From the NCBI RefSeq assembly GCF_016859285.1, contig NC_053416.1:3559001-3623000 (forward strand): a DNA stretch of 64,000 nt. Direction: 5' to 3'. Below the pieces are notes generated by a model, which was not told the DNA's origin, made no database searches, and saw nothing but the letters and a program-made list of their open reading frames with translations. Position 1 is the first letter of the stretch; each line of letters begins with the position of its first letter. Position numbers and translations under genes: made by a program. Source of the DNA: Xiphias gladius. Lineage: Eukaryota; Chordata; Actinopteri; Istiophoriformes; Xiphiidae. Shown in pieces: positions 1-64,000 of this stretch.

Positions 1-329
1 ACTGCGGTCAGACAGGGTATTGCATTCGCACTGATGGGCCCTGACATGGAGAATGAATGAGAAAAGTTGAGGAAATTAAACCGTTAGATCTAACTCATTA
101 GAAAGAAAGATCAACCACTCTAAACCAGCCGGGGACATCTGTGGCTTTTTTTTTTTTTTCAAGCAAGAAAAATAATATGTATAAAATGTATAACGCAATC
201 ACTTAATCGCTTCGACGTGTTTTGTTCTGTCTAAGAGAACGTAAACTTACAAAAAAGGCTGCCGGTCAACTGAATCTTGACTTTCCATGACAAAGTACTT
301 GTGGACTGTGTTTGTAAGTGACATTATAT

Positions 330-339
330 TAAAAAAAAG
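330..339 (-). terminator. Possible Pol III terminator of tRNA-Val
   Basis: The plus strand has an eight-base A run here, which reads as a T run on the minus strand about 26-35 bases past the 3' end of the tRNA. Pol III usually stops at four or more T residues. No closer T run is obvious on that strand. Confidence 0.45.
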
Positions 340-364
340 AAAATTATATATGCATATAAAAGTA

Positions 365-437
365 TGTTTCCGCCCGGTTTCGAACCGGGGACCTTTCGCG
401 TGTGAGGCGAACGTGATAACCACTACACTACGGAAAC
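365..437 (-). tRNA. tRNA-Val, anticodon CAC
   Basis: Read on the minus strand, these 73 bases fold as a full cloverleaf. The acceptor stem pairs GTTTCCG with CGGAAAC, the discriminator base is A, the D arm reads GTGTAGTGGTTATCAC, the anticodon loop CCTCACACG carries CAC, and the T arm has GGTTCGAAACC. It matches the canonical vertebrate tRNA-Val(CAC). The internal A box (TAGTGTAGTGG) and B box (GGTTCGAAA) of the RNA polymerase III promoter are intact. I see no intron and no encoded CCA. A run of T follows within about 40 bases on the transcribed side (plus-strand A-run near 330), consistent with a Pol III terminator. It is probably functional rather than a SINE head. Confidence 0.96.
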
Positions 438-2221
438 TGTACATAGTAATGCCGTGGCAACCCACCATTTTATCTGTACGCAAATGCTGGTAGCGATGAT
501 AACAGGATGTGGTAGTCTACATACTTTGTAAACTACAAATTAATTTAGGAAACTATTATCTCCAAGTTGCAAATAAGAACCCATAAAATGTGGCTACTGG
601 TTAACTGGCCAAATGTAAAAGCAAAATTCACCTTCTTCAGGTCAGAGATGATTGTTGTGGCTCGTTTTAAAGTTTGTTCATTCCTGCCACACTGGATGCA
701 TCTATTTGGTGGTGTGGTTAATTTCTGACACAGAATGAGTGAACGACCCTCTGACATGCTTTCCTGGCACCAGCGTCGGGTCTGAGTTTCCTCTCGACCA
801 ACACTTTAATCCAAATTCCATAAAGGCAATGATTTGGATGTGATGATCCACCGAAGCTAAAGCCTAATTTTTCCCGTACAGCCAATATTTCTAAAGCTAA
901 TGAATTTGTTGAAACCCCTACGGATACTGTTATCAAATTTAATAGAAAATTATTGACATGAAATTTACTGTCGATTTTCATACCCTCTCCCCAGGTGGAC
1001 TCTACTTATTGTGGTGACCCCTGACCTTTAAACTAGCTTCAAGCTCAGGCCCATTTCCACACTTTTACCAAATTTTTTGCTCTTCGATCTCAATGCGTTT
1101 CAGTCATTAAGTTTTTTTTTTTTCCTTCAAGTCAGGACAGAGCAGTACGAATGGGGCAGATTGTGCACTCATTGCTCAGTATCTCCAGTCCCCAGAGGAC
1201 GCATCCAGTTGTTTTTTGGAGATGCAACCGCCCGACGCCCAACGTATACCCTCCGACCAAAATCTCTGCTGAGCATTTCGATACCCAGGAGGAAAAGCCT
1301 TTTGGAAAATTCACGATCTGCTCTGAACTGGCAACCTGAGGTCTAGTCCTCAGGGCTCGAGACTCGTAGTTTTGCGGACAGGGATCATTTTCTTGTGCAC
1401 TTAAAAAGTCCTGAAAACAGCGTGTTTGATATCCACAATTTAGAAATAAAACGAAACAAAAAACTTCCCTTTTCTGTTCTTTAGGTATCTGATCATTTGT
1501 AGCAGTAACATTAAACATTAGAAATACACAAATCCTTACAAACGAGAATGTTTATTACTAATAAATTGCCAGACGACACTAGCTGAGGAGACTTACAGAG
1601 GTCTGAAGTCTGTCCAGAAAAAACTAAGCAGACATTTAACTTCAGAGTGGGTATTTCTAAAACCAATGACACTTGACAAACACAAACTAAACCAAAATAG
1701 AAACTTAAACAATTAGCTTGTTTTAAAGGGTGTTTTTGATATAACAGGAGAACCACAGTCACATGTGGTTGAGTCATTTTTCCCCATTTGATTTGACACA
1801 TCTGCATATTTTCAGATGTTACTTCCCTGGTAAATTCAGAATGTCCTGGAAGACAAGAGGCTCGCAGGCAGTTTTTTCAGTTTTAAGGAATTGCTGCTCA
1901 AGTTAAAAGTTGCTCTTGGTACAATGAACGTCACATAAAAAAGAAAAAAAAGAAGAAAAGAAAAAAAAAAAAATCAAAACGTATCATCTGAAGGGATATG
2001 AAAAAAAATTCTTTAGTTAGGCAGATAACCTCAGGTTGTCAAGTTTTTATCCTTCATTATTACAGATCACTGGATTGTGCTGCTACAAAATACCAAGAGA
2101 AATCAATACTGACTTTAATAATGACTACTGAATTTGAATTCTAAACCCAGTCAACAATTTTTAAAATCTTCCACCCCAGAACCTGGAAGCATCAGAACCA
2201 AAAAAAAATTACTGAAAACTG
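438..2221. other. Intergenic, no gene seen
   Basis: I found no conserved protein, splice pattern or RNA gene here. Short open frames on both strands (for example 1077-1346 plus and 1132-1518 minus) have no recognisable homology and overlap each other. A minus-strand AATAAA lies at 1551-1556 and could be a distal poly(A) signal for hnrnpab. The stretch is AT-rich with A-runs near 1940-1975. Confidence 0.4.
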
Positions 2222-3739
2222 TTTATTTGTCAAAAAAAGCTCCTTTACAGCGCCAAGATTTTTCAACCTGTAAAGCCAGCAAACATGTAAAATACAACCC
2301 TTACAATACATTAGAATCAAAACAGGTACCAAAAAGTACAGTAAAAATTACACTTCCATTGATGGAAATGTGGAGGGAAAAAAAAACAAACAAAAAAAAA
2401 CAAACAAAAAAAAAACACTAAAGGGAAAAGTAAAAGCTAAAAATGATAGGATTTAAAAAAAAAAAAAAAAAAGAAAAAAGAAAAAAACCAAAAAACAAAA
2501 ACTAAAAAAAACAAAAACAAACAAACAAACAAAAAAAAAAAAAAAAAAAACCCAACCAAACATGGAAAAGTTACATTTCGGATGTTTTCTGTACAAATGG
2601 TCTTCTGTCATAAAAGAGGTGGAGTTAGGGCCAGTGTGTCCGTTCAGCAGTCGGTCTCAGAGGATCACTGGAGTCCTGGAGAAAGACACACAGAACAGAA
2701 CCAGGTCACATTTTCTACTTCAAACACATGTAACGCACTGCTCAATGCTGCTCCAAAAAGGAATGGAGAATAATCTAATTCTCTCAGATGTTCAGACATT
2801 TTTGTCCCGTTTTGGAACGTTGATGCTTAGATTGGGGCGAGGACGTTTACAGGTGGATAATAAATACGTCAGGTGAATGTTGCGTCTGAGGACGACTTTG
2901 GTCAGGAACAAGAGAAAGATGTACTTAACTCTGTCAATCTAACGTCCTAAGCGTCTCATTAGACAAACCCACAACCTTCAATGAATTTTTGGGGAGCCCC
3001 AGTAGCTTAGGGGTTAAAACGCTAACCTTGAACAACAACATCCATGGTTCAAGTCCATCTGAGGACCTACGTCGCATAAAAATACCCCAAAATATACAAT
3101 TTAACTTGATTTGCAATGTTAAGTACATAAAATAAAATAAAAAAAGTTGTGTATTACAATATAGCACAGATGAGAGCCAGGGCTGGATCTAAACTACAAC
3201 GGACAAGAGACCTCTGCTGCCTGCCTGAATGGACATGTCATGCAGGAAGACACGCAGACAAACAACGATGAACGCAAGAGTCAATTCTCCTGAGGAAAGA
3301 CTGTCAATGCAAAATTGAATGGGCTCCAGCAGAGTAATGCAGAAATACAAGCGAATAAATAAATGAATAAATAAATAAATGTGTCCATTTGAAAGAAAGG
3401 AAAAAATGAAAAAAGGCTTTCCAACTTGAATGGCAGCCAAAGCGTTTTGTAGACTACTCTGAGATCTGGTACATCTTTATACTGTCACTCTGCACAACGT
3501 TGGTTAAAGTCTGAAGAGTGGACTAAAACTACAAGGTTTCTGTGTATCCTCTGGGGCTTTGCGGGTTTCATATGGAAAACTCTCCAGGATGGGAGTGTGT
3601 TTACCAACTGTCAGTCTTAAAAACTGAACTATGACTTCATGGAGATAGGATTTCAGTGCCTGTGCTTATGGGCGCCCTGACAGCATGTAAAAGGAAAGGT
3701 AGTTATAGCCATGGCATACCTTGCAATACCATGTGATCA
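2222..3739 (-). other. hnrnpab: Probable 3' UTR of hnrnpab
   Basis: This is the stretch directly downstream of the hnrnpab stop codon on the minus strand. It contains long U-rich tracts in the sense direction (plus-strand A tracts at 2370-2420, 2450-2475 and 2515-2550), typical of hnRNP A/B and D untranslated regions. A minus-strand AATAAA at 2222-2227 is a plausible poly(A) signal. A further signal at 1551-1556 cannot be excluded. A sequence resembling a 5' splice site (minus GTATGCC near 3715) hints that the 3' UTR may itself be spliced, as reported for hnRNP D genes, but I could not define the partner exon. Confidence 0.45.
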
Positions 3740-6700
3740 TCAGTATGGCTTGTAGCCTGTCTGGTGTGCCCCCCGTCTTGGGGTTTTCCCGTAGCTGGCA
3801 TTGCCCTGGTCTGTGGAGCAAGAGAGAGAATAGACGCATCAGACACCGGTTTCCATTCAGAAAGTGCCCGAGTATTCCACCTGCTCTGTCTTGAGCTGGG
3901 CCAACCTCAATCCTGTACTCGACAAAGACATGACACTGGCGTCGAGTTACGCGCCATAAGACAGCGAACGGGCACATTTCCAAAAAATGTCAAACTATTC
4001 CGATAAACAATGTTTACACTCTCACGGTCTGACGGTAGATGGTTGAAGCCAATCCCTTTTGGTTGCGTTTTAAATAATTCGACGTGCATTCCTGTTTACA
4101 TACAGTGAGCTGCGAGGGGACGCTACAAAAAGTTAAAACTAACAGACACAAACTGAAGGTCTTAATTTGGCAATGCTTCCTCAGACTACAGCATTTTGAG
4201 TGTTTAAAAAAAAAAAAAAAAAAAATCTAAAATCAATATTGATGCACCAACACAATATATTGTATTTGCAACAATATTCACCATATTCAACAGTATTGGC
4301 CAGATGTGACGTATTTCTCCCAATACGTTGTGAGGACTTTTATGGGATTTGGAAAGAAAAAAAAAAAAAAAAAAGCCATTGTGCAGTTAGTCTGTACCTT
4401 AACTTAAGTTTAAGCATCAGTGGAGAAAAATGTGGACCAATGCATCACTAATCTCCGTGTTGAAGTACTGCATATAGTCAGTTGCGTATGACGGTTTGTG
4501 TGTGCACTTACTGTAATCATATCCGGGACCATATCCATAGTAACCAGAAGAGTAGTCATAGTTGCCATAGCCGCTGTATCCACTGTAGCCATAGCCTTGG
4601 TTACCGTATCCCTGGTTCCAGTAGTTTCCATAGCCCTGGTTCCAGCCCTGGTTCTGACCTGAGACACAAAACCACATAAAAGCTCTGGAAAGGAACTTTT
4701 CTTACAACTAAAACCACAAAATCCATAAAACCACTGTAAAAGTTTTTAATTTGATGTTCAGGTTACCGTGGTTTCTGCCAAAAAAAAAAAAAGTCACTAA
4801 AGGAATGTGAGACATTTTGGATCACTGTCAGCAAAAGGGCTTATTAGACAGGCATTTATTTCATTGTACATAAAGTAAGTCAAACTCTGGCCTCTGCTTT
4901 GTGCTGATTGGTCACAAAGATGTCTGACCTTTTACTTTACAGACCAGTTGTCGAATTCTCCCACAGCAGGTGATAAGCCAACAACTGAATGACAACAGGT
5001 GAAGCTGATCAAGTTTTACAGGCGGATTTGGGGTCAATGATCCAAGTTATTTAAATGTTTCTCCGGGGATATTTAAAATGTTTACGTCCCCCGACTTATT
5101 TACAGATCCATGAAACAAGAACCGTGTCTAGTGTTTCGTTCCCTTTTCACCTGGTCATACTATTCTTCTCCACAACAAGCCGGTTGTGTGGGGTGAGTCG
5201 CATTTTGGCATGTTTTTATGCCAAATTTTGACAATGCTTTCTGCTTTCGAGCCAGTAGAAAAGGCTACAGATTTTAGGGCATCCCACTTTGGGACCACTC
5301 AACGTTTACTTGATCAGACCCAGAAAGCCCTGCAAAACACAAAACAGAAAAAAAAATTCAGGAGAGATTCAGGAGGTGCAGACTCCTCATCCTTACCTCC
5401 ACGGCCCCTGCCCCCCCGGCCTCCATAGCCGCCGCCACGGCCTGCTCCATACTGCTGCTGCTGATACACCTCCTTTGGCTGAGCGATCTTCAGCTCACAC
5501 TGAGGAGGAGATGCAAACAACACACACATGGTGAGAACCAGTGACCCTCCAGTAGCAGGGTGGCATCATGAATCATCCTTTGCTGCTGAGGTAAAACTGT
5601 GTGTGTATACATACCCTGCCCCCCTGGATGTTGTGGTATTTCTTCTCCAGACACTTCTTGACGCTTGCTTCCTCTTTGTATGTGATGAAGATAAAACCCC
5701 TCCTTTTCTTTGATTTGGGGTCAATGGGAAGCTCAATGGTTTCGATCTGGAAGGAGTAGAAGAGGATGGAGGTACCCGTGTTAAAATGCTTTGGTCAAAA
5801 ACAACACATACAATTTTCACTTAGCCAGATGTCTTCTACTAGTACTTTTAAACCAAAACCAGTCTGACTGGTTCCTGTAGTTTGCTGTCCTACAATAATT
5901 AAAATCAGACACTTCACATTTAGGCTCAACTTTTACGAATTCTGGTTAACGCTACTATAACATGAGCTCTTTTTCCATAGGAAGCCTGTCCTCAGATGAA
6001 CCTGCACTCGGTTTCAATCAGCCACTTGTTCACTAGACGGGAGCTTGACTAGGAAAGACACCTGTGCCCGGCTCAAGGATTGGGCTGATTAAACAACATG
6101 ATTTTGTGGGAGTCATAGGATTAAAATTGAATAAACCATCCTCCCTAAAAATGATCAGTCACATTCCCCTAAATGCCACTATGCATCCAGGCTTCTGGTA
6201 TAAACATTTAACATCACACCGCCGAGCACAGAGCGCGTCTGTGTTCAATCTGGAGGTCTAGTGTGTTGTTTTGTGGCTCTGTCCGTTAAAACCAACCTCT
6301 CCGAAGGCCCCGAAATATTCCCGGATAGTGTCCTCAGTCGCCTCAGGGTTCAAACCTCCGACAAAGATTTTCTTGACGGGCTCCTTCTTCATGGCCATCG
6401 CCCTCTTGGGGTCGATCTGACGTCCGTCGAGTCTGTGTTCCTTCTGCTCCAGCACCTGCAGATGCACGCGTGTACACGTACACACACACACGTACACGTT
6501 ATTAACATGGAACACTACTACACAGCAATTTAACTAATGATGGAGCAGGAACATGGAAAGATGCTCTTGCACCTTGTGAGAAAGAAAGAACAGTTTAGAA
6601 TGGCATGGCAACATCTGACCACCGATTTGAAGAGCGGCACCAAGTGACAAATTATTTTAAGCTACACAGAAGTCAGCACATGATTGCTCTTTGTTACTAT

Positions 6701-7780
6701 TAAAGAACTGTTTGCCGATTAAAGCCTAATTGGATGTCAGTCACAACATGTTAATCAGACATTATCTGCTTGCAATACATTTGTGTTAACAAAAGGGCCA
6801 CTGTCTGTGTGTAACAAAAACCCAGTTCACTCCATGACCTTTCTGGTGCATGCCAAGAATCAAATTACCCAAATAGATAACTGACATAGATCCAGGTGTT
6901 AATCACGTTCAGTTAAAAATCAGGCATCATCATGCCGTCAGTATTGCCCTAATCGGATCATAACAGAACTATTAGTCTGTATGATTGTGTGTTGACCGAC
7001 TTGTGTGACATGATTACATGAGACACAGCTGTCAGGTAATCAGAGCGGGCTCACCTTGTCCACGCTGGCAGAGTCTTTGAAAAGAACGAAGCCAAAGCCT
7101 CTGGATCGGCCAGTGTTGGAGTCCATCTTGATGGTGCAGTCCGACACCTCACCGAACTTACTGAAGTAATCCTTCAGGTCCTTTTTACTCGTGTCCCAGC
7201 TGAGGCCGCCCACGAACATTTTGCTGCAAACACAGGGACAGAGTGCCGCTTTATTACTCTTGTATACCGCTTATTGCAAAGGTAACCTTAGCTGATACAG
7301 AACACATGAGATCAGTGTGTACTTTTTGCTTAACTCTTATTTCTCGTATAAATCGGTATGTGATTTGTTTTGTGAGTATTTTTGCATTCAGCTTCTTGGG
7401 AACTTTATGCACAATTGTATCTGGAGGCCCAGCAACTGAGATCAACTGGAAAAACTGACTAATTTTACTTGTACTTTCTTTTTGTACCCATTATCAGTAA
7501 GATCCCAGCAAAATCCAAGTGAAGCTTCCAGTTAGCCAGAAGTGAAACTATCTACCAAAAGGTGCTTATACATGTTAAATGTGAACAGTCTAAGGAAAAA
7601 TGACAACACTCACCCAGCATCCTCCTCTCCTTTGCTGGCATCAATCTTGCCTCCATCTGTGCCATTGTCCTGGCCATCCTCTCCACCCATCAGCTCCTGC
7701 TCGGCTCCGTTCTGGTCCTCCTCTCCCTCGTTGCCGTTCTGCTCCGATGTCTCCATGAGCAGTGTCTCAGCGTCTGACAT
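3740..7780 (-). CDS. hnrnpab: hnrnpab, heterogeneous nuclear ribonucleoprotein A/B (spliced, 315 aa)
   Basis: RNA-binding protein of the hnRNP A/B-D family, which acts in mRNA packaging, splicing, transport and stability in nucleus and cytoplasm. Coding exons in order: 7614-7780, 7055-7223, 6297-6455, 5615-5746, 5397-5499, 4512-4658 and 3740-3810. All have GT-AG borders and sum to 948 bases with an intact frame. The N-terminus is acidic (residues 1-56, ending [12 protein letters not shown]). RRM1 runs about 57-130, with RNP2 MFVGGL at 58 and RNP1 RGFGFVLF at 97. RRM2 runs about 141-210, with IFVGGL at 142 and RGFIFITY near 181. The motif [12 protein letters not shown], then RGG-rich and [11 protein letters not shown] repeats, follow, with an end in [17 protein letters not shown] and PEATED favour HNRNPAB over HNRNPD. 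The start is the ATG at 7778-7780, seven codons before a second in-frame Met. The paralogue letter (a or b) cannot be assigned. Confidence 0.95.
4512..4658 (-). other. hnrnpab: Probable cassette exon of hnrnpab (Gly/Tyr-rich)
   Basis: This exon is 147 bases, a multiple of three, and both flanking introns have the same phase (1). Skipping it would therefore keep the frame and remove 49 residues of the Gly/Tyr-rich domain. In mammals HNRNPAB makes two isoforms differing by a comparable Gly/Tyr-rich exon. I infer the same arrangement here from phase and position; the sequence alone does not show use of the skip. Confidence 0.6.
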
Positions 7781-7803
7781 TGTGACGGTGGGCTTTTCAA
7801 GAG

Positions 7804-9400
7804 ACTGCAACAGGACAAGACAATCTGAGTGACCCTATAGTTGAAAGGATAGTAGCCAGAGCAGCAGCAAAGAATGAGTAGAAAGAGTGCATGAACGCAA
7901 AAACACAAAAGATAACCAGTTTTAGTATTAAACTACCTTGTGGGAAGACAGCTGGCAACAAATAAATGACATTGTTTTTATTACTAGATCTTTGATATGT
8001 ACTGATCTGAAAAAGTTTTAATAGTTTAAAGCATGTTGCACAATCAAGCCTTGTAGGGCAACAACTAACAATTATATTAAATATTTTAATAATTTGCTGA
8101 TTTTTTTCTTGTTTTTGATTAACCGGTTAATCATTTAGTGTATGAAACATGGAAAAAAACTGCTAAAAACAAAACAAAAAAAAATTCACTGAGCACATGT
8201 CTTCAAATGCCCGATTAATCTATTTACAATGAGATATGACAAAGTAATAGAGCAAATTCTCTTTTCAGAAGGTTGAAATCTGCAAGTATTTGGCATTTTT
8301 TTAAGATTCATTTTTGAAAATTAAAAGATTAATCGATCATCAAAACAGTTGTTTTTCTCTTGATCCAAAGTTGATCGACTAACTGATTCAGCTCTAAAAC
8401 CTTGCATCATAATTGTAATAATTGCAAGAGGCGCTAAGAAATTCAAATGGTATTATTTCACTATTCATTTGCGCTTGCTTATTTATTTTAATTCAGAACA
8501 TTCATTGTAAAAACCGTTGAAGTGAAAAGCTACAGTTCCGGAGGCAATTTGTATGCTTACATACAGTTAATAACATTTCTTTATCTTTTTTATTAACCAT
8601 ATCCTCCATATATTTGTAATCATACCCCTAATCTAACATCAGTATTGTGACAGTAGCTGGTAACAGGTAAACACCGTTAAATATTTACTTGTTCACAAAG
8701 ACAAAAAGCAGTGAACCGGCGTGAATCTCCATGTTAAGGGTTTAAGCGGACCGCGCTTTGCTCCGTTAACGCTCGGGAGCGAGTGCAGGCCCGGCTAGTA
8801 GCTAGGCTGCTGGATCTGAATAAAATAACAAGTAAAAAAAAAAAACTCCCGGTAAGTGTCGTAAGTAGAATCTCGTTTACTGCCCAAAAAGCACAAGTGC
8901 TTCATTTCCCCTACAGTCGGTGGACGCGCTTTTCGTTTAGTGTAATAACCGCGTTAAACTACATTAGCATCACCGCGGCTAGCAGACATCTAGCCAGAAT
9001 TACTGCACACAAGAGGACACCGCACAGATAAAAGCGGGCCGATGCGAAACACCACAGTGAAATGTGTCGCTACGCCAATGGCTGTACTTCCTCGCCTATG
9101 TTTCACTACGCAACTAAAAACAAGAAAGCGTGCTTACTTTAAGGGAAAATACCAGAGACGCCGAATCGCTACTCAAAATGGACACTCTCCAAATTCGCCG
9201 CTAACTCGTGGCAACATATATACGACCGGATATGACCGAGCACTGAGGCACGTCTCAATGACAGGGTCTGTGATTGGACAAGAGACGCTTCTGTTCGAAT
9301 AACGGCGTCGTATTATTGGCCGGTTTTCCGCATCGATGAAAAAAACAGTAAATGAAGCAGCCAAGTGTACTTCCTGCTTCCGGTCCCTTCTCCGCTCTGC
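7804..9400 (-). promoter_or_regulatory. hnrnpab: hnrnpab 5' intron, candidate leader exon and promoter
   Basis: An acceptor (minus ...CCTGTTGCAG) ends at 7805, 24 bases before the ATG, so a noncoding first exon should lie upstream. A good donor (minus GTAAGC) lies at 9131-9136, with a GC-rich leader above it. Further upstream on the minus strand are two CCAAT boxes (9272-9277 and 9315-9319) and an ETS-like CTTCCGG near 9375. CpG density rises across about 8700-9420. This looks like a TATA-less housekeeping promoter near 9200-9380. The transcription start cannot be fixed from sequence alone. Confidence 0.5.
8040..8400. repeat. Interspersed repeat with ATTAATCGAT ends, copy 1
   Basis: An AT-rich block bounded by GATTAACCGGTTAATCATT-like and GATTAATCGATCATC sequences, with a degenerate 'diet' of phrases such as TGTCTTCAAATG and AATCTATTTACAATGAGATATGACAAA (given here in part). 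I recognise the pattern as an abundant percomorph repeat of unsettled class. Related copies are at about 29090-29480, 35820-36030, 42600-42740 and 46930-47180. Family assignment is from memory. Confidence 0.5.
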
Positions 9401-9620
9401 GAGCTGTTGTTAAGTGTTTAATGAGACATTTTTTTGAATGATGTGACAATGGATAATGCTTTTATTTTTATTTTTCGATGAGTAAGAAAAAGATCTCTGA
9501 AGCGGTTTTTCACCAGTTTCTATTTCAGTGAAGACAACTGAACTAGCAGGCATGGTCGGATTCATCTCCCGAGGGGCCAAAATGTATTGTAGGGCCCTTG
9601 TTGACGTCCACTCATACCAT

Positions 9621-10092
9621 GTCCACACTAAGCCGGCTAAATTCGTAAACGCATCTTTTTCCTCTACATTTTGGCCCTGCGTCCACACTTAAATGGTGTT
9701 TTTCTCCCTCGTAAACACTGATATTTTCCACAAAAAAAAAAAACCAAACAGCCTCCGCAGCGTTACAAATCTGAAAAGTCCAGCGTGGCTTTGTAGTGTA
9801 CGCAGTGAAGACAGAGCTTCGTAGAAACGCGGTTATATCAGTGAGCGAACAGATGGTGGCAGTGGCGTCGCGTTTTACTGCAATACAATGCGCGAAAACA
9901 GAAACAGGATGCCGTTTTTTTTTTTTTTTTCTTGGCTTGTTTCTGTGGCTGGCTCGCTCGTCTGTCCTCCGCTCCTGGCCAGTAGGGGGAGCAATTCCCG
10001 TCGTAGCGTTTTAATGTGGACAAAAGTAATTGCAGAAACGAGCCGAAACGCACGAAAACAGCATTTTAGAATTTAGCTGCCTTAGTGTAGAC
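9621..10092. mobile_element. Possible MITE with imperfect terminal inverted repeats
   Basis: The left end reads GTCCACACTAAGCCGGCTAA (9621-9640) followed by ATTCGTAAA. The reverse complement of the right end (about 10064-10092) reads GTCTACACTAAGGCAGCTAA followed by ATTCTAAAA. About 25 of 29 positions match, so these are imperfect terminal inverted repeats around roughly 470 bp with no long open frame. This fits a nonautonomous DNA transposon. Target-site duplication was not resolved and the superfamily is unknown. Confidence 0.5.
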
Positions 10093-11184
10093 GAAGCCTT
10101 AGTGATGAGCGGATGAGGCCTTATAAAGCTTTCGGGCTTTCTGTCTGTCTGCGCTGAAAAAAAAAAAAAGAGTTGTCTCTTTCGTATCTCAAACCGTCAA
10201 GCGGCAGCGTTTGGTGGTTTGAAAAAGTAATTACAGTAGCCCTGCAAGACTGGGGCCCAATCACTACAACACCTCACTGATTTTAACTGTTTTTGTCTCT
10301 TATGTGTGAAATAAAAGTCCAAGAAGCCAGGCGAGTTACTATTAACTATTATTTCTGTAATCCTTTTGTTCAGAAGCGTTGCATTAAATGTAGATGTCAC
10401 TGATCAATATGTCACAGTAAAATAATGAATAAATGGCATTTTCCAAAAAGCCTCTGTATAAAATCTCTTTTTTGACAAAATATTCATGTGCTTTATTGGT
10501 GGGCTCATGTTTTAACTTCATACGATATTTGCATTAGAGAATGATTTGCATGAAAGGTGGAAGTGATCTGATACTGAGTGTTTTTCTAGTGTACATAGTC
10601 ATGTGTCTCAGTTGTTCTCTCTTCTTTCCCGTCCAATGTGCGTTATATGCCAACCCTCCCTCTCATGTATTATTACCATTTGAATAACAGAGCTGGTCGT
10701 GCCGTCTTGTAGGCGTTTCAAGAATCACCACAGATACTTCTAACCATCTGAATCAGAAAATATTCAGTACGCTGCACGATAAAAAAGGTTTTTGTCTCTT
10801 TTCCCAAGTCTATTTCCTATTCCGAGCACAGGCCTTCCCAAGTTGATTCCAGCTGGAAGCCGCTGTGGAATGGCATCAACCCCCAACCAGCTCTATCTGT
10901 GTTTCCCGTGTCTCTGTACTTTATTTCTGTCAAATAAAGGCAAGAATATCTTCCTTAAAAAAAATTTAAAAGATTGCAGCCAAAAATTACACCTCTCTTG
11001 TACGACAGGGGACGAAAACTTGAACCATTTTATTTTCAGGCAGCACCAAATAATGTGAGGCCAAAATGATTAAATATAGTTAAAAGATGTGAGAGCGCTG
11101 CGGTCACATGAAACCCAGCAAAACTGGCAAATCCTGGGGCTCAGGGTGAGCGTGTTGTTGCCACCGACTGCTTCACCTTGGCAA

Positions 11185-11919
11185 CATCAACTATATCTGC
11201 CGTCCAGGGGCAAGTCGAGGCATGACCTGAGGTATGGCCACACACGCACGGTAAAGTGTAGCTGTGGAGACGGTTGTGTTTCTCCGGCAGTGGTCACTTG
11301 TGAACGGAGCGGTGAGAACTGCAGCGACCACAGGTAAGAACACGGCTCCCGTCCCTTCACATACATGCGCATTTTATACAGCGGAGCAAAAATCCCCGTC
11401 AGTTACAGTGCTGTTGTCTTCACGAGTGCAAAAAAAGGGTCTCAAGTTCTGCTTGCCCGACCCTGCTGCCATGGACATCAGCATGTGGTCACAATGTGTG
11501 CAACGTGATGATCAAGGCAGCACGTTAACAGCCAATCAGATTCCTGCTTCCTTGCCACCCTTCCAATGCGATTCAGCCTCATGAAGTTCAAAACAACTTG
11601 GATCAACATCTCTAAAAAAAAAAAAAAAAAATCACTGACTGGAGTGTGGCAGCCTCAGTCATTGGTAAAACTCTGGAGTCATTGTTTTCTATTATTTTTG
11701 ACTAACATTACCTCAATATTTGCTAATCTCCCTTTACCGGCTATGTTAACTTGTTAAGGGGCCAGTGTTGTAGAGGAGGAAAAAAAAAAAAAGACAAACC
11801 GTGGCCTATTCCCGGTGTGAAAGAGCATGAAAGTGATGGCGGAGTTTTCCAGACAGAATTTCAACTCGGCATCTGAGGAATCAAGTTTTTTTCTTTCTGT
11901 TAAAAATTAACACTGCCTT
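11185..11919. repeat. 735-bp direct repeat, copy A (intergenic)
   Basis: This block is nearly identical to 14444-15195 in the same orientation. Both begin CATCAACTATATCTGCCGTC and end ...ACTGCCTT. Differences are few point changes, short indels and the lengths of two A-runs and one T-run. Flanks differ completely on both sides. It contains an open frame of 106 codons on the plus strand (11264-11584) with no recognisable homology. That frame survives in copy B with one substitution, which at this identity is not evidence of coding. Confidence 0.9.
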
Positions 11920-12164
11920 CCAAACTTAAACCAGGAGGAAAAATACAAACAACCCCGTCTGGGACCGGTAGGTTACTTAAATCTGATTTTCATAATTTTT
12001 TTGTATTGTTTGTCTTTTATCATAAGCTCTCTTGTAAACTGCTATTTATATTTCATGTCTGCATGACAAAAACTGCACACATTGAAGAAAAAAAAAACAA
12101 AAACAAAAAAAATGGTATTAAAATGTGGTGACCGGATACTTTATCAAAACTTTAACAAAGCCTT

Positions 12165-12450
12165 AAAGGAATATTTCAGACTATTTCTGGGCTGGGGCCA
12201 GTAACTTTGGGGAGTCTCCACTGGTCGCCAGAGCCAGGAAACAGTCTGGCACAGAACCACCTGTAAAACGGTGAATTCTTTTTGTAAGTCAGTTTACATT
12301 CGGATTAGTTTAACAAGATGTAACGCGCCAATTAGTGAGCTTTACAGAAGCCTGTAGGCGGATTTTATCTTCGGACTCAGCCAGTCTCACGTTTCAAGTC
12401 ATTGTGCTAAGCTAAGCTGATCCTCTGCTGGCCCTAGCCGTATATGTACT
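12165..12450. repeat. TTAGCTTAGC-type interspersed repeat, copy 1
   Basis: The block carries phrases found in a common percomorph repeat: a start like AAAGGAATATTTCAGACTAT, then GGAGTCTCCACTGGTCGCC, TTAGTGAGCTTTACAG and an end at GTGCTAAGCTAAGCTGA. Other copies in this window are at about 34410-34720, 41390-42080 and 45630-46210. The class is not settled by this sequence. Confidence 0.5.
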
Positions 12451-13554
12451 GAGCAGACGCGGCGGTGGCACCAACCCTTGCATGCAACTCTTAACCCCGC
12501 AAAGCAAACGTGCATTTCCCAAAATGTCAACTTTTCCTTCAAGGGCTCGGCCGTGTTTTCAGTTACCGTCAGATTCCTGAGAATGCGAGAGTCCATCGAT
12601 TCAATGATCTCGAGAAGTGATCCTCTTGTTTGACAGAATACAGGTGCATTTTAATATTCCATGTAACGCTTCTCACTCCAGCATTAAGATGCTCAGCTGG
12701 GTCTCCAGACTGTCTCGGTGTAATTTGAAGTTGAAAATCCGTCAAACAAAAGCAAGTAATGTTAAATCTGTTTTTGTATCGACGTGCATCTATTGTGTTC
12801 GTTTCGCTCTCCGCGCATTGACTTCAGTATTAGTGATTCCTGATGGTGACTGGGGTTGCTGTGCAGGCAGTGTTGTTAGCTGATTGTTCTTACATGCCAA
12901 TCACTAACTACACCACCAGTACAACCACCACCACGCACAGCTGCTCGGGGGGGGGGGGCGAAATCCTCCATGTCAGTGTCCTGGCCAGGGTAGCAGCAGC
13001 GTTTAGATCACAGGGGCTCCAAAACACAGACTTTTAATTAGCTGTCAACAGTTTCATTGGGGTCTCTGCTTTTGGCCGTCTATGTGGAAAAATGTTTTCA
13101 CGGCCGCAGGAGATTTTATGTTGCAGTGCAACCTCTCTCTCCATTTGGCTACTGGAGCGAACCGGCGGCAAAGGCTGACTTTCTAGTGTCCCCAGCTCTT
13201 ATAAACACAATATAGGTTTAACACAGTCACTCGTCTATCAAACAAGGTTGTCCTATGCTGCCACACTTACTGTTATTTATCCTACTTCCTTTTTTTTGGG
13301 GGGGGGTAATGGCTGCAGTACTTTGCAATCATTTTGTCCCACATCATTGTTCTGTTCTGCAGAATTTGTTTTCTTTGGTGACTGTAAAGCTCTGTTTTGT
13401 TTTTGGGGTTGGAGAGATTTATGATCTGCTATTTTAGTATCTAGTATCCCGATTTAGAAAATTGGACCAAATCATGAAATGGGAGGAAACACTTAGAATA
13501 ACCAGCAGAGCTGACAGACGCATTTATTTCTTTTCAATGACAGTTCAATGTTAC

Positions 13555-13560
13555 TTTATT
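13555..13560 (-). terminator. btg4: Candidate poly(A) signal of btg4
   Basis: A minus-strand AATAAA lies about 265 bases past the btg4 stop codon. It is the nearest canonical signal I saw and would give a short 3' UTR. A second TTTATT (minus AATAAA) is close by at about 13522. Confidence 0.5.
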
Positions 13561-13824
13561 CACACTTACTTGTAGTTTAAAAAAAACAAACAAAAAAAAC
13601 AAAAAAACAAACATTTAGAAGGGAGGGTTTAGTTAAAATACTTGAATATTTCAAAGTTTAAAAACATACTTAAACAGCATGACTTTAAATCATTATTACT
13701 TTAAACCATGTACGAATAATAAATCCTTTAAACATACTTAAGTGTCCTGACACTTTTTCCCCCCTGCACACGGAGCTCTGATCCAGCATCCCGGCTCCTG
13801 GCCCGAGCAGCAACCCGACTCGCT

Positions 13825-16800
13825 CTAGGACCGGGATTTGCTGACCCAGTGGTACTTGTCAACACGAGGCCCGGTGAAGGTAAACGTGGCTCGGTAGGAC
13901 TTGAAGCCCTTCTGGCCGGCGAACTGGGAGGTGGGACCTCCAGCTGGAGGAGCGTGCGGTGGGAATGCATCCCCGGCGAAGGCCTTCCGCTTGTCCCGCA
14001 GCCAGGTCTGAGGGGCGCCGGGAGAGAACTCACTGAACTGAGGGAGAGAGGAGCAGAGCGTTAGACAAGAGACCAGTGGTGGAACGTAACGAAGTACATT
14101 TATGCAAGTAATGTGTTTTACCTTATACTTCTACTCTACCTATTATCTGACAACTATAGTTGCTTTAAGTCCCCCCCCCCCCCCATTACAAAATATGAGC
14201 TCAATAGAAATGATGCTTGTAGATTAAACTACCCAACAGGACATAACTGAGACAATAAGTCTATTGATAGAAAATTGGCAACTGCTCTGATAAATGTTTA
14301 ACGCATTTATTCGTGCAAAAATGCCACAAATATTTCCCCACTTAGCTTTTCATGGGTCAAGTCTGTCAGATGTGTAGATTTGCTGCTTTTCCTTTTAATA
14401 ATTTAATCTATTTTCAACAAGCAATGTGCATGTTTCACAAAACCATCAACTATATCTGCCGTCCAGGGGCAAGTCGAGGCATGACCTGAGGTATGGCCAC
14501 ACACGCACGGTAAAGTGTAGCTGTGGAGACGGTTGTGTTTCTCCGGCAGTGGTCACTTGTGAACGGAGCGGTGAGAACTGCAGCGACCACAGGTAAGAAC
14601 ACGGCTCCCGTCCCTTCACATACATGCGCATTTTATACAGCGGAGCAAAAATCCCCGTCAGTTACAGTGCTGTTGTCTTCACGAGTGCAAAAAAAGGGTC
14701 TCAAGTTCTGCTTGCCCGACCCTGCTGCCATGGACATCAGCATGTGGTCACAATGTGTGCAACGTGATGATCAAGGCAGCACGTTAGCAGCCAATCAGAT
14801 TCCTGCTTCCTTGCCACCCTTCCAATGCGATTCAGCCTCATGAAGTTCAAAACAACTTGGATCAACATCTTTTAAAAAAAAAAAAAAAAAAATCACTGAC
14901 TGGAGTGTGGCAGCCTCAGTCATTGGTAAAACTCTGGAGTCATTGTTTTCTATTATTTTTGACTAACATTACCTCAATATTTGCTAATCTCCCTTTACCG
15001 GCTATGTTAACTTGTTAAGGGGCCAGTGTCGAGGAGGAGGAGAAAAAAAAAAAAAAAAAAAAACAAACCGTGGCCTATTCCCGGTGTGAAAGAGCGTGAA
15101 AGTGATGGCGGAGCTTTCCAGACGACAGAATTTCAACTCGGCATCTGAGGAATCAAGTTTTTTTTTTTTTCCTTCTTAAAAATTAAGACTGCCTTAAGGT
15201 GGTGAGAAACGTCATCACAATTACCCAAACTGAGAAAATAACCGTCCAATTAAAATGAGCTCCACCTTTAACTACAACAGTAAAATGCTGCATAGACATT
15301 AACACATCACTAATACAATAGCACAAGACTCATGGGACATTTTACTACATAAAGTATAAAAAGCAAAAGTAGTTAAAGTACATTTTCTAATTTTTTCAGT
15401 CCAGGACACTTTTTTTATAAACATCCATGTGGTATTAGTACTTTTAAGTAAATGATCAATACTTTTGACTAGAAGAAAGTCACAAAAAATTTTTTAAATT
15501 AAAGGCTCTAACTACCCACCGTTCGTTCCAGCTGGTTAATGGGGCTGCTGCTCTTTTGTCAGCGCCCAAGAAAAAGCAGAAAATACGCAAATTCCCTCAA
15601 AATGTTCATTCAGCAGAATCAAAATGCTTTGTAGTTAAAAATGTGGCCTGTGTCCTATTCATCAGCATTTATTAAAGGCCTGAAGATGCTTTGTCCCTCT
15701 AAAAGTGCCCAATAACAGCACAATGTCTGTCTTATGTGCTTCTGTGTTGTATATTTTAACTAGTCATAATGTAGTACAATGGTGTCTTTTTCGGCAGCAT
15801 TAATTTTCTTATTATTTTCTGAATGTTAAGAGTTGATCTCAGTAACTGTCATTTTCATCTTAGATTCTGTTTTAGGGCGACTTTGCAACATTGTCCTGGG
15901 ACTACAGATGAAAAACGGTCTTTTGACGAACTCTGGCACGTTTACAACATTTTATATATTGATGTACATCGTCACTCAAACCAATAAATAAGAAAATAAA
16001 ATAGATGAAACAGTTTTAGCAGGTAACATGTATTCCAGTTCTCATCTGTCTATAGAGACCTATATTAAAAAAAACAAAAAAAAAAAAAAACACTGATACA
16101 CAACCCTATCACCAGACAAGAATGTTGACGGATGATTTTGCGAAACTCCAGGTAATGTCCAGTTACTCTCTCTTTTTTTAAAAATCGAGCTATCTACAAT
16201 TTCTGTATACGGTAACTATGGTATGGTTGAGATCACAAAAAGTCCACGGCATTATTCCTTTGTGTATTCAACCTACCCGGTAGACGCTGTTGGGGTTGCT
16301 GACAGTTGGGATGGTTTTGGGTTCAGGGTTGGCGGCGGGGATCGGCGCAGGGCAGAGAGCTGATAGGCTGCTACTGCTGCTGCTGCTGCTGCTGTCTCCA
16401 ACCCCCTCCTCCTCGTCCGAAGAGCTTCCTGATTGGACATCAAGGCTCGCTCGCTCCACAGCATCATGGATGCGGCGGGAAAATTCCCCGTCTCCGCGCT
16501 GACAACTGCCCACCACCGAGACGCAGAATGGAGTGCTGTGTTCACCGTACCTGTAAGTAGGGGGGAACAAAAAACACTTTATAACAAAAATAAACAGCAG
16601 GTTTTCATCATACGGCTCCACTGTTCATGAGCACTGTGGCTTCAAACACGGCGTCATGTATATCACCAAAAAAACATTGCCATTATTAAGTCAGCAATTT
16701 TGCGCATTTCACACCTGGGGTGGAAAAAAAAAAAAAAAGTCAATACATTTCCTTCCCTGGTAGCAGTTGGTACACTACTGCTTGGGTTTTCAGTGAAAAT

Positions 16801-19202
16801 ACTGGAATACAACTACAATTTAACATGGTTTTATTTCTATTATCCATGCCTAATAATAAATAAAAAAGACTGTCCTCCCCTAAAGAACGACTGTGCAGCT
16901 TCTTGTGACCCGGGACTTGTGGTTTATTGTATGGCGACCTCTTGCGGGGGTAGTAATTATTACAGGAGCAAGGGAGGAGGTCAGGTGACTTTGTGCAAAG
17001 AGTTAAAGTCCGCTTAAGGAGAGGGTCAGGATGGATGGATCGGTCAACAAAACTGGACTTTGTCCTGTTGACGTGCGATACCGCCGTTTTCCTGTTCGTA
17101 GCCAAATAGTCATGACTGTTTCTTTTGACCAGGACCGTTCCACAACCTTAGCTGCGTGGTCATTATCGTAACCATGACGACGAAGGTCCTCTAACCTTTA
17201 AGTACTTATTTTAACCCAATTCACGATCTTTGCCTAAAAACTTCACCAAGTTGTTTTTGTGTGCCTAAACCCAACCAAACAGCGACCGTTCCGTAAGCTT
17301 AACCGCCTGTTTATAATTGTTACCATGGCAACGGCGGTCTGGTAAGCCTGCCGCCGTAGGGGGACTATTTCACGAGACTCTCCTGTGGCTCGCCTCAGAA
17401 AGTCAGACAAACAACCTGTACAATCTGCAATTTGAAACAAGGCAGCAGGTTCGTCCAGGACACTGAACCAGTGAGGAGCTGCAGTTTTCAGGTTCACACT
17501 CATGACAGTCAGCCCCCTTTTTGTGCTCTGAACCTGGGGCCTTGTATCAAGTCAGATCAGGGCCCTACAGAGTGACGTGGCCTGACCTGCAGGACACCTC
17601 TCCAGGGTCGACCCACACCGTCAGCTCCTGGGGAAGGCCCAGATCCTCGTACCGCACTGCACTGCGCTCGCAGGCCTGCTGCAGAACCGGGTCCTGCAGC
17701 CGAACACGGTTCATACGCAGACATCTGAAACAAAACACACACACACACAAGCGGCACTGACAGTCAGCAAAACAACTCTGCCTCAGCAATATCAGATTAG
17801 AAGACTTCTTTTACCTTCACAGGTCTTGTTGAAAATGTACAGTGTTTCATTTAACTTCAATTAAATTTCTCTCACCTTTAGTGCTGTGATGGCTTTGCTT
17901 TTATTTTTTTCAGATTTTTAAGATCGGGTGTTAAATTTCTGCCTGAGATAATTGGGTAAATTTCATTTACCCAATTATAATACAGGTAAATGAAATTTGT
18001 TGTGCTCACAGCAATTAAAAAAATACTAAAAAAAAAAAAAGCATTAACATTTAATTTCAAGAAAAATGTGTTACTGAGCAGTTTTCACTGGAATTAACTT
18101 TGTGCTGAAGAAACAGTCCCTGTTGAAATTGTGCTCGTTGAAAAACAACATTTAAAAAAAAATTCTGAAACTAAATACGTCCCTTTTACACTGGATAACA
18201 GAAAATGCCAGACAGGTTTCATAGTAACTTTTTTCCAGTACAAGGTGGATTTCTGGTGTTTTGTAACTGGGGACACTTCCTGGGGTGTAGTGTTGCCTTT
18301 TTTTTTTTTAAAAAAGTAAGTCACATCTGCTAACTAATGGTCACAAGATATAATTATGGTATATAAACGATATATACTACTACTGTTGCAGTCTGTCTAA
18401 GATAAGAGGCATGAAGTCAGTAATGTCCTAAAATTGACTCATCTGCTGACATTAGCCACTAAACTATTGGTCAAAACAGACAAATGTGGTGACAAAAGCC
18501 CAGAGTCTACTGAACTGAGCAATGGTGCTCAGTTCAGCTTTTTTTTTTTTAAAGTTTAAAGTTTTTACAGTTAGATTGTCGCACTTTAAACAAGTGACTG
18601 ATGATGCAAAAATCATCATCAAGTTTCCTAAAATCAGCTACAGTATGCCGTTGGTCACACCAGACTAAGCGAGGGTGTTTCCTCAAAACCCTCGAGTGTA
18701 CTGAACTGAGCGAGGGTTTTTGTGGCTTATGCATTTAACATTCCGTTTAATTGATTTCAAGTTAATTGAAAATCAACTTTCTGATTGTCAGACCACTGCA
18801 GAACCTATAAACATGGGTCCTGTCCAGTCAGAGGACAGGACCCTCTGTGCTCATTTTGTCAAGGTCAGTCAACTCAGCTGGCTTTACATTTTCAAATCAT
18901 AAAAAAAAAAAAAAAAAAATTGGCAACAGGGGAGCTGAAGCTGAACCAGCTTAAGATGATTTGCAGTGCAGATCGGTGACTAATGGGACAAAAACGGACA
19001 AATGCCGTTTCCTAAAGACGTTTGCTGACCTGTAGGCCTGGCCCTTGGTGGGGGCGCTTGGGTGCCAGTGGTTCTTGTAGTTCTCAAACAGAACAGAGGT
19101 GAGGGCGGCAGCAAATCGCTCCCTGCTGTCATTGTCCAGACAGCCATATCTCTTCACCAGCCGAGCCACGAAGAACACAGCAGCAGCGATCTCCTCCTTC
19201 AT
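13825..19202 (-). CDS. btg4: btg4-type BTG/Tob family gene (spliced, 265 aa)
   Basis: Antiproliferative BTG/Tob protein. BTG4 is an adaptor that recruits the CCR4-NOT deadenylase to maternal mRNAs in oocytes and early embryos. Coding exons in order: 19030-19202, 17587-17724, 16277-16550 and 13825-14037 (798 bases, all GT-AG, frame intact). The start MKEEIAAAVFF at 19200-19202 matches the family start. Box A is around YKNHWHP (residues 42-48). Box B is LPQELTVWVDPGEVSCR (88-104) and keeps the Trp at 95 that contacts CNOT7/CAF1 in the family. The stretch RYGEHSTPF follows. Residues near 185-195 (KTIPTVSNPNSVYR) resemble BTG4 rather than BTG3. After residue 120 comes a poly-Ser/acidic linker. 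The last 70 residues are weakly conserved and end YHWVSKSRS. BTG3 is the alternative assignment. A second-intron repeat and a copy of the 735-bp duplication sit inside it. Confidence 0.88.
14444..15195. repeat. 750-bp direct repeat, copy B (btg4 last intron)
   Basis: The second copy of the block at 11185-11919, same orientation, inside the last intron of btg4. It differs from copy A by a handful of substitutions (for example GTTAGCA for GTTAACA near 14785), longer A-runs at 14874-14891 and 15042-15063, and a GAC insertion near 15121. Both ends are abrupt. I see no terminal inverted repeats and no clear target-site duplication. Confidence 0.9.
15196..16276. other. btg4 last intron, unique part
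   Basis: AT-rich intron sequence with A-runs (16066-16090). I see no exon, RNA gene or named repeat in it. Confidence 0.5.
16870..17360. repeat. Degenerate interspersed repeat in btg4 intron 2
   Basis: The block reads TGGCGACCTCTTGCGGGGGT, then several short phrases of the type CCTAAACCCAACCAAACAGC and GACCGTTCCGTAAGCTTAAC, each present twice with variation (17130-17200 and 17280-17345). These phrases belong to a repeat I have seen widely in teleost introns. It contains an X-box-like GTTACCATGGCAAC at 17319-17332. Confidence 0.45.
17319..17332. promoter_or_regulatory. X-box/RFX-like site
   Basis: GTTACCATGGCAAC differs at one position from the perfectly palindromic RFX consensus. It sits inside an intron repeat of btg4, so its use as a regulatory site is unproven. 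Confidence 0.35.
17950..17976. repeat. Perfect 12-bp inverted repeat
   Basis: AATTGGGTAAAT at 17950-17961 and its exact reverse complement at 17965-17976 are separated by TTC. It lies in the first intron of btg4. A half copy (GGTAAATGAAATTTG) follows at about 17985. Confidence 0.8.
18510..18537. repeat. Perfect 12-bp inverted repeat
   Basis: CTGAACTGAGCA at 18510-18521 and TGCTCAGTTCAG at 18526-18537 are exact reverse complements with a 4-base loop. A related single arm (CTGAACTGAGCGAGGG) recurs near 18701. Another perfect arm pair, GGGTCCTGTC and GACAGGACCC, lies at about 18814-18842. All are in btg4 intron 1. Confidence 0.8.
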
Positions 19203-19207
19203 GGCTG

Positions 19208-19268
<61 letters not shown>

Positions 19269-19289
19269 CCTCTCTCACACACACACACT
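19208..19289. repeat. CA/CT compound microsatellite at the btg4 start
   Basis: A (CA)n run to 19238, then (CT)n to about 19276, then a short (CA)n. It begins six bases upstream of the btg4 ATG on the sense (minus) strand, so a (GT)n/(AG)n tract lies in or next to the 5' UTR. Length changes here could affect splicing or translation of btg4. Confidence 0.9.
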
Positions 19290-20980
19290 AATCTCTAGTT
19301 TAACGAACCCAACCAGACTCAGCAAACTCAGACCTCTACCGTTAAAAAACCTCCTCAGACAATAAAAGACGTGTAGGGTGATCCTACTGTTTGCAGAAAA
19401 GCAAACGACACCAAATAAAACTAACAAGACAAACTGGAAGCCAGACAACTCGAGCAAACACATTTGCTGCTGGAGCTCTAGAGAGAACTCAGCTCTGATT
19501 TCTAATGCTGCTACAATAACAACCATAAATAAATAACAAAGCACATGCAGCTACAACGATCTAAATCTGTGTATGAAGCAGCAGCTCCTCCGGTAGCGGA
19601 AACCCACATGCATCAGATACTGAAAGAATCACTCCTCACTTTCTCATGTGCTTTAATGAAACCACAGTTCAGCTGTGTGATGAGCTGACTCACCTGAGGC
19701 TGGTTGACTTAATGACTCGTGTGTGTGTGTGTGTGTGTGTGAAACTCACGCAACAACTGATGCCATCTCCCTGCAGCACTTCAGTCTTGAAATGGCCCAG
19801 ATGTGAAGAAACGAGTGACCACTTCATGGCACAGAGGGTGCGGAAAGTACAGTCAGATACGAGAACTGTCTGTGAAGGGCCGGGGGGGGGGGGGGTAGTA
19901 AAGGGTCAGTTCACCTAAATGACGGCAACGCAAGTTTCACAACCATCATTCCACGCAGAGTTAATTTAACTATGGTTGGAGAGAAATCAGTTTAATTCTG
20001 CGAACAAATAGTTGATGGGATTTTTACATTTTATTTTATTCGAGATGCACCGCGCTTAATTCACCACCCTCTGTTTGTTTGTATATATATACGCCACTTG
20101 TGAGTTGTCCCGCAAGGGAATACATCCGAGTTTATGGTAAGAATATCTCCAAACCCCGGTTTTCCTCTGAATGACCAACATCGACTCTATCACGTTAGCA
20201 GGGTTATTGAGGGGAGTCCTCTCACAGAAGCGGCTAACTGCTTTTCTCGTTGCGTAATAGCTCTCCGAAATGACTTTGCGCACACACCGACGGGACTTTC
20301 AGTTTCTCCTCAAATGTAAACAGCAACACCGTGGGCCCCTGAAAGCGCATTTCGGTGGCTGCCATCCGTCCGTCAGTAACAGTTCGTTCATTTGGAGCGC
20401 TGTATAACTAGACTGGTCCGCGGAGAAGAGCGGTCTCGTCCCGCTCGTCTGTCGGCTTGTTGAGTTGTTATTTACCAGGTCAAAGAGGGTGATGCAGAGG
20501 AGGATGTGACGGAATATTATTTCACCTCACTCCAACTCCAGCATGTCGTTGTGAGCAAAATGTTTTCAGATCACGGCTGGAAGCGCCACCTCGGCGCCCT
20601 GGGATCCGGCACTGGGCACCCCATTGCGCACCAAACACGCCGTCAGCCAATATTGAAATATCATAGTGAAAGCACGGGGACACCGTCTCGTAAAGACCGC
20701 AGACTCGTACGTCCTGCAAAAAAGAAAAAAAAAAGAAAATCACATTTGCATAAAAAACGGAGAGGGAAGAGAAAAACAAAGACAAGGAGTCAATTTTGAA
20801 TTCGTACAATAAAGACCAACACACAGAGTCTCCACAGTTACAGTCAGATCTACAGATGCTACAAAGATACTGGATTCTTTGTTCCGGACTTTAACCCTTA
20901 AAGAAGTCGAACAGAATCAGTGATGGTTTATTTCTTTACACCATTACACCATTTCTACGGAATGGAGAGACGAGACCAGT
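19290..20980. other. Upstream region of btg4
   Basis: No protein gene recognised. A (TG)n microsatellite is at 19719-19741 and a G-run at 19883-19894. A GC-richer stretch at 20300-20480 may hold the btg4 promoter or a leader exon on the minus strand, but I could not identify a start site. Confidence 0.35.
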
Positions 20981-20984
20981 GAGC

Positions 20985-21561
20985 GCAATCATTCATCAAG
21001 CGGAACTACCGCAAACGTCAATCCAGATGGGACGGGATGTGATATGTGTCTGGATACCAGCGGATAGTCCGTTTGGAATGAAAGGAAATGAATTAGCGGA
21101 TATAGTTTTCAAAATAATTCACACACAAAAAAACAAACAAACAAACAACCGTATTGATGTAATAGTTAACTTTAGCAAGACAGAGATGAATTAAGGACAA
21201 ACTGAGGGAAAGGTTGCAGAAGCAGTGGGAGAAAGAGAGAAGGGGGACGTGGTTTAATAGAGTTCAAAGAGGAGGGAGGGCGGAAACATTCGGGTTAAAA
21301 GACTAAACAGCACATTCTTAAATATAGGAAAACAGGAGGGTTTTTGCTCTTTTTGTTCTCGGTTTATTTGATTCGATTTCATTTGAATTAGATTTATCCG
21401 CGATGTTACAGGCTTAAATGTAGAGTCCCGAGCGCCGGGACACTCCATACCAGTTGGTGGCGGTAACGCACCGTCTCTTGTTTGTCAACCGCCAAAATGA
21501 AAACAGAAGAAGAAGAAGGAAAAAGAAGAAGAAGCAGAAGAAGAACAAGAAGAAGAAGAAG
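20985..21561 (+). mobile_element. 5'-truncated non-LTR LINE: RNase H remnant, 3' tail and (GAA)n
   Basis: The plus-strand frame around 20990-21110 reads VICVWIPADSPFGMKGNELAD, the core of a LINE-type RNase H domain (canonical VWVPAHxGxxGNExAD); the His is replaced by Asp. A degraded C-terminal stretch follows with stops. The 3' end contains CCAGTTGGTGGCGGTAACGC and TTTGTCAACCGCC, followed by AGAAGAAGAAG repeats at 21503-21561. That combination is the typical 3' end of I-clade-like LINEs in teleosts. The copy is broken by stops and inactive. Confidence 0.75.
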
Positions 21562-21602
21562 AAACGGGGGGCGTGCTTTATTTTTCAGACGTTATCAAAG
21601 GC

Positions 21603-21651
21603 GCTCTGACGCAATAAAGGATTCATGGGGCTTGGCGTCATCATGACGTCA
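21603..21651 (+). promoter_or_regulatory. Promoter-proximal block of array copy 1
   Basis: Shared with copies 2 and 3: ACGTTATCAAAGGCGCTCTG, then CAATAAAGGATTCA. In copies 2 and 3 the same place reads CTATAAAGGATTCAC, so the TATA box is degraded here. A perfect cAMP-response-type palindrome TGACGTCA (21644-21651) overlaps the second in-frame ATG. The equivalents in copies 2 and 3 are TGATGTCA/TGACATCA. Confidence 0.5.
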
Positions 21652-23337
21652 CAACCGAGTGCCTTTGATGTTCAACGGGGTAAGAACACATTGATTATCT
21701 CAACTACGCAACTGAACCAAACCACAGAAAACACAAACCGAGAACATCTTGACAGAGGATCAGCTGAAAATCCGCCAACGTTCATCATGGATCCAACAGA
21801 ACTACAAGTGGCCGCTTATGTGAAATTCCCTCCAATCAGAGTATCCGACATATGGATCAGCCCATACACCACGTGTTTGGTCAGAAATTACTGGGACTCA
21901 GTGAAATCTGGCATGCACGACGATAACACTAGGCCTTATCTGATTGAGATATGTCAGAACATTGTTAATTTGTCATCCATGACTATTATGGAAAGCATTA
22001 AGCCTATCACGTCAGACTGGCACAGGAAAGCCCCCCGGATATATGAACTTGTACACCCCTCCCAGTGTTTCTTCGGGATAGATGAGAGTTCCGTCTTGGC
22101 GAACATGAAAGACATCCTTCCACGGTGTTTCGCTAACTCTTTAGACGTCAAAAAAATTATTAAATGTGAGAGTTTAGACCTATTCACCTGGTTAGTTGCA
22201 AAAGAGGTGACAGCGAGAGTAAACTATCGCATAGCTGAGAGAATGTCCTCCAACATTTCGCATTTGGAATCCAGGACTTATGAGTGTAACTGCATAAGTT
22301 TTGAAACTCTTAATACCATGATTGGTCTAGTTATTAAAATATTAAGATGCATGTGCGACGCGAACTGCCGGTGTACACCAGTGCTCAGAACGTCAGAGGA
22401 GGCCAGTAGCACTTCAGCCTTAAAGGACGACCAAGCAAAAAAACCAAAGCTTTTCGTTGTAGAGCAGGGGCCCTGTGAAGTTACCTATTGTATTTTGAAC
22501 AGAGAAGTGAGACAAATACTGACAGAGGTCACTGAATTCACCCGTAACATATATGTGGATAAAAATGCATCTCTCTGTTACGAGGAGTTGGATAGCTGGC
22601 TATCCAGTGAAAGCTCTGATTCGATACACAGTTACTTAGACTCTGATACAGATGGTAAATATTCTGATACTGAAGTATCTAAGAATCACAGTGTACAAAT
22701 CACTGATGAAAACCGGCACAGCTATGACCTCACAGATACAGAGGGCCAATCTGAGGACTGGACCACAGGGTCATCTGTTGAAACTATTGACAGTGGACCA
22801 GGTGGTCAAAGCAGGGTAGTTTGTCAGACAGTAACCCTGGCCTCACCATGTGAGGATCAGCCTAGTGACTCCACAGCTGCGCCAGCTGTTTCTTCTGACC
22901 TTTGTAGCTCTGAGTCAGCAAAAATGCCAGAAGATGACACAGCGCACATACTGGTTGTCCTGGTGCTTACAGGGTTGCTGCTGCATACCGCCAAGAAGGC
23001 CCAGATATCACTGCTCCAAAGCGATTTCGACATGATCATCAAGAATCTGAGAGACAAAGCATTGAAATACATCAAGCTCACCGACATTGTTGTGAGCTTA
23101 AACCATCAAACTGTCAAGAAGACCTACAAGGCTGTGTTCAGGGACGTGTTTCAGCAGTTTGGCTCTGTAGAGGTGCTTCTGCAAGCCTTTGGATCAGAGC
23201 ACTTCACTGCTAACAACCCTATTATCCAGGCCTTGAAGACTCACCTTACAGTGCCCGCTCCGACTCCAAAGAAGAACGCCATCGCCAGGTTTTTTTCATC
23301 TGTTGGCAAAGCTATTATGACGCCATTCAAGGCCTGA
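21625..23337 (+). CDS. Uncharacterised array protein, copy 1 (570 aa, intronless)
   Basis: I do not recognise a characterised family. The ORF is single-exon with its own poly(A) signal at 23547-23552. Three in-frame starts are possible: ATG at 21625, at 21643 (matches the start of copies 2 and 3) and at 21787, which has the best Kozak context (ATCATGG). Seen in order: a polar leader; a conserved domain from MDPTELQ to about residue 205 with DLFTWLVAKEVTARVN; a Cys cluster CNC...CMCDANCRC; an acidic Ser/Asp/Thr-rich linker (about 310-430); the hydrophobic stretch HILVVLVLTGLLLH; a helical C-terminal domain with KTYKAVFRDVF; and a basic end RFFSSVGKAIMTPFKA. No signal peptide is evident. Some uncharacterised teleost proteins have a similar C-terminal layout in my memory, which is weak support. 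Copy-specific features: a 2-codon insertion giving QRGKN near the start. Confidence 0.85.
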   Translation: MGLGVIMTSQPSAFDVQRGKNTLIISTTQLNQTTENTNREHLDRGSAENPPTFIMDPTELQVAAYVKFPPIRVSDIWISPYTTCLVRNYWDSVKSGMHDDNTRPYLIEICQNIVNLSSMTIMESIKPITSDWHRKAPRIYELVHPSQCFFGIDESSVLANMKDILPRCFANSLDVKKIIKCESLDLFTWLVAKEVTARVNYRIAERMSSNISHLESRTYECNCISFETLNTMIGLVIKILRCMCDANCRCTPVLRTSEEASSTSALKDDQAKKPKLFVVEQGPCEVTYCILNREVRQILTEVTEFTRNIYVDKNASLCYEELDSWLSSESSDSIHSYLDSDTDGKYSDTEVSKNHSVQITDENRHSYDLTDTEGQSEDWTTGSSVETIDSGPGGQSRVVCQTVTLASPCEDQPSDSTAAPAVSSDLCSSESAKMPEDDTAHILVVLVLTGLLLHTAKKAQISLLQSDFDMIIKNLRDKALKYIKLTDIVVSLNHQTVKKTYKAVFRDVFQQFGSVEVLLQAFGSEHFTANNPIIQALKTHLTVPAPTPKKNAIARFFSSVGKAIMTPFKA

Positions 23338-23379
23338 TTGACCAGCCCATGATCAGCCCCATCCCACCGCAACCCCTTC

Positions 23380-23530
23380 CCCCGGACAAGCAAGTAAACA
23401 TCTCATCATGACACTGCGGCTTCACAGCATCAAAGTGAAGGTTCGATTCCCTTCCTCCACCCTTTCTGCGAGGAGTTTGTATGTTCTCCCCGTGTTGGTG
23501 TGGATTTACCCACATTCCCAAAAAATACAG
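23380..23530 (+). repeat. SINE-like remnant in the array 3' UTR
   Basis: The block reads GACACTGCGGCTTCACAGCA, GGTTCGATTCCCTTCCTCC, then GAGGAGTTTGTATGTTCTCC and CCGTGTTGGTGTGGATT. This matches a widespread teleost tRNA-derived or tRNA-like repeat, including a B-box-like GGTTCGATTCC. It is present at the same place in copies 2 (28341-28491) and 3 (33755-33905), so it was in the ancestral unit and forms part of the 3' UTR. Confidence 0.6.
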
Positions 23531-23546
23531 TTGGATGGGACACTTC

Positions 23547-23552
23547 AATAAA
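23547..23552 (+). terminator. Poly(A) signal of array copy 1
   Basis: AATAAA about 210 bases past the stop codon, followed by a T-rich stretch. The same signal and context occur in copies 2 (28508-28513) and 3 (33921-33926). Confidence 0.7.
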
Positions 23553-24639
23553 GTTTTTCCCCATAATAAGAAATGTCTTATGCCTTTAAACCATCAAGAC
23601 ACATGGTCTCAGTTAAGCAACTTTAAGTTTATCCATATCCCGTTATTCCCACATGGTAGCTGTGTAGCTCTTCCTTCAAGCTATTAGGTGCTTACACTGA
23701 GTGAAAAGAATCCATTTTATGGCTGCTCTATGGAAAAAGTCTGAATGACTTGAGCATCGACTTATACACATTTCCCAAACATTCTGCCCGTATAATATCT
23801 TTGGAAATGTTAGGATCTCTACCAGATTTTAAAAATAAAGTCTTCAACAATGTTTGGTTGTACATCGTGAATTTTGGTAATGACTAGCCCACAGATGGGC
23901 TACTGCTTGTTGATAAAATAAAAAGTTGACAACAGTTGTCGGGGTTGGAAAATAATGCAAATACAAATAAATAACTCAAATTAATGTCCTACTGGTTAAA
24001 ATATTTCAGAGTAAGAATATCTGAATGGAAAATACAGTAAATCAGGTGAAGGTAAAAAAATAGTTGCTGAATCTGAGTCAGCCATTAGGTGGAGACAAAC
24101 AGCCACTAATGAGACCCACAGTTTTTCTTAATCATGTCGCTCTTCTGTTCTACTAATGAGCAGATATTTTTTGCATTTCTTTTGTCATTTTCATAATAAA
24201 CAAAAGTTGATTCCTTTGCTTTAAACAATAATCACTGCCCTTGTAACAGCTTCATGGATAAATATAAAGATATTTCTCCTTTACGCTCATTGTATAAATC
24301 TGAAAAAGAATCAGTATTATTTATTTTCTTTAATGACGCTACTCCCAAAAATATTGATCAGATGTTGCTTTCTTAATTTTTTGTTGCTTTAGCAAACAAA
24401 TTTACTAAATACAACATTCTGTGCTTTTTCATCTGCTCATATTTGCAACAGAACAGTTGACAACTGCATGAAACATGTCTTTTAGGAAAATATCACTTTC
24501 ATAAATCAACTTGAGACCTTCTTCAGTTGCTGTGGAAATGTTTTACGCATCCCCAAACAGTCTGTGTGCCCAAAAAGCATGAAATAGAAGCACTCTTGTG
24601 AAAAATATTGTGAAGCACATTAGATTTTTTTTCCAGTCT

Positions 24640-25400
24640 CTGTTATCCTATTGATAAATGTAGAAATCTGTGTCTGTCTGTATTTTGATTTTCTTGACAA
24701 CTGTTCATCTGATTGACTTCAAACTTCACGGGTGTATTGCTGACGACCCAACAAAGTGCAGAGTCAATTCTGACATTTTTTGGGTGATCGGTTCTCGAGA
24801 AAATCTACCAAGATTCCTGCATTTATTTTAAAGTGCATTTGTTGTTACCATGGTAACCATGTTTTCTTTTGAATTGACACACAACCCTTAGGTCATGCCA
24901 TCAAAGGTCACGCTCCAGGTTGACAGGCACGGCACTAGTCCTACTAATGAATGAAGTAATCTCCATCTGTACTGCCATTTTCTCAACAAACGCTCGTCCG
25001 ATCGACTTCAAACTTCACGCTTTTATTGTTGATGACCCAACAAAGTGCAAAGTCAATTGTGAACTTTTTTTGAATGAGCAGTTTGAGAAAATCTACCAAG
25101 ATTCCTCCATTTATTTTAAAGTGCATCTGTTTTTACCATGGTAACCATGTTTTCTTTTGAATTGACACACAACCCTTTGGTCATGCCATCAAAGGTCACG
25201 CTCCTGGTTGACAGGCACGGCACTAGTCCTATTAATAAATGGAGAAATCTACATTGGTATTTTGATTTTCTTGACAACTGTTCATCTGATTGACTTCAAA
25301 CTTCATGGGTTTATTGTTGATGACCCAAGGAATTGCAGAGTTGTCTGTGAAGGTTTTTGGAAGAGCGGTTCTCAAGAAAGTCAAAAATACAGATATAAAA
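24640..25400. repeat. Three ~290-bp tandem subrepeats, unit 1
   Basis: Three imperfect repeats, each with TCTGATTGACTTCAAACTTC or a close variant, GACCCAACAAAGTGCA, AGATTCCTSCATTTATTTTA and GTTGACAGGCACGGCACTAG. They start at about 24650, 24930 and 25220; the third is truncated. The GTTCATCTGATTGACTTCA phrase is familiar from repeats in other teleosts. The first two contain TTACCATGGTAA palindromes. Confidence 0.85.
24844..24857. promoter_or_regulatory. Perfect RFX/X-box palindrome, unit 1
   Basis: GTTACCATGGTAAC is a perfect 14-bp palindrome of the X-box type bound by RFX factors. A shorter TTACCATGGTAA occurs in the next subrepeat at 25133-25144. Equivalent sites in unit 2 are at 30347-30360 and 30636-30647. 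Binding is inferred only from the motif. Confidence 0.4.
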
Positions 25401-26508
25401 TAACCCTACGCAAATGCAGATCAGCAGTAAAAGCTTTTAATTTCTGTTCAAAGAGACACTGACTCACCCCACCATTTTAAAATTCATACTCTGATCTTCC
25501 AAAGTTCCATATTTTTTATGCACATTAAATATTAAAATGGATTTAAATTGATTTTACCTTCCCAACTGTACGAACAAGAAGAAATAAAGTGATACCGAAA
25601 CAATCACAGCATATATTTTATTTGAGTGAACACTGAATTTATATAAAGCCAAAACCATTCTGTCTAAGAAAAATAAAAAAGTACCCTCCACTTCACACTT
25701 CCACCATAGAAATTCTTTAAATAAACAGGCAAAAAGGTTATACACAGTAATGGTACAAGCTGAGCAGACACCAAAGTGCAAATGATCAGTGGAAGTGATG
25801 AGAAAATGCACAAAAATATTTATAGATTTTCGTATCCTGTCAGAATGCCACACAAATGCCGATTTGTCAGTTCTAACAATTTCCACACTTCCACAAAGTA
25901 TTTTAAAATCCAAATGAGGGAAAATTTTGTCTGAACTGAAGCCTCTGAAACGGCATTTTGATGGAAGTGGGACGCCAAAACAAACCTACAAGACGTTTGT
26001 AGTAAAGGGTGCACTACTTTGGCCTTTAAATGAAGAAGTCATTCAGAAAGTACCACCGAACAATAAAAACCAATAAACTACACATGCAGAGAAGAAATTT
26101 CAATCAATCCACAGGATTTCAGGATTTTTTTCTGCTCTGATCAGGAGGAATGTGACTGATTGGCCGGAAATCAGATACTAAATTAACGGTGAATATCTTC
26201 TTCATTCGATCAGTGTAACAGTGTGCTAGTTTTGTTCAACATGAGACAGGGAAATGGTGCTCTAGCGAGGAAAACTAAACATAAACACAAACAGACTCGC
26301 AGCAGTCACGGGCAGAGAACCTACAAGCTTTCTCTCAAACAGGCTCCCTAAATTCAAACGTTTTTGACACCAGCACTTTTTATACAATAGGGGGTCGGAG
26401 AAAAATCAGTTTACACTCACCATAGTTTGTGCTAAAATTAGGCCACACAAGGGGTTCAATAAAAATGAAATATTCTTTGTTAATTTTATTTACAAAAAGT
26501 CAACAGAT
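25401..26508. other. Array spacer, unit 1
   Basis: Spacer shared with unit 2 (30906-31936). Minus-strand open frames here (25554-25913 and 25820-26014) are one continuous frame of 153 codons in unit 2 (31057-31518), because unit 1 has one fewer A in the run at 25976. No homology is recognised and I do not call it a gene. Confidence 0.5.
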
Positions 26509-26556
26509 AAACGGATGTGCTGTATTTCTTAGACGTTATCAAAGGCGCTCTGATGC

Positions 26557-26562
26557 TATAAA
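26557..26562 (+). promoter_or_regulatory. TATA box of array copy 2
   Basis: TATAAA within GCTATAAAGGATTCAC. A start site about 30 bases downstream (near 26588-26592) would fall at or just before a short upstream ORF. A 24-bp local duplication (ATGATGTCATCTAACCGAGT then ATGACATCACAGCCGAATGC) lies just after it and is absent from copy 1. Confidence 0.65.
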
Positions 26563-26586
26563 GGATTCACGGGACGTGACATCATC

Positions 26587-26613
26587 ATGATGTCATCTAA
26601 CCGAGTACGATGA
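26587..26613 (+). promoter_or_regulatory. Upstream ORF of array copies 2 and 3
   Basis: ATG at 26587 opens an 8-codon frame (MMSSNRVR) whose TGA at 26611 overlaps the ATG of the long ORF at 26610. The identical arrangement is in copy 3 (32015-32041). Copy 1 lacks it. It should reduce initiation at the overlapping ATG if the RNA starts upstream of it. Confidence 0.45.
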
Positions 26614-28298
26614 CATCACAGCCGAATGCCTTTGATGTTGTCAAGGACACATTGATTATCTCAACTACGCAACTGAACCAAACCACAGAAAACACAAACC
26701 GAGAACATCTTGACAGAGGATCAGCTGAAAATCCGCCAACGTTCACCATGGATCCAACAGGACTACAAGTGGCCGCTTATGTGAAATCCCCTCAAATCAG
26801 AGTATCCGACATATGGACCGGCCCATACACCACGTATTTGGTCAGAACTTACTGGGACTCGGTGAAATCTGGCATGCACGACGATAACACTAGGCCTTAT
26901 CTGATTGAGATATGTCAGCACATTGTTAATTTCTCGTCCCTAATTATTATGGAACGCATTAAGCCTATCACTTCAGACTGGCACAGGAAAGCCCCCCGGA
27001 TATATGAACTTGTACACCCCTCCCAGTGTTTCTTCGGGATAGATGAGAGTTCCGTCTTGGCGAACATGAAAGACATCCTTCCACGGTGTTTCGCTAACTC
27101 TTTAGACGTCAAAAAAATTATTAAATGTGAGAGTTTAGACCTATTCACCTGGTTAGTTGCAAAAGAGGTGACAGCGAGAGTAAACTATCGCATAGCTGAG
27201 AGAATGTCCTCCAACATTTCGCATTTGGGATCCAGGACTTATGAGTGTAACTGCATAAGTTTTGAAACTCTGAATACCATGATTGGTCTAGTTATGAAAT
27301 TATTAAGATGCATGTGTGACCCGAACTGCCAGTGTACACCGGTGCTCAGAACGTCAGAGGAGGCCAGTAGCACTTCAGCCTTAAAGGACGACCAAGCAAA
27401 AAAAACAAAGCTTTTCGTTGTAGAGCAGGGGCCCTGTGAAGTTACCTATTGTATTTTGAACAGAGAAGTGAGACAAATACTGACAGAGGTCACTGAATTC
27501 ACCCGTAACATATATCCTGACAAAAATGCATCTCTCTGGTACGAGGAGTCGGATAGCCAGCTATCCAGTGAAAGCTGTGATTCGATGTACGGTTACTCAG
27601 ACTGTGATGCAGATGGTGAATATTCTGATACTGAAGTATCTAAGAATCACAGTGTACAAATCACTGATGAAAACCGGCACAGCTATGACCTCACAGATAC
27701 AGAGGGCCAATCTGAGGACTGGACCACAGGGTCATCTGTTGAAACTATTGACAGTGGACCAGGTGGTCAAAGCAGGGTAGTTTGTCAGACAGTAACCCTG
27801 GCCTCACCATGTGAGGATCAGCCTAGTGACTCCACAGCTGCGCCAGCTGTTTCTTCTGACCTTTGTAGCTCTGAGTCAGCAAAAATGCCAGAAGATGACA
27901 CAGCGCACATACTGGTTGTCCTGGTGCTTACAGGGTTGCTGCTGCATACCGCCAAGAAGGCCCAGATATCACTGCTCCAAAGCGATTTCGACATGATCAT
28001 CAAGAATCTGAGAGACAAAGCATTGAAATACATCAAGCTCACCGACATTGTTGTGAGCTTAAACCATCAAACTGTCAAGAAGACCTACAAGGCTGTGTTC
28101 AGGGACGTGTTTCAGCAGTTTGGCTCTGTAGAGGTGCTTCTGCAAGCCTTTGGATCAGAGCACTTCACTGCTAACAACCCTATTATCCAGGCCTTGAAGA
28201 CTCACCTTACAGTGCCCGCTCCGACTCCAAAGAAGAACGCCATCGCCAGGTTTTTTTCATCTGTTGGCAAAGCTATTATGACGCCATTCAAGGCCTGA
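26610..28298 (+). CDS. Uncharacterised array protein, copy 2 (562 aa, intronless)
   Basis: Paralogue of copy 1 with the same architecture. Residue positions: second start M47 in strong Kozak context (ACCATGG, 26748); conserved DLFTWLVAKEVTARVN at 177-192; cysteines at 213, 215, 234, 236, 240 and 242 in CxC pairs; acidic linker about 304-430; hydrophobic HILVVLVLTGLLLH at 433-446; KTYKAVFRDVF at 491-501; C-terminal helix about 546-562. From residue 338 to the end it is identical to copy 1. It is the most divergent copy at residues 303-337, with 12 substitutions against copy 1. No frameshift or stop is seen. Function unknown; the expanded, diverging tandem layout would fit a defence-related or other rapidly evolving role, which is inference. 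Confidence 0.85.
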   Translation: MTSQPNAFDVVKDTLIISTTQLNQTTENTNREHLDRGSAENPPTFTMDPTGLQVAAYVKSPQIRVSDIWTGPYTTYLVRTYWDSVKSGMHDDNTRPYLIEICQHIVNFSSLIIMERIKPITSDWHRKAPRIYELVHPSQCFFGIDESSVLANMKDILPRCFANSLDVKKIIKCESLDLFTWLVAKEVTARVNYRIAERMSSNISHLGSRTYECNCISFETLNTMIGLVMKLLRCMCDPNCQCTPVLRTSEEASSTSALKDDQAKKTKLFVVEQGPCEVTYCILNREVRQILTEVTEFTRNIYPDKNASLWYEESDSQLSSESCDSMYGYSDCDADGEYSDTEVSKNHSVQITDENRHSYDLTDTEGQSEDWTTGSSVETIDSGPGGQSRVVCQTVTLASPCEDQPSDSTAAPAVSSDLCSSESAKMPEDDTAHILVVLVLTGLLLHTAKKAQISLLQSDFDMIIKNLRDKALKYIKLTDIVVSLNHQTVKKTYKAVFRDVFQQFGSVEVLLQAFGSEHFTANNPIIQALKTHLTVPAPTPKKNAIARFFSSVGKAIMTPFKA

Positions 28299-28507
28299 TT
28301 GACCAGCCCATGATCAGCCCCATCCCACCGCAACCCCTTCCCCCGGACAAGCAAGTAAACATCTCATCATGACACTGCGGCTTCACAGCATCAAAGTGAA
28401 GGTTCGATTCCCTTCCTCCACCCTTTCTGCGAGGAGTTTGTATGTTCTCCCCGTGTTGGTGTGGATTTACCCACATTCCCAAAACATACAGTTGGATGGG
28501 ACACTTC

Positions 28508-28513
28508 AATAAA
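28508..28513 (+). terminator. Poly(A) signal of array copy 2
   Basis: AATAAA in the same context as in copy 1 and copy 3, about 210 bases past the stop codon. Confidence 0.7.
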
Positions 28514-29078
28514 GTTTTTCCCCATAATAAGAAATGTCTTATGCCTTTAAACCATCAAGACACATGGTCTCAGTTAAGCAACTTTAAGTTTATCCATATC
28601 CCGTTATTCCCACATGGTAGCTGTGTAGCTCTTCCTTCAAGCTATTAGGTGCTTACACTGAGTGAAAAGAATCCATTTTATGGCTGCTCTATGGAAAAAG
28701 TCTGAATGACTTGAGCATCGACTTATACACATTTCCCAAACATTCTGCCCGATGTAATATCTTTGGAAATGTTAGGACCTCTACCAGATTTTAAAAATAA
28801 AGTCTTCAACAATGTTTGGTTGTACATCGTGAGTTTTGGTAATGACTAGCCCACAGATGGGCTACTGCTTGTTGATAAAATAAAAAGTTGACAACAGTTG
28901 TCGGGGTTGGAAAATAATGCAAATACAAATAAATAACTCAAATTAATGTCCTACTGGTTAAAATATTTCAGAGTAAGAATATCTGAATGGAAAATACAGT
29001 AAATCAGGTGAAGGTAAAAAAATAGTTGCTGAATCTGAGTCAGCCACTAGGTGGAGACAAACAGCCACTAATGAGACC

Positions 29079-29610
29079 TATATGAGTGACGTTTTGCTAA
29101 CAAGTAGATATGCAACTAACAATTTTTTCATGAATTAATTTGCCAATTATTTTCTGAATTAATTGATATCCTCAGTTAATGTTTGTTCAATTAAATGCCA
29201 AGTAACAGTCAAAAATGGTCACCACAATATCCCAGATCCCAACATGATGCTTTTAAATGAATTTTCTTGAATTTTCTTGTTTAAACAAATGTCTGAAAAT
29301 ATTCAGTTTAAAAATGACTTAATCAGTTGATTATCAAAACATAAATCTGTTGAAGCCGTTTCACTTTCTCTAAACTGCTTCAGCACATTGTCTGACACAC
29401 TGTTGCAGTTCCCAAAACATTTCAGCACATGAACGTGAACTTTGCAGGGTAATTCATTTTTATCGACAACTAACTCAATGCATCACCGGGTCACCTGAAG
29501 GGATTTTTCCTGGTCCTTGCAGAGTCCTTGAGACAAGTCCTTGATGACTAGTCTTTCCATGAAGAAAGGTACCTTGGAAGTGTGGCATAAAATTACCGTT
29601 GCTGAGATTA
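29079..29610. repeat. Block present in unit 2 only
   Basis: Unit 1 reads GCCACTAATGAGACC directly into CACAGTTTTTCTTAATCATG (24106-24140). Unit 2 has about 530 extra bases between the same sequences. The first part (29100-29345) resembles the ATTAATCGAT-type repeat also found at 8040-8400. The second part (29345-29610) is not recognised. The polarity (gain in unit 2 or loss in unit 1) is unknown. Confidence 0.75.
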
Positions 29611-30149
29611 CATAGGCAACACAGTTTTTCTTAATCATGTCGCTCTTCTGTTCTACTAATGAGCAGATTTTTTTTGCATTTCTTTTGTCATTTTCATAAT
29701 AAACAAAAGTTGATTCCTTTGCTTTAAACAATAATCACTGCCCTTGTAACAGCTTCATGGATAAATATAAAGATATTTCTCCTTTACGCTCATTGTATAA
29801 ATCTGAAAAAGAATCAGTATTATTTATTTTCTTTAATGACGCTACTCCCAAAAATATTGATCAGATGTTGCTTTCTTAATTTTTTGTTGCTTTAGCAAAC
29901 CAATTTACTAAATACAAGATTCTGTGCTTTTTCATCTGCTCATACTTGCAACAGAACAGTTGACAACTGCATGAAACATGTCTTTTAGGAAAATATCACT
30001 TTCATAAATCAACTTGAGACCTTCTTCAGTTGCTGTGGAAATGTTTTACGCATCCCCAAACAGTCTGTGTGCCCAAAAAGCATGAAATAGAAGCACTCTT
30101 GTGAAAAATATTGTGAAGCACATTAGATTTTTTTTCCAGTCTCTGTTAT

Positions 30150-30905
30150 CCTATTGATAAATGTAGAAATCTGTGTCTGTCTGTATTTTGATTTTCTTGA
30201 CAACTGTTCATCTGATTGACTTCAAACTTCACGGGTGTATTGCTGACGACCCAACAAAGTGCAGAGTCAATTCTGACATTTTTTGGGTGATCGGTTCTCG
30301 AGAAAATCTACCAAGATTCCTGCATTTATTTTAAAGTGCATTTGTTGTTACCATGGTAACCATGTTTTCTTTTGAATTGACACACAACCCTTAGGTCATG
30401 CCATCAAAGGTCACGCTCCAGGTTGACAGGCACGGCACTAGTCCTACTAATAAATGAAGTAATCTCCATCTGTACTGCCATTTTCTCAACAAACGCTTGT
30501 CCGATCGACTTCAAACTTCACGCTTTTATTGTTGATGACCCAACAAAGTGCAAAGTCAATTGTGAACTTTTTTTGAATGAGCAGTTTGAGAAAATCTATC
30601 AAGATTCCTCCATTTATTTTAAAGTGCATCTGTTTTTACCATGGTAACCATGTTTTCTTTTGAATTGACACACAACCCTTTGGTCATGCCATCAAAGGTC
30701 ACGCTCCTGGTTGACAGGCACGGCACTAGTCCTATTAATAAATGGAGAAATCTACATTGGTATTTTGATTTTCTTGACAACTGTTCATCTGATTGACTTC
30801 AAACTTCATGGGTTTATTGTTGATGACCCAAGGAATTGCAGAGTTGTCTGTGAAGGTTTTTGGAAGAGCGGTTCTCAAGAAAGTCAAAAATACAGATATA
30901 AAATA
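30150..30905. repeat. Three ~290-bp tandem subrepeats, unit 2
   Basis: Counterpart of 24640-25400, nearly identical, with RFX-type palindromes at 30347-30360 and 30636-30647. Confidence 0.85.
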
Positions 30906-31797
30906 ACCCTACGCAAATGCAGATCAGCAGTAAAAGCTTTTAATTTCTGTTCAAAGAGACACTGACTCACCCCACCATTTTAAAATTCATACTCTGATCT
31001 TCCAAAGTTCCATATTTTTTATGCACATTAAATATTAAAATGGATTTAAATTGATTTTACCTTCCCAACTGTACGAACAAGAAGAAATAAAGTGATACCG
31101 AAACAATCACAGCATATATTTTATTTGAGTGAACACTGAATTTATATAAAGCCAAAACCATTCTGTCTAAGAAAAATAAAAAAGTACCCTCCACTTCACA
31201 CTTCCACCATAGAAATTCTTTAAATAAACAGGCAAAAAGGTTATACACAGTAATGGTACAAGCTGAGCAGACACCAAAGTGCAAATGATCAGTGGAAGTG
31301 ATGAGAAAATGCACAAAAATATTTATAGATTTTCGTATCCTGTCAGAATGCCACACAAATGCCGATTTGTCAGTTCTAACAATTTCCACACTTCCACAAA
31401 GTATTTTAAAATCCAAATGAGGGAACATTTTGTCTGAACTGAAGCCTCTGAAACGGCATTTTGATGGAAGTGGGACGCCAAAAACAAACCTACAAGACGT
31501 TTGTAGTAAAGGGTGCACTACTTTGGCCTTTAAATGAAGAAGTCATTCAGAAAGTACCACCGAACAATAAAAACCAATAAACTACACATGCAGAGAAGAA
31601 ATTTCAATCAATCCACAGGATTTCAGGATGTTTTTCTGCTCTGATCAGGAGGAATGTGACTGATTGGCCGGAAATCAGATACTAAATTAACGGCGAATAT
31701 CTTCTTCATTCGATCAGTGTAACAGTGTGCTAGTTTTGTTCAACATGAGACAGGGAAATGGTGCTCTAGCGAAGAAAACTAAACATAAACACAAACA

Positions 31798-31824
31798 GAC
31801 CCCCTATTTATTCAATAGGGGGTC
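31798..31824. repeat. Perfect 11-bp hairpin at a unit 2/3 junction difference
   Basis: GACCCCCTATT and AATAGGGGGTC flank a 5-base loop. In unit 1's equivalent (26290-26400) only the right arm exists, and the place of the left arm holds about 100 different bases. See findings. Confidence 0.85.
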
Positions 31825-31984
31825 GGAGAAAAACCAGTTTACACTCACCATAGTTTGTGCTATAATTAGGCCACACAAGGGGTTCAATAAAAATGAAATA
31901 TTCTTTGTTAATTTTATTTACAAAAAGTCAACAGATAAACGGATGTGCTGTATTTCTTAGACGTTATCAAAGGCGCTCTGATGC

Positions 31985-31990
31985 TATAAA
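31985..31990 (+). promoter_or_regulatory. TATA box of array copy 3
   Basis: TATAAA in the same context as in copy 2, 53 bases before the first ATG of the long ORF, with the same 24-bp duplication and upstream ORF. Confidence 0.65.
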
Positions 31991-32037
31991 GGATTCACGG
32001 GACGTGACATCATCATGATGTCATCTAACCGAGTACG

Positions 32038-33711
32038 ATGACATCACAGCCGAATGCCTTTGATGTTGTCAAGGACACATTGATTATCTCAACTACGCAA
32101 CTGAACCAAACCACAGAAAACACAAACCGAGGACATCTTGACAGAGGATCAGCTGAAAATCCGCCAACGTTCACCATGGATCCAACAGGACTACAAGTGG
32201 CTGCTTATGTTGGAGTACCTGACATATGGACCGGCCCATACACCACGTATTTGGTCAGAACTTACTGGGACTCGGTGAAATCTGGCATGCACGACGATAA
32301 AACTAGGCCTTATCTGATTGAGATATGTCATTACATTGTTAATTTGTCGTCCCTAATTATTATGGAAGGCATTAAGCCTATCACTTCAGACTGGCACAGG
32401 AAAGCTCCCCGGATATATGAACTTGTACACCCCTCCCAGTGTTTCTTCGGGATAGATGAGAGATCCGTCTTGGCGAACATGAAAAACATCCTTCCACAGT
32501 GTTTCGCTAACTCTTTAGACGTCAAAAGAATTATTAAATGTGAGAGTTTAGACCTATTCACCTGGTTAGTTGCAAAAGAGGTGACAGCGAGAGTAAACTA
32601 TCGCATAGCTGAGAGAATGTCCTCCAACATTTCGCATTTGGGATCCAGGACTTATGAGTGTAACTGCATAAGTTTTGAAACTCTTAATACCATGATTGGT
32701 CTAGTTATTAAAATATTAAGATGCATGTGCGACGCGAACTGCCGGTGTACACCAGTGCTCAGAACGTCAGAGGAGGCCAGTAGCACTTCAGCCTTAAAGG
32801 ACGACCAAGCAAAAAAACCAAAGCTTTTCGTTGTAGAGCAGGGGCCCTGTGAAGTTACCTATTGTATTTTGAACAGAGAAGTGAGACAAATACTGACAGA
32901 GGTCACTGAATTCACCCGTAACATATATGTGGATAAAAATGCATCTCTCTGTTACGAGGAGTTGGATAGCTGGCTATCCAGTGAAAGCTTTGATTCGATA
33001 CACAGTTACTTAGACTCTGATACAGATGGTAAATATTCTGATACTGAAGTATCTAAGAATCACAGTGTACAAATCACTGATGAAAACCGGCACAGCTATG
33101 ACCTCACAGATACAGAGGGCCAATCTGAGGACTGGACCACAGGGTCATCTGTTGAAACTATTGACAGTGGACCAGGTGGTCAAAGCAGGGTAGTTTGTCA
33201 GACAGTAACCCTGGCCTCACCATGTGAGGATCAGCCTAGTGACTCCACAGCTGCGCCAGCTGTTTCTTCTGACCTTTGTAGCTCTGAGTCAGCAAAAATG
33301 CCAGAAGATGACACAGCGCACATACTGGTTGTCCTGGTGCTTACAGGGTTGCTGCTGCATACCGCCAAGAAGGCCCAGATATCACTGCTCCAAAGCGATT
33401 TCGACATGATCATCAAGAATCTGAGAGACAAAGCATTGAAATACATCAAGCTCACCGACATTGTTGTGAGCTTAAACCATCAAACTGTCAAGAAGACCTA
33501 CAAGGCTGTGTTCAGGGACGTGTTTAGGCAGTTTGGCTCTGTAGAGGTGCTTCTGCAAGCCTTGGGATCAGAGCACTTCACTACTAACAACCCTATTATC
33601 CAGGCCTTGAAGACTCACCTTACAGTGCCCGCTCCGACTCCAAAGAAGAACGCCATCGCCAGGTTTTTCTCATCTGTTGGCAAAGCTATTATGACGCCAT
33701 TCAAGGCCTGA
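32038..33711 (+). CDS. Uncharacterised array protein, copy 3 (557 aa, intronless)
   Basis: Paralogue of copies 1 and 2. Leader and first domain are closest to copy 2; the Cys cluster and linker (CMCDANCRC, YVDKNASLCYEELDSW) are closest to copy 1. Five residues are missing after AAYV, where the sequence reads VGVPDIWTG. Copy-specific substitutions include R for S in DERSVL, N and Q in KNILPQC, R in DVKRII, F in SSESFDS, R in VFRQF, L in ALGSEHF and T in FTTNN. The six cysteines, the hydrophobic stretch and the C-terminal RFFSSVGKAIMTPFKA are unchanged. Second start in strong context at 32176. Function unknown. Confidence 0.85.
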   Translation: MTSQPNAFDVVKDTLIISTTQLNQTTENTNRGHLDRGSAENPPTFTMDPTGLQVAAYVGVPDIWTGPYTTYLVRTYWDSVKSGMHDDKTRPYLIEICHYIVNLSSLIIMEGIKPITSDWHRKAPRIYELVHPSQCFFGIDERSVLANMKNILPQCFANSLDVKRIIKCESLDLFTWLVAKEVTARVNYRIAERMSSNISHLGSRTYECNCISFETLNTMIGLVIKILRCMCDANCRCTPVLRTSEEASSTSALKDDQAKKPKLFVVEQGPCEVTYCILNREVRQILTEVTEFTRNIYVDKNASLCYEELDSWLSSESFDSIHSYLDSDTDGKYSDTEVSKNHSVQITDENRHSYDLTDTEGQSEDWTTGSSVETIDSGPGGQSRVVCQTVTLASPCEDQPSDSTAAPAVSSDLCSSESAKMPEDDTAHILVVLVLTGLLLHTAKKAQISLLQSDFDMIIKNLRDKALKYIKLTDIVVSLNHQTVKKTYKAVFRDVFRQFGSVEVLLQALGSEHFTTNNPIIQALKTHLTVPAPTPKKNAIARFFSSVGKAIMTPFKA

Positions 33712-33920
33712 TTGACCAGCCCATGATCAGCCCCATCCCACCGCAACCCCTTCCCCCGGACAAGCAAGTAAACATCTCATCATGACACTGCGGCTTCACA
33801 GCATCAAAGTGAAGGTTCGATTCCCTTCCTCCACCCTTTCTGCGAGGAGTTTGTATGTTCTCCCCGTGTTGGTGTGGATTTACCCACATTCCCAAAACAT
33901 ACAGTTGGATGGGACACTTC

Positions 33921-33926
33921 AATAAA
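33921..33926 (+). terminator. Poly(A) signal of array copy 3
   Basis: AATAAA in the same context as in copies 1 and 2. Confidence 0.7.
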
Positions 33927-34185
33927 GTTTTTCCCCATAATAAGAAATGTCTTATGCCTTTAAACCATCAAGACACATGGTCTCAGTTAAGCAACTTTAA
34001 GTTTATCCATAAGCCCTTATTCCCACATGGTAGCTGTGTAGCTCTTCCTTCAAGCTATTAGGTGCTTACACTGAGTGAAAAGAATCCATTTTATGGCTGC
34101 TCTATGGAAAAAGTGTGGATGCCTTGAGCTTCGACTTATACACACTTCCCAAACATTCTGCCCGTATAATATCTTTGGAAATGTT

Positions 34186-37100
34186 TATTCCTTCCAACGG
34201 AACTGCCACGATTAGTAAATTTGTATGAATTTTTAAACTTTGGTGAACTCCACCACAAATTTGTGCCGTTTAATAAATATTTCACCGTGATGCACTGAGT
34301 TTTATTTCACTGTACCACTTTCTGATGTGACCAGGCCTAAAAACTCACAAAAGGCAGCGTTCGACAGTTTGTTGAATACTCTTAGAAGAAGATCGATACC
34401 ATTTTCATGTCAGTACTTTAAGTTTGGAGCGAGAGCCAGCAGCCAGTTAACTTAGCTTAGCATTAAGACCTGAAACAGGGGGAAACAGCCAGCCTGGTTT
34501 TCTCCAAAGTTAAAAAAACATGCTTACCAACACCTCTAAAGCTCACTAATAAATATCTTGTTTGTTTAAAAGGTTAAGCTGTGGTTTTGGAGGGGGTTAC
34601 ATGCTGTAACCATTTCTTGATAAACAACTGCCTATTGGTCCGCCCAGCACGTAACTCAAATATAAAACCACAACATTTTTTAAAGCACATTTCCCAAAAT
34701 GTCGAGCAATTCTTTAAAGGATAATTTAAGACACTGCAAAATCAAAAAAAAACGCCGTTGCTCTGTATTTATAGACAAGTAGATAATTTTAAATATTCTG
34801 TTCTCTTTAGTTTTCATAATCGTTTTACTTTAGGTCAGCTTGTGTTTTGCTACGCGCTTTGCACATTAAGGAATGAATTAGTAGGCAAATAAGTGAAGAG
34901 TTGTTCACATGGTTGACTCAGAGCACTTGGTAACAGTTTAAATTAAAACATAAAAATGTTTCCAAAAAATAAAATAAAATAAAAAGCCAGCGAGGGCATT
35001 AAATACTTTTTAAAGGAATCAAAGCAGGAGTGGAAAGCAGCACCAGCTGAACTGTGTTCAGGTGCACTGAACAGTCAAATAAATAGATGAATCATTCTAA
35101 GGTCAAAATCAGATCAAAATAAAAGCATTAACTCTTTCAAATAATAAGAAAATAGATAAAACCCGCATAAGCTTAAAACATTAAAGCAATTCCCCTAAAC
35201 GGCTCTAAAATTGATTTTGCCAGAATGGCAACTTTTACAACACAAACAATTACTGAGCTAAACTACAGGACTTTAATTTGGATCCCTTTAAGGTGATGCT
35301 GCCTTCGTGTCTTGACTTTGTTGTTCAGTTTGACAGTCTCCATAAATAGGTACATGACAGAAACACAGTCTCATAATTTACCATACCAAGTATCACAATA
35401 GTGTTTACATTCACAACAGTGTGCGAAGGAGCGCACAAAGCAAGTTGTTGGTTAGCATTAAAGCAACTTTTACACCCAGCGTGATCAACAATTTTGAGAT
35501 TTGTGTATTCGTTTGTATCCCAGTTCACGCAACTCCTCCTCAATCCAACTGACAGAAGTAAATTTAGTCCCATCCAGTCAGTTTTCACTGCTTTTCAGTA
35601 GTAGTCAAAATTTGAAATTCAAATGTCCACTTATGTCGTGATATTATTGTAACTTATGTGAACACTTTATTGACTAACGGGCCGGCGGACATAAACTACA
35701 TGTTCAGTAATGTCCACACTAATATGTATAAATCTGAAAGTGCTATTTTCTGAAAGGTTTCCTTCCACACTGGCAATTTCAGATAAGTTTCTAATGGTTT
35801 GCAATTCATGCTGAAAAGCCAAAACAATTAGAGATTTGAGACAAATGCCCGTCAGAATTTCAGAGAACCTAAAGATGAAATAAAAGCCGCAAATGTTGAC
35901 ATATGAGAAGCGGGAACCAGTAAATGTTTGACATTTTTGCTTGATAATGAACTGATTGCAACATATATTTTATTCATGTTGATCGACTAATCAACTAATT
36001 GTTTTCGAACTACAAACAATACAAAAAGTTTGGTTGTTAAATAAATGGTAAATGCCAACAAAAGAAAAGAAACGGCTGACTAATCTCAGCATTTTAAAGC
36101 ATCTGCAGTTGCTCCGTTGTGGATGGGCCCCAAAACCAAAGGCAAAACTGTGTTTTCAGATGTGTCTGTATTATCTATAACAGCCTTACACAAATATTAG
36201 CTGCATCTCCACCTGACCTCTGGCCTCAGCCTGAGTCCTGAACCTAATCCTAACATTAGCCCCTGTGCTCAGATTAACCCTGCACTCACACACTGAATAT
36301 CTGCAGTAGGAGCTGATTTTTACTCCTCTGAAACTCAGCCGACAATTTATGGTTACTCGACAAGCCGATTAAACTTCACATAAACCTGATCAGAACCCCT
36401 CCACACACAGTTTACAGGAAGGGAAATGTTTTACAGATGAGCGGGGGGGGGGGAGTGGTTGAAACGGCAATTCTCTGCTGTACTCAAGTAAAATGATACG
36501 CTGTTCGCAGACAGTTTAAATGGCTCCGGAAAGCACGACTGCTGAGGTAACACATCTCCTCACAACGGCACTTTTTTTAACGTATTAACTTCAATATTGA
36601 GAGCTGTAAGTGCAATCTGTGGACAGTAAAAGAAAGACGAAAAACCCACCTGCTCAATATACTAATGAGGCATCAGAATGGGCAGAGAAGCAACATTATC
36701 ATAGAATAACACTGTTAATAGGTGATCAATGTAAAGTGTAAGGCTTTAACAGTGCAAGTCTCCCAGGACTCAAGGATTGTATTAAAATATCTTTACAATG
36801 AGTTCATCAGAAAAGCAGAAACACACTGGGAACACTCTTCAGTGGCCTAAGTTTTGAGCTGTGTCCAGACAGCACAAAACAATGTTTTGAGTATGATGTT
36901 GCAGGTTCACACTGGAAAAATGACAAAATGAAGTACACTTAAAAAGAGGGGGAAAAAGCAAACTAAAACTGCTGTGATGTGTTGACAGACTTGACTGCCC
37001 CACAATGAAATGTAAATTGGAGTAACAGCTGGAAAAAAAACAGTACGAATAGCTCCAGCCAACCAAAGCTCAAGAAGAAACTAAAAACTCCTTGGAAATT

Positions 37101-39456
37101 TTACTCTCTATTGGAGACGTTAAAAATCTGATAACAAAGATAAGGTTTAGATTGGGACACACTGATTTTGGATTCTGGAGTCAGGATCGGTACAAAAGGG
37201 CCGTTTGTGAAATTTCTGCAAATGCGACGATCATCGATTCATTTCGCAAAATCCAAAAAGTATATGAAAGCAGGGCAGAACAGAAGTATGGATGAAAGAT
37301 GACCAAGAGCTAAGCTGGTTCACAATCTTGTTGCTCAAGTATATCAAGCCAACGGCAGCACAGACCAGGGAATATAAATAAATCAAGCAGCATCATTGCC
37401 TACAGCAGTAGACATGTAGACAAGCGCTGTTGAAGGTACAAGTTATAGCATATTTTCAATGTGCGTCAGTTATAGTACAGAATTCAAAATGTCTTTGACT
37501 GGCCACCTTAAACAAAAAAACAAAAACAAAAAAAACGCTGTCATGAGGATAACCAAAAGTTGAGAAAAAAAAATACCTTCAGCTTTTAAAATGAATCAAT
37601 ACAATACTTTGAAAACATAACATCTGACATTAAAGAAAAGGTTTGGTGATGTAGGTGGATGAAGGAGTGAGGTCACCTGTGGGAAATAATTCATAGCATC
37701 TGTTATGATTACTGTTGAAGATATTGTTTATGGACTCCCTTAAATAATTTAAAATTATTATACAGCTTATTAAAAAAAAATGCATTTGGTCTGTTTTACA
37801 TGGGTTGAGTTTAGATAACGTGATTCACAAAAAATTCAAATACGCTAACGTTTTCAAACAAGTAGCCTACTCTAACTCCACTGACTTTCAGATGCTTTCC
37901 AGCACAGTTTGTCCTTTAAATGGCCCCAGAGCAGCTGCAAACAGAACCAAAAACAAAAAGAATTATCTGCAAACAAATTTAACCCAGTGTGGTAGAAACA
38001 CACTTGGCACAGAGGCCCTCTTCTCCACTTTCTATCCACACCAGCTGCCTCTTTTCCATTCATCTCATGACTTTACCTCAAACGAGACACAAAACAGTAA
38101 AAATTGCACAACAAGGCATCGCATGTACACCTGGACATGCCGAAGATAAAATACATCCACCTCTATGTGTGAATGAGTCTGTACAGCCATTTACATTGTG
38201 TACTGGATTGCTGTCTTGTGGGTCAATGATGAATTATACCAGCAAACCGGAACTCATTATCTCCTAATCCTGCAGCAGATTGGAGGTGATCGCAACAGAA
38301 AATAAATATAAAATAAATGTCTCCACAGCAAAAATAAACTTTAAAAAAATAAAAAAACTTAAAAAGGAGTGACTAATCTGGATTCAATGTTTCCTTTTCT
38401 CATTAGAGGCTTTGGTTTAGATTTCTGATTGTTCTCTTTAAGATCACAGATATTCAGAGTTCATGTTCCCATATGTCCAAAAACAAAAAATTAACAATAA
38501 AAAGGGGGAAAAAGTTTTGGGTTTTTTTTCTCCCAGATTTAGATTGATACAGAAGTTCACGTGTAACTGACCCACTTGAAAATGATTAAATTAAAACTGC
38601 ATCATAGCATATTGCCTAACTCATCTGGAGCGCTGTTGAGATTTATTTCCTCCACACTTTCAGCCTGAACGCTGTCTTCGAGCCGCCTGTGCAGTTCTTT
38701 CGGAGTACAGTAACTAGTTGTCTCTCCCATGCAGTCCCTCAACATTCAACAGATAAATCGCGAGATATTTTCCTATCACGTTTCATGCAGTGCCTATGCC
38801 TGTTCAAATTCAGCGTTCATACACATCATTCTTTTTTAAATTTCATATTCTTGTCTTCTTTTACCAAACTCCAAAAAATCGCGCAGCCATGCAGGTCTGA
38901 GCTTCTGAACTGACATTCTGCAATGCAAAGGTGTATTAATAAATTCATTTCCCATGCTTTTCCAGATCTGTGTATGAATCCTGAGCAAACAATCATAAGT
39001 ATTATCTGTTTGTCTGTTTATAAATAAAAAAAAATAAGCCAAAGCTCATGAGATTCCACTCACCCTATCCACAGTGGTAAACTCCTTCTTTCTCATTAGC
39101 TTAAGTAAATAAACCTAGTCTTCCAAACTTTCAGTCTTCAGCTACAAGCAGACATTGAGCTGCCCGGGGATTGTCGAAAGGTGGTTGAGGGTAACAGTAA
39201 TCATCAAAGCAACAGTCCTTAAAACTGCAGGGAAAAAGAGACAGTGACAATAAATAAAACACTTAAAAAAAAAAAAAAGGAGAAATCAGTATTAGATTTT
39301 GATGAGCATGGGTACATGACTGATACTGCCTTGTATCATTTGTATGGATTTTACAGGGGAGTGTGAAAATACTGGTGTCAAAACTCCAGGTGCTGCCGTG
39401 CTCACACTCCACTTATCCCTGACACAGTCTAGCAGACCAGCAAAGTCCCACGCGTG
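34186..39456. other. Region between array and slc25a14, no gene seen
   Basis: No conserved coding exon found on either strand. It holds a TTAGCTTAGC-type repeat (about 34410-34720), a copy of the ATTAATCGAT-type repeat (about 35820-36030), a G-run at 36444 and A-rich stretches. The right-hand part on the minus strand is probably slc25a14 3' UTR; a minus-strand AATAAA lies near 38641. Confidence 0.45.
34410..34720. repeat. TTAGCTTAGC-type interspersed repeat, copy 2
   Basis: Contains TTAACTTAGCTTAGCATTAA, AAACAGGGGGAAACAGCCAG, AACACCTCTAAAGCTCAC and GAGGGGGTTACATGCTGT, the same order of phrases as in copies at 41390-42080 and 45630-46210. Confidence 0.6.
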
Positions 39457-42400
39457 TTAAAACGGGAGCTTCTTCAGCTGCTCGAAGGTGATGAAGAACT
39501 GAGGAGTGTGTTAAGGAAAGCATCGTGACTCAGTCACAGCAGTGTGCAGGCTGGAGCTGCTCTGTGGACTGAAACAAGCTCTGAAATGTGAGCCACCTGA
39601 CCGAGGGACTTTCAACTTACTTTCAAATAAATGACACATTCAGATATTGGCAACAAAAACACTGACAGAGGGTTAAATTACCTATACTGTAATGGTTCAG
39701 TGGGTAAATTCAATGTAATGGAAATTTCCACGGCAACAACAAAGTTATGTTTCATGGTTCATTTACTAAGTATTTTCATCACTTCAAGTGCAGTTTTTTT
39801 TTTTTCATCACCGTTAAGCTACCATCAATAAAACTGAAAAAAATGGAGGATTATGTCCATCGATCCACTGGAAGACTTACTGTGAAATATCTGTGCAAGA
39901 AGTGTTGAGTTTAATTGACTGTATCTTAAAAGTAATCAAAAAAAAAAAAAAAACAGTGACTAGAGAAAATCAGTGAATGAAAAGAATATTTTTGTTAGAG
40001 AAAGTAAACTCGGCGCAACAGAGCGCTGAGTATGATGTGGGTCTGTTGTTAGACTGATGGAATTAGTGCTGTGGAAAAGTACTTATCCTGAATTTACTGA
40101 GACTAAGGGTATACATTGAGAAAACTGTTGATTTGGAAAAAAAACTGAGACTCTTATATAAGCCTGTATCAATACTGGCCCACCCAGTATTCATGAGCAA
40201 ACGCTCTGATTGGCTAAGCACGGATCAACTCAGAAGGCGGCCTGGGATCAGATTTGGTGGATCATAATATAAATGTACCGCTACATTCAGTTCATACTGC
40301 TCCCCCAGCCCCGCGCCGATCAGGACAACCCTGTCCGCCCTGACAGCGGCCACACCGTCGCTCCCTCACCCTTGCTAGTTCACCATTAGCCGCTAACAGA
40401 CTTAACCCTTTGGTTTGCAAATCAGTGGGTTTATGGGATTAAAGATGTAGTAATTTCAGTGTTTCTCTGATAGTTTACCAATTTTCATCTCAGCATCTCA
40501 TCTTCATGTTGCTCAGCTCTACGGAGACAAAGTGAAAAATTTTCCACTTCAAAGTATGAACAGTCTGGCGTACAGTATATCTGGAGAGGTCAAATATTTT
40601 TCTGTGGAGTTCTGTTTGTGCTTTTCAAACCTATCCGTGAACTCTGTAGGTTTTTAAAGGATACGATGATGTTCCAAGGCCCCAGTCGCAGCCAGTTTGG
40701 CCAGAATCCCTTATAGAGAGCGAAGAAGCCCTCATTCTTCCACGTCTGCATCACTCCATCCAGCGTTCCTTTGTACATGGGGCTTCCCGACAGAACTCGC
40801 TGGTTCATCATACGAGTCCGGACCACGTCCACAGGGTTGGAGGCCAGTGCCCCCGCCAAGCCACACGTGAAACTGGAACTGTGCACACATAGAGACATGG
40901 AGCAAGATTAATGGACCAGTCCAAAGCTGAGGAGCTTCAATCAAAAGTCAAATGTCCACCCTTTTAAAAAAGAACAAAACAAAGCTGATAAAAAAAAGCA
41001 GCTGCAATGTCATCGCAGCCACTAGCTTCCAGTGCAGTTTTCATCACTGATAAAATACTCCTTAAAGATATACTTCACCATCATATAGCACGACCACTCT
41101 TGACCTGAGAAGAGAGTTTAGGAATAAATAAACTTACATGAAATGTGCCAAAATTGTGTCTCCCATGAGGCCAGAGCGAAGCAGGTGCTTTTTCGTTATG
41201 TCATAGACAGGAAGTTCTACCCCGACGACAATGGCTGCTCGCTGCGCTGTGGGAATGACACCCTGAGGAAAAGGAGGATGAAGAAAATAAGTCCGATTGT
41301 AACAATATTACAGAAAAACTGTATAGAGCTGAAGTCCACATAAAACAAGCTCACATTATATATAGCTTTAGATATGGATATAGGTCATTAATAGCGTTGT
41401 GCTAAGCTAAGCTAAACATGTCCTGGACCAATCTCTGTACTGACTGTATAACTCCTGGAAAGGCAGCATGTGAGCGTGTGTGTGCCCAAAATGTCAGAGT
41501 ATTCTTTACATCTTCTCACATTGTGGGGCAGAAGCTTCTTTGCCTCCTGGTGGAGACCTAGATGAGAAGACCGCTGCCACTCTCATGTCTGCACAAATGT
41601 ACGGCAGCAGCAAACAGCTGTTTAGCTTAGCTTAGCTTCACACAAGGAGTGGAAACGGGGAGGCAGCTTGCCTGGCAATTTGCCTACCAGCACCTCTTAA
41701 CACGTTTTATCTTGTTTGTTCTACTCTGTTCACCATCTGTTCGCAAACCAAAGTGTAAAAATCACGGATGACAAGTCATCGTTTTACAGGGGGTTACGTG
41801 CCAGACTAATTCTTGTCTGAGAGCAGTAACTTATTGGCAGCTACAACAAACCCCCCTTTAAAACAGCAAATTGTCATTTTTATACTTTGGCATACAGGTT
41901 AAACTGACAAGATATAACATGTGAATCTGTGATTTTTAGAGGTGCTGGTTGTTAGCTGTTGGACTACCCCTTTTCCAGTCTACTCTTCAGAGAGGAGAGT
42001 GGTATCAATCCTCTCATCTAACATTACGCCAGAAAGTGAATAAGTGGATTTCTTTAAATATCAAACTATTGCTTTAAAGATTTACTTGGTTTGGTTTTAC
42101 AGATTTGATCCGTAAAGCTGGCTACAGTAAGCAGCTGTTAAATGAACGAAAAACTGATGACAACTGTATCCACTTAGCTCTCAAGTTTCAGCACCTGGCG
42201 TGCAACTGTTAATTGCACCGTATCCATCCCTCTTAAGAAATACATAATTCACATACACAAATCCATTTCCCCATAAAGACTAATCCAGCACTCACTCTCC
42301 ACAGCCCCCTGGTGCCCTCTGTCTGGTAGATGTTGATGAAGTTGGACATCATGCTGCCTTGGAGCAGGCTGCCCTGCGCCTGCATTCTGATCTGGAACAA

Positions 42401-45400
42401 ATACAGATGCACCCAAAAAATGGAATGTGTCCTGATTGTAATTCAACCAAACATCCGTGATTTGACACCACATACACTCCAAAGCCACAAAAAGCTCTGT
42501 ATACATTTATAAATTTTGGGTTACGCATGTTCGATGTAAAGTTTCTGATTTTGATGCTGACACATCAATATTTTCTACATGCCAATTATTAGTATATCCA
42601 GTACAGCATTTTTAAATTTGGGCTTTAACTAACTACTACATTCATCTAAAAAAAAAAAAAAGAAAAAAAAAACTGGTGTTTTGTTTGATTAACTGATGGA
42701 TGATTTAGTATCTAAAATAAAATAAAATAATGACCACAAAAGACTAGACAAGACGCAACATTTAGACTATGTGATCCTGAACCGAACAGCCAGGAAAATA
42801 AAAAATTGTTTTGGTGGAATCACAGTGCTCCAGACCATTTTTTCTGTACCAGGGAGACTCTAAGAAAAAGTTATTAAATCTGAAAAGAATCTAAAATTTA
42901 GTGTGATCAAGTCGGAACTGCTATTTAATAAAAGGCTCAAATAAGCTCCGGTTTGTTATATTTGCAAACAGATATTTTAGTCTCAGTTTCGTCCCCAGCA
43001 TTATGAATCACCTTGAGGACGTCAGTGGGGTTGGCCAGAGAGGAGGACAGGACTCCAGACACGACACCACAGAAGACGTTGATGACCATGGTCTCGTCTG
43101 TCAAAAAAGGGACAGGAAATGGTATTAATTAACACACACAGCCAAAAGCGGACAAACACAATGTAGTTAAGATTAGTCTATAATTTACTGTGTATAGATG
43201 TATCTCAGTCCCATGGATCATAAAAATCATACTGCAGGCTCTCCACTTGAAGAAATTGCATGTCACTTTCAATACACTAGTTGATCTTGTTTGGGACAGA
43301 ACATTTGTGTACATGCCCTGATGGTCTTGACAAGACGGCTGTAAGCTACTTTACCCTGCGGTAAAATCATTTTGTTAAATATCTGTTATCATTTTATTTA
43401 TGCCTGGAAATAACAGAATAGAAAGTGTCTAGTTTGTGACCATGACCAGCTGACTGTAAATTCCTTTTACACAGCATGAGTTTTATTCTATACTAATAAA
43501 AAAGTGTTTCTTTGAAAATAAATCTTTAGAACAGCTGCTTTTAAGCGATGCATACAGTTTAAAGCAGATTCACACTTCATCTGGAAATGCAATCCACCAG
43601 GTACGTGTGGTCAAAGGCACACTGGAGTCCTGCATAAGTTTTAGTAGCTAAGTCGATTCTTTTTTTGATCTAACTTGATAAAATCAGCTGAGCCTGTATT
43701 TGCTTATCGTAGTTTCGATGTCTTTCAGTATATGTCTGCCAATAACTAAAATGAAACTCCGGTGCATAATTGCCAAAATATGTTTAAGGTAGAGACTGAA
43801 AGTTCATAACTGACTTCGGAAACAGTAGCTGACACACAACATAGCCACAAGCTCATTTAGAGGCAGTTCTGGACTTTTCGAGCGCATCACATGATCTTCC
43901 TTGGCAGGACTAACGACTGTGATTTGACTGAAATCAAAAACCGAACTGAAACAGCTACTAAATGGACGTGTGGTCAGACCCTTGTGCCAAAAACATGCTT
44001 GAGGTTATTTAGAATCATTGTCTCCTTTACATAGTGAGATTAATGACCAGTTTATATCTGAACTTTAAAACACCTGCTCAGTACATGTGCTGGTCACAAT
44101 TTAAAAAAATAAAAATATTAATTTTAGGGATTTTGATTTAAAATGTTTGTTTTTGTTATCTGTTTATTTAAAAAAACAAAAAACAATGACCAGCCAATAT
44201 ATTACTTGATTTGAACTTTTTTTTTAAATTACCGTCTGCTCTGACCCAAACAAGACACAATCTAGAGTGTTTTGAAATTTGCACGTTAAGAGTCCTGTTA
44301 TAAAAATAAAACTTCTATGGTTGTTTTTTTTTTTTTTAACATCCTGTTTGATCCAAGCTAAGCTACAAATTTAAGATCGCTAGTCTTTTTCAACAAGGAC
44401 ATAACTTAATTCTCTGCTAAATAGAGCTTCATACAAGTATGTAGCATTTAAGTCATAGACATATTACCATTGTCAGAAATCACTGTCTAATTTAATGCTG
44501 TCGGCAAACAAGTCTTCACGTTTCCTTTAATTCACGTGAAGCACCACATGGGTGGAGTTAACTGTGTCATGATCAACATCAAGTGGTTGACCACAAAGCC
44601 AGATGTGACGCACCTTCAAACAGTCTAAACCTACTCACACACGCTCTCTCGTGAGGTTTCAAAAACTCCACCCGTGTGGCACTCCAAGCAGATCAAAACA
44701 AACACAGAGAATTATTTGAAAACGATGCTGGAAAGACTGCACGCTCTGTACACTGGCTTTAAACAGAGACCATTGTTAGCAATTAGCCTCGGCAGAGTGT
44801 GTCAGTGTTAGAAAGTGGTGGATCTCATTAGTAGTAACCCAGTATGGTGTCTACAGAAGAGTAAGAAAAAGGAGGAGGAGGAGACAAAATAATAATGGAT
44901 TGAGTTTAGAACAATAGTTACAGTAATCCTTGATCAATCTGACCAACAGTTAGTGCGGCGGTCCTCGCGCCACTCATTTTTTGGGCAGGGGAACGGGGCG
45001 TTCAATCCCACCACAATCACAGGGCAAACCCAAGCCTGTATCAAAACAAGCATTCAAAACACAGTGGCACCATCGAGGCACAGGGCAGGCAGAGTGGAAA
45101 GGCAAACAATGAACACAAACAAACAAACAAAAAAAGAGCGCTTTGTATTTTTGGCAAAACACTCACACATTAGAAAGGTGAAGTTGAGCCTCAGTAACCA
45201 AACATTTTCCTCCCGTCATTAGTTTCCCTCCCTGCTCCCTTTTTCGCTCTATATTCAGAATCATTAATATTTTCAATAAGAACACTGAATGCAAAGGAGG
45301 TTTACCCTGGTTTATTGGTGCTGACATATTTAAAAAACTGACTCGCTACTGCAGATATAGAAATCACAGTAGGACTTCACGTGTAGTGCAGAACTTGATT

Positions 45401-48400
45401 TTAACACAAACTTTAAACTGCATGACAAAGATCCTGCTACAAACAGACTACAACTACACACAGAGATCAAGACCTGTACTGTACGAACTACTGCTGTACA
45501 AATCCCTGCAATTTCATTTAAAAAGCGTATTAATTTGTAAATTGTATGCTTCAGTTGCAAAGAAATTTGCAATTGACTTCCTGTTTTGGAAGGTAAATGA
45601 TGTAGTTTACGAGAGCGAGACACATTTGTTCCATTGTTTAAAGGATCACTGCAACATTTTTGGGGGATACATCTATTTGTTTTGTTTTCCAAGAGTGACG
45701 GTTAAAAAAATCAAACTCATGTTGGTGTGTTAAATACAGAGCTGGCATCACAATGTTGTTAGCTTAGCTTAGCATAAAGATGGGAAGCAGGTGGAAAAGG
45801 CTAGTCTGGCTCTATTCAAAGTTTTAAAAAAAACAAACCAATGCTTCAAAGGTAAACTGTGGTTGCCAAGTTTTGTTTTGATTTTTGCAATCCTGGGTAC
45901 ATGGTGACCGAAACCTGCTCTCACTGTTGTACCTGCACGGAAGAATAAACTGATATTTGTCAAAAATTGCAAATCCTCCTAAAATTACAAATTGCCAATT
46001 TTGCATTTCTGAAGATACATCATGGTGCTGGTGGATGCATTTTTTCCCCTCTGGACAGAGCCAGGTTAGTTGTCTCCCCCTGCCCTCAGTCTAAACACAT
46101 CCCAACTCAGTTCCATACTTAGTGCACAGACATGAGATTCATTTCAATCTCCTCATTTCAAGAAAATTTGCTAATTTTCAAAAATGTTGAACTATTCCTT
46201 TAATAAAAGTCCTCACAAATGACAGAAGTACAAAACAAAACTTCCCTCTGTCCTTCCCTCTAATCACTCAGTTCTCTTCTCTGACCTTCATCTACTCTAT
46301 GATTAGTATTATCTAGCTAATGTACACTAACCGGAAATTAAATATTGAAAGGAGCAGAGGGACAGAGAGGGAGTGAAGAGAAACAAGCAAAATGGAAGGA
46401 AGAACAAACCCGGACTAGAGGTAATGAAAGGCAGGGCTAGGTAAAGAAGGAACCAGTCAGTGGGAAAAGAGAAATGACAAATAAAAAAGCAGACGGAGAG
46501 GGAATAAAGGCAGAGAGAGAGCCTGTGGTCACAAACCTCCTGAGAGTCTCAGGAACATGCTGGCACCAGCCAATCGCTGGTAAATACAGTGCAAACCCAT
46601 TTGGGCTGATAGCTGAAGTGGCTGTGTGTGTGTGCGTGTGCGTGTGTGTGTGCGTCTCAACAAACAGAGCATGAAGTGATCGTCTGAGCTCCGGACACCA
46701 AAAAACTGATCCACTTTCAGGTTTTTAGATTTTTCCTCTCTAATGCTGAGCAAGCGTATTTCTGTCCACTTTACTTTTCATTATATCTTTTTCCAAACAT
46801 GGTGTACGTGTCGTGCACATTGTCTAAATACAAGGGTTGTGATCGGACAAGTGCATAATTTACAACACAGATTACAATAAATCTACATACATTACCAATT
46901 ACATAGTTATTATCCATGGAAACAAAACATCTCATGGTAATTATTAACTTAGTTAACGATTATTTTAATTATCGATTAATCTTGATTATTTTCTTGATGA
47001 ATCATTTTGTCGTTGTGTTGTGTCAAAGGTGGCATCTTCGGATGCCTGGTTTTTGTCCACCAGTCCGAAACCCTCACCTTTCAGAGGCTGAAATCAGCAA
47101 ACTTTTAACAATTGTTGCCTGAAAAATGATCACCACGTTTCTGTTGTCTGACTTATCGATTCATTTTTTCAGCTCTACTCTTATTTAAATAAATGTAGCT
47201 GCTTTCCTTCCATCTCTCTGTGACACTTTCTTAAAGGCTACTGTTGCGCATATTTCAGTCTTGCTACACGTCCTCAAGTCCTGACTGATTTGAGAAGTCT
47301 CCCTAAATATCAATCATGCTGGCTGTTTGTGTCTAAAATTAATTATGATCTGTTTACCGCCATGTCAATGGAACGCATACAATTTTGTGCTTCACACTGT
47401 CTATAAAATATCAGATCTTTGTCTACAGCTGTAGTATAAATGTAACCTGATTCACCCTCTAATTCTCCCCTGCCCCTTACCTTACCTCTCTCTCTCTCTC
47501 TCTCTTTCCGTCTCTCCGCTATTCCCTCTCCCTCTCCCTTCCTTCCCTCCTTCCTTCCTTCCTTCCTTCCTTCCTTCCTTCCTGGAAGCTCTCTGTCTCT
47601 TACTTAGCTTGCAAATTAGTGCCGGCAGGTTAACACATTCCCTCTGCTTCCAGACAGGTCAACAAAGGTTGTCACGGCACATTCTACCCTTTTTTTTTTT
47701 TTTTGGTGGGAGTGCAGCTTAGAGCAATACAATCAAAAAAAGCACACACAGTAAGAAATCTGTTCAATGAAAATTTGTTGGTATGGATAAATATCATAGC
47801 ACCAATATCACCAGGGTAAACTGCTGTGTACTTCATGTGTTGTGCATTATTGATCCCACTTTTTTCCCCATAGCAATTCTGATTCCGATGGTATAATTAG
47901 CCAATGTGATTATACGTTATTGGTTCCCAGAGGCAAATTCTCTTTTCTAAATTTCTGAGTTAATGTCAGCCGTGATAAAGTCCAACAACCTGGTACTTGA
48001 AGCAATTTACAACCAAACAAAATATCATTAACTTTCATCTGTGTCTTCACTGTAAACAGAAGCAACCTACCACAACAAACCAACATGCATACAAACTGCC
48101 CCAACACAATCAAAAAGCAGAAACGACCCACAAGGGATTTGCACTGTCTGATGCAGAAATGAATCCAAACAGAAGGAAAAGAACTGAGAGAATCTCAGAT
48201 GGCAATAGGAGAAGAAGCAGAATACAACATGGGCAGGGTCAAACATAAACTTTTTGGTTCACATGCCTCAGAGACGTAGAGACTTTAGAAACATACTAAC
48301 AAAGTTTTGTTGAAGACCAAAAGGATTTAAGAACCACTTTTAAAGTAAGGTCGACTTTAAATGCGTGACTTATTTCCTTTATTATTCCACACTACGATTT

Positions 48401-51400
48401 AAAACCACCCAACGCATCGCTCTACTATTCTGCTGAGTTGATTTGTTGTCCTATAAATAAGATATACTTACTTAAAAATACTTTGGCGGGCTGCAGCCTT
48501 AAAGTAAAATATTTGACCGCGGCTTGAGTCGTGCTCGAGCCCTCCTAAGTGTCAGTCCACCTTGATGAGTACCTCCAAACTTGTTTCCATTTTCAGCAGT
48601 GCCCAAGGTTAAAATTTATTCCATGAAGCCACATTCTAAAGTGTATATAATATCTGAACTGCCATACCCATGCTGTGATGCATCTTTAAAATATTTTTTT
48701 TCTTTTGCATACTAAAGCGCACGCATGGATTTCAACCATTACCATCTTTCTGAGGCTCGTCAATTCAGTCACTATAGCAACTTACGTAGAATAAAGGTGT
48801 TATATCGCACTCATCTGTGTCACTCATCTGCAACCTTCACTGTACCATAGAGCCATCAATCGAAGGTGCACTGCATTTGGGACTTTACTCTAAGCTCTTT
48901 CCCTCTGGATAACACCATCAGTTAACTGGCTAAAATGTAAATTAAAGAAAATGACTTCGCTGCTACTACTGCCGATGATATGCTGTTGCTGCTGAGGTGG
49001 TCAGTCTCAGTCAGTTTAGGTTGTTTTTGTTTTTTCCATCTAAAAACCAAGTTGCCTTTAAAGAGTTTTGCTTCTTGTTTTTCTGGGGTGTTCACTTCGG
49101 TTTCAGTTGGGTTAGGGCGCATTATGACTGCAAATATGAATCTAAATTTCATATTCAGCACCGCTTACTATCAGTATCATTCAAATCACCTCCCGTGGCT
49201 CACTGCTGGGCTGGCTGCCGAGCTCAACTGATTGTCTGTAATTGTCCGAAATAATACCTTGGAGTTTCATATTCTTTCAAGGTTTCAGGTGACTTCTGTC
49301 TTACTAAGAAACCGAAGCCTCTGAATCAAAAAGCTAGTCTCCCTATGACCCTCAAGATGAAAGAGTTTACACGAGAGGTAAGCAGAAAGGAAGCAGACAG
49401 GATACAGGATATTAGAGGCAGAAACAGTGACACCCACCTTCTGGACGACTGACAAAGAGCCTCTTCAGAGAGTTGTAGGTTCCTATCTTGATTGTCCCAT
49501 AAGAAGCTTGTCTCAACAGAGCGGGGGAAATCCTGAGAGGAGAGGTACATTGTGTTTATTAACCTCTACCCTGTGGCTAAACTAAACACAGGTGCGGTAG
49601 GGGGAGGGAGTGCTTATCATTTACTTTCCTCACCCAAATTTTTTTAAGGTGGCTTTGCAAGCAAATCAACAAAATTTCAGTTTCATCACTGAGGAGTGTG
49701 AAATGCAGGCTTATTTTCTCCTACTCAAAAGCAGAGATGAATCTTAACAACTGTGGACGCAAAACACTCGAATCATACGCCCTGCTTTAACAGTCTAAAT
49801 AAAAGCTCATTCTTATCCAGTTTCAAAATGGAATACATTTTCTGTCCCGCTGGCCTTCTTTCAAATTTGTAGTTGGATTCAGCAATGTCACAGTTCAACC
49901 ACCCACCAACTGTAACAGATCTCTGTGCAAAGCTCATTACTGCATGTTGTAATTGAACACATGCTGTTTCCATCAGCATGGAGCATAGCGCAAGCGTGTA
50001 GCAAGAAGAAGTGACCAGATTTAGTAAACAGCGCATTAAGAGTTTAACCAAAAGCTCTCTCCCCCTGGGAACAGCAGGGCATCTAAAACTGTATTCACTT
50101 TCCTGGAACAAACAGTCCCTAGTGACGAACTTCTAAGGAAATTCTTATGAAGGTTTCCAGGACTTAAACTTTAGACTGACTTTAAAAAGTATTAGCACTA
50201 AACAAGGCTCCTCAGGTAAAAAAACAACAACAAAAAAAAAATTGATGAGTAGTAGCAATTAAGTAAATGTATATTGAGCGAAGGCAGGAGTTATCAGGTT
50301 AAGCGGCGCAGAACAGATTGTGCAGAACGATCCACGTTGTGCTGACTGAATTCACCCCATGATGCAATTAATGCTATATCACAATCTGTTCATTTTATTC
50401 CCAACAATTGAAAAGCATTAATGGATATAAGACTACCCCCGAGTTGTAAGCATTCCGCACCCACGTCAGTGATGGTCTATTTTATGCAGATCTACTAAAA
50501 TAGCATTAGTTCAGTCATTACAGCCGTAATTCGTCTCCATTTACATTTACTCATTCAGCAGACGCTTTTATCCAAAGCGACTTAAAAGTGAGGCAACTTA
50601 TGGTTCAACGTCTTGCCCGAGGACACTTCGGATACACAGATAGAGGGAGCTGGTGATCACACCGCCAACCCTGCGACCAGTGGACAACCTGCTCTACCAC
50701 CTGAGCCACTGTCGCCCCAAATGAGTAAATGTAAATGTAAATGTACAGCAGTAATTAATCTCCACTTATTATTCAATGGATGTAAAACCTAATAGGCAAT
50801 ATGGGCACGAGGCATCAGTATCAGTATTTTTACATCATCATACAGTTACGTTTATGTGATTATAGAGTGTTTGGTTTCCTGTCAGAAATCTGCAACACTA
50901 AAAGTGGCACTCTGGGATTTTTCTTGATTGACCAATAGCATTTACATAAAGTAATGTGCATAACAACAGGGTCGACAACAACTCCCCACTCGGATAAAAG
51001 TTTTTGTCCATTTCATTTAGATTTAATCTCCTTGGTGGTAATTTTTAGGTGAATTTAAAATTGTCACAATGGTTATGAACAAGACCCCCAAAAGCCTGTC
51101 CGGTGTGGCTGCTCCAACAAAGCATGCACTTGGTCTGGTCTTGAAAAGTCTGCGACAGTGCCACAAATTGTCAGTATACACAGAATGTGTTGTTTCCAGA
51201 GAGCCATAGACATGTTGTTCTATACCCAGAATATAGCGCTCGGATGCCCTCCTCTTTGCCGATCCTGAAGAGGGCATGGAACATGCCTCTGTAGCGCACC
51301 TCCGTGTACTGAGACTGACCCTGGACCTGTAGTCGGGTCTTAGTCAGGTCAATGGGAAATGTCCCTGAGGATCGAAGAAGAACAATGATAATAATACGAT

Positions 51401-51828
51401 TAACTGTGAAAAGAAAATTAAGATAGTAGAGATAAAGAAATGTTGGAGCTGACAATGATTAGGCATAGAGGATATTTTGCAGTTGTACTTTGGCTTCAAA
51501 CTTTCAGTCACAACAAAAAAAACCTCACAAAACCTTGATAATCTGTCAACTTCATAATGCCAGGCAGCTCCAGCTTTCACCTCTCATGAATTAAAAATAC
51601 ATTAGTCACAGAACATTATACATTTTATTTTATTATTTATTTGTCAAATGTGACACAACAAAAACTTGACAGATGGGGATTTAGACGAGTGGAGAACAAA
51701 ACATATGGAGATCAAGATAAAACAGGTTGAGTGATACATAAATAATAGAAACAAATTAGAGGCTGTGAACTGATTTGTTTACGTGGCTTTTGAAGGGAGT
51801 AAATATGTCCTTATGATATTTTGTGTGC

Positions 51829-51881
<53 letters not shown>

Positions 51882-52850
51882 GGGGGTATGTTTTGTAACA
51901 TTAACAGGGTAATGCATAGAGTATTAGATAGATGGATAAATAAGGCAGGTAGAAATGATAATGTTAACGGTGATAGTGGTGACAACAACAACGATGCTGA
52001 TGGTGAAATAAATAGTGGCAATTTTAATTCCATGGATTAATGGGAAGTGTGGGAACATTTAGTGTGATAAATTTTAGAAATTTTAAAACAAGAATTTCCT
52101 TTCTTGTTTTGTATGACACAAGAAAAATATGACAAAAACAACTGGTAAAACTTTTCAATATGGGTCAAGACCTCGATTAGGAGAAAGAGTGGGAAATTGG
52201 TTAAATATCTTTTTTTCACATGCAGCGGATGATCTAAATAAATATATAGAGATATAGAGATATAAAGAGGTTAATTTTTTTTTTTTTAAACAGATGTCTT
52301 GCTATCTGACTCAAATGTAATAATATAAATTGTAATAATAGATACAAACTGGGGCTAACTGCCAGGTTAAATGCTGCTATTAAACTAGCAGTCTAACTTC
52401 ATCAATTTTGTACATCTGCAGTTGTATGACAATGCATACAATGTGCACCACAGAGCTTTGATATTTATTCAGCTGGATGCATCATTCCCGTTTTGAAGCC
52501 AGCATCACTCGGCAGCTGCTGGCGAAGAATTTTCCTAATGCTGCAAATTTTGGGGATATAAAAAACTAAATATTTGCATAAAACATTTATTGCCTCATCA
52601 TAATAGCGCATAAACCCAATAATATACATGACGGTCAGCGTCTACGTGTTGTGGTGCATCACGTACCGAATTCTGCGACAATCGAGGCCATGCCTCCGTA
52701 GATGAACGGCTTCCAGTTCAAGTTGCTCATCTCCGCGGCGGCGGCTGCTGCTTCCACCTGCTGCAGCCCCGCTAAAAACAGGAATAGGCCGCCAAGACAG
52801 AGGTCAACACAGTGATGCAACCCCTGGCTATACAACATGTCGAGAAACAT
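39457..52850 (-). CDS. slc25a14: slc25a14, mitochondrial carrier UCP5/BMCP1 (spliced)
   Basis: Six-helix inner-membrane carrier. UCP5 is reported to exchange inorganic anions and to allow weak proton leak. Coding exons in order: 52667-52850 (or from 52730), 51226-51364, 49438-49532, 43012-43097, 42296-42391, 41138-41262, 40665-40878 and 39457-39498. All junctions are GT-AG and in frame: 286 aa from MSNLNWKPF, 326 aa from the upstream ATG. The three carrier signatures are present: PIDLTKTR (25-32), PTDVLKIR (123-130) and PVDVVRTR (217-224), numbered from the short start. The stretch [17 protein letters not shown] matches SLC25A14 better than SLC25A30. The end is EQLKKLPF. The 40-residue extension ([20 protein letters not shown]...) resembles in position and length that of the long human form. 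Alternative: slc25a30. Confidence 0.92.
41390..42080. repeat. TTAGCTTAGC-type repeats inside slc25a14 intron
   Basis: GTGCTAAGCTAAGCTAAAC at 41399 and TTTAGCTTAGCTTAGCTTCA at 41622 face each other. They are followed by CCTACCAGCACCTCTTAACA and an arm containing TGCTGGTTGTTAGCTGTTG. It looks like two or more degenerate copies in opposite orientation. Confidence 0.55.
42600..42800. repeat. ATTAATCGAT-type repeat fragment
   Basis: A degenerate fragment in slc25a14 intron 4 with GGGCTTTAACTAACTACTAC and GATTAACTGATGGATGATTT. Low-confidence member of the family at 8040-8400. Confidence 0.35.
45630..46210. repeat. TTAGCTTAGC-type interspersed repeat, copy 4
   Basis: Contains AAAGGATCACTGCAACATTT, TTGTTAGCTTAGCTTAGCAT, AAGGCTAGTCTGGCTCTATT and a tail with ACAGAGCCAGGTTAGTTGTC. 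Plus orientation by comparison with the copy at 34410. Confidence 0.6.
46930..47180. repeat. ATTAATCGAT-type interspersed repeat
   Basis: Starts at AGTTAACGATTATTTTAATT and ATCGATTAATCTTGATTATT and ends near TTATCGATTCATTTTTTCAG. Same family as 8040-8400. Confidence 0.55.
47488..47583. repeat. CT and TTCC microsatellites
   Basis: (CT)n at about 47487-47505, then mixed pyrimidine sequence, then (TTCC)n at 47538-47583. Confidence 0.9.
50535..50720. repeat. Teleost interspersed repeat with tRNA-like phrases
   Basis: Contains CAGCAGACGCTTTTATCCAA, AGCGACTTAAAAGTGAGGC, GTCTTGCCCGAGGACACTTC and CTGCTCTACCACCTGAGCCA. I recognise these as a very common teleost element whose parent class I cannot assign. 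Lies in slc25a14 intron 2. A (AATGTA)n run follows. Confidence 0.6.
51821..51888. repeat. (TG)n microsatellite with G-run
   Basis: About 28 TG units interrupted by CGTGCG, then seven to eight G. In slc25a14 intron 1. Confidence 0.95.
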
Positions 52851-52859
52851 TTGAGATCA

Positions 52860-53550
52860 AATGATGCTACAGATCAGCGAGGCTCCTCAGCATCAGCATC
52901 CCAGCATACTGCGCCGGAAAGAGACGCCCGCTGTCTGGAACGCCGCCGAGAGAGCCATCATATTTGTTGTGGGGTTGCTATTGGCTGTGAGCTCTGTCAA
53001 TCACACGTTTCGACTATTCAATTGGCTGGTGCGTCGGCGGGGACAAACCATGAGTGACAGTAACAGTAACAGCAACAGTCTCACGAGAATTAAAGTTTTT
53101 TTTATTAGCCTTAACGCATATAGTCATATAATCACCACAGAATCAACCAAGTATAACCCACCTCACCTGTTATGATGTGTAATTTTAATAACAGAAAACC
53201 GTGCAGTTCAATAGTCTTAATCACACAGATGACCGTGCCAACTGTTAGCCTCAAAGCAGATGGCTCCTTCGAGGCTAACAGCTAGTCGGCTAACACTTCT
53301 GGAAATTACTAGTCCGCTTGTTAGCGAGGTTACCGATTAGCAACTAGTTACCGTTACATTCACCCGAGACGTCGCGTGCCTGCGGTGCTGGTGTCGGTGT
53401 CGGTGTCGTGACCTGTTATTTGACTTGGTTTTCCATGACTTAACACATATACGTGGCTTGACTTTGGTAGAGTGCAAGCAGAAAACTTCTCGCTTGCTGT
53501 TAGCTTCCCATTTCAGCTAACGTCAAGTGCGGAAGAAATGATAAAAAACA
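52860..53550 (-). promoter_or_regulatory. slc25a14: slc25a14 promoter region
   Basis: A CpG-richer stretch directly upstream of slc25a14. Two CCAAT boxes on the minus strand (plus ATTGGC at about 52979 and 53019), about 40 bases apart, lie 130-170 bases before the upper ATG. No TATA box seen. The transcription start cannot be fixed. Confidence 0.5.
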
Positions 53551-53816
53551 GGATTTCCGTCAACACCTTCAAAGTAAAGTCCTCTGTTGACGAACTGCGT
53601 AAGGTCATCATGGTCATTAATGTAATGTTAAAAATACCAACAATCCAATAGCTAATAATAATAATAATAAAAAACTGATGATATTAGAATCGCATAATTA
53701 CACGTGGAAATAGCAGAACATCACCAGCCTCTCAGAGCTTTCAGCAATATCTCATGGTCTTCATAAGTGGATAAAAAACATACAGGAACATATAAAGCAT
53801 ATTGCTTAATAATGTG

Positions 53817-54333
53817 ATATACAGTAGTGTGCAAAGTTTGTGACGATAAACGTAATGTGAGAATCCTTTAAAATTATACCATGAATAGTTTCTATTTATC
53901 AATTAACTTCATACAAAGTGCAGTAAACAGGAAAAAAACTAAATCAATATTTGAGCAGCGATTCTCCTTGGTACACCCGCACACAGTTTTTCAAGCCCCT
54001 TGGCAGGTAGGTTGTTCCAAGCATCTTGGAGAACTTGCCTCAGTTTTTCTGTGAATTTAGGCCTTCTCGGTTTCTTCTGGCTCTCCATGTGATCCCAGAC
54101 TGACTCCAGGATGTTGAGATCGGGACTCTTTGGGGGGCCAGACCATCTGTTGCCGGACTCCCTGTTGTTCTCTTTGCTGAAGATAGTTCGCTGTGATGAA
54201 TGAATGTTTGGGGTCGTTGTCATGCAGGTGAATGAATTGAGGACAGATCAGATGCTACGTGATAGTGTTACATGAGGGATAAGAATCTTAACATTTTAAG
54301 TGCCTAAAACTTTTGCACAGCACTGTATATCAA
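53817..54333 (-). mobile_element. Tc1/mariner-like element remnant
   Basis: On the minus strand, a frame from 54223 to 53939 contains PKSPDLNILESVWDHMES, the C-terminal DDE region of a Tc1-type transposase (canonical SPDLNPIENxWD), then LRQVLQDAWNNLP and LEKLCAGVPRRI. Imperfect ends pair ACAGTAGTGTGCAAAGTTT (53820) with the reverse complement of 54306-54330, ACAGTGCTGTGCAAAAGTTT. The element is much shorter than a full Tc1 (about 0.5 kb), so most of the transposase is lost. Confidence 0.8.
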
Positions 54334-57300
54334 AGTACTTTTTCCCCGTGTGTTTTTAACATCTCTAAATGATTGGTTTGTGTCGGAGAAAGCGGGGTAC
54401 ACCTGTCTGAGAATACTTCTCACAATGTTAAGATGTAGGTCAACACATACTGTATGTACACACGGTTGTAATGTTTCGTTTCCAGCGAAACTGTTGAAGA
54501 GGTGTTGACTCAAGTTTATGAGCCATTTTGGAGGCTGCAGTTTGTGTTGCTGTTGAATTGCGTTGGGTTACACAGAGAGGTGTTTCTAATATTTTGTCCA
54601 CCTCATTTATATCAGTGAGGGTAAAATATAATCTTTATGAAATTTTAGCCAGGTGCACCTAAAAAATGGCAACTGAGTGTACATTTTTTTAATGAGGCAT
54701 ATCGCTCATCTTAAAGAAAAGCAAATATTGATTTCCCCCAAAATATCCCGTATTTCTTCAGTACTTTGACTTATAACCAATATCATATCATATCACGTGT
54801 GTTATCATAACATCTACTGAAAAATTACATACACTTAATTCAAAAGCCAAAATCATGGTTCTGCTGACTATTGCCATTTTGTCCATCACAGGTGTTTGTT
54901 TGAGATCATCTGATTGCGTTTTTCCCCACACACATTGAATGCAACGCTCTCATAACCATTGAAACACAAGCTTGCACTTGTTAAATTACTTTTTTTTTTA
55001 AAACTTAGTTTTCTGCATAAGGTAAATTGATGTTATAGTCATTCAGAAATGTTTATTTGCCACATCTTTATGCCTTAATGAAAATACATTACGAAACAAC
55101 GTAGATTTATTGTAGATTTATATTGTTTATTGTTGTTGTATTAATGGAGTGTATCTGTCTACAGTATATTTAAATCATGATATCATATAACTGAAAGTCT
55201 CCAGGCACACCTGCTTTATGTCCTACTGCAGTCAGAAATAGGGACCCAAGTTAAAGTCAGCGATGATATCACCTCAGCAGACAATTGTCATAGCCCAGTA
55301 TTTACACTCCATTCGCCCCTGTTCAACAACCACAGGATTTTCCTAAATTTAATTTATCTAAGCAAAACCTTGACAAAGAACACTTAGTTTTAACATCCAG
55401 TGTGGAGCAGTCAATCCTCTAGGGAGGGTAACACTTCCACTCAGTTCATACAAAAAAGATATCTTTTCAGGCAGCACAGAATATTATAGCTCATTCACTT
55501 CACTCAAGCATTCCAGCTGAAATATCTGTGATCGGCCCTTTCACTAAAAAGCTTCACTGTACCAAGTTACCAAGTCCCTTCTTTCTTCCAACTTTAGTTT
55601 GATTGGTAGCAAAAGTTTCAGCTCGGCACTAAAAAGCACGATATAATTATTGCTTTAAATGTAATAACCCGGGGAGTTCGGATGTAATACTTTTCATACT
55701 AATTGAATTAGCTTTACTCATCCATTCCCCCTTTTCTCAGTTTAACTACAACTCTTTATTTAAATTGGCGCTTTTTAACCTACAGGTGACCTCTGACCTG
55801 ATATCTTTTTCAACATCTATGCGACGGATGAGAGACTGTCCTCATCAAAACAAAACATCAGCATTTTTTTTTCATCCAGCTTAAAACAACCCACGTTGAT
55901 GTTTTCCTGACAAGCAACCTCACTGTAAGCTAGTAAAAAAAAGTTTTATTGAGACTGTTTTCTTCCAAAGAAATAGTCCCTGTGAAAACTGCTGTTTTCT
56001 GTGGATTATCCAGAGTAACAGGGATATGTGTTTGGAGAGACATTTTGCTGCTGGATTCTTTGAGTGTAATTTTTCATTGCTTTGAGCCCCACAAACTAAA
56101 TTCCATTCACCTCCACTGTATTGGCGGAGAGGCACAAATCTCAGAGATATCTCAAAACCTGTACAGATAAAGGCAAAACAACTGTATCTGCTTGCAACCA
56201 CTGTAAGTAAGTAATTAAATATTGTATGTAAATTGGGTCAACTGACCCTCAAAGTAGTTTTAGTTGCCTAAACTTGAAAAACGTGCTGCCGGTCCTGTCA
56301 GTGAGGCCCCAGATCAGCTTGCATGCGTTGGCCTAATTTGTTATTCGCGGCCTTGTTATAAAGGAAGCTTCACAGCAGTAAAGTATACCAAGCATAGAAA
56401 CACAAACATGGATGCTTCTAGCTAGGTAAATTCAAATTTCACTAATACCATAGCAGTGAAGGGCATTAGGGCAACTTTAAAGGGAAGCTGTCTAGTCTGA
56501 TGCTTATGTTTCATGTACAGCTGTTCCACATATTTGCAAAGCACTAGCCATGTGTTGTAATCGAGTTTGTGTACTTCAGAGTAGGCCCCGATGTGTCCTC
56601 TTGGTTCCTAGTAAAGGGAATCAATTTGATTTTGTCTAACAGGGTCTGGGTAGGGTCCTGTTCGATCTTGTGTTAATGGGTCGCAAAGCCAAATGGCTCC
56701 TGGCGGATTCGCTATCAACTCTGATCACGTGCTGTGTCAGGGAAAATTTACATGCTTTGTTACGCTTTCCAACCGCAACGACTCCTTAATTGGTTGAGTG
56801 TCTTACTGCTGCTAGTGCTAGTGCTCGCTCTCTAGTCGGGTCTGTTTGGGTGACCGCATTTTGGATCAGATCTGATTGTCCTCAGGTCTATTTCAGGCCA
56901 ATTATGACTGTCCTCTGGCTGTCCCCTTTTGGTTCTGGCCTCTTCTCAGATCTTGTCTTGAAAATTAATCTATGCTCAATGGGTTCGGGTAGGTTTTCCC
57001 AAATTTTGGACCTGTGAAGACCTCTATAGTGTTTGTTTTCTAGGCTTCACTCTGATCAGCGCTCATACTCACGCCACAGGTGCCACTGCCAGCCACGAAG
57101 CAGCTCCACAGGAATAACTCTGCGGTACAGTAGTTGTTAATGAAGGGAAGAGAATTCGCTCCCTCACTTATGACAAAGTCTCCTAGCCAGTGCAGGAATT
57201 TCAGCCAGTATATTTCTTTAAGCTTCATTCTTCAGTACCTGAGGTAAACAGCAGAGCAGCCAAGCTCCCAGTGAACCCTCAAAATGCGTTTAAAAGAGGA

Positions 57301-57660
57301 CTGTTGATGTCCTTTCCACCTCACCGGCATCTCGCACAGCAAATATAAATATAATGTTAACCTTCATCAGTAGAAAAATAGACATTTTTAGATACTCTTC
57401 TCTTCAGCTAAAATACAGTCAGGGAAATGAAGTAGTGAGCAGATCAGGGCAGGTGGCCCCCTACAGAAAATACTGAGTTGATTGAAACTCTACAGTCCAA
57501 GAGTGGAGTGACACCTTTCCTCTTCCTCTGTTTCTTCTTTTTCTTTCTAATCGGCAATGCACTACTGGAGGGCATGCTTGACAACAGCCACAGCAGCCAG
57601 AGCCACCACAGCAACAGGACAGGCTCGGGGTTATTGGTTGAACTACAAGAAGCACTGTGG
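54334..57660. other. Intergenic, mostly repeats
   Basis: No gene called. A repeat at about 55915-56170 contains TTTTCATTGCTTTGAGCCCC and CATTCACCTCCACTGTATTG, phrases of a common percomorph element. A minus-strand open frame at 57072-57228, with a GTGAGT donor at its end and a CAG acceptor ahead of it, could be an exon (frame KLKEIYWLKFLHWLGDFV). I do not recognise it. Confidence 0.4.
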
Positions 57661-57661
57661 A

Positions 57662-58370
57662 TCACAGAGTGGTGCGCAGCAGTCGAATGACACGCTGGTA
57701 AAGCTGCTGGACGACTGACACCAGATTCCTAAGGGAGGGGAAAACAAGTGAGAGTAAGGATGAAAAGATAAGAGAATAGGGAGAGTGACTTAAGGCAAAG
57801 CACAAGAGAGAGTAAAAAGGGAGAATACTGAGTAAAGGGCCAAAAGAGCAGCTGTGACTAAATGCTATATGAGTGAACCAGCACGAACAATACAGGGGTC
57901 CTGGCACTGGAGCCCCTAAATGAGAAATCAGTTTTACACCTGTGTTTTAAAGATCTAAATGTCTGCTGTGAGACAAATGATACTCGTCCTTAACTGTTTT
58001 TTTCATTTACAGGCACGCCCAAACCATAGAAGAAGAGCACAGATGCAGTCTTTTTAATTACCTCTGATTCTTCTGCCCTCATCCTCAAGCAAAAGCTCAA
58101 GGGTTGGCAATGCCAGTTTATATGATCAATTTGTATTGCTTTAATTCCTTTGAATTTGTATATGTATACATTGTATATATGTATAATATTCATGTGTTTT
58201 TTGATGTATTTGGATGAGCAAAATAGACTTAAGATTGATGGCTTGTAGCACAGGCTTTGGGGAAAAAATCAAAATTAAATCAAAATCTCTTGGGTAGGTG
58301 TCCTCTGTAGGTTTAGGCTTATTACATTGCCCTTAAACTGCAATATTTGTGATTCAGGGACCCTTGCTGC

Positions 58371-58412
<42 letters not shown>

Positions 58413-60069
58413 TTGTCATTGCTTTCTTAAAGGCTTTAAAATACTTTTTTTTTTAAAAACTGTGTCACGAGTCAGGTTGGACATTTGGACTCATACTCAA
58501 ATATCTAGTGCTTCTCTTGTTAATAACTCACAACTCCAAGCAAGGGCAGAGATCATCTGGGCAAATTTCCAGCCAAAGATGTGAATCCCAAAAGGAAATT
58601 ATTGGAAAAGAAAAAGAAAAAAAAAGGACTTTTTTCTTGTTTTCCTCTTAACCTAGCTAACACAGCTAATACAGTATCCAACCACCATCTTAACTCAACC
58701 GATCAACTTTTTTCGCTCTTCCCTCTAGAAATGAGAATTATTGAACTAACTGCACATCTGCAGTAACCTGGACAAAGCTAGTCAAACGGTTTCAAAATGT
58801 GAAAACACTATCCAAATATCTACATAAATGGACAGCTGGTTAATGGTTGTAGTCTTTGCAGTGTGTTCAAGTGCAGAACATGTGAGCCAACATAATTGGA
58901 CACAAGAAGTGTTGCCTTTCCTTCACTTGAGGCAGCAATTCACTCCCACCCTGAAGGAAGCAATCCACCATTTTCCGGCAGGCAACCATGGCATCAGACT
59001 TGGAAGTGTAGGTCGCAGTCTGATGAAGCCAAAAGAACCATATCATCTGCAAAAAACAGAGAGGCAATTCTGAGGTCCCCAAACGGGACACTCTCCTACC
59101 CCCAACTGTGCCTTGAGATCCTGTCCACAAAACACACCAGAGCCTGAGAAGTTCTTCCGGAGGTGGGAGTTGAAGACCTTCCTGACAGGAGCCTCAGCTA
59201 GTGTTCCTAGTTCACCCTCACTAGACGTTTGGTTTTACCAGGTCTGTCTGGCAGCGTCCCCCCATCTGATCCAAATCATTCCCGGGTGGCTATCAGAGTC
59301 TAGCCTCTCCAGTAGCTTCATTCCAGAGCCAATGCTGCACGTGGAGGTCAGCCCATATACATCTAGTTGGTAATGCTCCACCTTGCTCAACTACAGCAGC
59401 TACTTCCCCAACAGAGAGATGACCATCTCCCTAGGACCAGTCTACAATTCCAGGGATCAGCAAGCCTAGGTCCCTACCCTTGCCTGCCACCCGGTTTAGA
59501 GCACCTCACCCCAATTCATAACCCTACAATGGTGGTTCCACGGGGTGGTGGCCCCATGCAATTTTTTTCTGGCTTTGCCCGCCTCATCGGTCAAGGCCAA
59601 GCCACCAGATGCTCACAGTTGAGCTCTCCTCCCAAGTCTGGCTGCAGGGGTGGCCTGGGATTCCTTGGTCCCGGCAAGATGTCACATCTCCGAAAAAATT
59701 AAAAAATGAATCGCTCTTAGTCTGGCCCCTCCCCTGGGACCAATTTGCTTTGGGAGACACTGCCATGGGCTGCTGCCCTTCATCAACACCGCTCCCAGGG
59801 ACAAACCTATCCACCACGTTAAAGTGGCGATTCCCAGAGGAGATAAAACTGTAAATTTCCTAATGTACAATATGACAGTTGTCTAGAAAATCAGCCATTG
59901 TAACAAAAAAGTTCTTAAATGTTTGTTTATGTTCAATATGTTGACACACACGGACTCACCGAGCTCCGGCAGAGAAGCAGTTGTTGCGGTTTGGGTGGAG
60001 GCAGAAGAGCGAGGCCACACAGTAAACACAGCACAACAACATGGACAGCAGCCGCCTCTTTAAAGACAT
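57662..60069 (-). CDS. Possible two-exon small membrane protein (58 aa)
   Basis: Not recognised. Exon 1 (59960-60069) starts at an ATG seven bases past a strong acceptor (minus GTGTTTCTACCAG), so it would be the second exon of the transcript. It encodes MSLKRRLLSMLLCCVYCV, a basic N-terminus plus hydrophobic stretch like a signal anchor, and ends at a GTGAGT donor. Exon 2 (57662-57728) follows an acceptor CCCTCCCTTAG, keeps the frame and ends RVIRLLRTTL then a stop. All junctions fit GT-AG and the frame is kept, but two other reading frames through exon 1 are also open. It could be the start of a longer gene, an alternative form or chance. Confidence 0.28.
58373..58409. repeat. (CT)n microsatellite
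   Basis: About 18 CT units with no interruption. Confidence 0.95.
58890..59850. mobile_element. Degenerate L2/CR1-type LINE fragment
   Basis: A run of phrases I recognise from teleost LINEs of the CR1/L2 group: GAAGACCTTCCTGACAGGAG, TTTGGTTTTACCAGGTCTGT, GCGTCCCCCCATCTGAT, CCACCCGGTTTAGAGCACCTC, CTGGCCCCTCCCCTGGGACC and, at the end, CCTATCCACCACGTTAAAGTGG. The order matches the 5' part of the element on the plus strand with the endonuclease region reversed in places. Frames are broken by stops and no full domain survives. Confidence 0.6.
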
Positions 60070-60076
60070 CTTCAGT

Positions 60077-61900
60077 CTGGTAGAAACACAAAGGCAGTCA
60101 GTTTCCCTGCTATCAATTTCACAGTGTCTACCACAGTTCACACATGAAAAGGAAACGTATATTGGTGCAAACACTTATACTGTAGATGAGAACACTTTTT
60201 TTTTTTTTTTTTCTTTTTTCATTTGTGAAATGTGAATGTGGCTGGTGCACAGGAAGAAATAAAACCCTTTCTTAAATTCTAATTTCTTACATCTGGCATT
60301 TTACGCCCGCCCAAATTATTCAAAGTTTCCAATACATTTAGAATATACTTATTTTGAAACTTTTGTTCTTTACAGATTATGAGTTTGTAATCTTTGTTCA
60401 CTATACTGCCCTTGGGTAGAGCAAAGCAAAGTCTTCAGCAAGATTTAAATTAAAAGGTGGACCGACGTTGTCCTGGTCTTGGTTTTTAGCTGGGTAGGAG
60501 GCTATATCTGTGTATCTTAATTACCCTTTAATTTACCAGGAAGTCTCTTGACTTACTTCATCTTTTCTACAAAAGAGACCTGGCCAGAACTGCCAGTGCA
60601 GTTAACACATGAAAAGTCACATAAAGAATTAATTTACAACTTTCATATTGAGCATATAGCACAATAACACTAGGCCTGAGAGACAAATGTGGGAACTGGT
60701 CTATTTACAGCTTTTACATTCTTAACAAAACAAGTTTTTAATTAGGCGTTTGGGTGTGTGGTATTACAGCAGTATTTCCAAAATAAATTGGTCTGATAAT
60801 TGATTCCAGTTCCAGGGTGCGCAGTACAAAAATGCAGTTTTGCCAATTTCAGAACACCCTTTGGGGACATTGAAGGTTATCTATGTGGATGGTCTGATCT
60901 ATAAAACCATCTGAAATGCTGTTACCAGTATGTTTATACTACCCATTCATGTTAAAAGAGGTTGTAAGCACAATGCCAGTCTTATAGTTTGATTCATTTA
61001 AATAACACACCATGGGTAACATGGAGTCCTATTCAAAAAACAAATTTTTACAAGTCTAACAGTTTATTTTTTTACAGTTGTCCTCAGTGACACCAGGACA
61101 GAATTGAAGCAGCAGGGTTTAAGAATGAAATATGAAGTCTGGAACATTGTGAGGTGAAACTATAATAAATTTGGGATTTTGGTCTTGGGACAACCCCAAA
61201 AGCTCTGACACAACCCAAACTCTGCTGCAGGCCATATTGATGTGGAACAACAGTAGGAAATAGCAGCTAAACCCTGCTCCTGCTGAACACCACACATCGC
61301 CCTGACAGCTTCACTGACATAACATCATCATCATCACCTTAACAATCCTGCCCGAAGAACTTTTTCCTGACAAGTTCCAAAACTGGAGAACTCCTCACTT
61401 TGGCTCAAAACACTCAGCAGTTTCTTCAAACCAGATCCCAAGCTGAGGTGGAGTTAACAAGTTTCCGTCACAGCGGGTGGAGGATGGCGTTGGCAGAGGT
61501 GTAAACAGGATCCCGGCTCCCTGGGTGCTGCTGGGCACTGGGCACAATTACTGCTGACCCACACTTTGTTTTGAAAGGTCCTGAAAGGTCTAGCAGGGGT
61601 GAATAACATTCCTACATTGTGTGTCTGCTGGAGCTATTTTGGTTTGTCGGGAGGGAGGGGGTGTGAGAGGTAATAAAAAGAGGATCTTTCCTCTCAGGTT
61701 GCTTTGGACTCAAATTGAACCCGGTGAAAATGTGCTCTGCTGCTCTGGGCTGGCTGGGATTGCAGTGTTGAAGTTTGGGGATGTGTTTGTGGGACTGGAG
61801 GTGAAGGTGTGAAAACACTGTCACAAAGGGGTTAACACATTCAGTTTTTTCAACCAATCAGTTCTTTTTTTATCACTCTGTAGCAAATTTTTCCTCCTTG
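60077..61900. other. Intergenic or intronic, nothing recognised
   Basis: AT-rich sequence with a T-run at 60196-60211. I saw no conserved exon or named repeat. It may be an intron of the possible gene whose exon starts at 60076. Confidence 0.35.
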
Positions 61901-61914
61901 GTCCAGTTATGTTT

Positions 61915-62710
61915 AACTATCAGCTTATTTTTATCAAGACTCTACAGCCATGCTAGTTGCTCTGTGATGCTGCACTTAGGCACAGCAATGTTTAAGCCAA
62001 ATGCTAACATCAGTGTGTCAACATGGTCCCTATGATAATGTTAATGCTGATTTTAAATGCTGATTTTTAGTAATGAATGTTTTTTCACCATAAATAGTGT
62101 GTTAGCACGCTAACATTTGCTAATTAGCACTCAACAAAATGTACAGCTGAACGTTGGACAAAATGAAATTTTCAACAAAGTTACAGGTCAAAGACCTTTT
62201 TCACTGCAGACATTTGACATGTAACAATGGCTCAGTTCCATCACATGCCCCAGTAAGGCATGCCAGTGAGCCAGCGTGCACAATATCAGGACCCTGCGAC
62301 TAGCTCACCTAAATGGAAAGCGGTCATTTGTAAGGTTATCAATTACACCCGTGCTTTTCCTGCTGGCAAGTCAACTGTCTGCTCTGAAAAGGGTCTATCA
62401 TGTGGGGGACACGAATGTCTGCAACAAATGACATTGGCAGTCCGTACAGTAGTCGTCAAGACATTTGACTCTGAACTAAAAATGTCAACCTGCTGGTGGT
62501 GCTAAAGGAAAAGTCAGGGGATTACTAAAGTCACTAGGATTCATTCTCTGGGAACCATGAATGTACAATGTTTTTTAGCCAATCCATGTAACAGATTTCA
62601 CGCTATTTCACTGATTAAATGAAAACTCTGACTCACTGGTGGCGCTAGAGGAACTGTCTGAGGATCCACAAAAGTTATTGAGATTCATCTGCCAGGGACT
62701 TTGATATCTG
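61915..62710. repeat. Long percomorph interspersed repeat
   Basis: Contains CTACAGCCATGCTAGTTGCT, TGTGTTAGCACGCTAACATT and ATTTGCTAATTAGCAC, then two copies of the phrase GTGGCGCTAGAGGAACTGTC / GTGGTGCTAAAGGAAAAGTC followed by ATTCATCTGCCAGGGACTTT-like sequence. I recognise the arrangement from other percomorph genomes. Possibly interrupted around 62180-62330. Confidence 0.55.
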
Positions 62711-63779
62711 TATACCCATGCTGCTGGCATTGCTAAAATCTCTTTTCTGTGTCCTTCTCCTTGATTTGTTTTTTTTCCTGAGCACGTAGTTGGCATCAAA
62801 CCCTGATTTGTACAGTGTATACATCATTCTCTTTTACTCACACGTGTTTGATCCTAACTGACGCCTATACCGTGTGCAGGCAAGTGTAATAAACATAATT
62901 TACAATATTTTGCAAAATTATCAGAATAAATTCTGCGAAGAGATTCCTCTTACACTTATATACCAGTGAAATTAAATAATTAATGAGCAAACAAATGCCA
63001 CAAAAATATTAACATTTATCTCCTTGTTTCATATTTGCAGACTTTTACTTCTTTAAAGCAATAATACGTCGCAGAATCTTAACAGTCCCCTTTTTTATAG
63101 AATATCTGCAATTAAATAAACTTTCAAAGAGACGTAAGTGGTGGTTGTACATGTTAGGTTGAGAACATGTTTCCTTTTCTTAAAATATGAATCATTTTCA
63201 GGACAGTTTTGCGGCATCTTTTTTACTTTCTGAAATTTTGATGATTGAAGAGTTAGGTCCAGCTCCGACATCCTGTTTTAGCTGGAAATCTTTTTTCGCT
63301 TATGGCAGCAAAAGTGAAATGCTGTTTTCTTGTGTCAAAGCTAAAAGCTCATTGCATACACATAATCAGGACTAATCATTAACCAGTTTAAGTTTAGGTA
63401 GGGATGTCTCAGATCACTGCATTTTGTGTTTTTCCCTAAATATTTTCTCTCAGGGCGTACTGTAGCTGCCACTCGCCAGTTTGTGAAGCTGGTGTGATGC
63501 CAGATGATGTTTTGAGTGAGTGCAGCGAGAGAGCATCATTAGCCAGATCTATTTGTGTGTGAATCCTGGTGGAAAATGGTCCCATCATGCCAGATGTCTC
63601 CTCTGGGGCCTAAAGAGGACGGCGGCCAGCAGGGTTAGAGTTTAACTAAGCCCATTCAGCTCTGTACACTACACAAACACGGCTGTAGCTGCTTGTGTTT
63701 TATATTACTGAATGAATTTTACCAAACCAGCAGATAATTTTTGATCATGCAAATATCAGGGAACTCGTGGACATTTTTT

Positions 63780-63998
63780 TTACACCATGCTCAGTGAAGA
63801 GCCAGAATGCGGTCCACGTATCTCTACCCAACTCCACTGCAACATGTTCCTGTACATCACTGTAGGACACTCATCGACGTTAAAGCCGCAACCCTGCAGA
63901 GTACGCACCTCGCTGGAATACACATGGGGATAGGAGGCTATTGCACTTAGGTTCAATATACTGTGCTTTCTCCGCCTTGTGTAAAGGGCCGTACCTAA
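63780..63998 (-). other. Open frame running off the window edge
   Basis: On the minus strand 72 codons are open from the window end to TAA at 63780. The frame reads LGTALYTRRRKHSILNLSA near the edge, with a GAG|GTGCGT donor-like site after YPHVYSSE near 63910. No family recognised. At this length chance is possible; it could equally be a terminal or internal exon of a gene beyond the window. Confidence 0.25.
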
Positions 63999-64000
63999 GT

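Follow-up and report, generated by a model that had tools for sequence, protein, structure and literature searches.

Known multicopy gene families

Mouse Slx and Sly are ampliconic families of male germ cells, multicopy and fast changing (PMC7743899), and finTRIM, a tandemly expanded immune family, is duplicated and diversified in fish (PMC2657112). The swordfish genes analysed here form a tandem array within a window of 64 kb, the whole stretch of DNA under analysis. They resemble Slx/Sly in being multicopy and fast changing, but the swordfish family shows no evidence of sex linkage. They resemble finTRIM in being duplicated and diversified, but their proteins have no Pfam domain at cut-off and their promoters no ISRE.

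Architecture of the array

An ORF scan of the window identified three frames that open with ATG and span 570, 562 and 557 aa (21625-23337, 26610-28298 and 32038-33711), which are also its only ATG/GTG/TTG frames of at least 200 aa. The direct repeats A, B and C that carry them are 95.5-96.9% identical, and the three open ORFs of 557-570 codons that an earlier note on this DNA had reported are thus present, within 21573-34185. Three in-register frames of such length within repeats are not chance. The features of the array are as follows, with the evidence for each in parentheses.

21573..24116, + strand, gene part of repeat unit 1, copy A (repeat comparison)
21625..21786, + strand, open 5' extension of copy A, probably promoter or leader (aligns with paralogue promoter and leader)
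21644..21651, + strand, CRE consensus of copy A, at -143 from the inner ATG (promoter pattern scan)
21787..23337, + strand, proposed coding sequence of copy A from the inner ATG, 516 aa (ORF scan, paralogue alignment, profile)
23547..23552, + strand, AATAAA of copy A (read in sequence)
24117..26296, + strand, spacer of unit 1 (99.45% identical to 29620-31800)
26517..29078, + strand, gene part of repeat unit 2, copy B (repeat comparison)
26577..26618, + strand, three CRE-like sites of copy B, at -171, -160 and -137 (promoter pattern scan)
26610..26747, + strand, open 5' extension of copy B, probably promoter or leader (paralogue alignment)
26748..28298, + strand, proposed coding sequence of copy B from the inner ATG, 516 aa (ORF scan, paralogue alignment, profile)
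28508..28513, + strand, AATAAA of copy B (read in sequence)
29620..31800, + strand, spacer of unit 2 (repeat comparison)
31945..34185, + strand, gene part of repeat unit 3, copy C, shorter and spacer-free (repeat comparison)
32005..32046, + strand, three CRE-like sites of copy C, at -171, -160 and -137 (promoter pattern scan)
32038..32175, + strand, open 5' extension of copy C, probably promoter or leader (paralogue alignment)
32176..33711, + strand, proposed coding sequence of copy C from the inner ATG, 511 aa (ORF scan, paralogue alignment, profile)
33921..33926, + strand, AATAAA of copy C (read in sequence)

The frame starts lie 4985 and then 5428 bases apart. Of the units, described before as about 5 kb each, the third spans only 2.24 kb and lacks a spacer, and the array therefore reads gene-spacer-gene-spacer-gene. 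AATAAA begins 210 bases 3' of the stop in every copy, which bears out the poly(A) signal noted for each gene, and the neighbours are ordinary genes, as had been stated, with flanking exons of RRM, BTG and mitochondrial-carrier genes. Elsewhere in the window, tblastn returned no convincing diverged remnants (best E 2.6). The repeat upstream of copy A may be a LINE tail, and the 3' UTR may be SINE-derived.

A wider intronless family in the swordfish genome

Protein B matched its own genome 16 times, three times in the window and 13 times elsewhere, the outside matches lying within residues 385-559 at 28-32% identity. The match to the paralogues extends to the N-terminal region too, and identity between window proteins and paralogues is 20-27%. 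A profile of seven paralogues recovered all three window proteins, copy A with E 5.5e-26, copy C with 1.6e-25 and copy B with 6.9e-25, and reported none of 300 shuffled proteins. On these protein comparisons, the window proteins almost certainly belong to a wider intronless family. Querying the genome with a paralogue yielded 88 matches, grouped in 51 clusters beyond the window array, on 16 contigs (C20, C24, C219, C220, C223, C224, C226-C229, C231, C573, C583, C585, C614 and C635), a family far larger than the earlier note saw. Many paralogue copies contain stops, and some of the 51 clusters are possibly haplotigs or pseudogenes.

The window copies share with this family homologous N- and C-terminal regions, a tandem arrangement (paralogue units are mostly spaced at 4.6-7.5 kb), CRE sites near -140 and a single coding exon, which is uninterrupted in the window copies and the paralogues examined, a statement on the coding part that allows for an intron in the 5' UTR. 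They differ from the main clade in lacking a 17-base promoter palindrome and a middle segment of about 110 residues, which the seven paralogues used (625-653 aa) carry in addition and which is a gap in all three window proteins. They also sit on a long branch of 1.5-1.9 substitutions per site, and no DNA similarity was detected between window positions 18001-40000 and the paralogue contigs examined (E 1e-3, at least 40 bases). These sequence comparisons place the array, as a branch that has diverged strongly, in an intronless tandem family lacking a Pfam entry, which gives the three orphan frames a place within a sizeable gene family.

Start codon and protein layout

Alignment with the paralogues places the start at ATGGATCC, at 21787 (A), 26748 (B) and 32176 (C). 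This inner ATG is proposed because the 5' part of the frame corresponds in the alignment to promoter and leader of the paralogues; it is very likely the true start, giving proteins of 511-516 residues, and the 5' end of each long frame is probably promoter or leader. The frames reported earlier are open as claimed, with a start that very likely lies further inward. The predicted proteins begin at MDP. Their N-terminal part shows homology to the paralogues; an acidic linker rich in Ser, Asp and Glu follows, and the basic C-terminal part closes with the family motif RFFSS.

Searches for known relatives and fold

Pfam reached its cut-off for none of the window proteins (copy C had two sub-threshold matches) and gave nothing above threshold for three paralogues. 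The family is therefore unrecognised in the Pfam library, in agreement with the earlier statement that no characterised domain could be assigned. Nothing above threshold was found in PHROGs, or in NCBIfam and PADLOC, where proteins A and B were searched, and sequence and profile searches of the PDB gave no match better than E 0.57. The AlphaFold model built from the three window proteins had a mean pLDDT of 30.1, with 562 of 562 residues below 50, and therefore no function is backed by a fold. We recognised no published description of such a family in the literature searched, which cannot show that it is unpublished.

A multicopy, intronless gene with no known domain that is spread over many contigs might derive from a mobile element, as its protein or its cargo, or from an endogenised virus. 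However, phage records, IMG/VR, PHROGs and GTDB contigs contained no relative of the window proteins, and neither these sources nor Pfam linked them by homology to any transposase or to viral proteins such as a polymerase or capsid, so the homology to a transposon-encoded protein that the earlier note had weighed was not seen there. The genes spread, moreover, in tandem units, long spacers included, and their promoter sites are retained, which together make an origin of this kind very improbable.

Promoters and predicted expression

Ten promoters of 330 bases each were scanned, seven from paralogues and three from window copies. In the paralogues, a 17-base element is followed by CRE sites. 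The exact 17-base palindrome occurs upstream in six of the seven, with a variant in the seventh, and the element has 23 occurrences in the 691 Mb of the genome, against 0 for a control; a family match lies downstream of 22 of the 23. Its half-sites point outward; the full X-box pattern occurs in three of the seven paralogue promoters, of which two belong to one and the same array, and in no window copy. The window contains no match to the 17-base element even when 3 mismatches are tolerated, and the element therefore says nothing direct about the three window copies. The window copies and six of the seven paralogues have CRE sites at about -140 relative to the start: TGACGTCA is present in six paralogue promoters and in window copy A, and copies B and C carry CRE variants. 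The C24 paralogue promoter has no CRE by the patterns used.

The genes could instead be immune effectors or restriction factors expanded under pathogen pressure, with the RFX-like half-site read by an MHC-type RFX complex. The precedent of finTRIM is consistent with such a role, as are the promoters of MHC class II, in which the X-box was first described according to PMC4498915, and diversifying genes would fit the mosaic sequence and omega near 1 of the array reported below. Against it, no immune domain was found in Pfam, the NF-kB and GAS patterns each occur in one of seven paralogue promoters and in no window copy, and CCAAT occurs in two of the seven, under the shuffled mean. An ISRE pattern is absent from all ten promoters, and the hint at viruses or interferon in the earlier note is therefore without backing. 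An immune role thus appears unlikely.

We instead favour, with moderate confidence, a tandemly duplicated, diverged branch with a CRE-type promoter and predicted expression in germ or other ciliated cells. The CRE-type promoter would drive the genes, and the RFX-site-like palindrome that the main-clade promoter also bears points to expression most likely in cells of the male germ line or in ciliated cells of another kind. PMC4498915 reports scarcely any overlap between RFX2 and CREM target genes in mouse, so joint control would not be the usual pattern. A germ-cell role for the protein is put forward tentatively and is rather doubtful; it might serve germ or ciliated cells as a scaffold or binding protein that evolves fast. 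The corrected start codon and the family-specific promoter signature make expression directly testable, and germ-cell-specific expression, if true, would make the family the equivalent, in teleosts, of the ampliconic testis families of mammals. A more speculative and improbable extension is that the array and its roughly 51 related loci constitute an undescribed fish ampliconic germ-cell family with an RFX-like and CRE promoter, multiplying and exchanging under genetic conflict (sperm competition, segregation distortion), from whose main arrays the window branch departed, altering its promoter and taking a new role.

Selection and mosaic sequence

Among the seven paralogues, omega is 0.54-0.80 in 19 of 21 pairs (p <0.05 in 18 of the 19), and these sequence comparisons show that the paralogues evolve under constraint; the two C220 paralogues gave 1.43, which is not significant. 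Between the window copies, omega has values of 0.81-1.07 and does not differ from 1. These copies have 64 variable sites, and a random single change creates a stop in 4.2-4.4% of cases (3.1-3.3% under transition bias). By our arithmetic, zero stops are then expected by chance in about 6% of cases, or about 12% with transition bias, and openness despite substitutions is therefore weak evidence of selection. Selection that holds the frames open, one of the two readings offered earlier, is shown for the paralogues, and for the array only weakly.

These values, together with the loss of the main-clade upstream element from the window copies and the stops in many paralogue copies, would suit recent duplicates that are turning into pseudogenes and yield no functional protein. 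However, all three frames are intact from the inner start, the sole later length change among the copies being 15 nt and in frame, the ancestral frame stayed open along the very long branch, and the RFFSS motif and CRE sites are retained, and decay seems unlikely. In the diverged branch that we favour, units may multiply by unequal crossing-over and be reshuffled by gene conversion. The window copies display a mosaic pattern: they form 15 runs where shuffling gives a mean of 48, and none of 20000 shuffles gave a count as low.

Three intronless genes in tandem

The array is real and looks intact. The three intact intronless frames in direct repeats described in the earlier note were found again, with lengths of 557-570 aa and 95.5-96.9% identity among the repeats in the window self-comparison, and they are the only window frames of at least 200 codons when ATG, GTG or TTG starts are counted.

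Genes A, B and C and the gene parts of their repeat units (the latter from self-comparison)
21625-23337, plus strand, frame A, 570 aa
26610-28298, plus strand, frame B, 562 aa
32038-33711, plus strand, frame C, 557 aa
21573-24116, direct-repeat unit 1, gene part
26517-29078, direct-repeat unit 2, gene part
31945-34185, direct-repeat unit 3, gene part

All three copies carry AATAAA 210 bases past the stop. The unit of about 5 kb proposed for each gene holds for units 1 and 2, which are followed by a spacer (24117-26296, present again at 29620-31800 with 99.45% identity in the self-comparison), but not for unit 3, which ends at 34185 without one. Each spacer contains 2.2 copies of a 288-bp tandem repeat (24705-25328 and 30208-30831). 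In addition, 541 bases (29079-29619) are found in unit 2 alone; on reading, the junction has a small number of bases in common, which suggests a deletion from unit 1 rather than an insertion in unit 2. The array is unlikely to be an assembly duplicate, because it lies on a 28-Mb contig of a 691-Mb assembly and its copies differ pairwise by 2.4-2.8% within the frame.

An outlying branch of a larger family

Consistent with the earlier description of the family as unrecognised, Pfam gave no family for proteins A and B and two sub-threshold matches for C, and NCBIfam and PADLOC had no match to A or B. PHROGs returned one weak match each for A and C (E 0.22 and 0.44), PDB one chance-level match by sequence search and none by profile search, and phage records, IMG/VR and GTDB contigs held no relative of the window proteins. 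Structure prediction, proposed as a check, yielded no usable fold (mean pLDDT 30.1), and the helices in the model are no more than a hint. By composition, protein B is acidic over residues 300-430 (pI 4.05) and basic over residues 430-562 (pI 10.0).

Against its own genome, protein B gave 16 matches, three in the window and 13 elsewhere, the latter with 28-32% identity and confined to its residues 385-559; two-sequence BLASTP added a second, N-terminal match between a window protein and the paralogue on contig C24. A profile of seven paralogues chosen for long open frames (one of them, the copy in stretch L010 of contig C220, has ACG at the position of the others' start codon) matched A, C and B at E 5.5e-26, 1.6e-25 and 6.9e-25, computed for a nominal 100,000 sequences, and reported none of 300 shuffled versions of protein B at E 10. 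For three paralogues, Pfam gave no family above cut-off. The window array is an outlying branch of a family unnamed in the libraries searched: the branch leading to its proteins measures 1.5-1.9 substitutions per site, and in the alignment with paralogues they are missing some 110 residues from the middle.

The proposed paralogue count, made with a paralogue query, gave at least 88 matches (a lower bound, as 68 of 200 candidates were scored) in at least 51 clusters on at least 16 contigs. Some clusters may be haplotigs, since C20 at 19.97 Mb shares 99.3-99.5% identity over long blocks with C223 and C224. Among the matches listed, cluster spacing is mostly 4.6-7.5 kb, with two gaps of about 10.7 kb; the shorter steps on C24 (2.2 and 2.4 kb) may reflect single genes split in two clusters. 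A stop-free frame aligned over at least 617 residues in eight of the 51 clusters among the matches listed, and the others, with stops or partial matches, may represent pseudogenes, contig ends or assembly errors. On C220 (L016 and L017, L010), five tandem units are 97-98% alike: two keep a complete open frame, a third is open but cut off by the start of the contig, a fourth is open from residue 80 onwards only, and the last is fragmented. The array is interesting and experimentally approachable, yet of a familiar kind, namely expanded, fast-evolving tandem genes.

Promoters and start codons

Paralogue upstream regions share a layout of palindrome, GC box, CRE sites and start. Six of the seven paralogues carry the palindrome as an identical 17-mer (C231 has a variant). 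This 17-mer occurs 23 times in the genome, against none for the reversed control; 22 occurrences precede a family match by 239-571 bases, and the remaining one sits at a contig end. The window contains none, even with three mismatches allowed. TGACGTCA is present in six of seven paralogue promoters (10 sites; mean 0.0 in single-base shuffles) and absent from that of C24; in copy A it lies at -143 relative to the inner ATG, and copies B and C carry variants at -137, -160 and -171. In both C220 copies, TATAAATA lies about 110-120 bases upstream of the start, whose context is CACCATGG in four of seven paralogues and CAGCATGG in two. Since the paralogue CRE region aligns with the beginning of the annotated window frames, the inner ATGs (A 21787, B 26748, C 32176) are the likely starts. 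The ISRE pattern was found in none of ten promoters. In B (26587-26613) and C (32015-32041), 23 nt absent from A give rise to a short upstream frame of eight codons; its stop overlaps the ATG of the longer, MTSQ-initiated frame (ATGA).

Selection and sequence exchange

Counted from the inner start, omega within the array is 1.07 (A/B), 0.81 (A/C) and 0.98 (B/C), and no pair differs from 1. Among the seven paralogues, 19 of 21 pairs have omega of 0.54-0.80 with p as low as 5e-8, one of these being non-significant (omega 0.80, p 0.094); the remaining pairs are C20/C227, with omega 0.26 (p 0.001), and the C220 copies, with 1.43 (p 0.23). Copy-unique sites in the array are strongly clustered: the 71 counted form 15 runs, where shuffling gave 48 on average and never so few in 20,000 rounds (the count starts at 21643 and omits three positions at which all copies differ). 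Divergence between A and B is 2.84% within the frame versus 0.54% in the 3' UTR plus spacer (p 4e-10), with the same in-frame excess at synonymous sites (p 7e-5); for B and C this contrast is not significant (p 0.25). Because the A/B divergence level shifts inside the frame, near 22657, exchange with diverged copies is a better fit than selection acting only on the frame. Searches found no donor copy.

Possible role

The favoured reading, though less likely than not, is that these are fast-evolving germ-cell or ciliated-cell proteins. It draws on the tandem amplification, on the rapid yet constrained change of the paralogues, on the CRE sites and on the RFX-like palindrome that the main clade (paralogues of 625-653 aa) carries. 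The step to such cells is a guess, because the palindrome half-sites face outward, judged by the X-box/RFX motif, and because the full X-box pattern occurs in three of seven paralogue promoters and in none of the three window copies. A further reason is that the target sets of mouse RFX2 and CREM, both reported as essential for spermiogenesis, overlap little (PMC4498915).

Genomic surroundings

Features flanking the array (exons by Pfam above cut-off)
365-437, minus strand, tRNA-Val
6.3-7.3 kb, minus strand, RRM exons, which we read as hnRNP-like
17.6-19.3 kb, minus strand, BTG exons
40.6-40.9 and 51.2-51.5 kb, minus strand, mitochondrial-carrier exons

Another direct duplication lies away from the array (11185-11919 and 14444-15195, about 750 bp, 96% identity); a 109-aa frame inside it (11255-11581) had no Pfam match. 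Just upstream of copy A ends a remnant (20880-21563) with an (AGA)n tail (21505-21563), which presumably resembles a LINE RNase H region and had no Pfam match over 20895-21191. A DDE_3 transposase fragment on the minus strand (53942-54247), sub-threshold in Pfam at 23.0 bits against a cut-off of 28.6, looks Tc1-like by eye.
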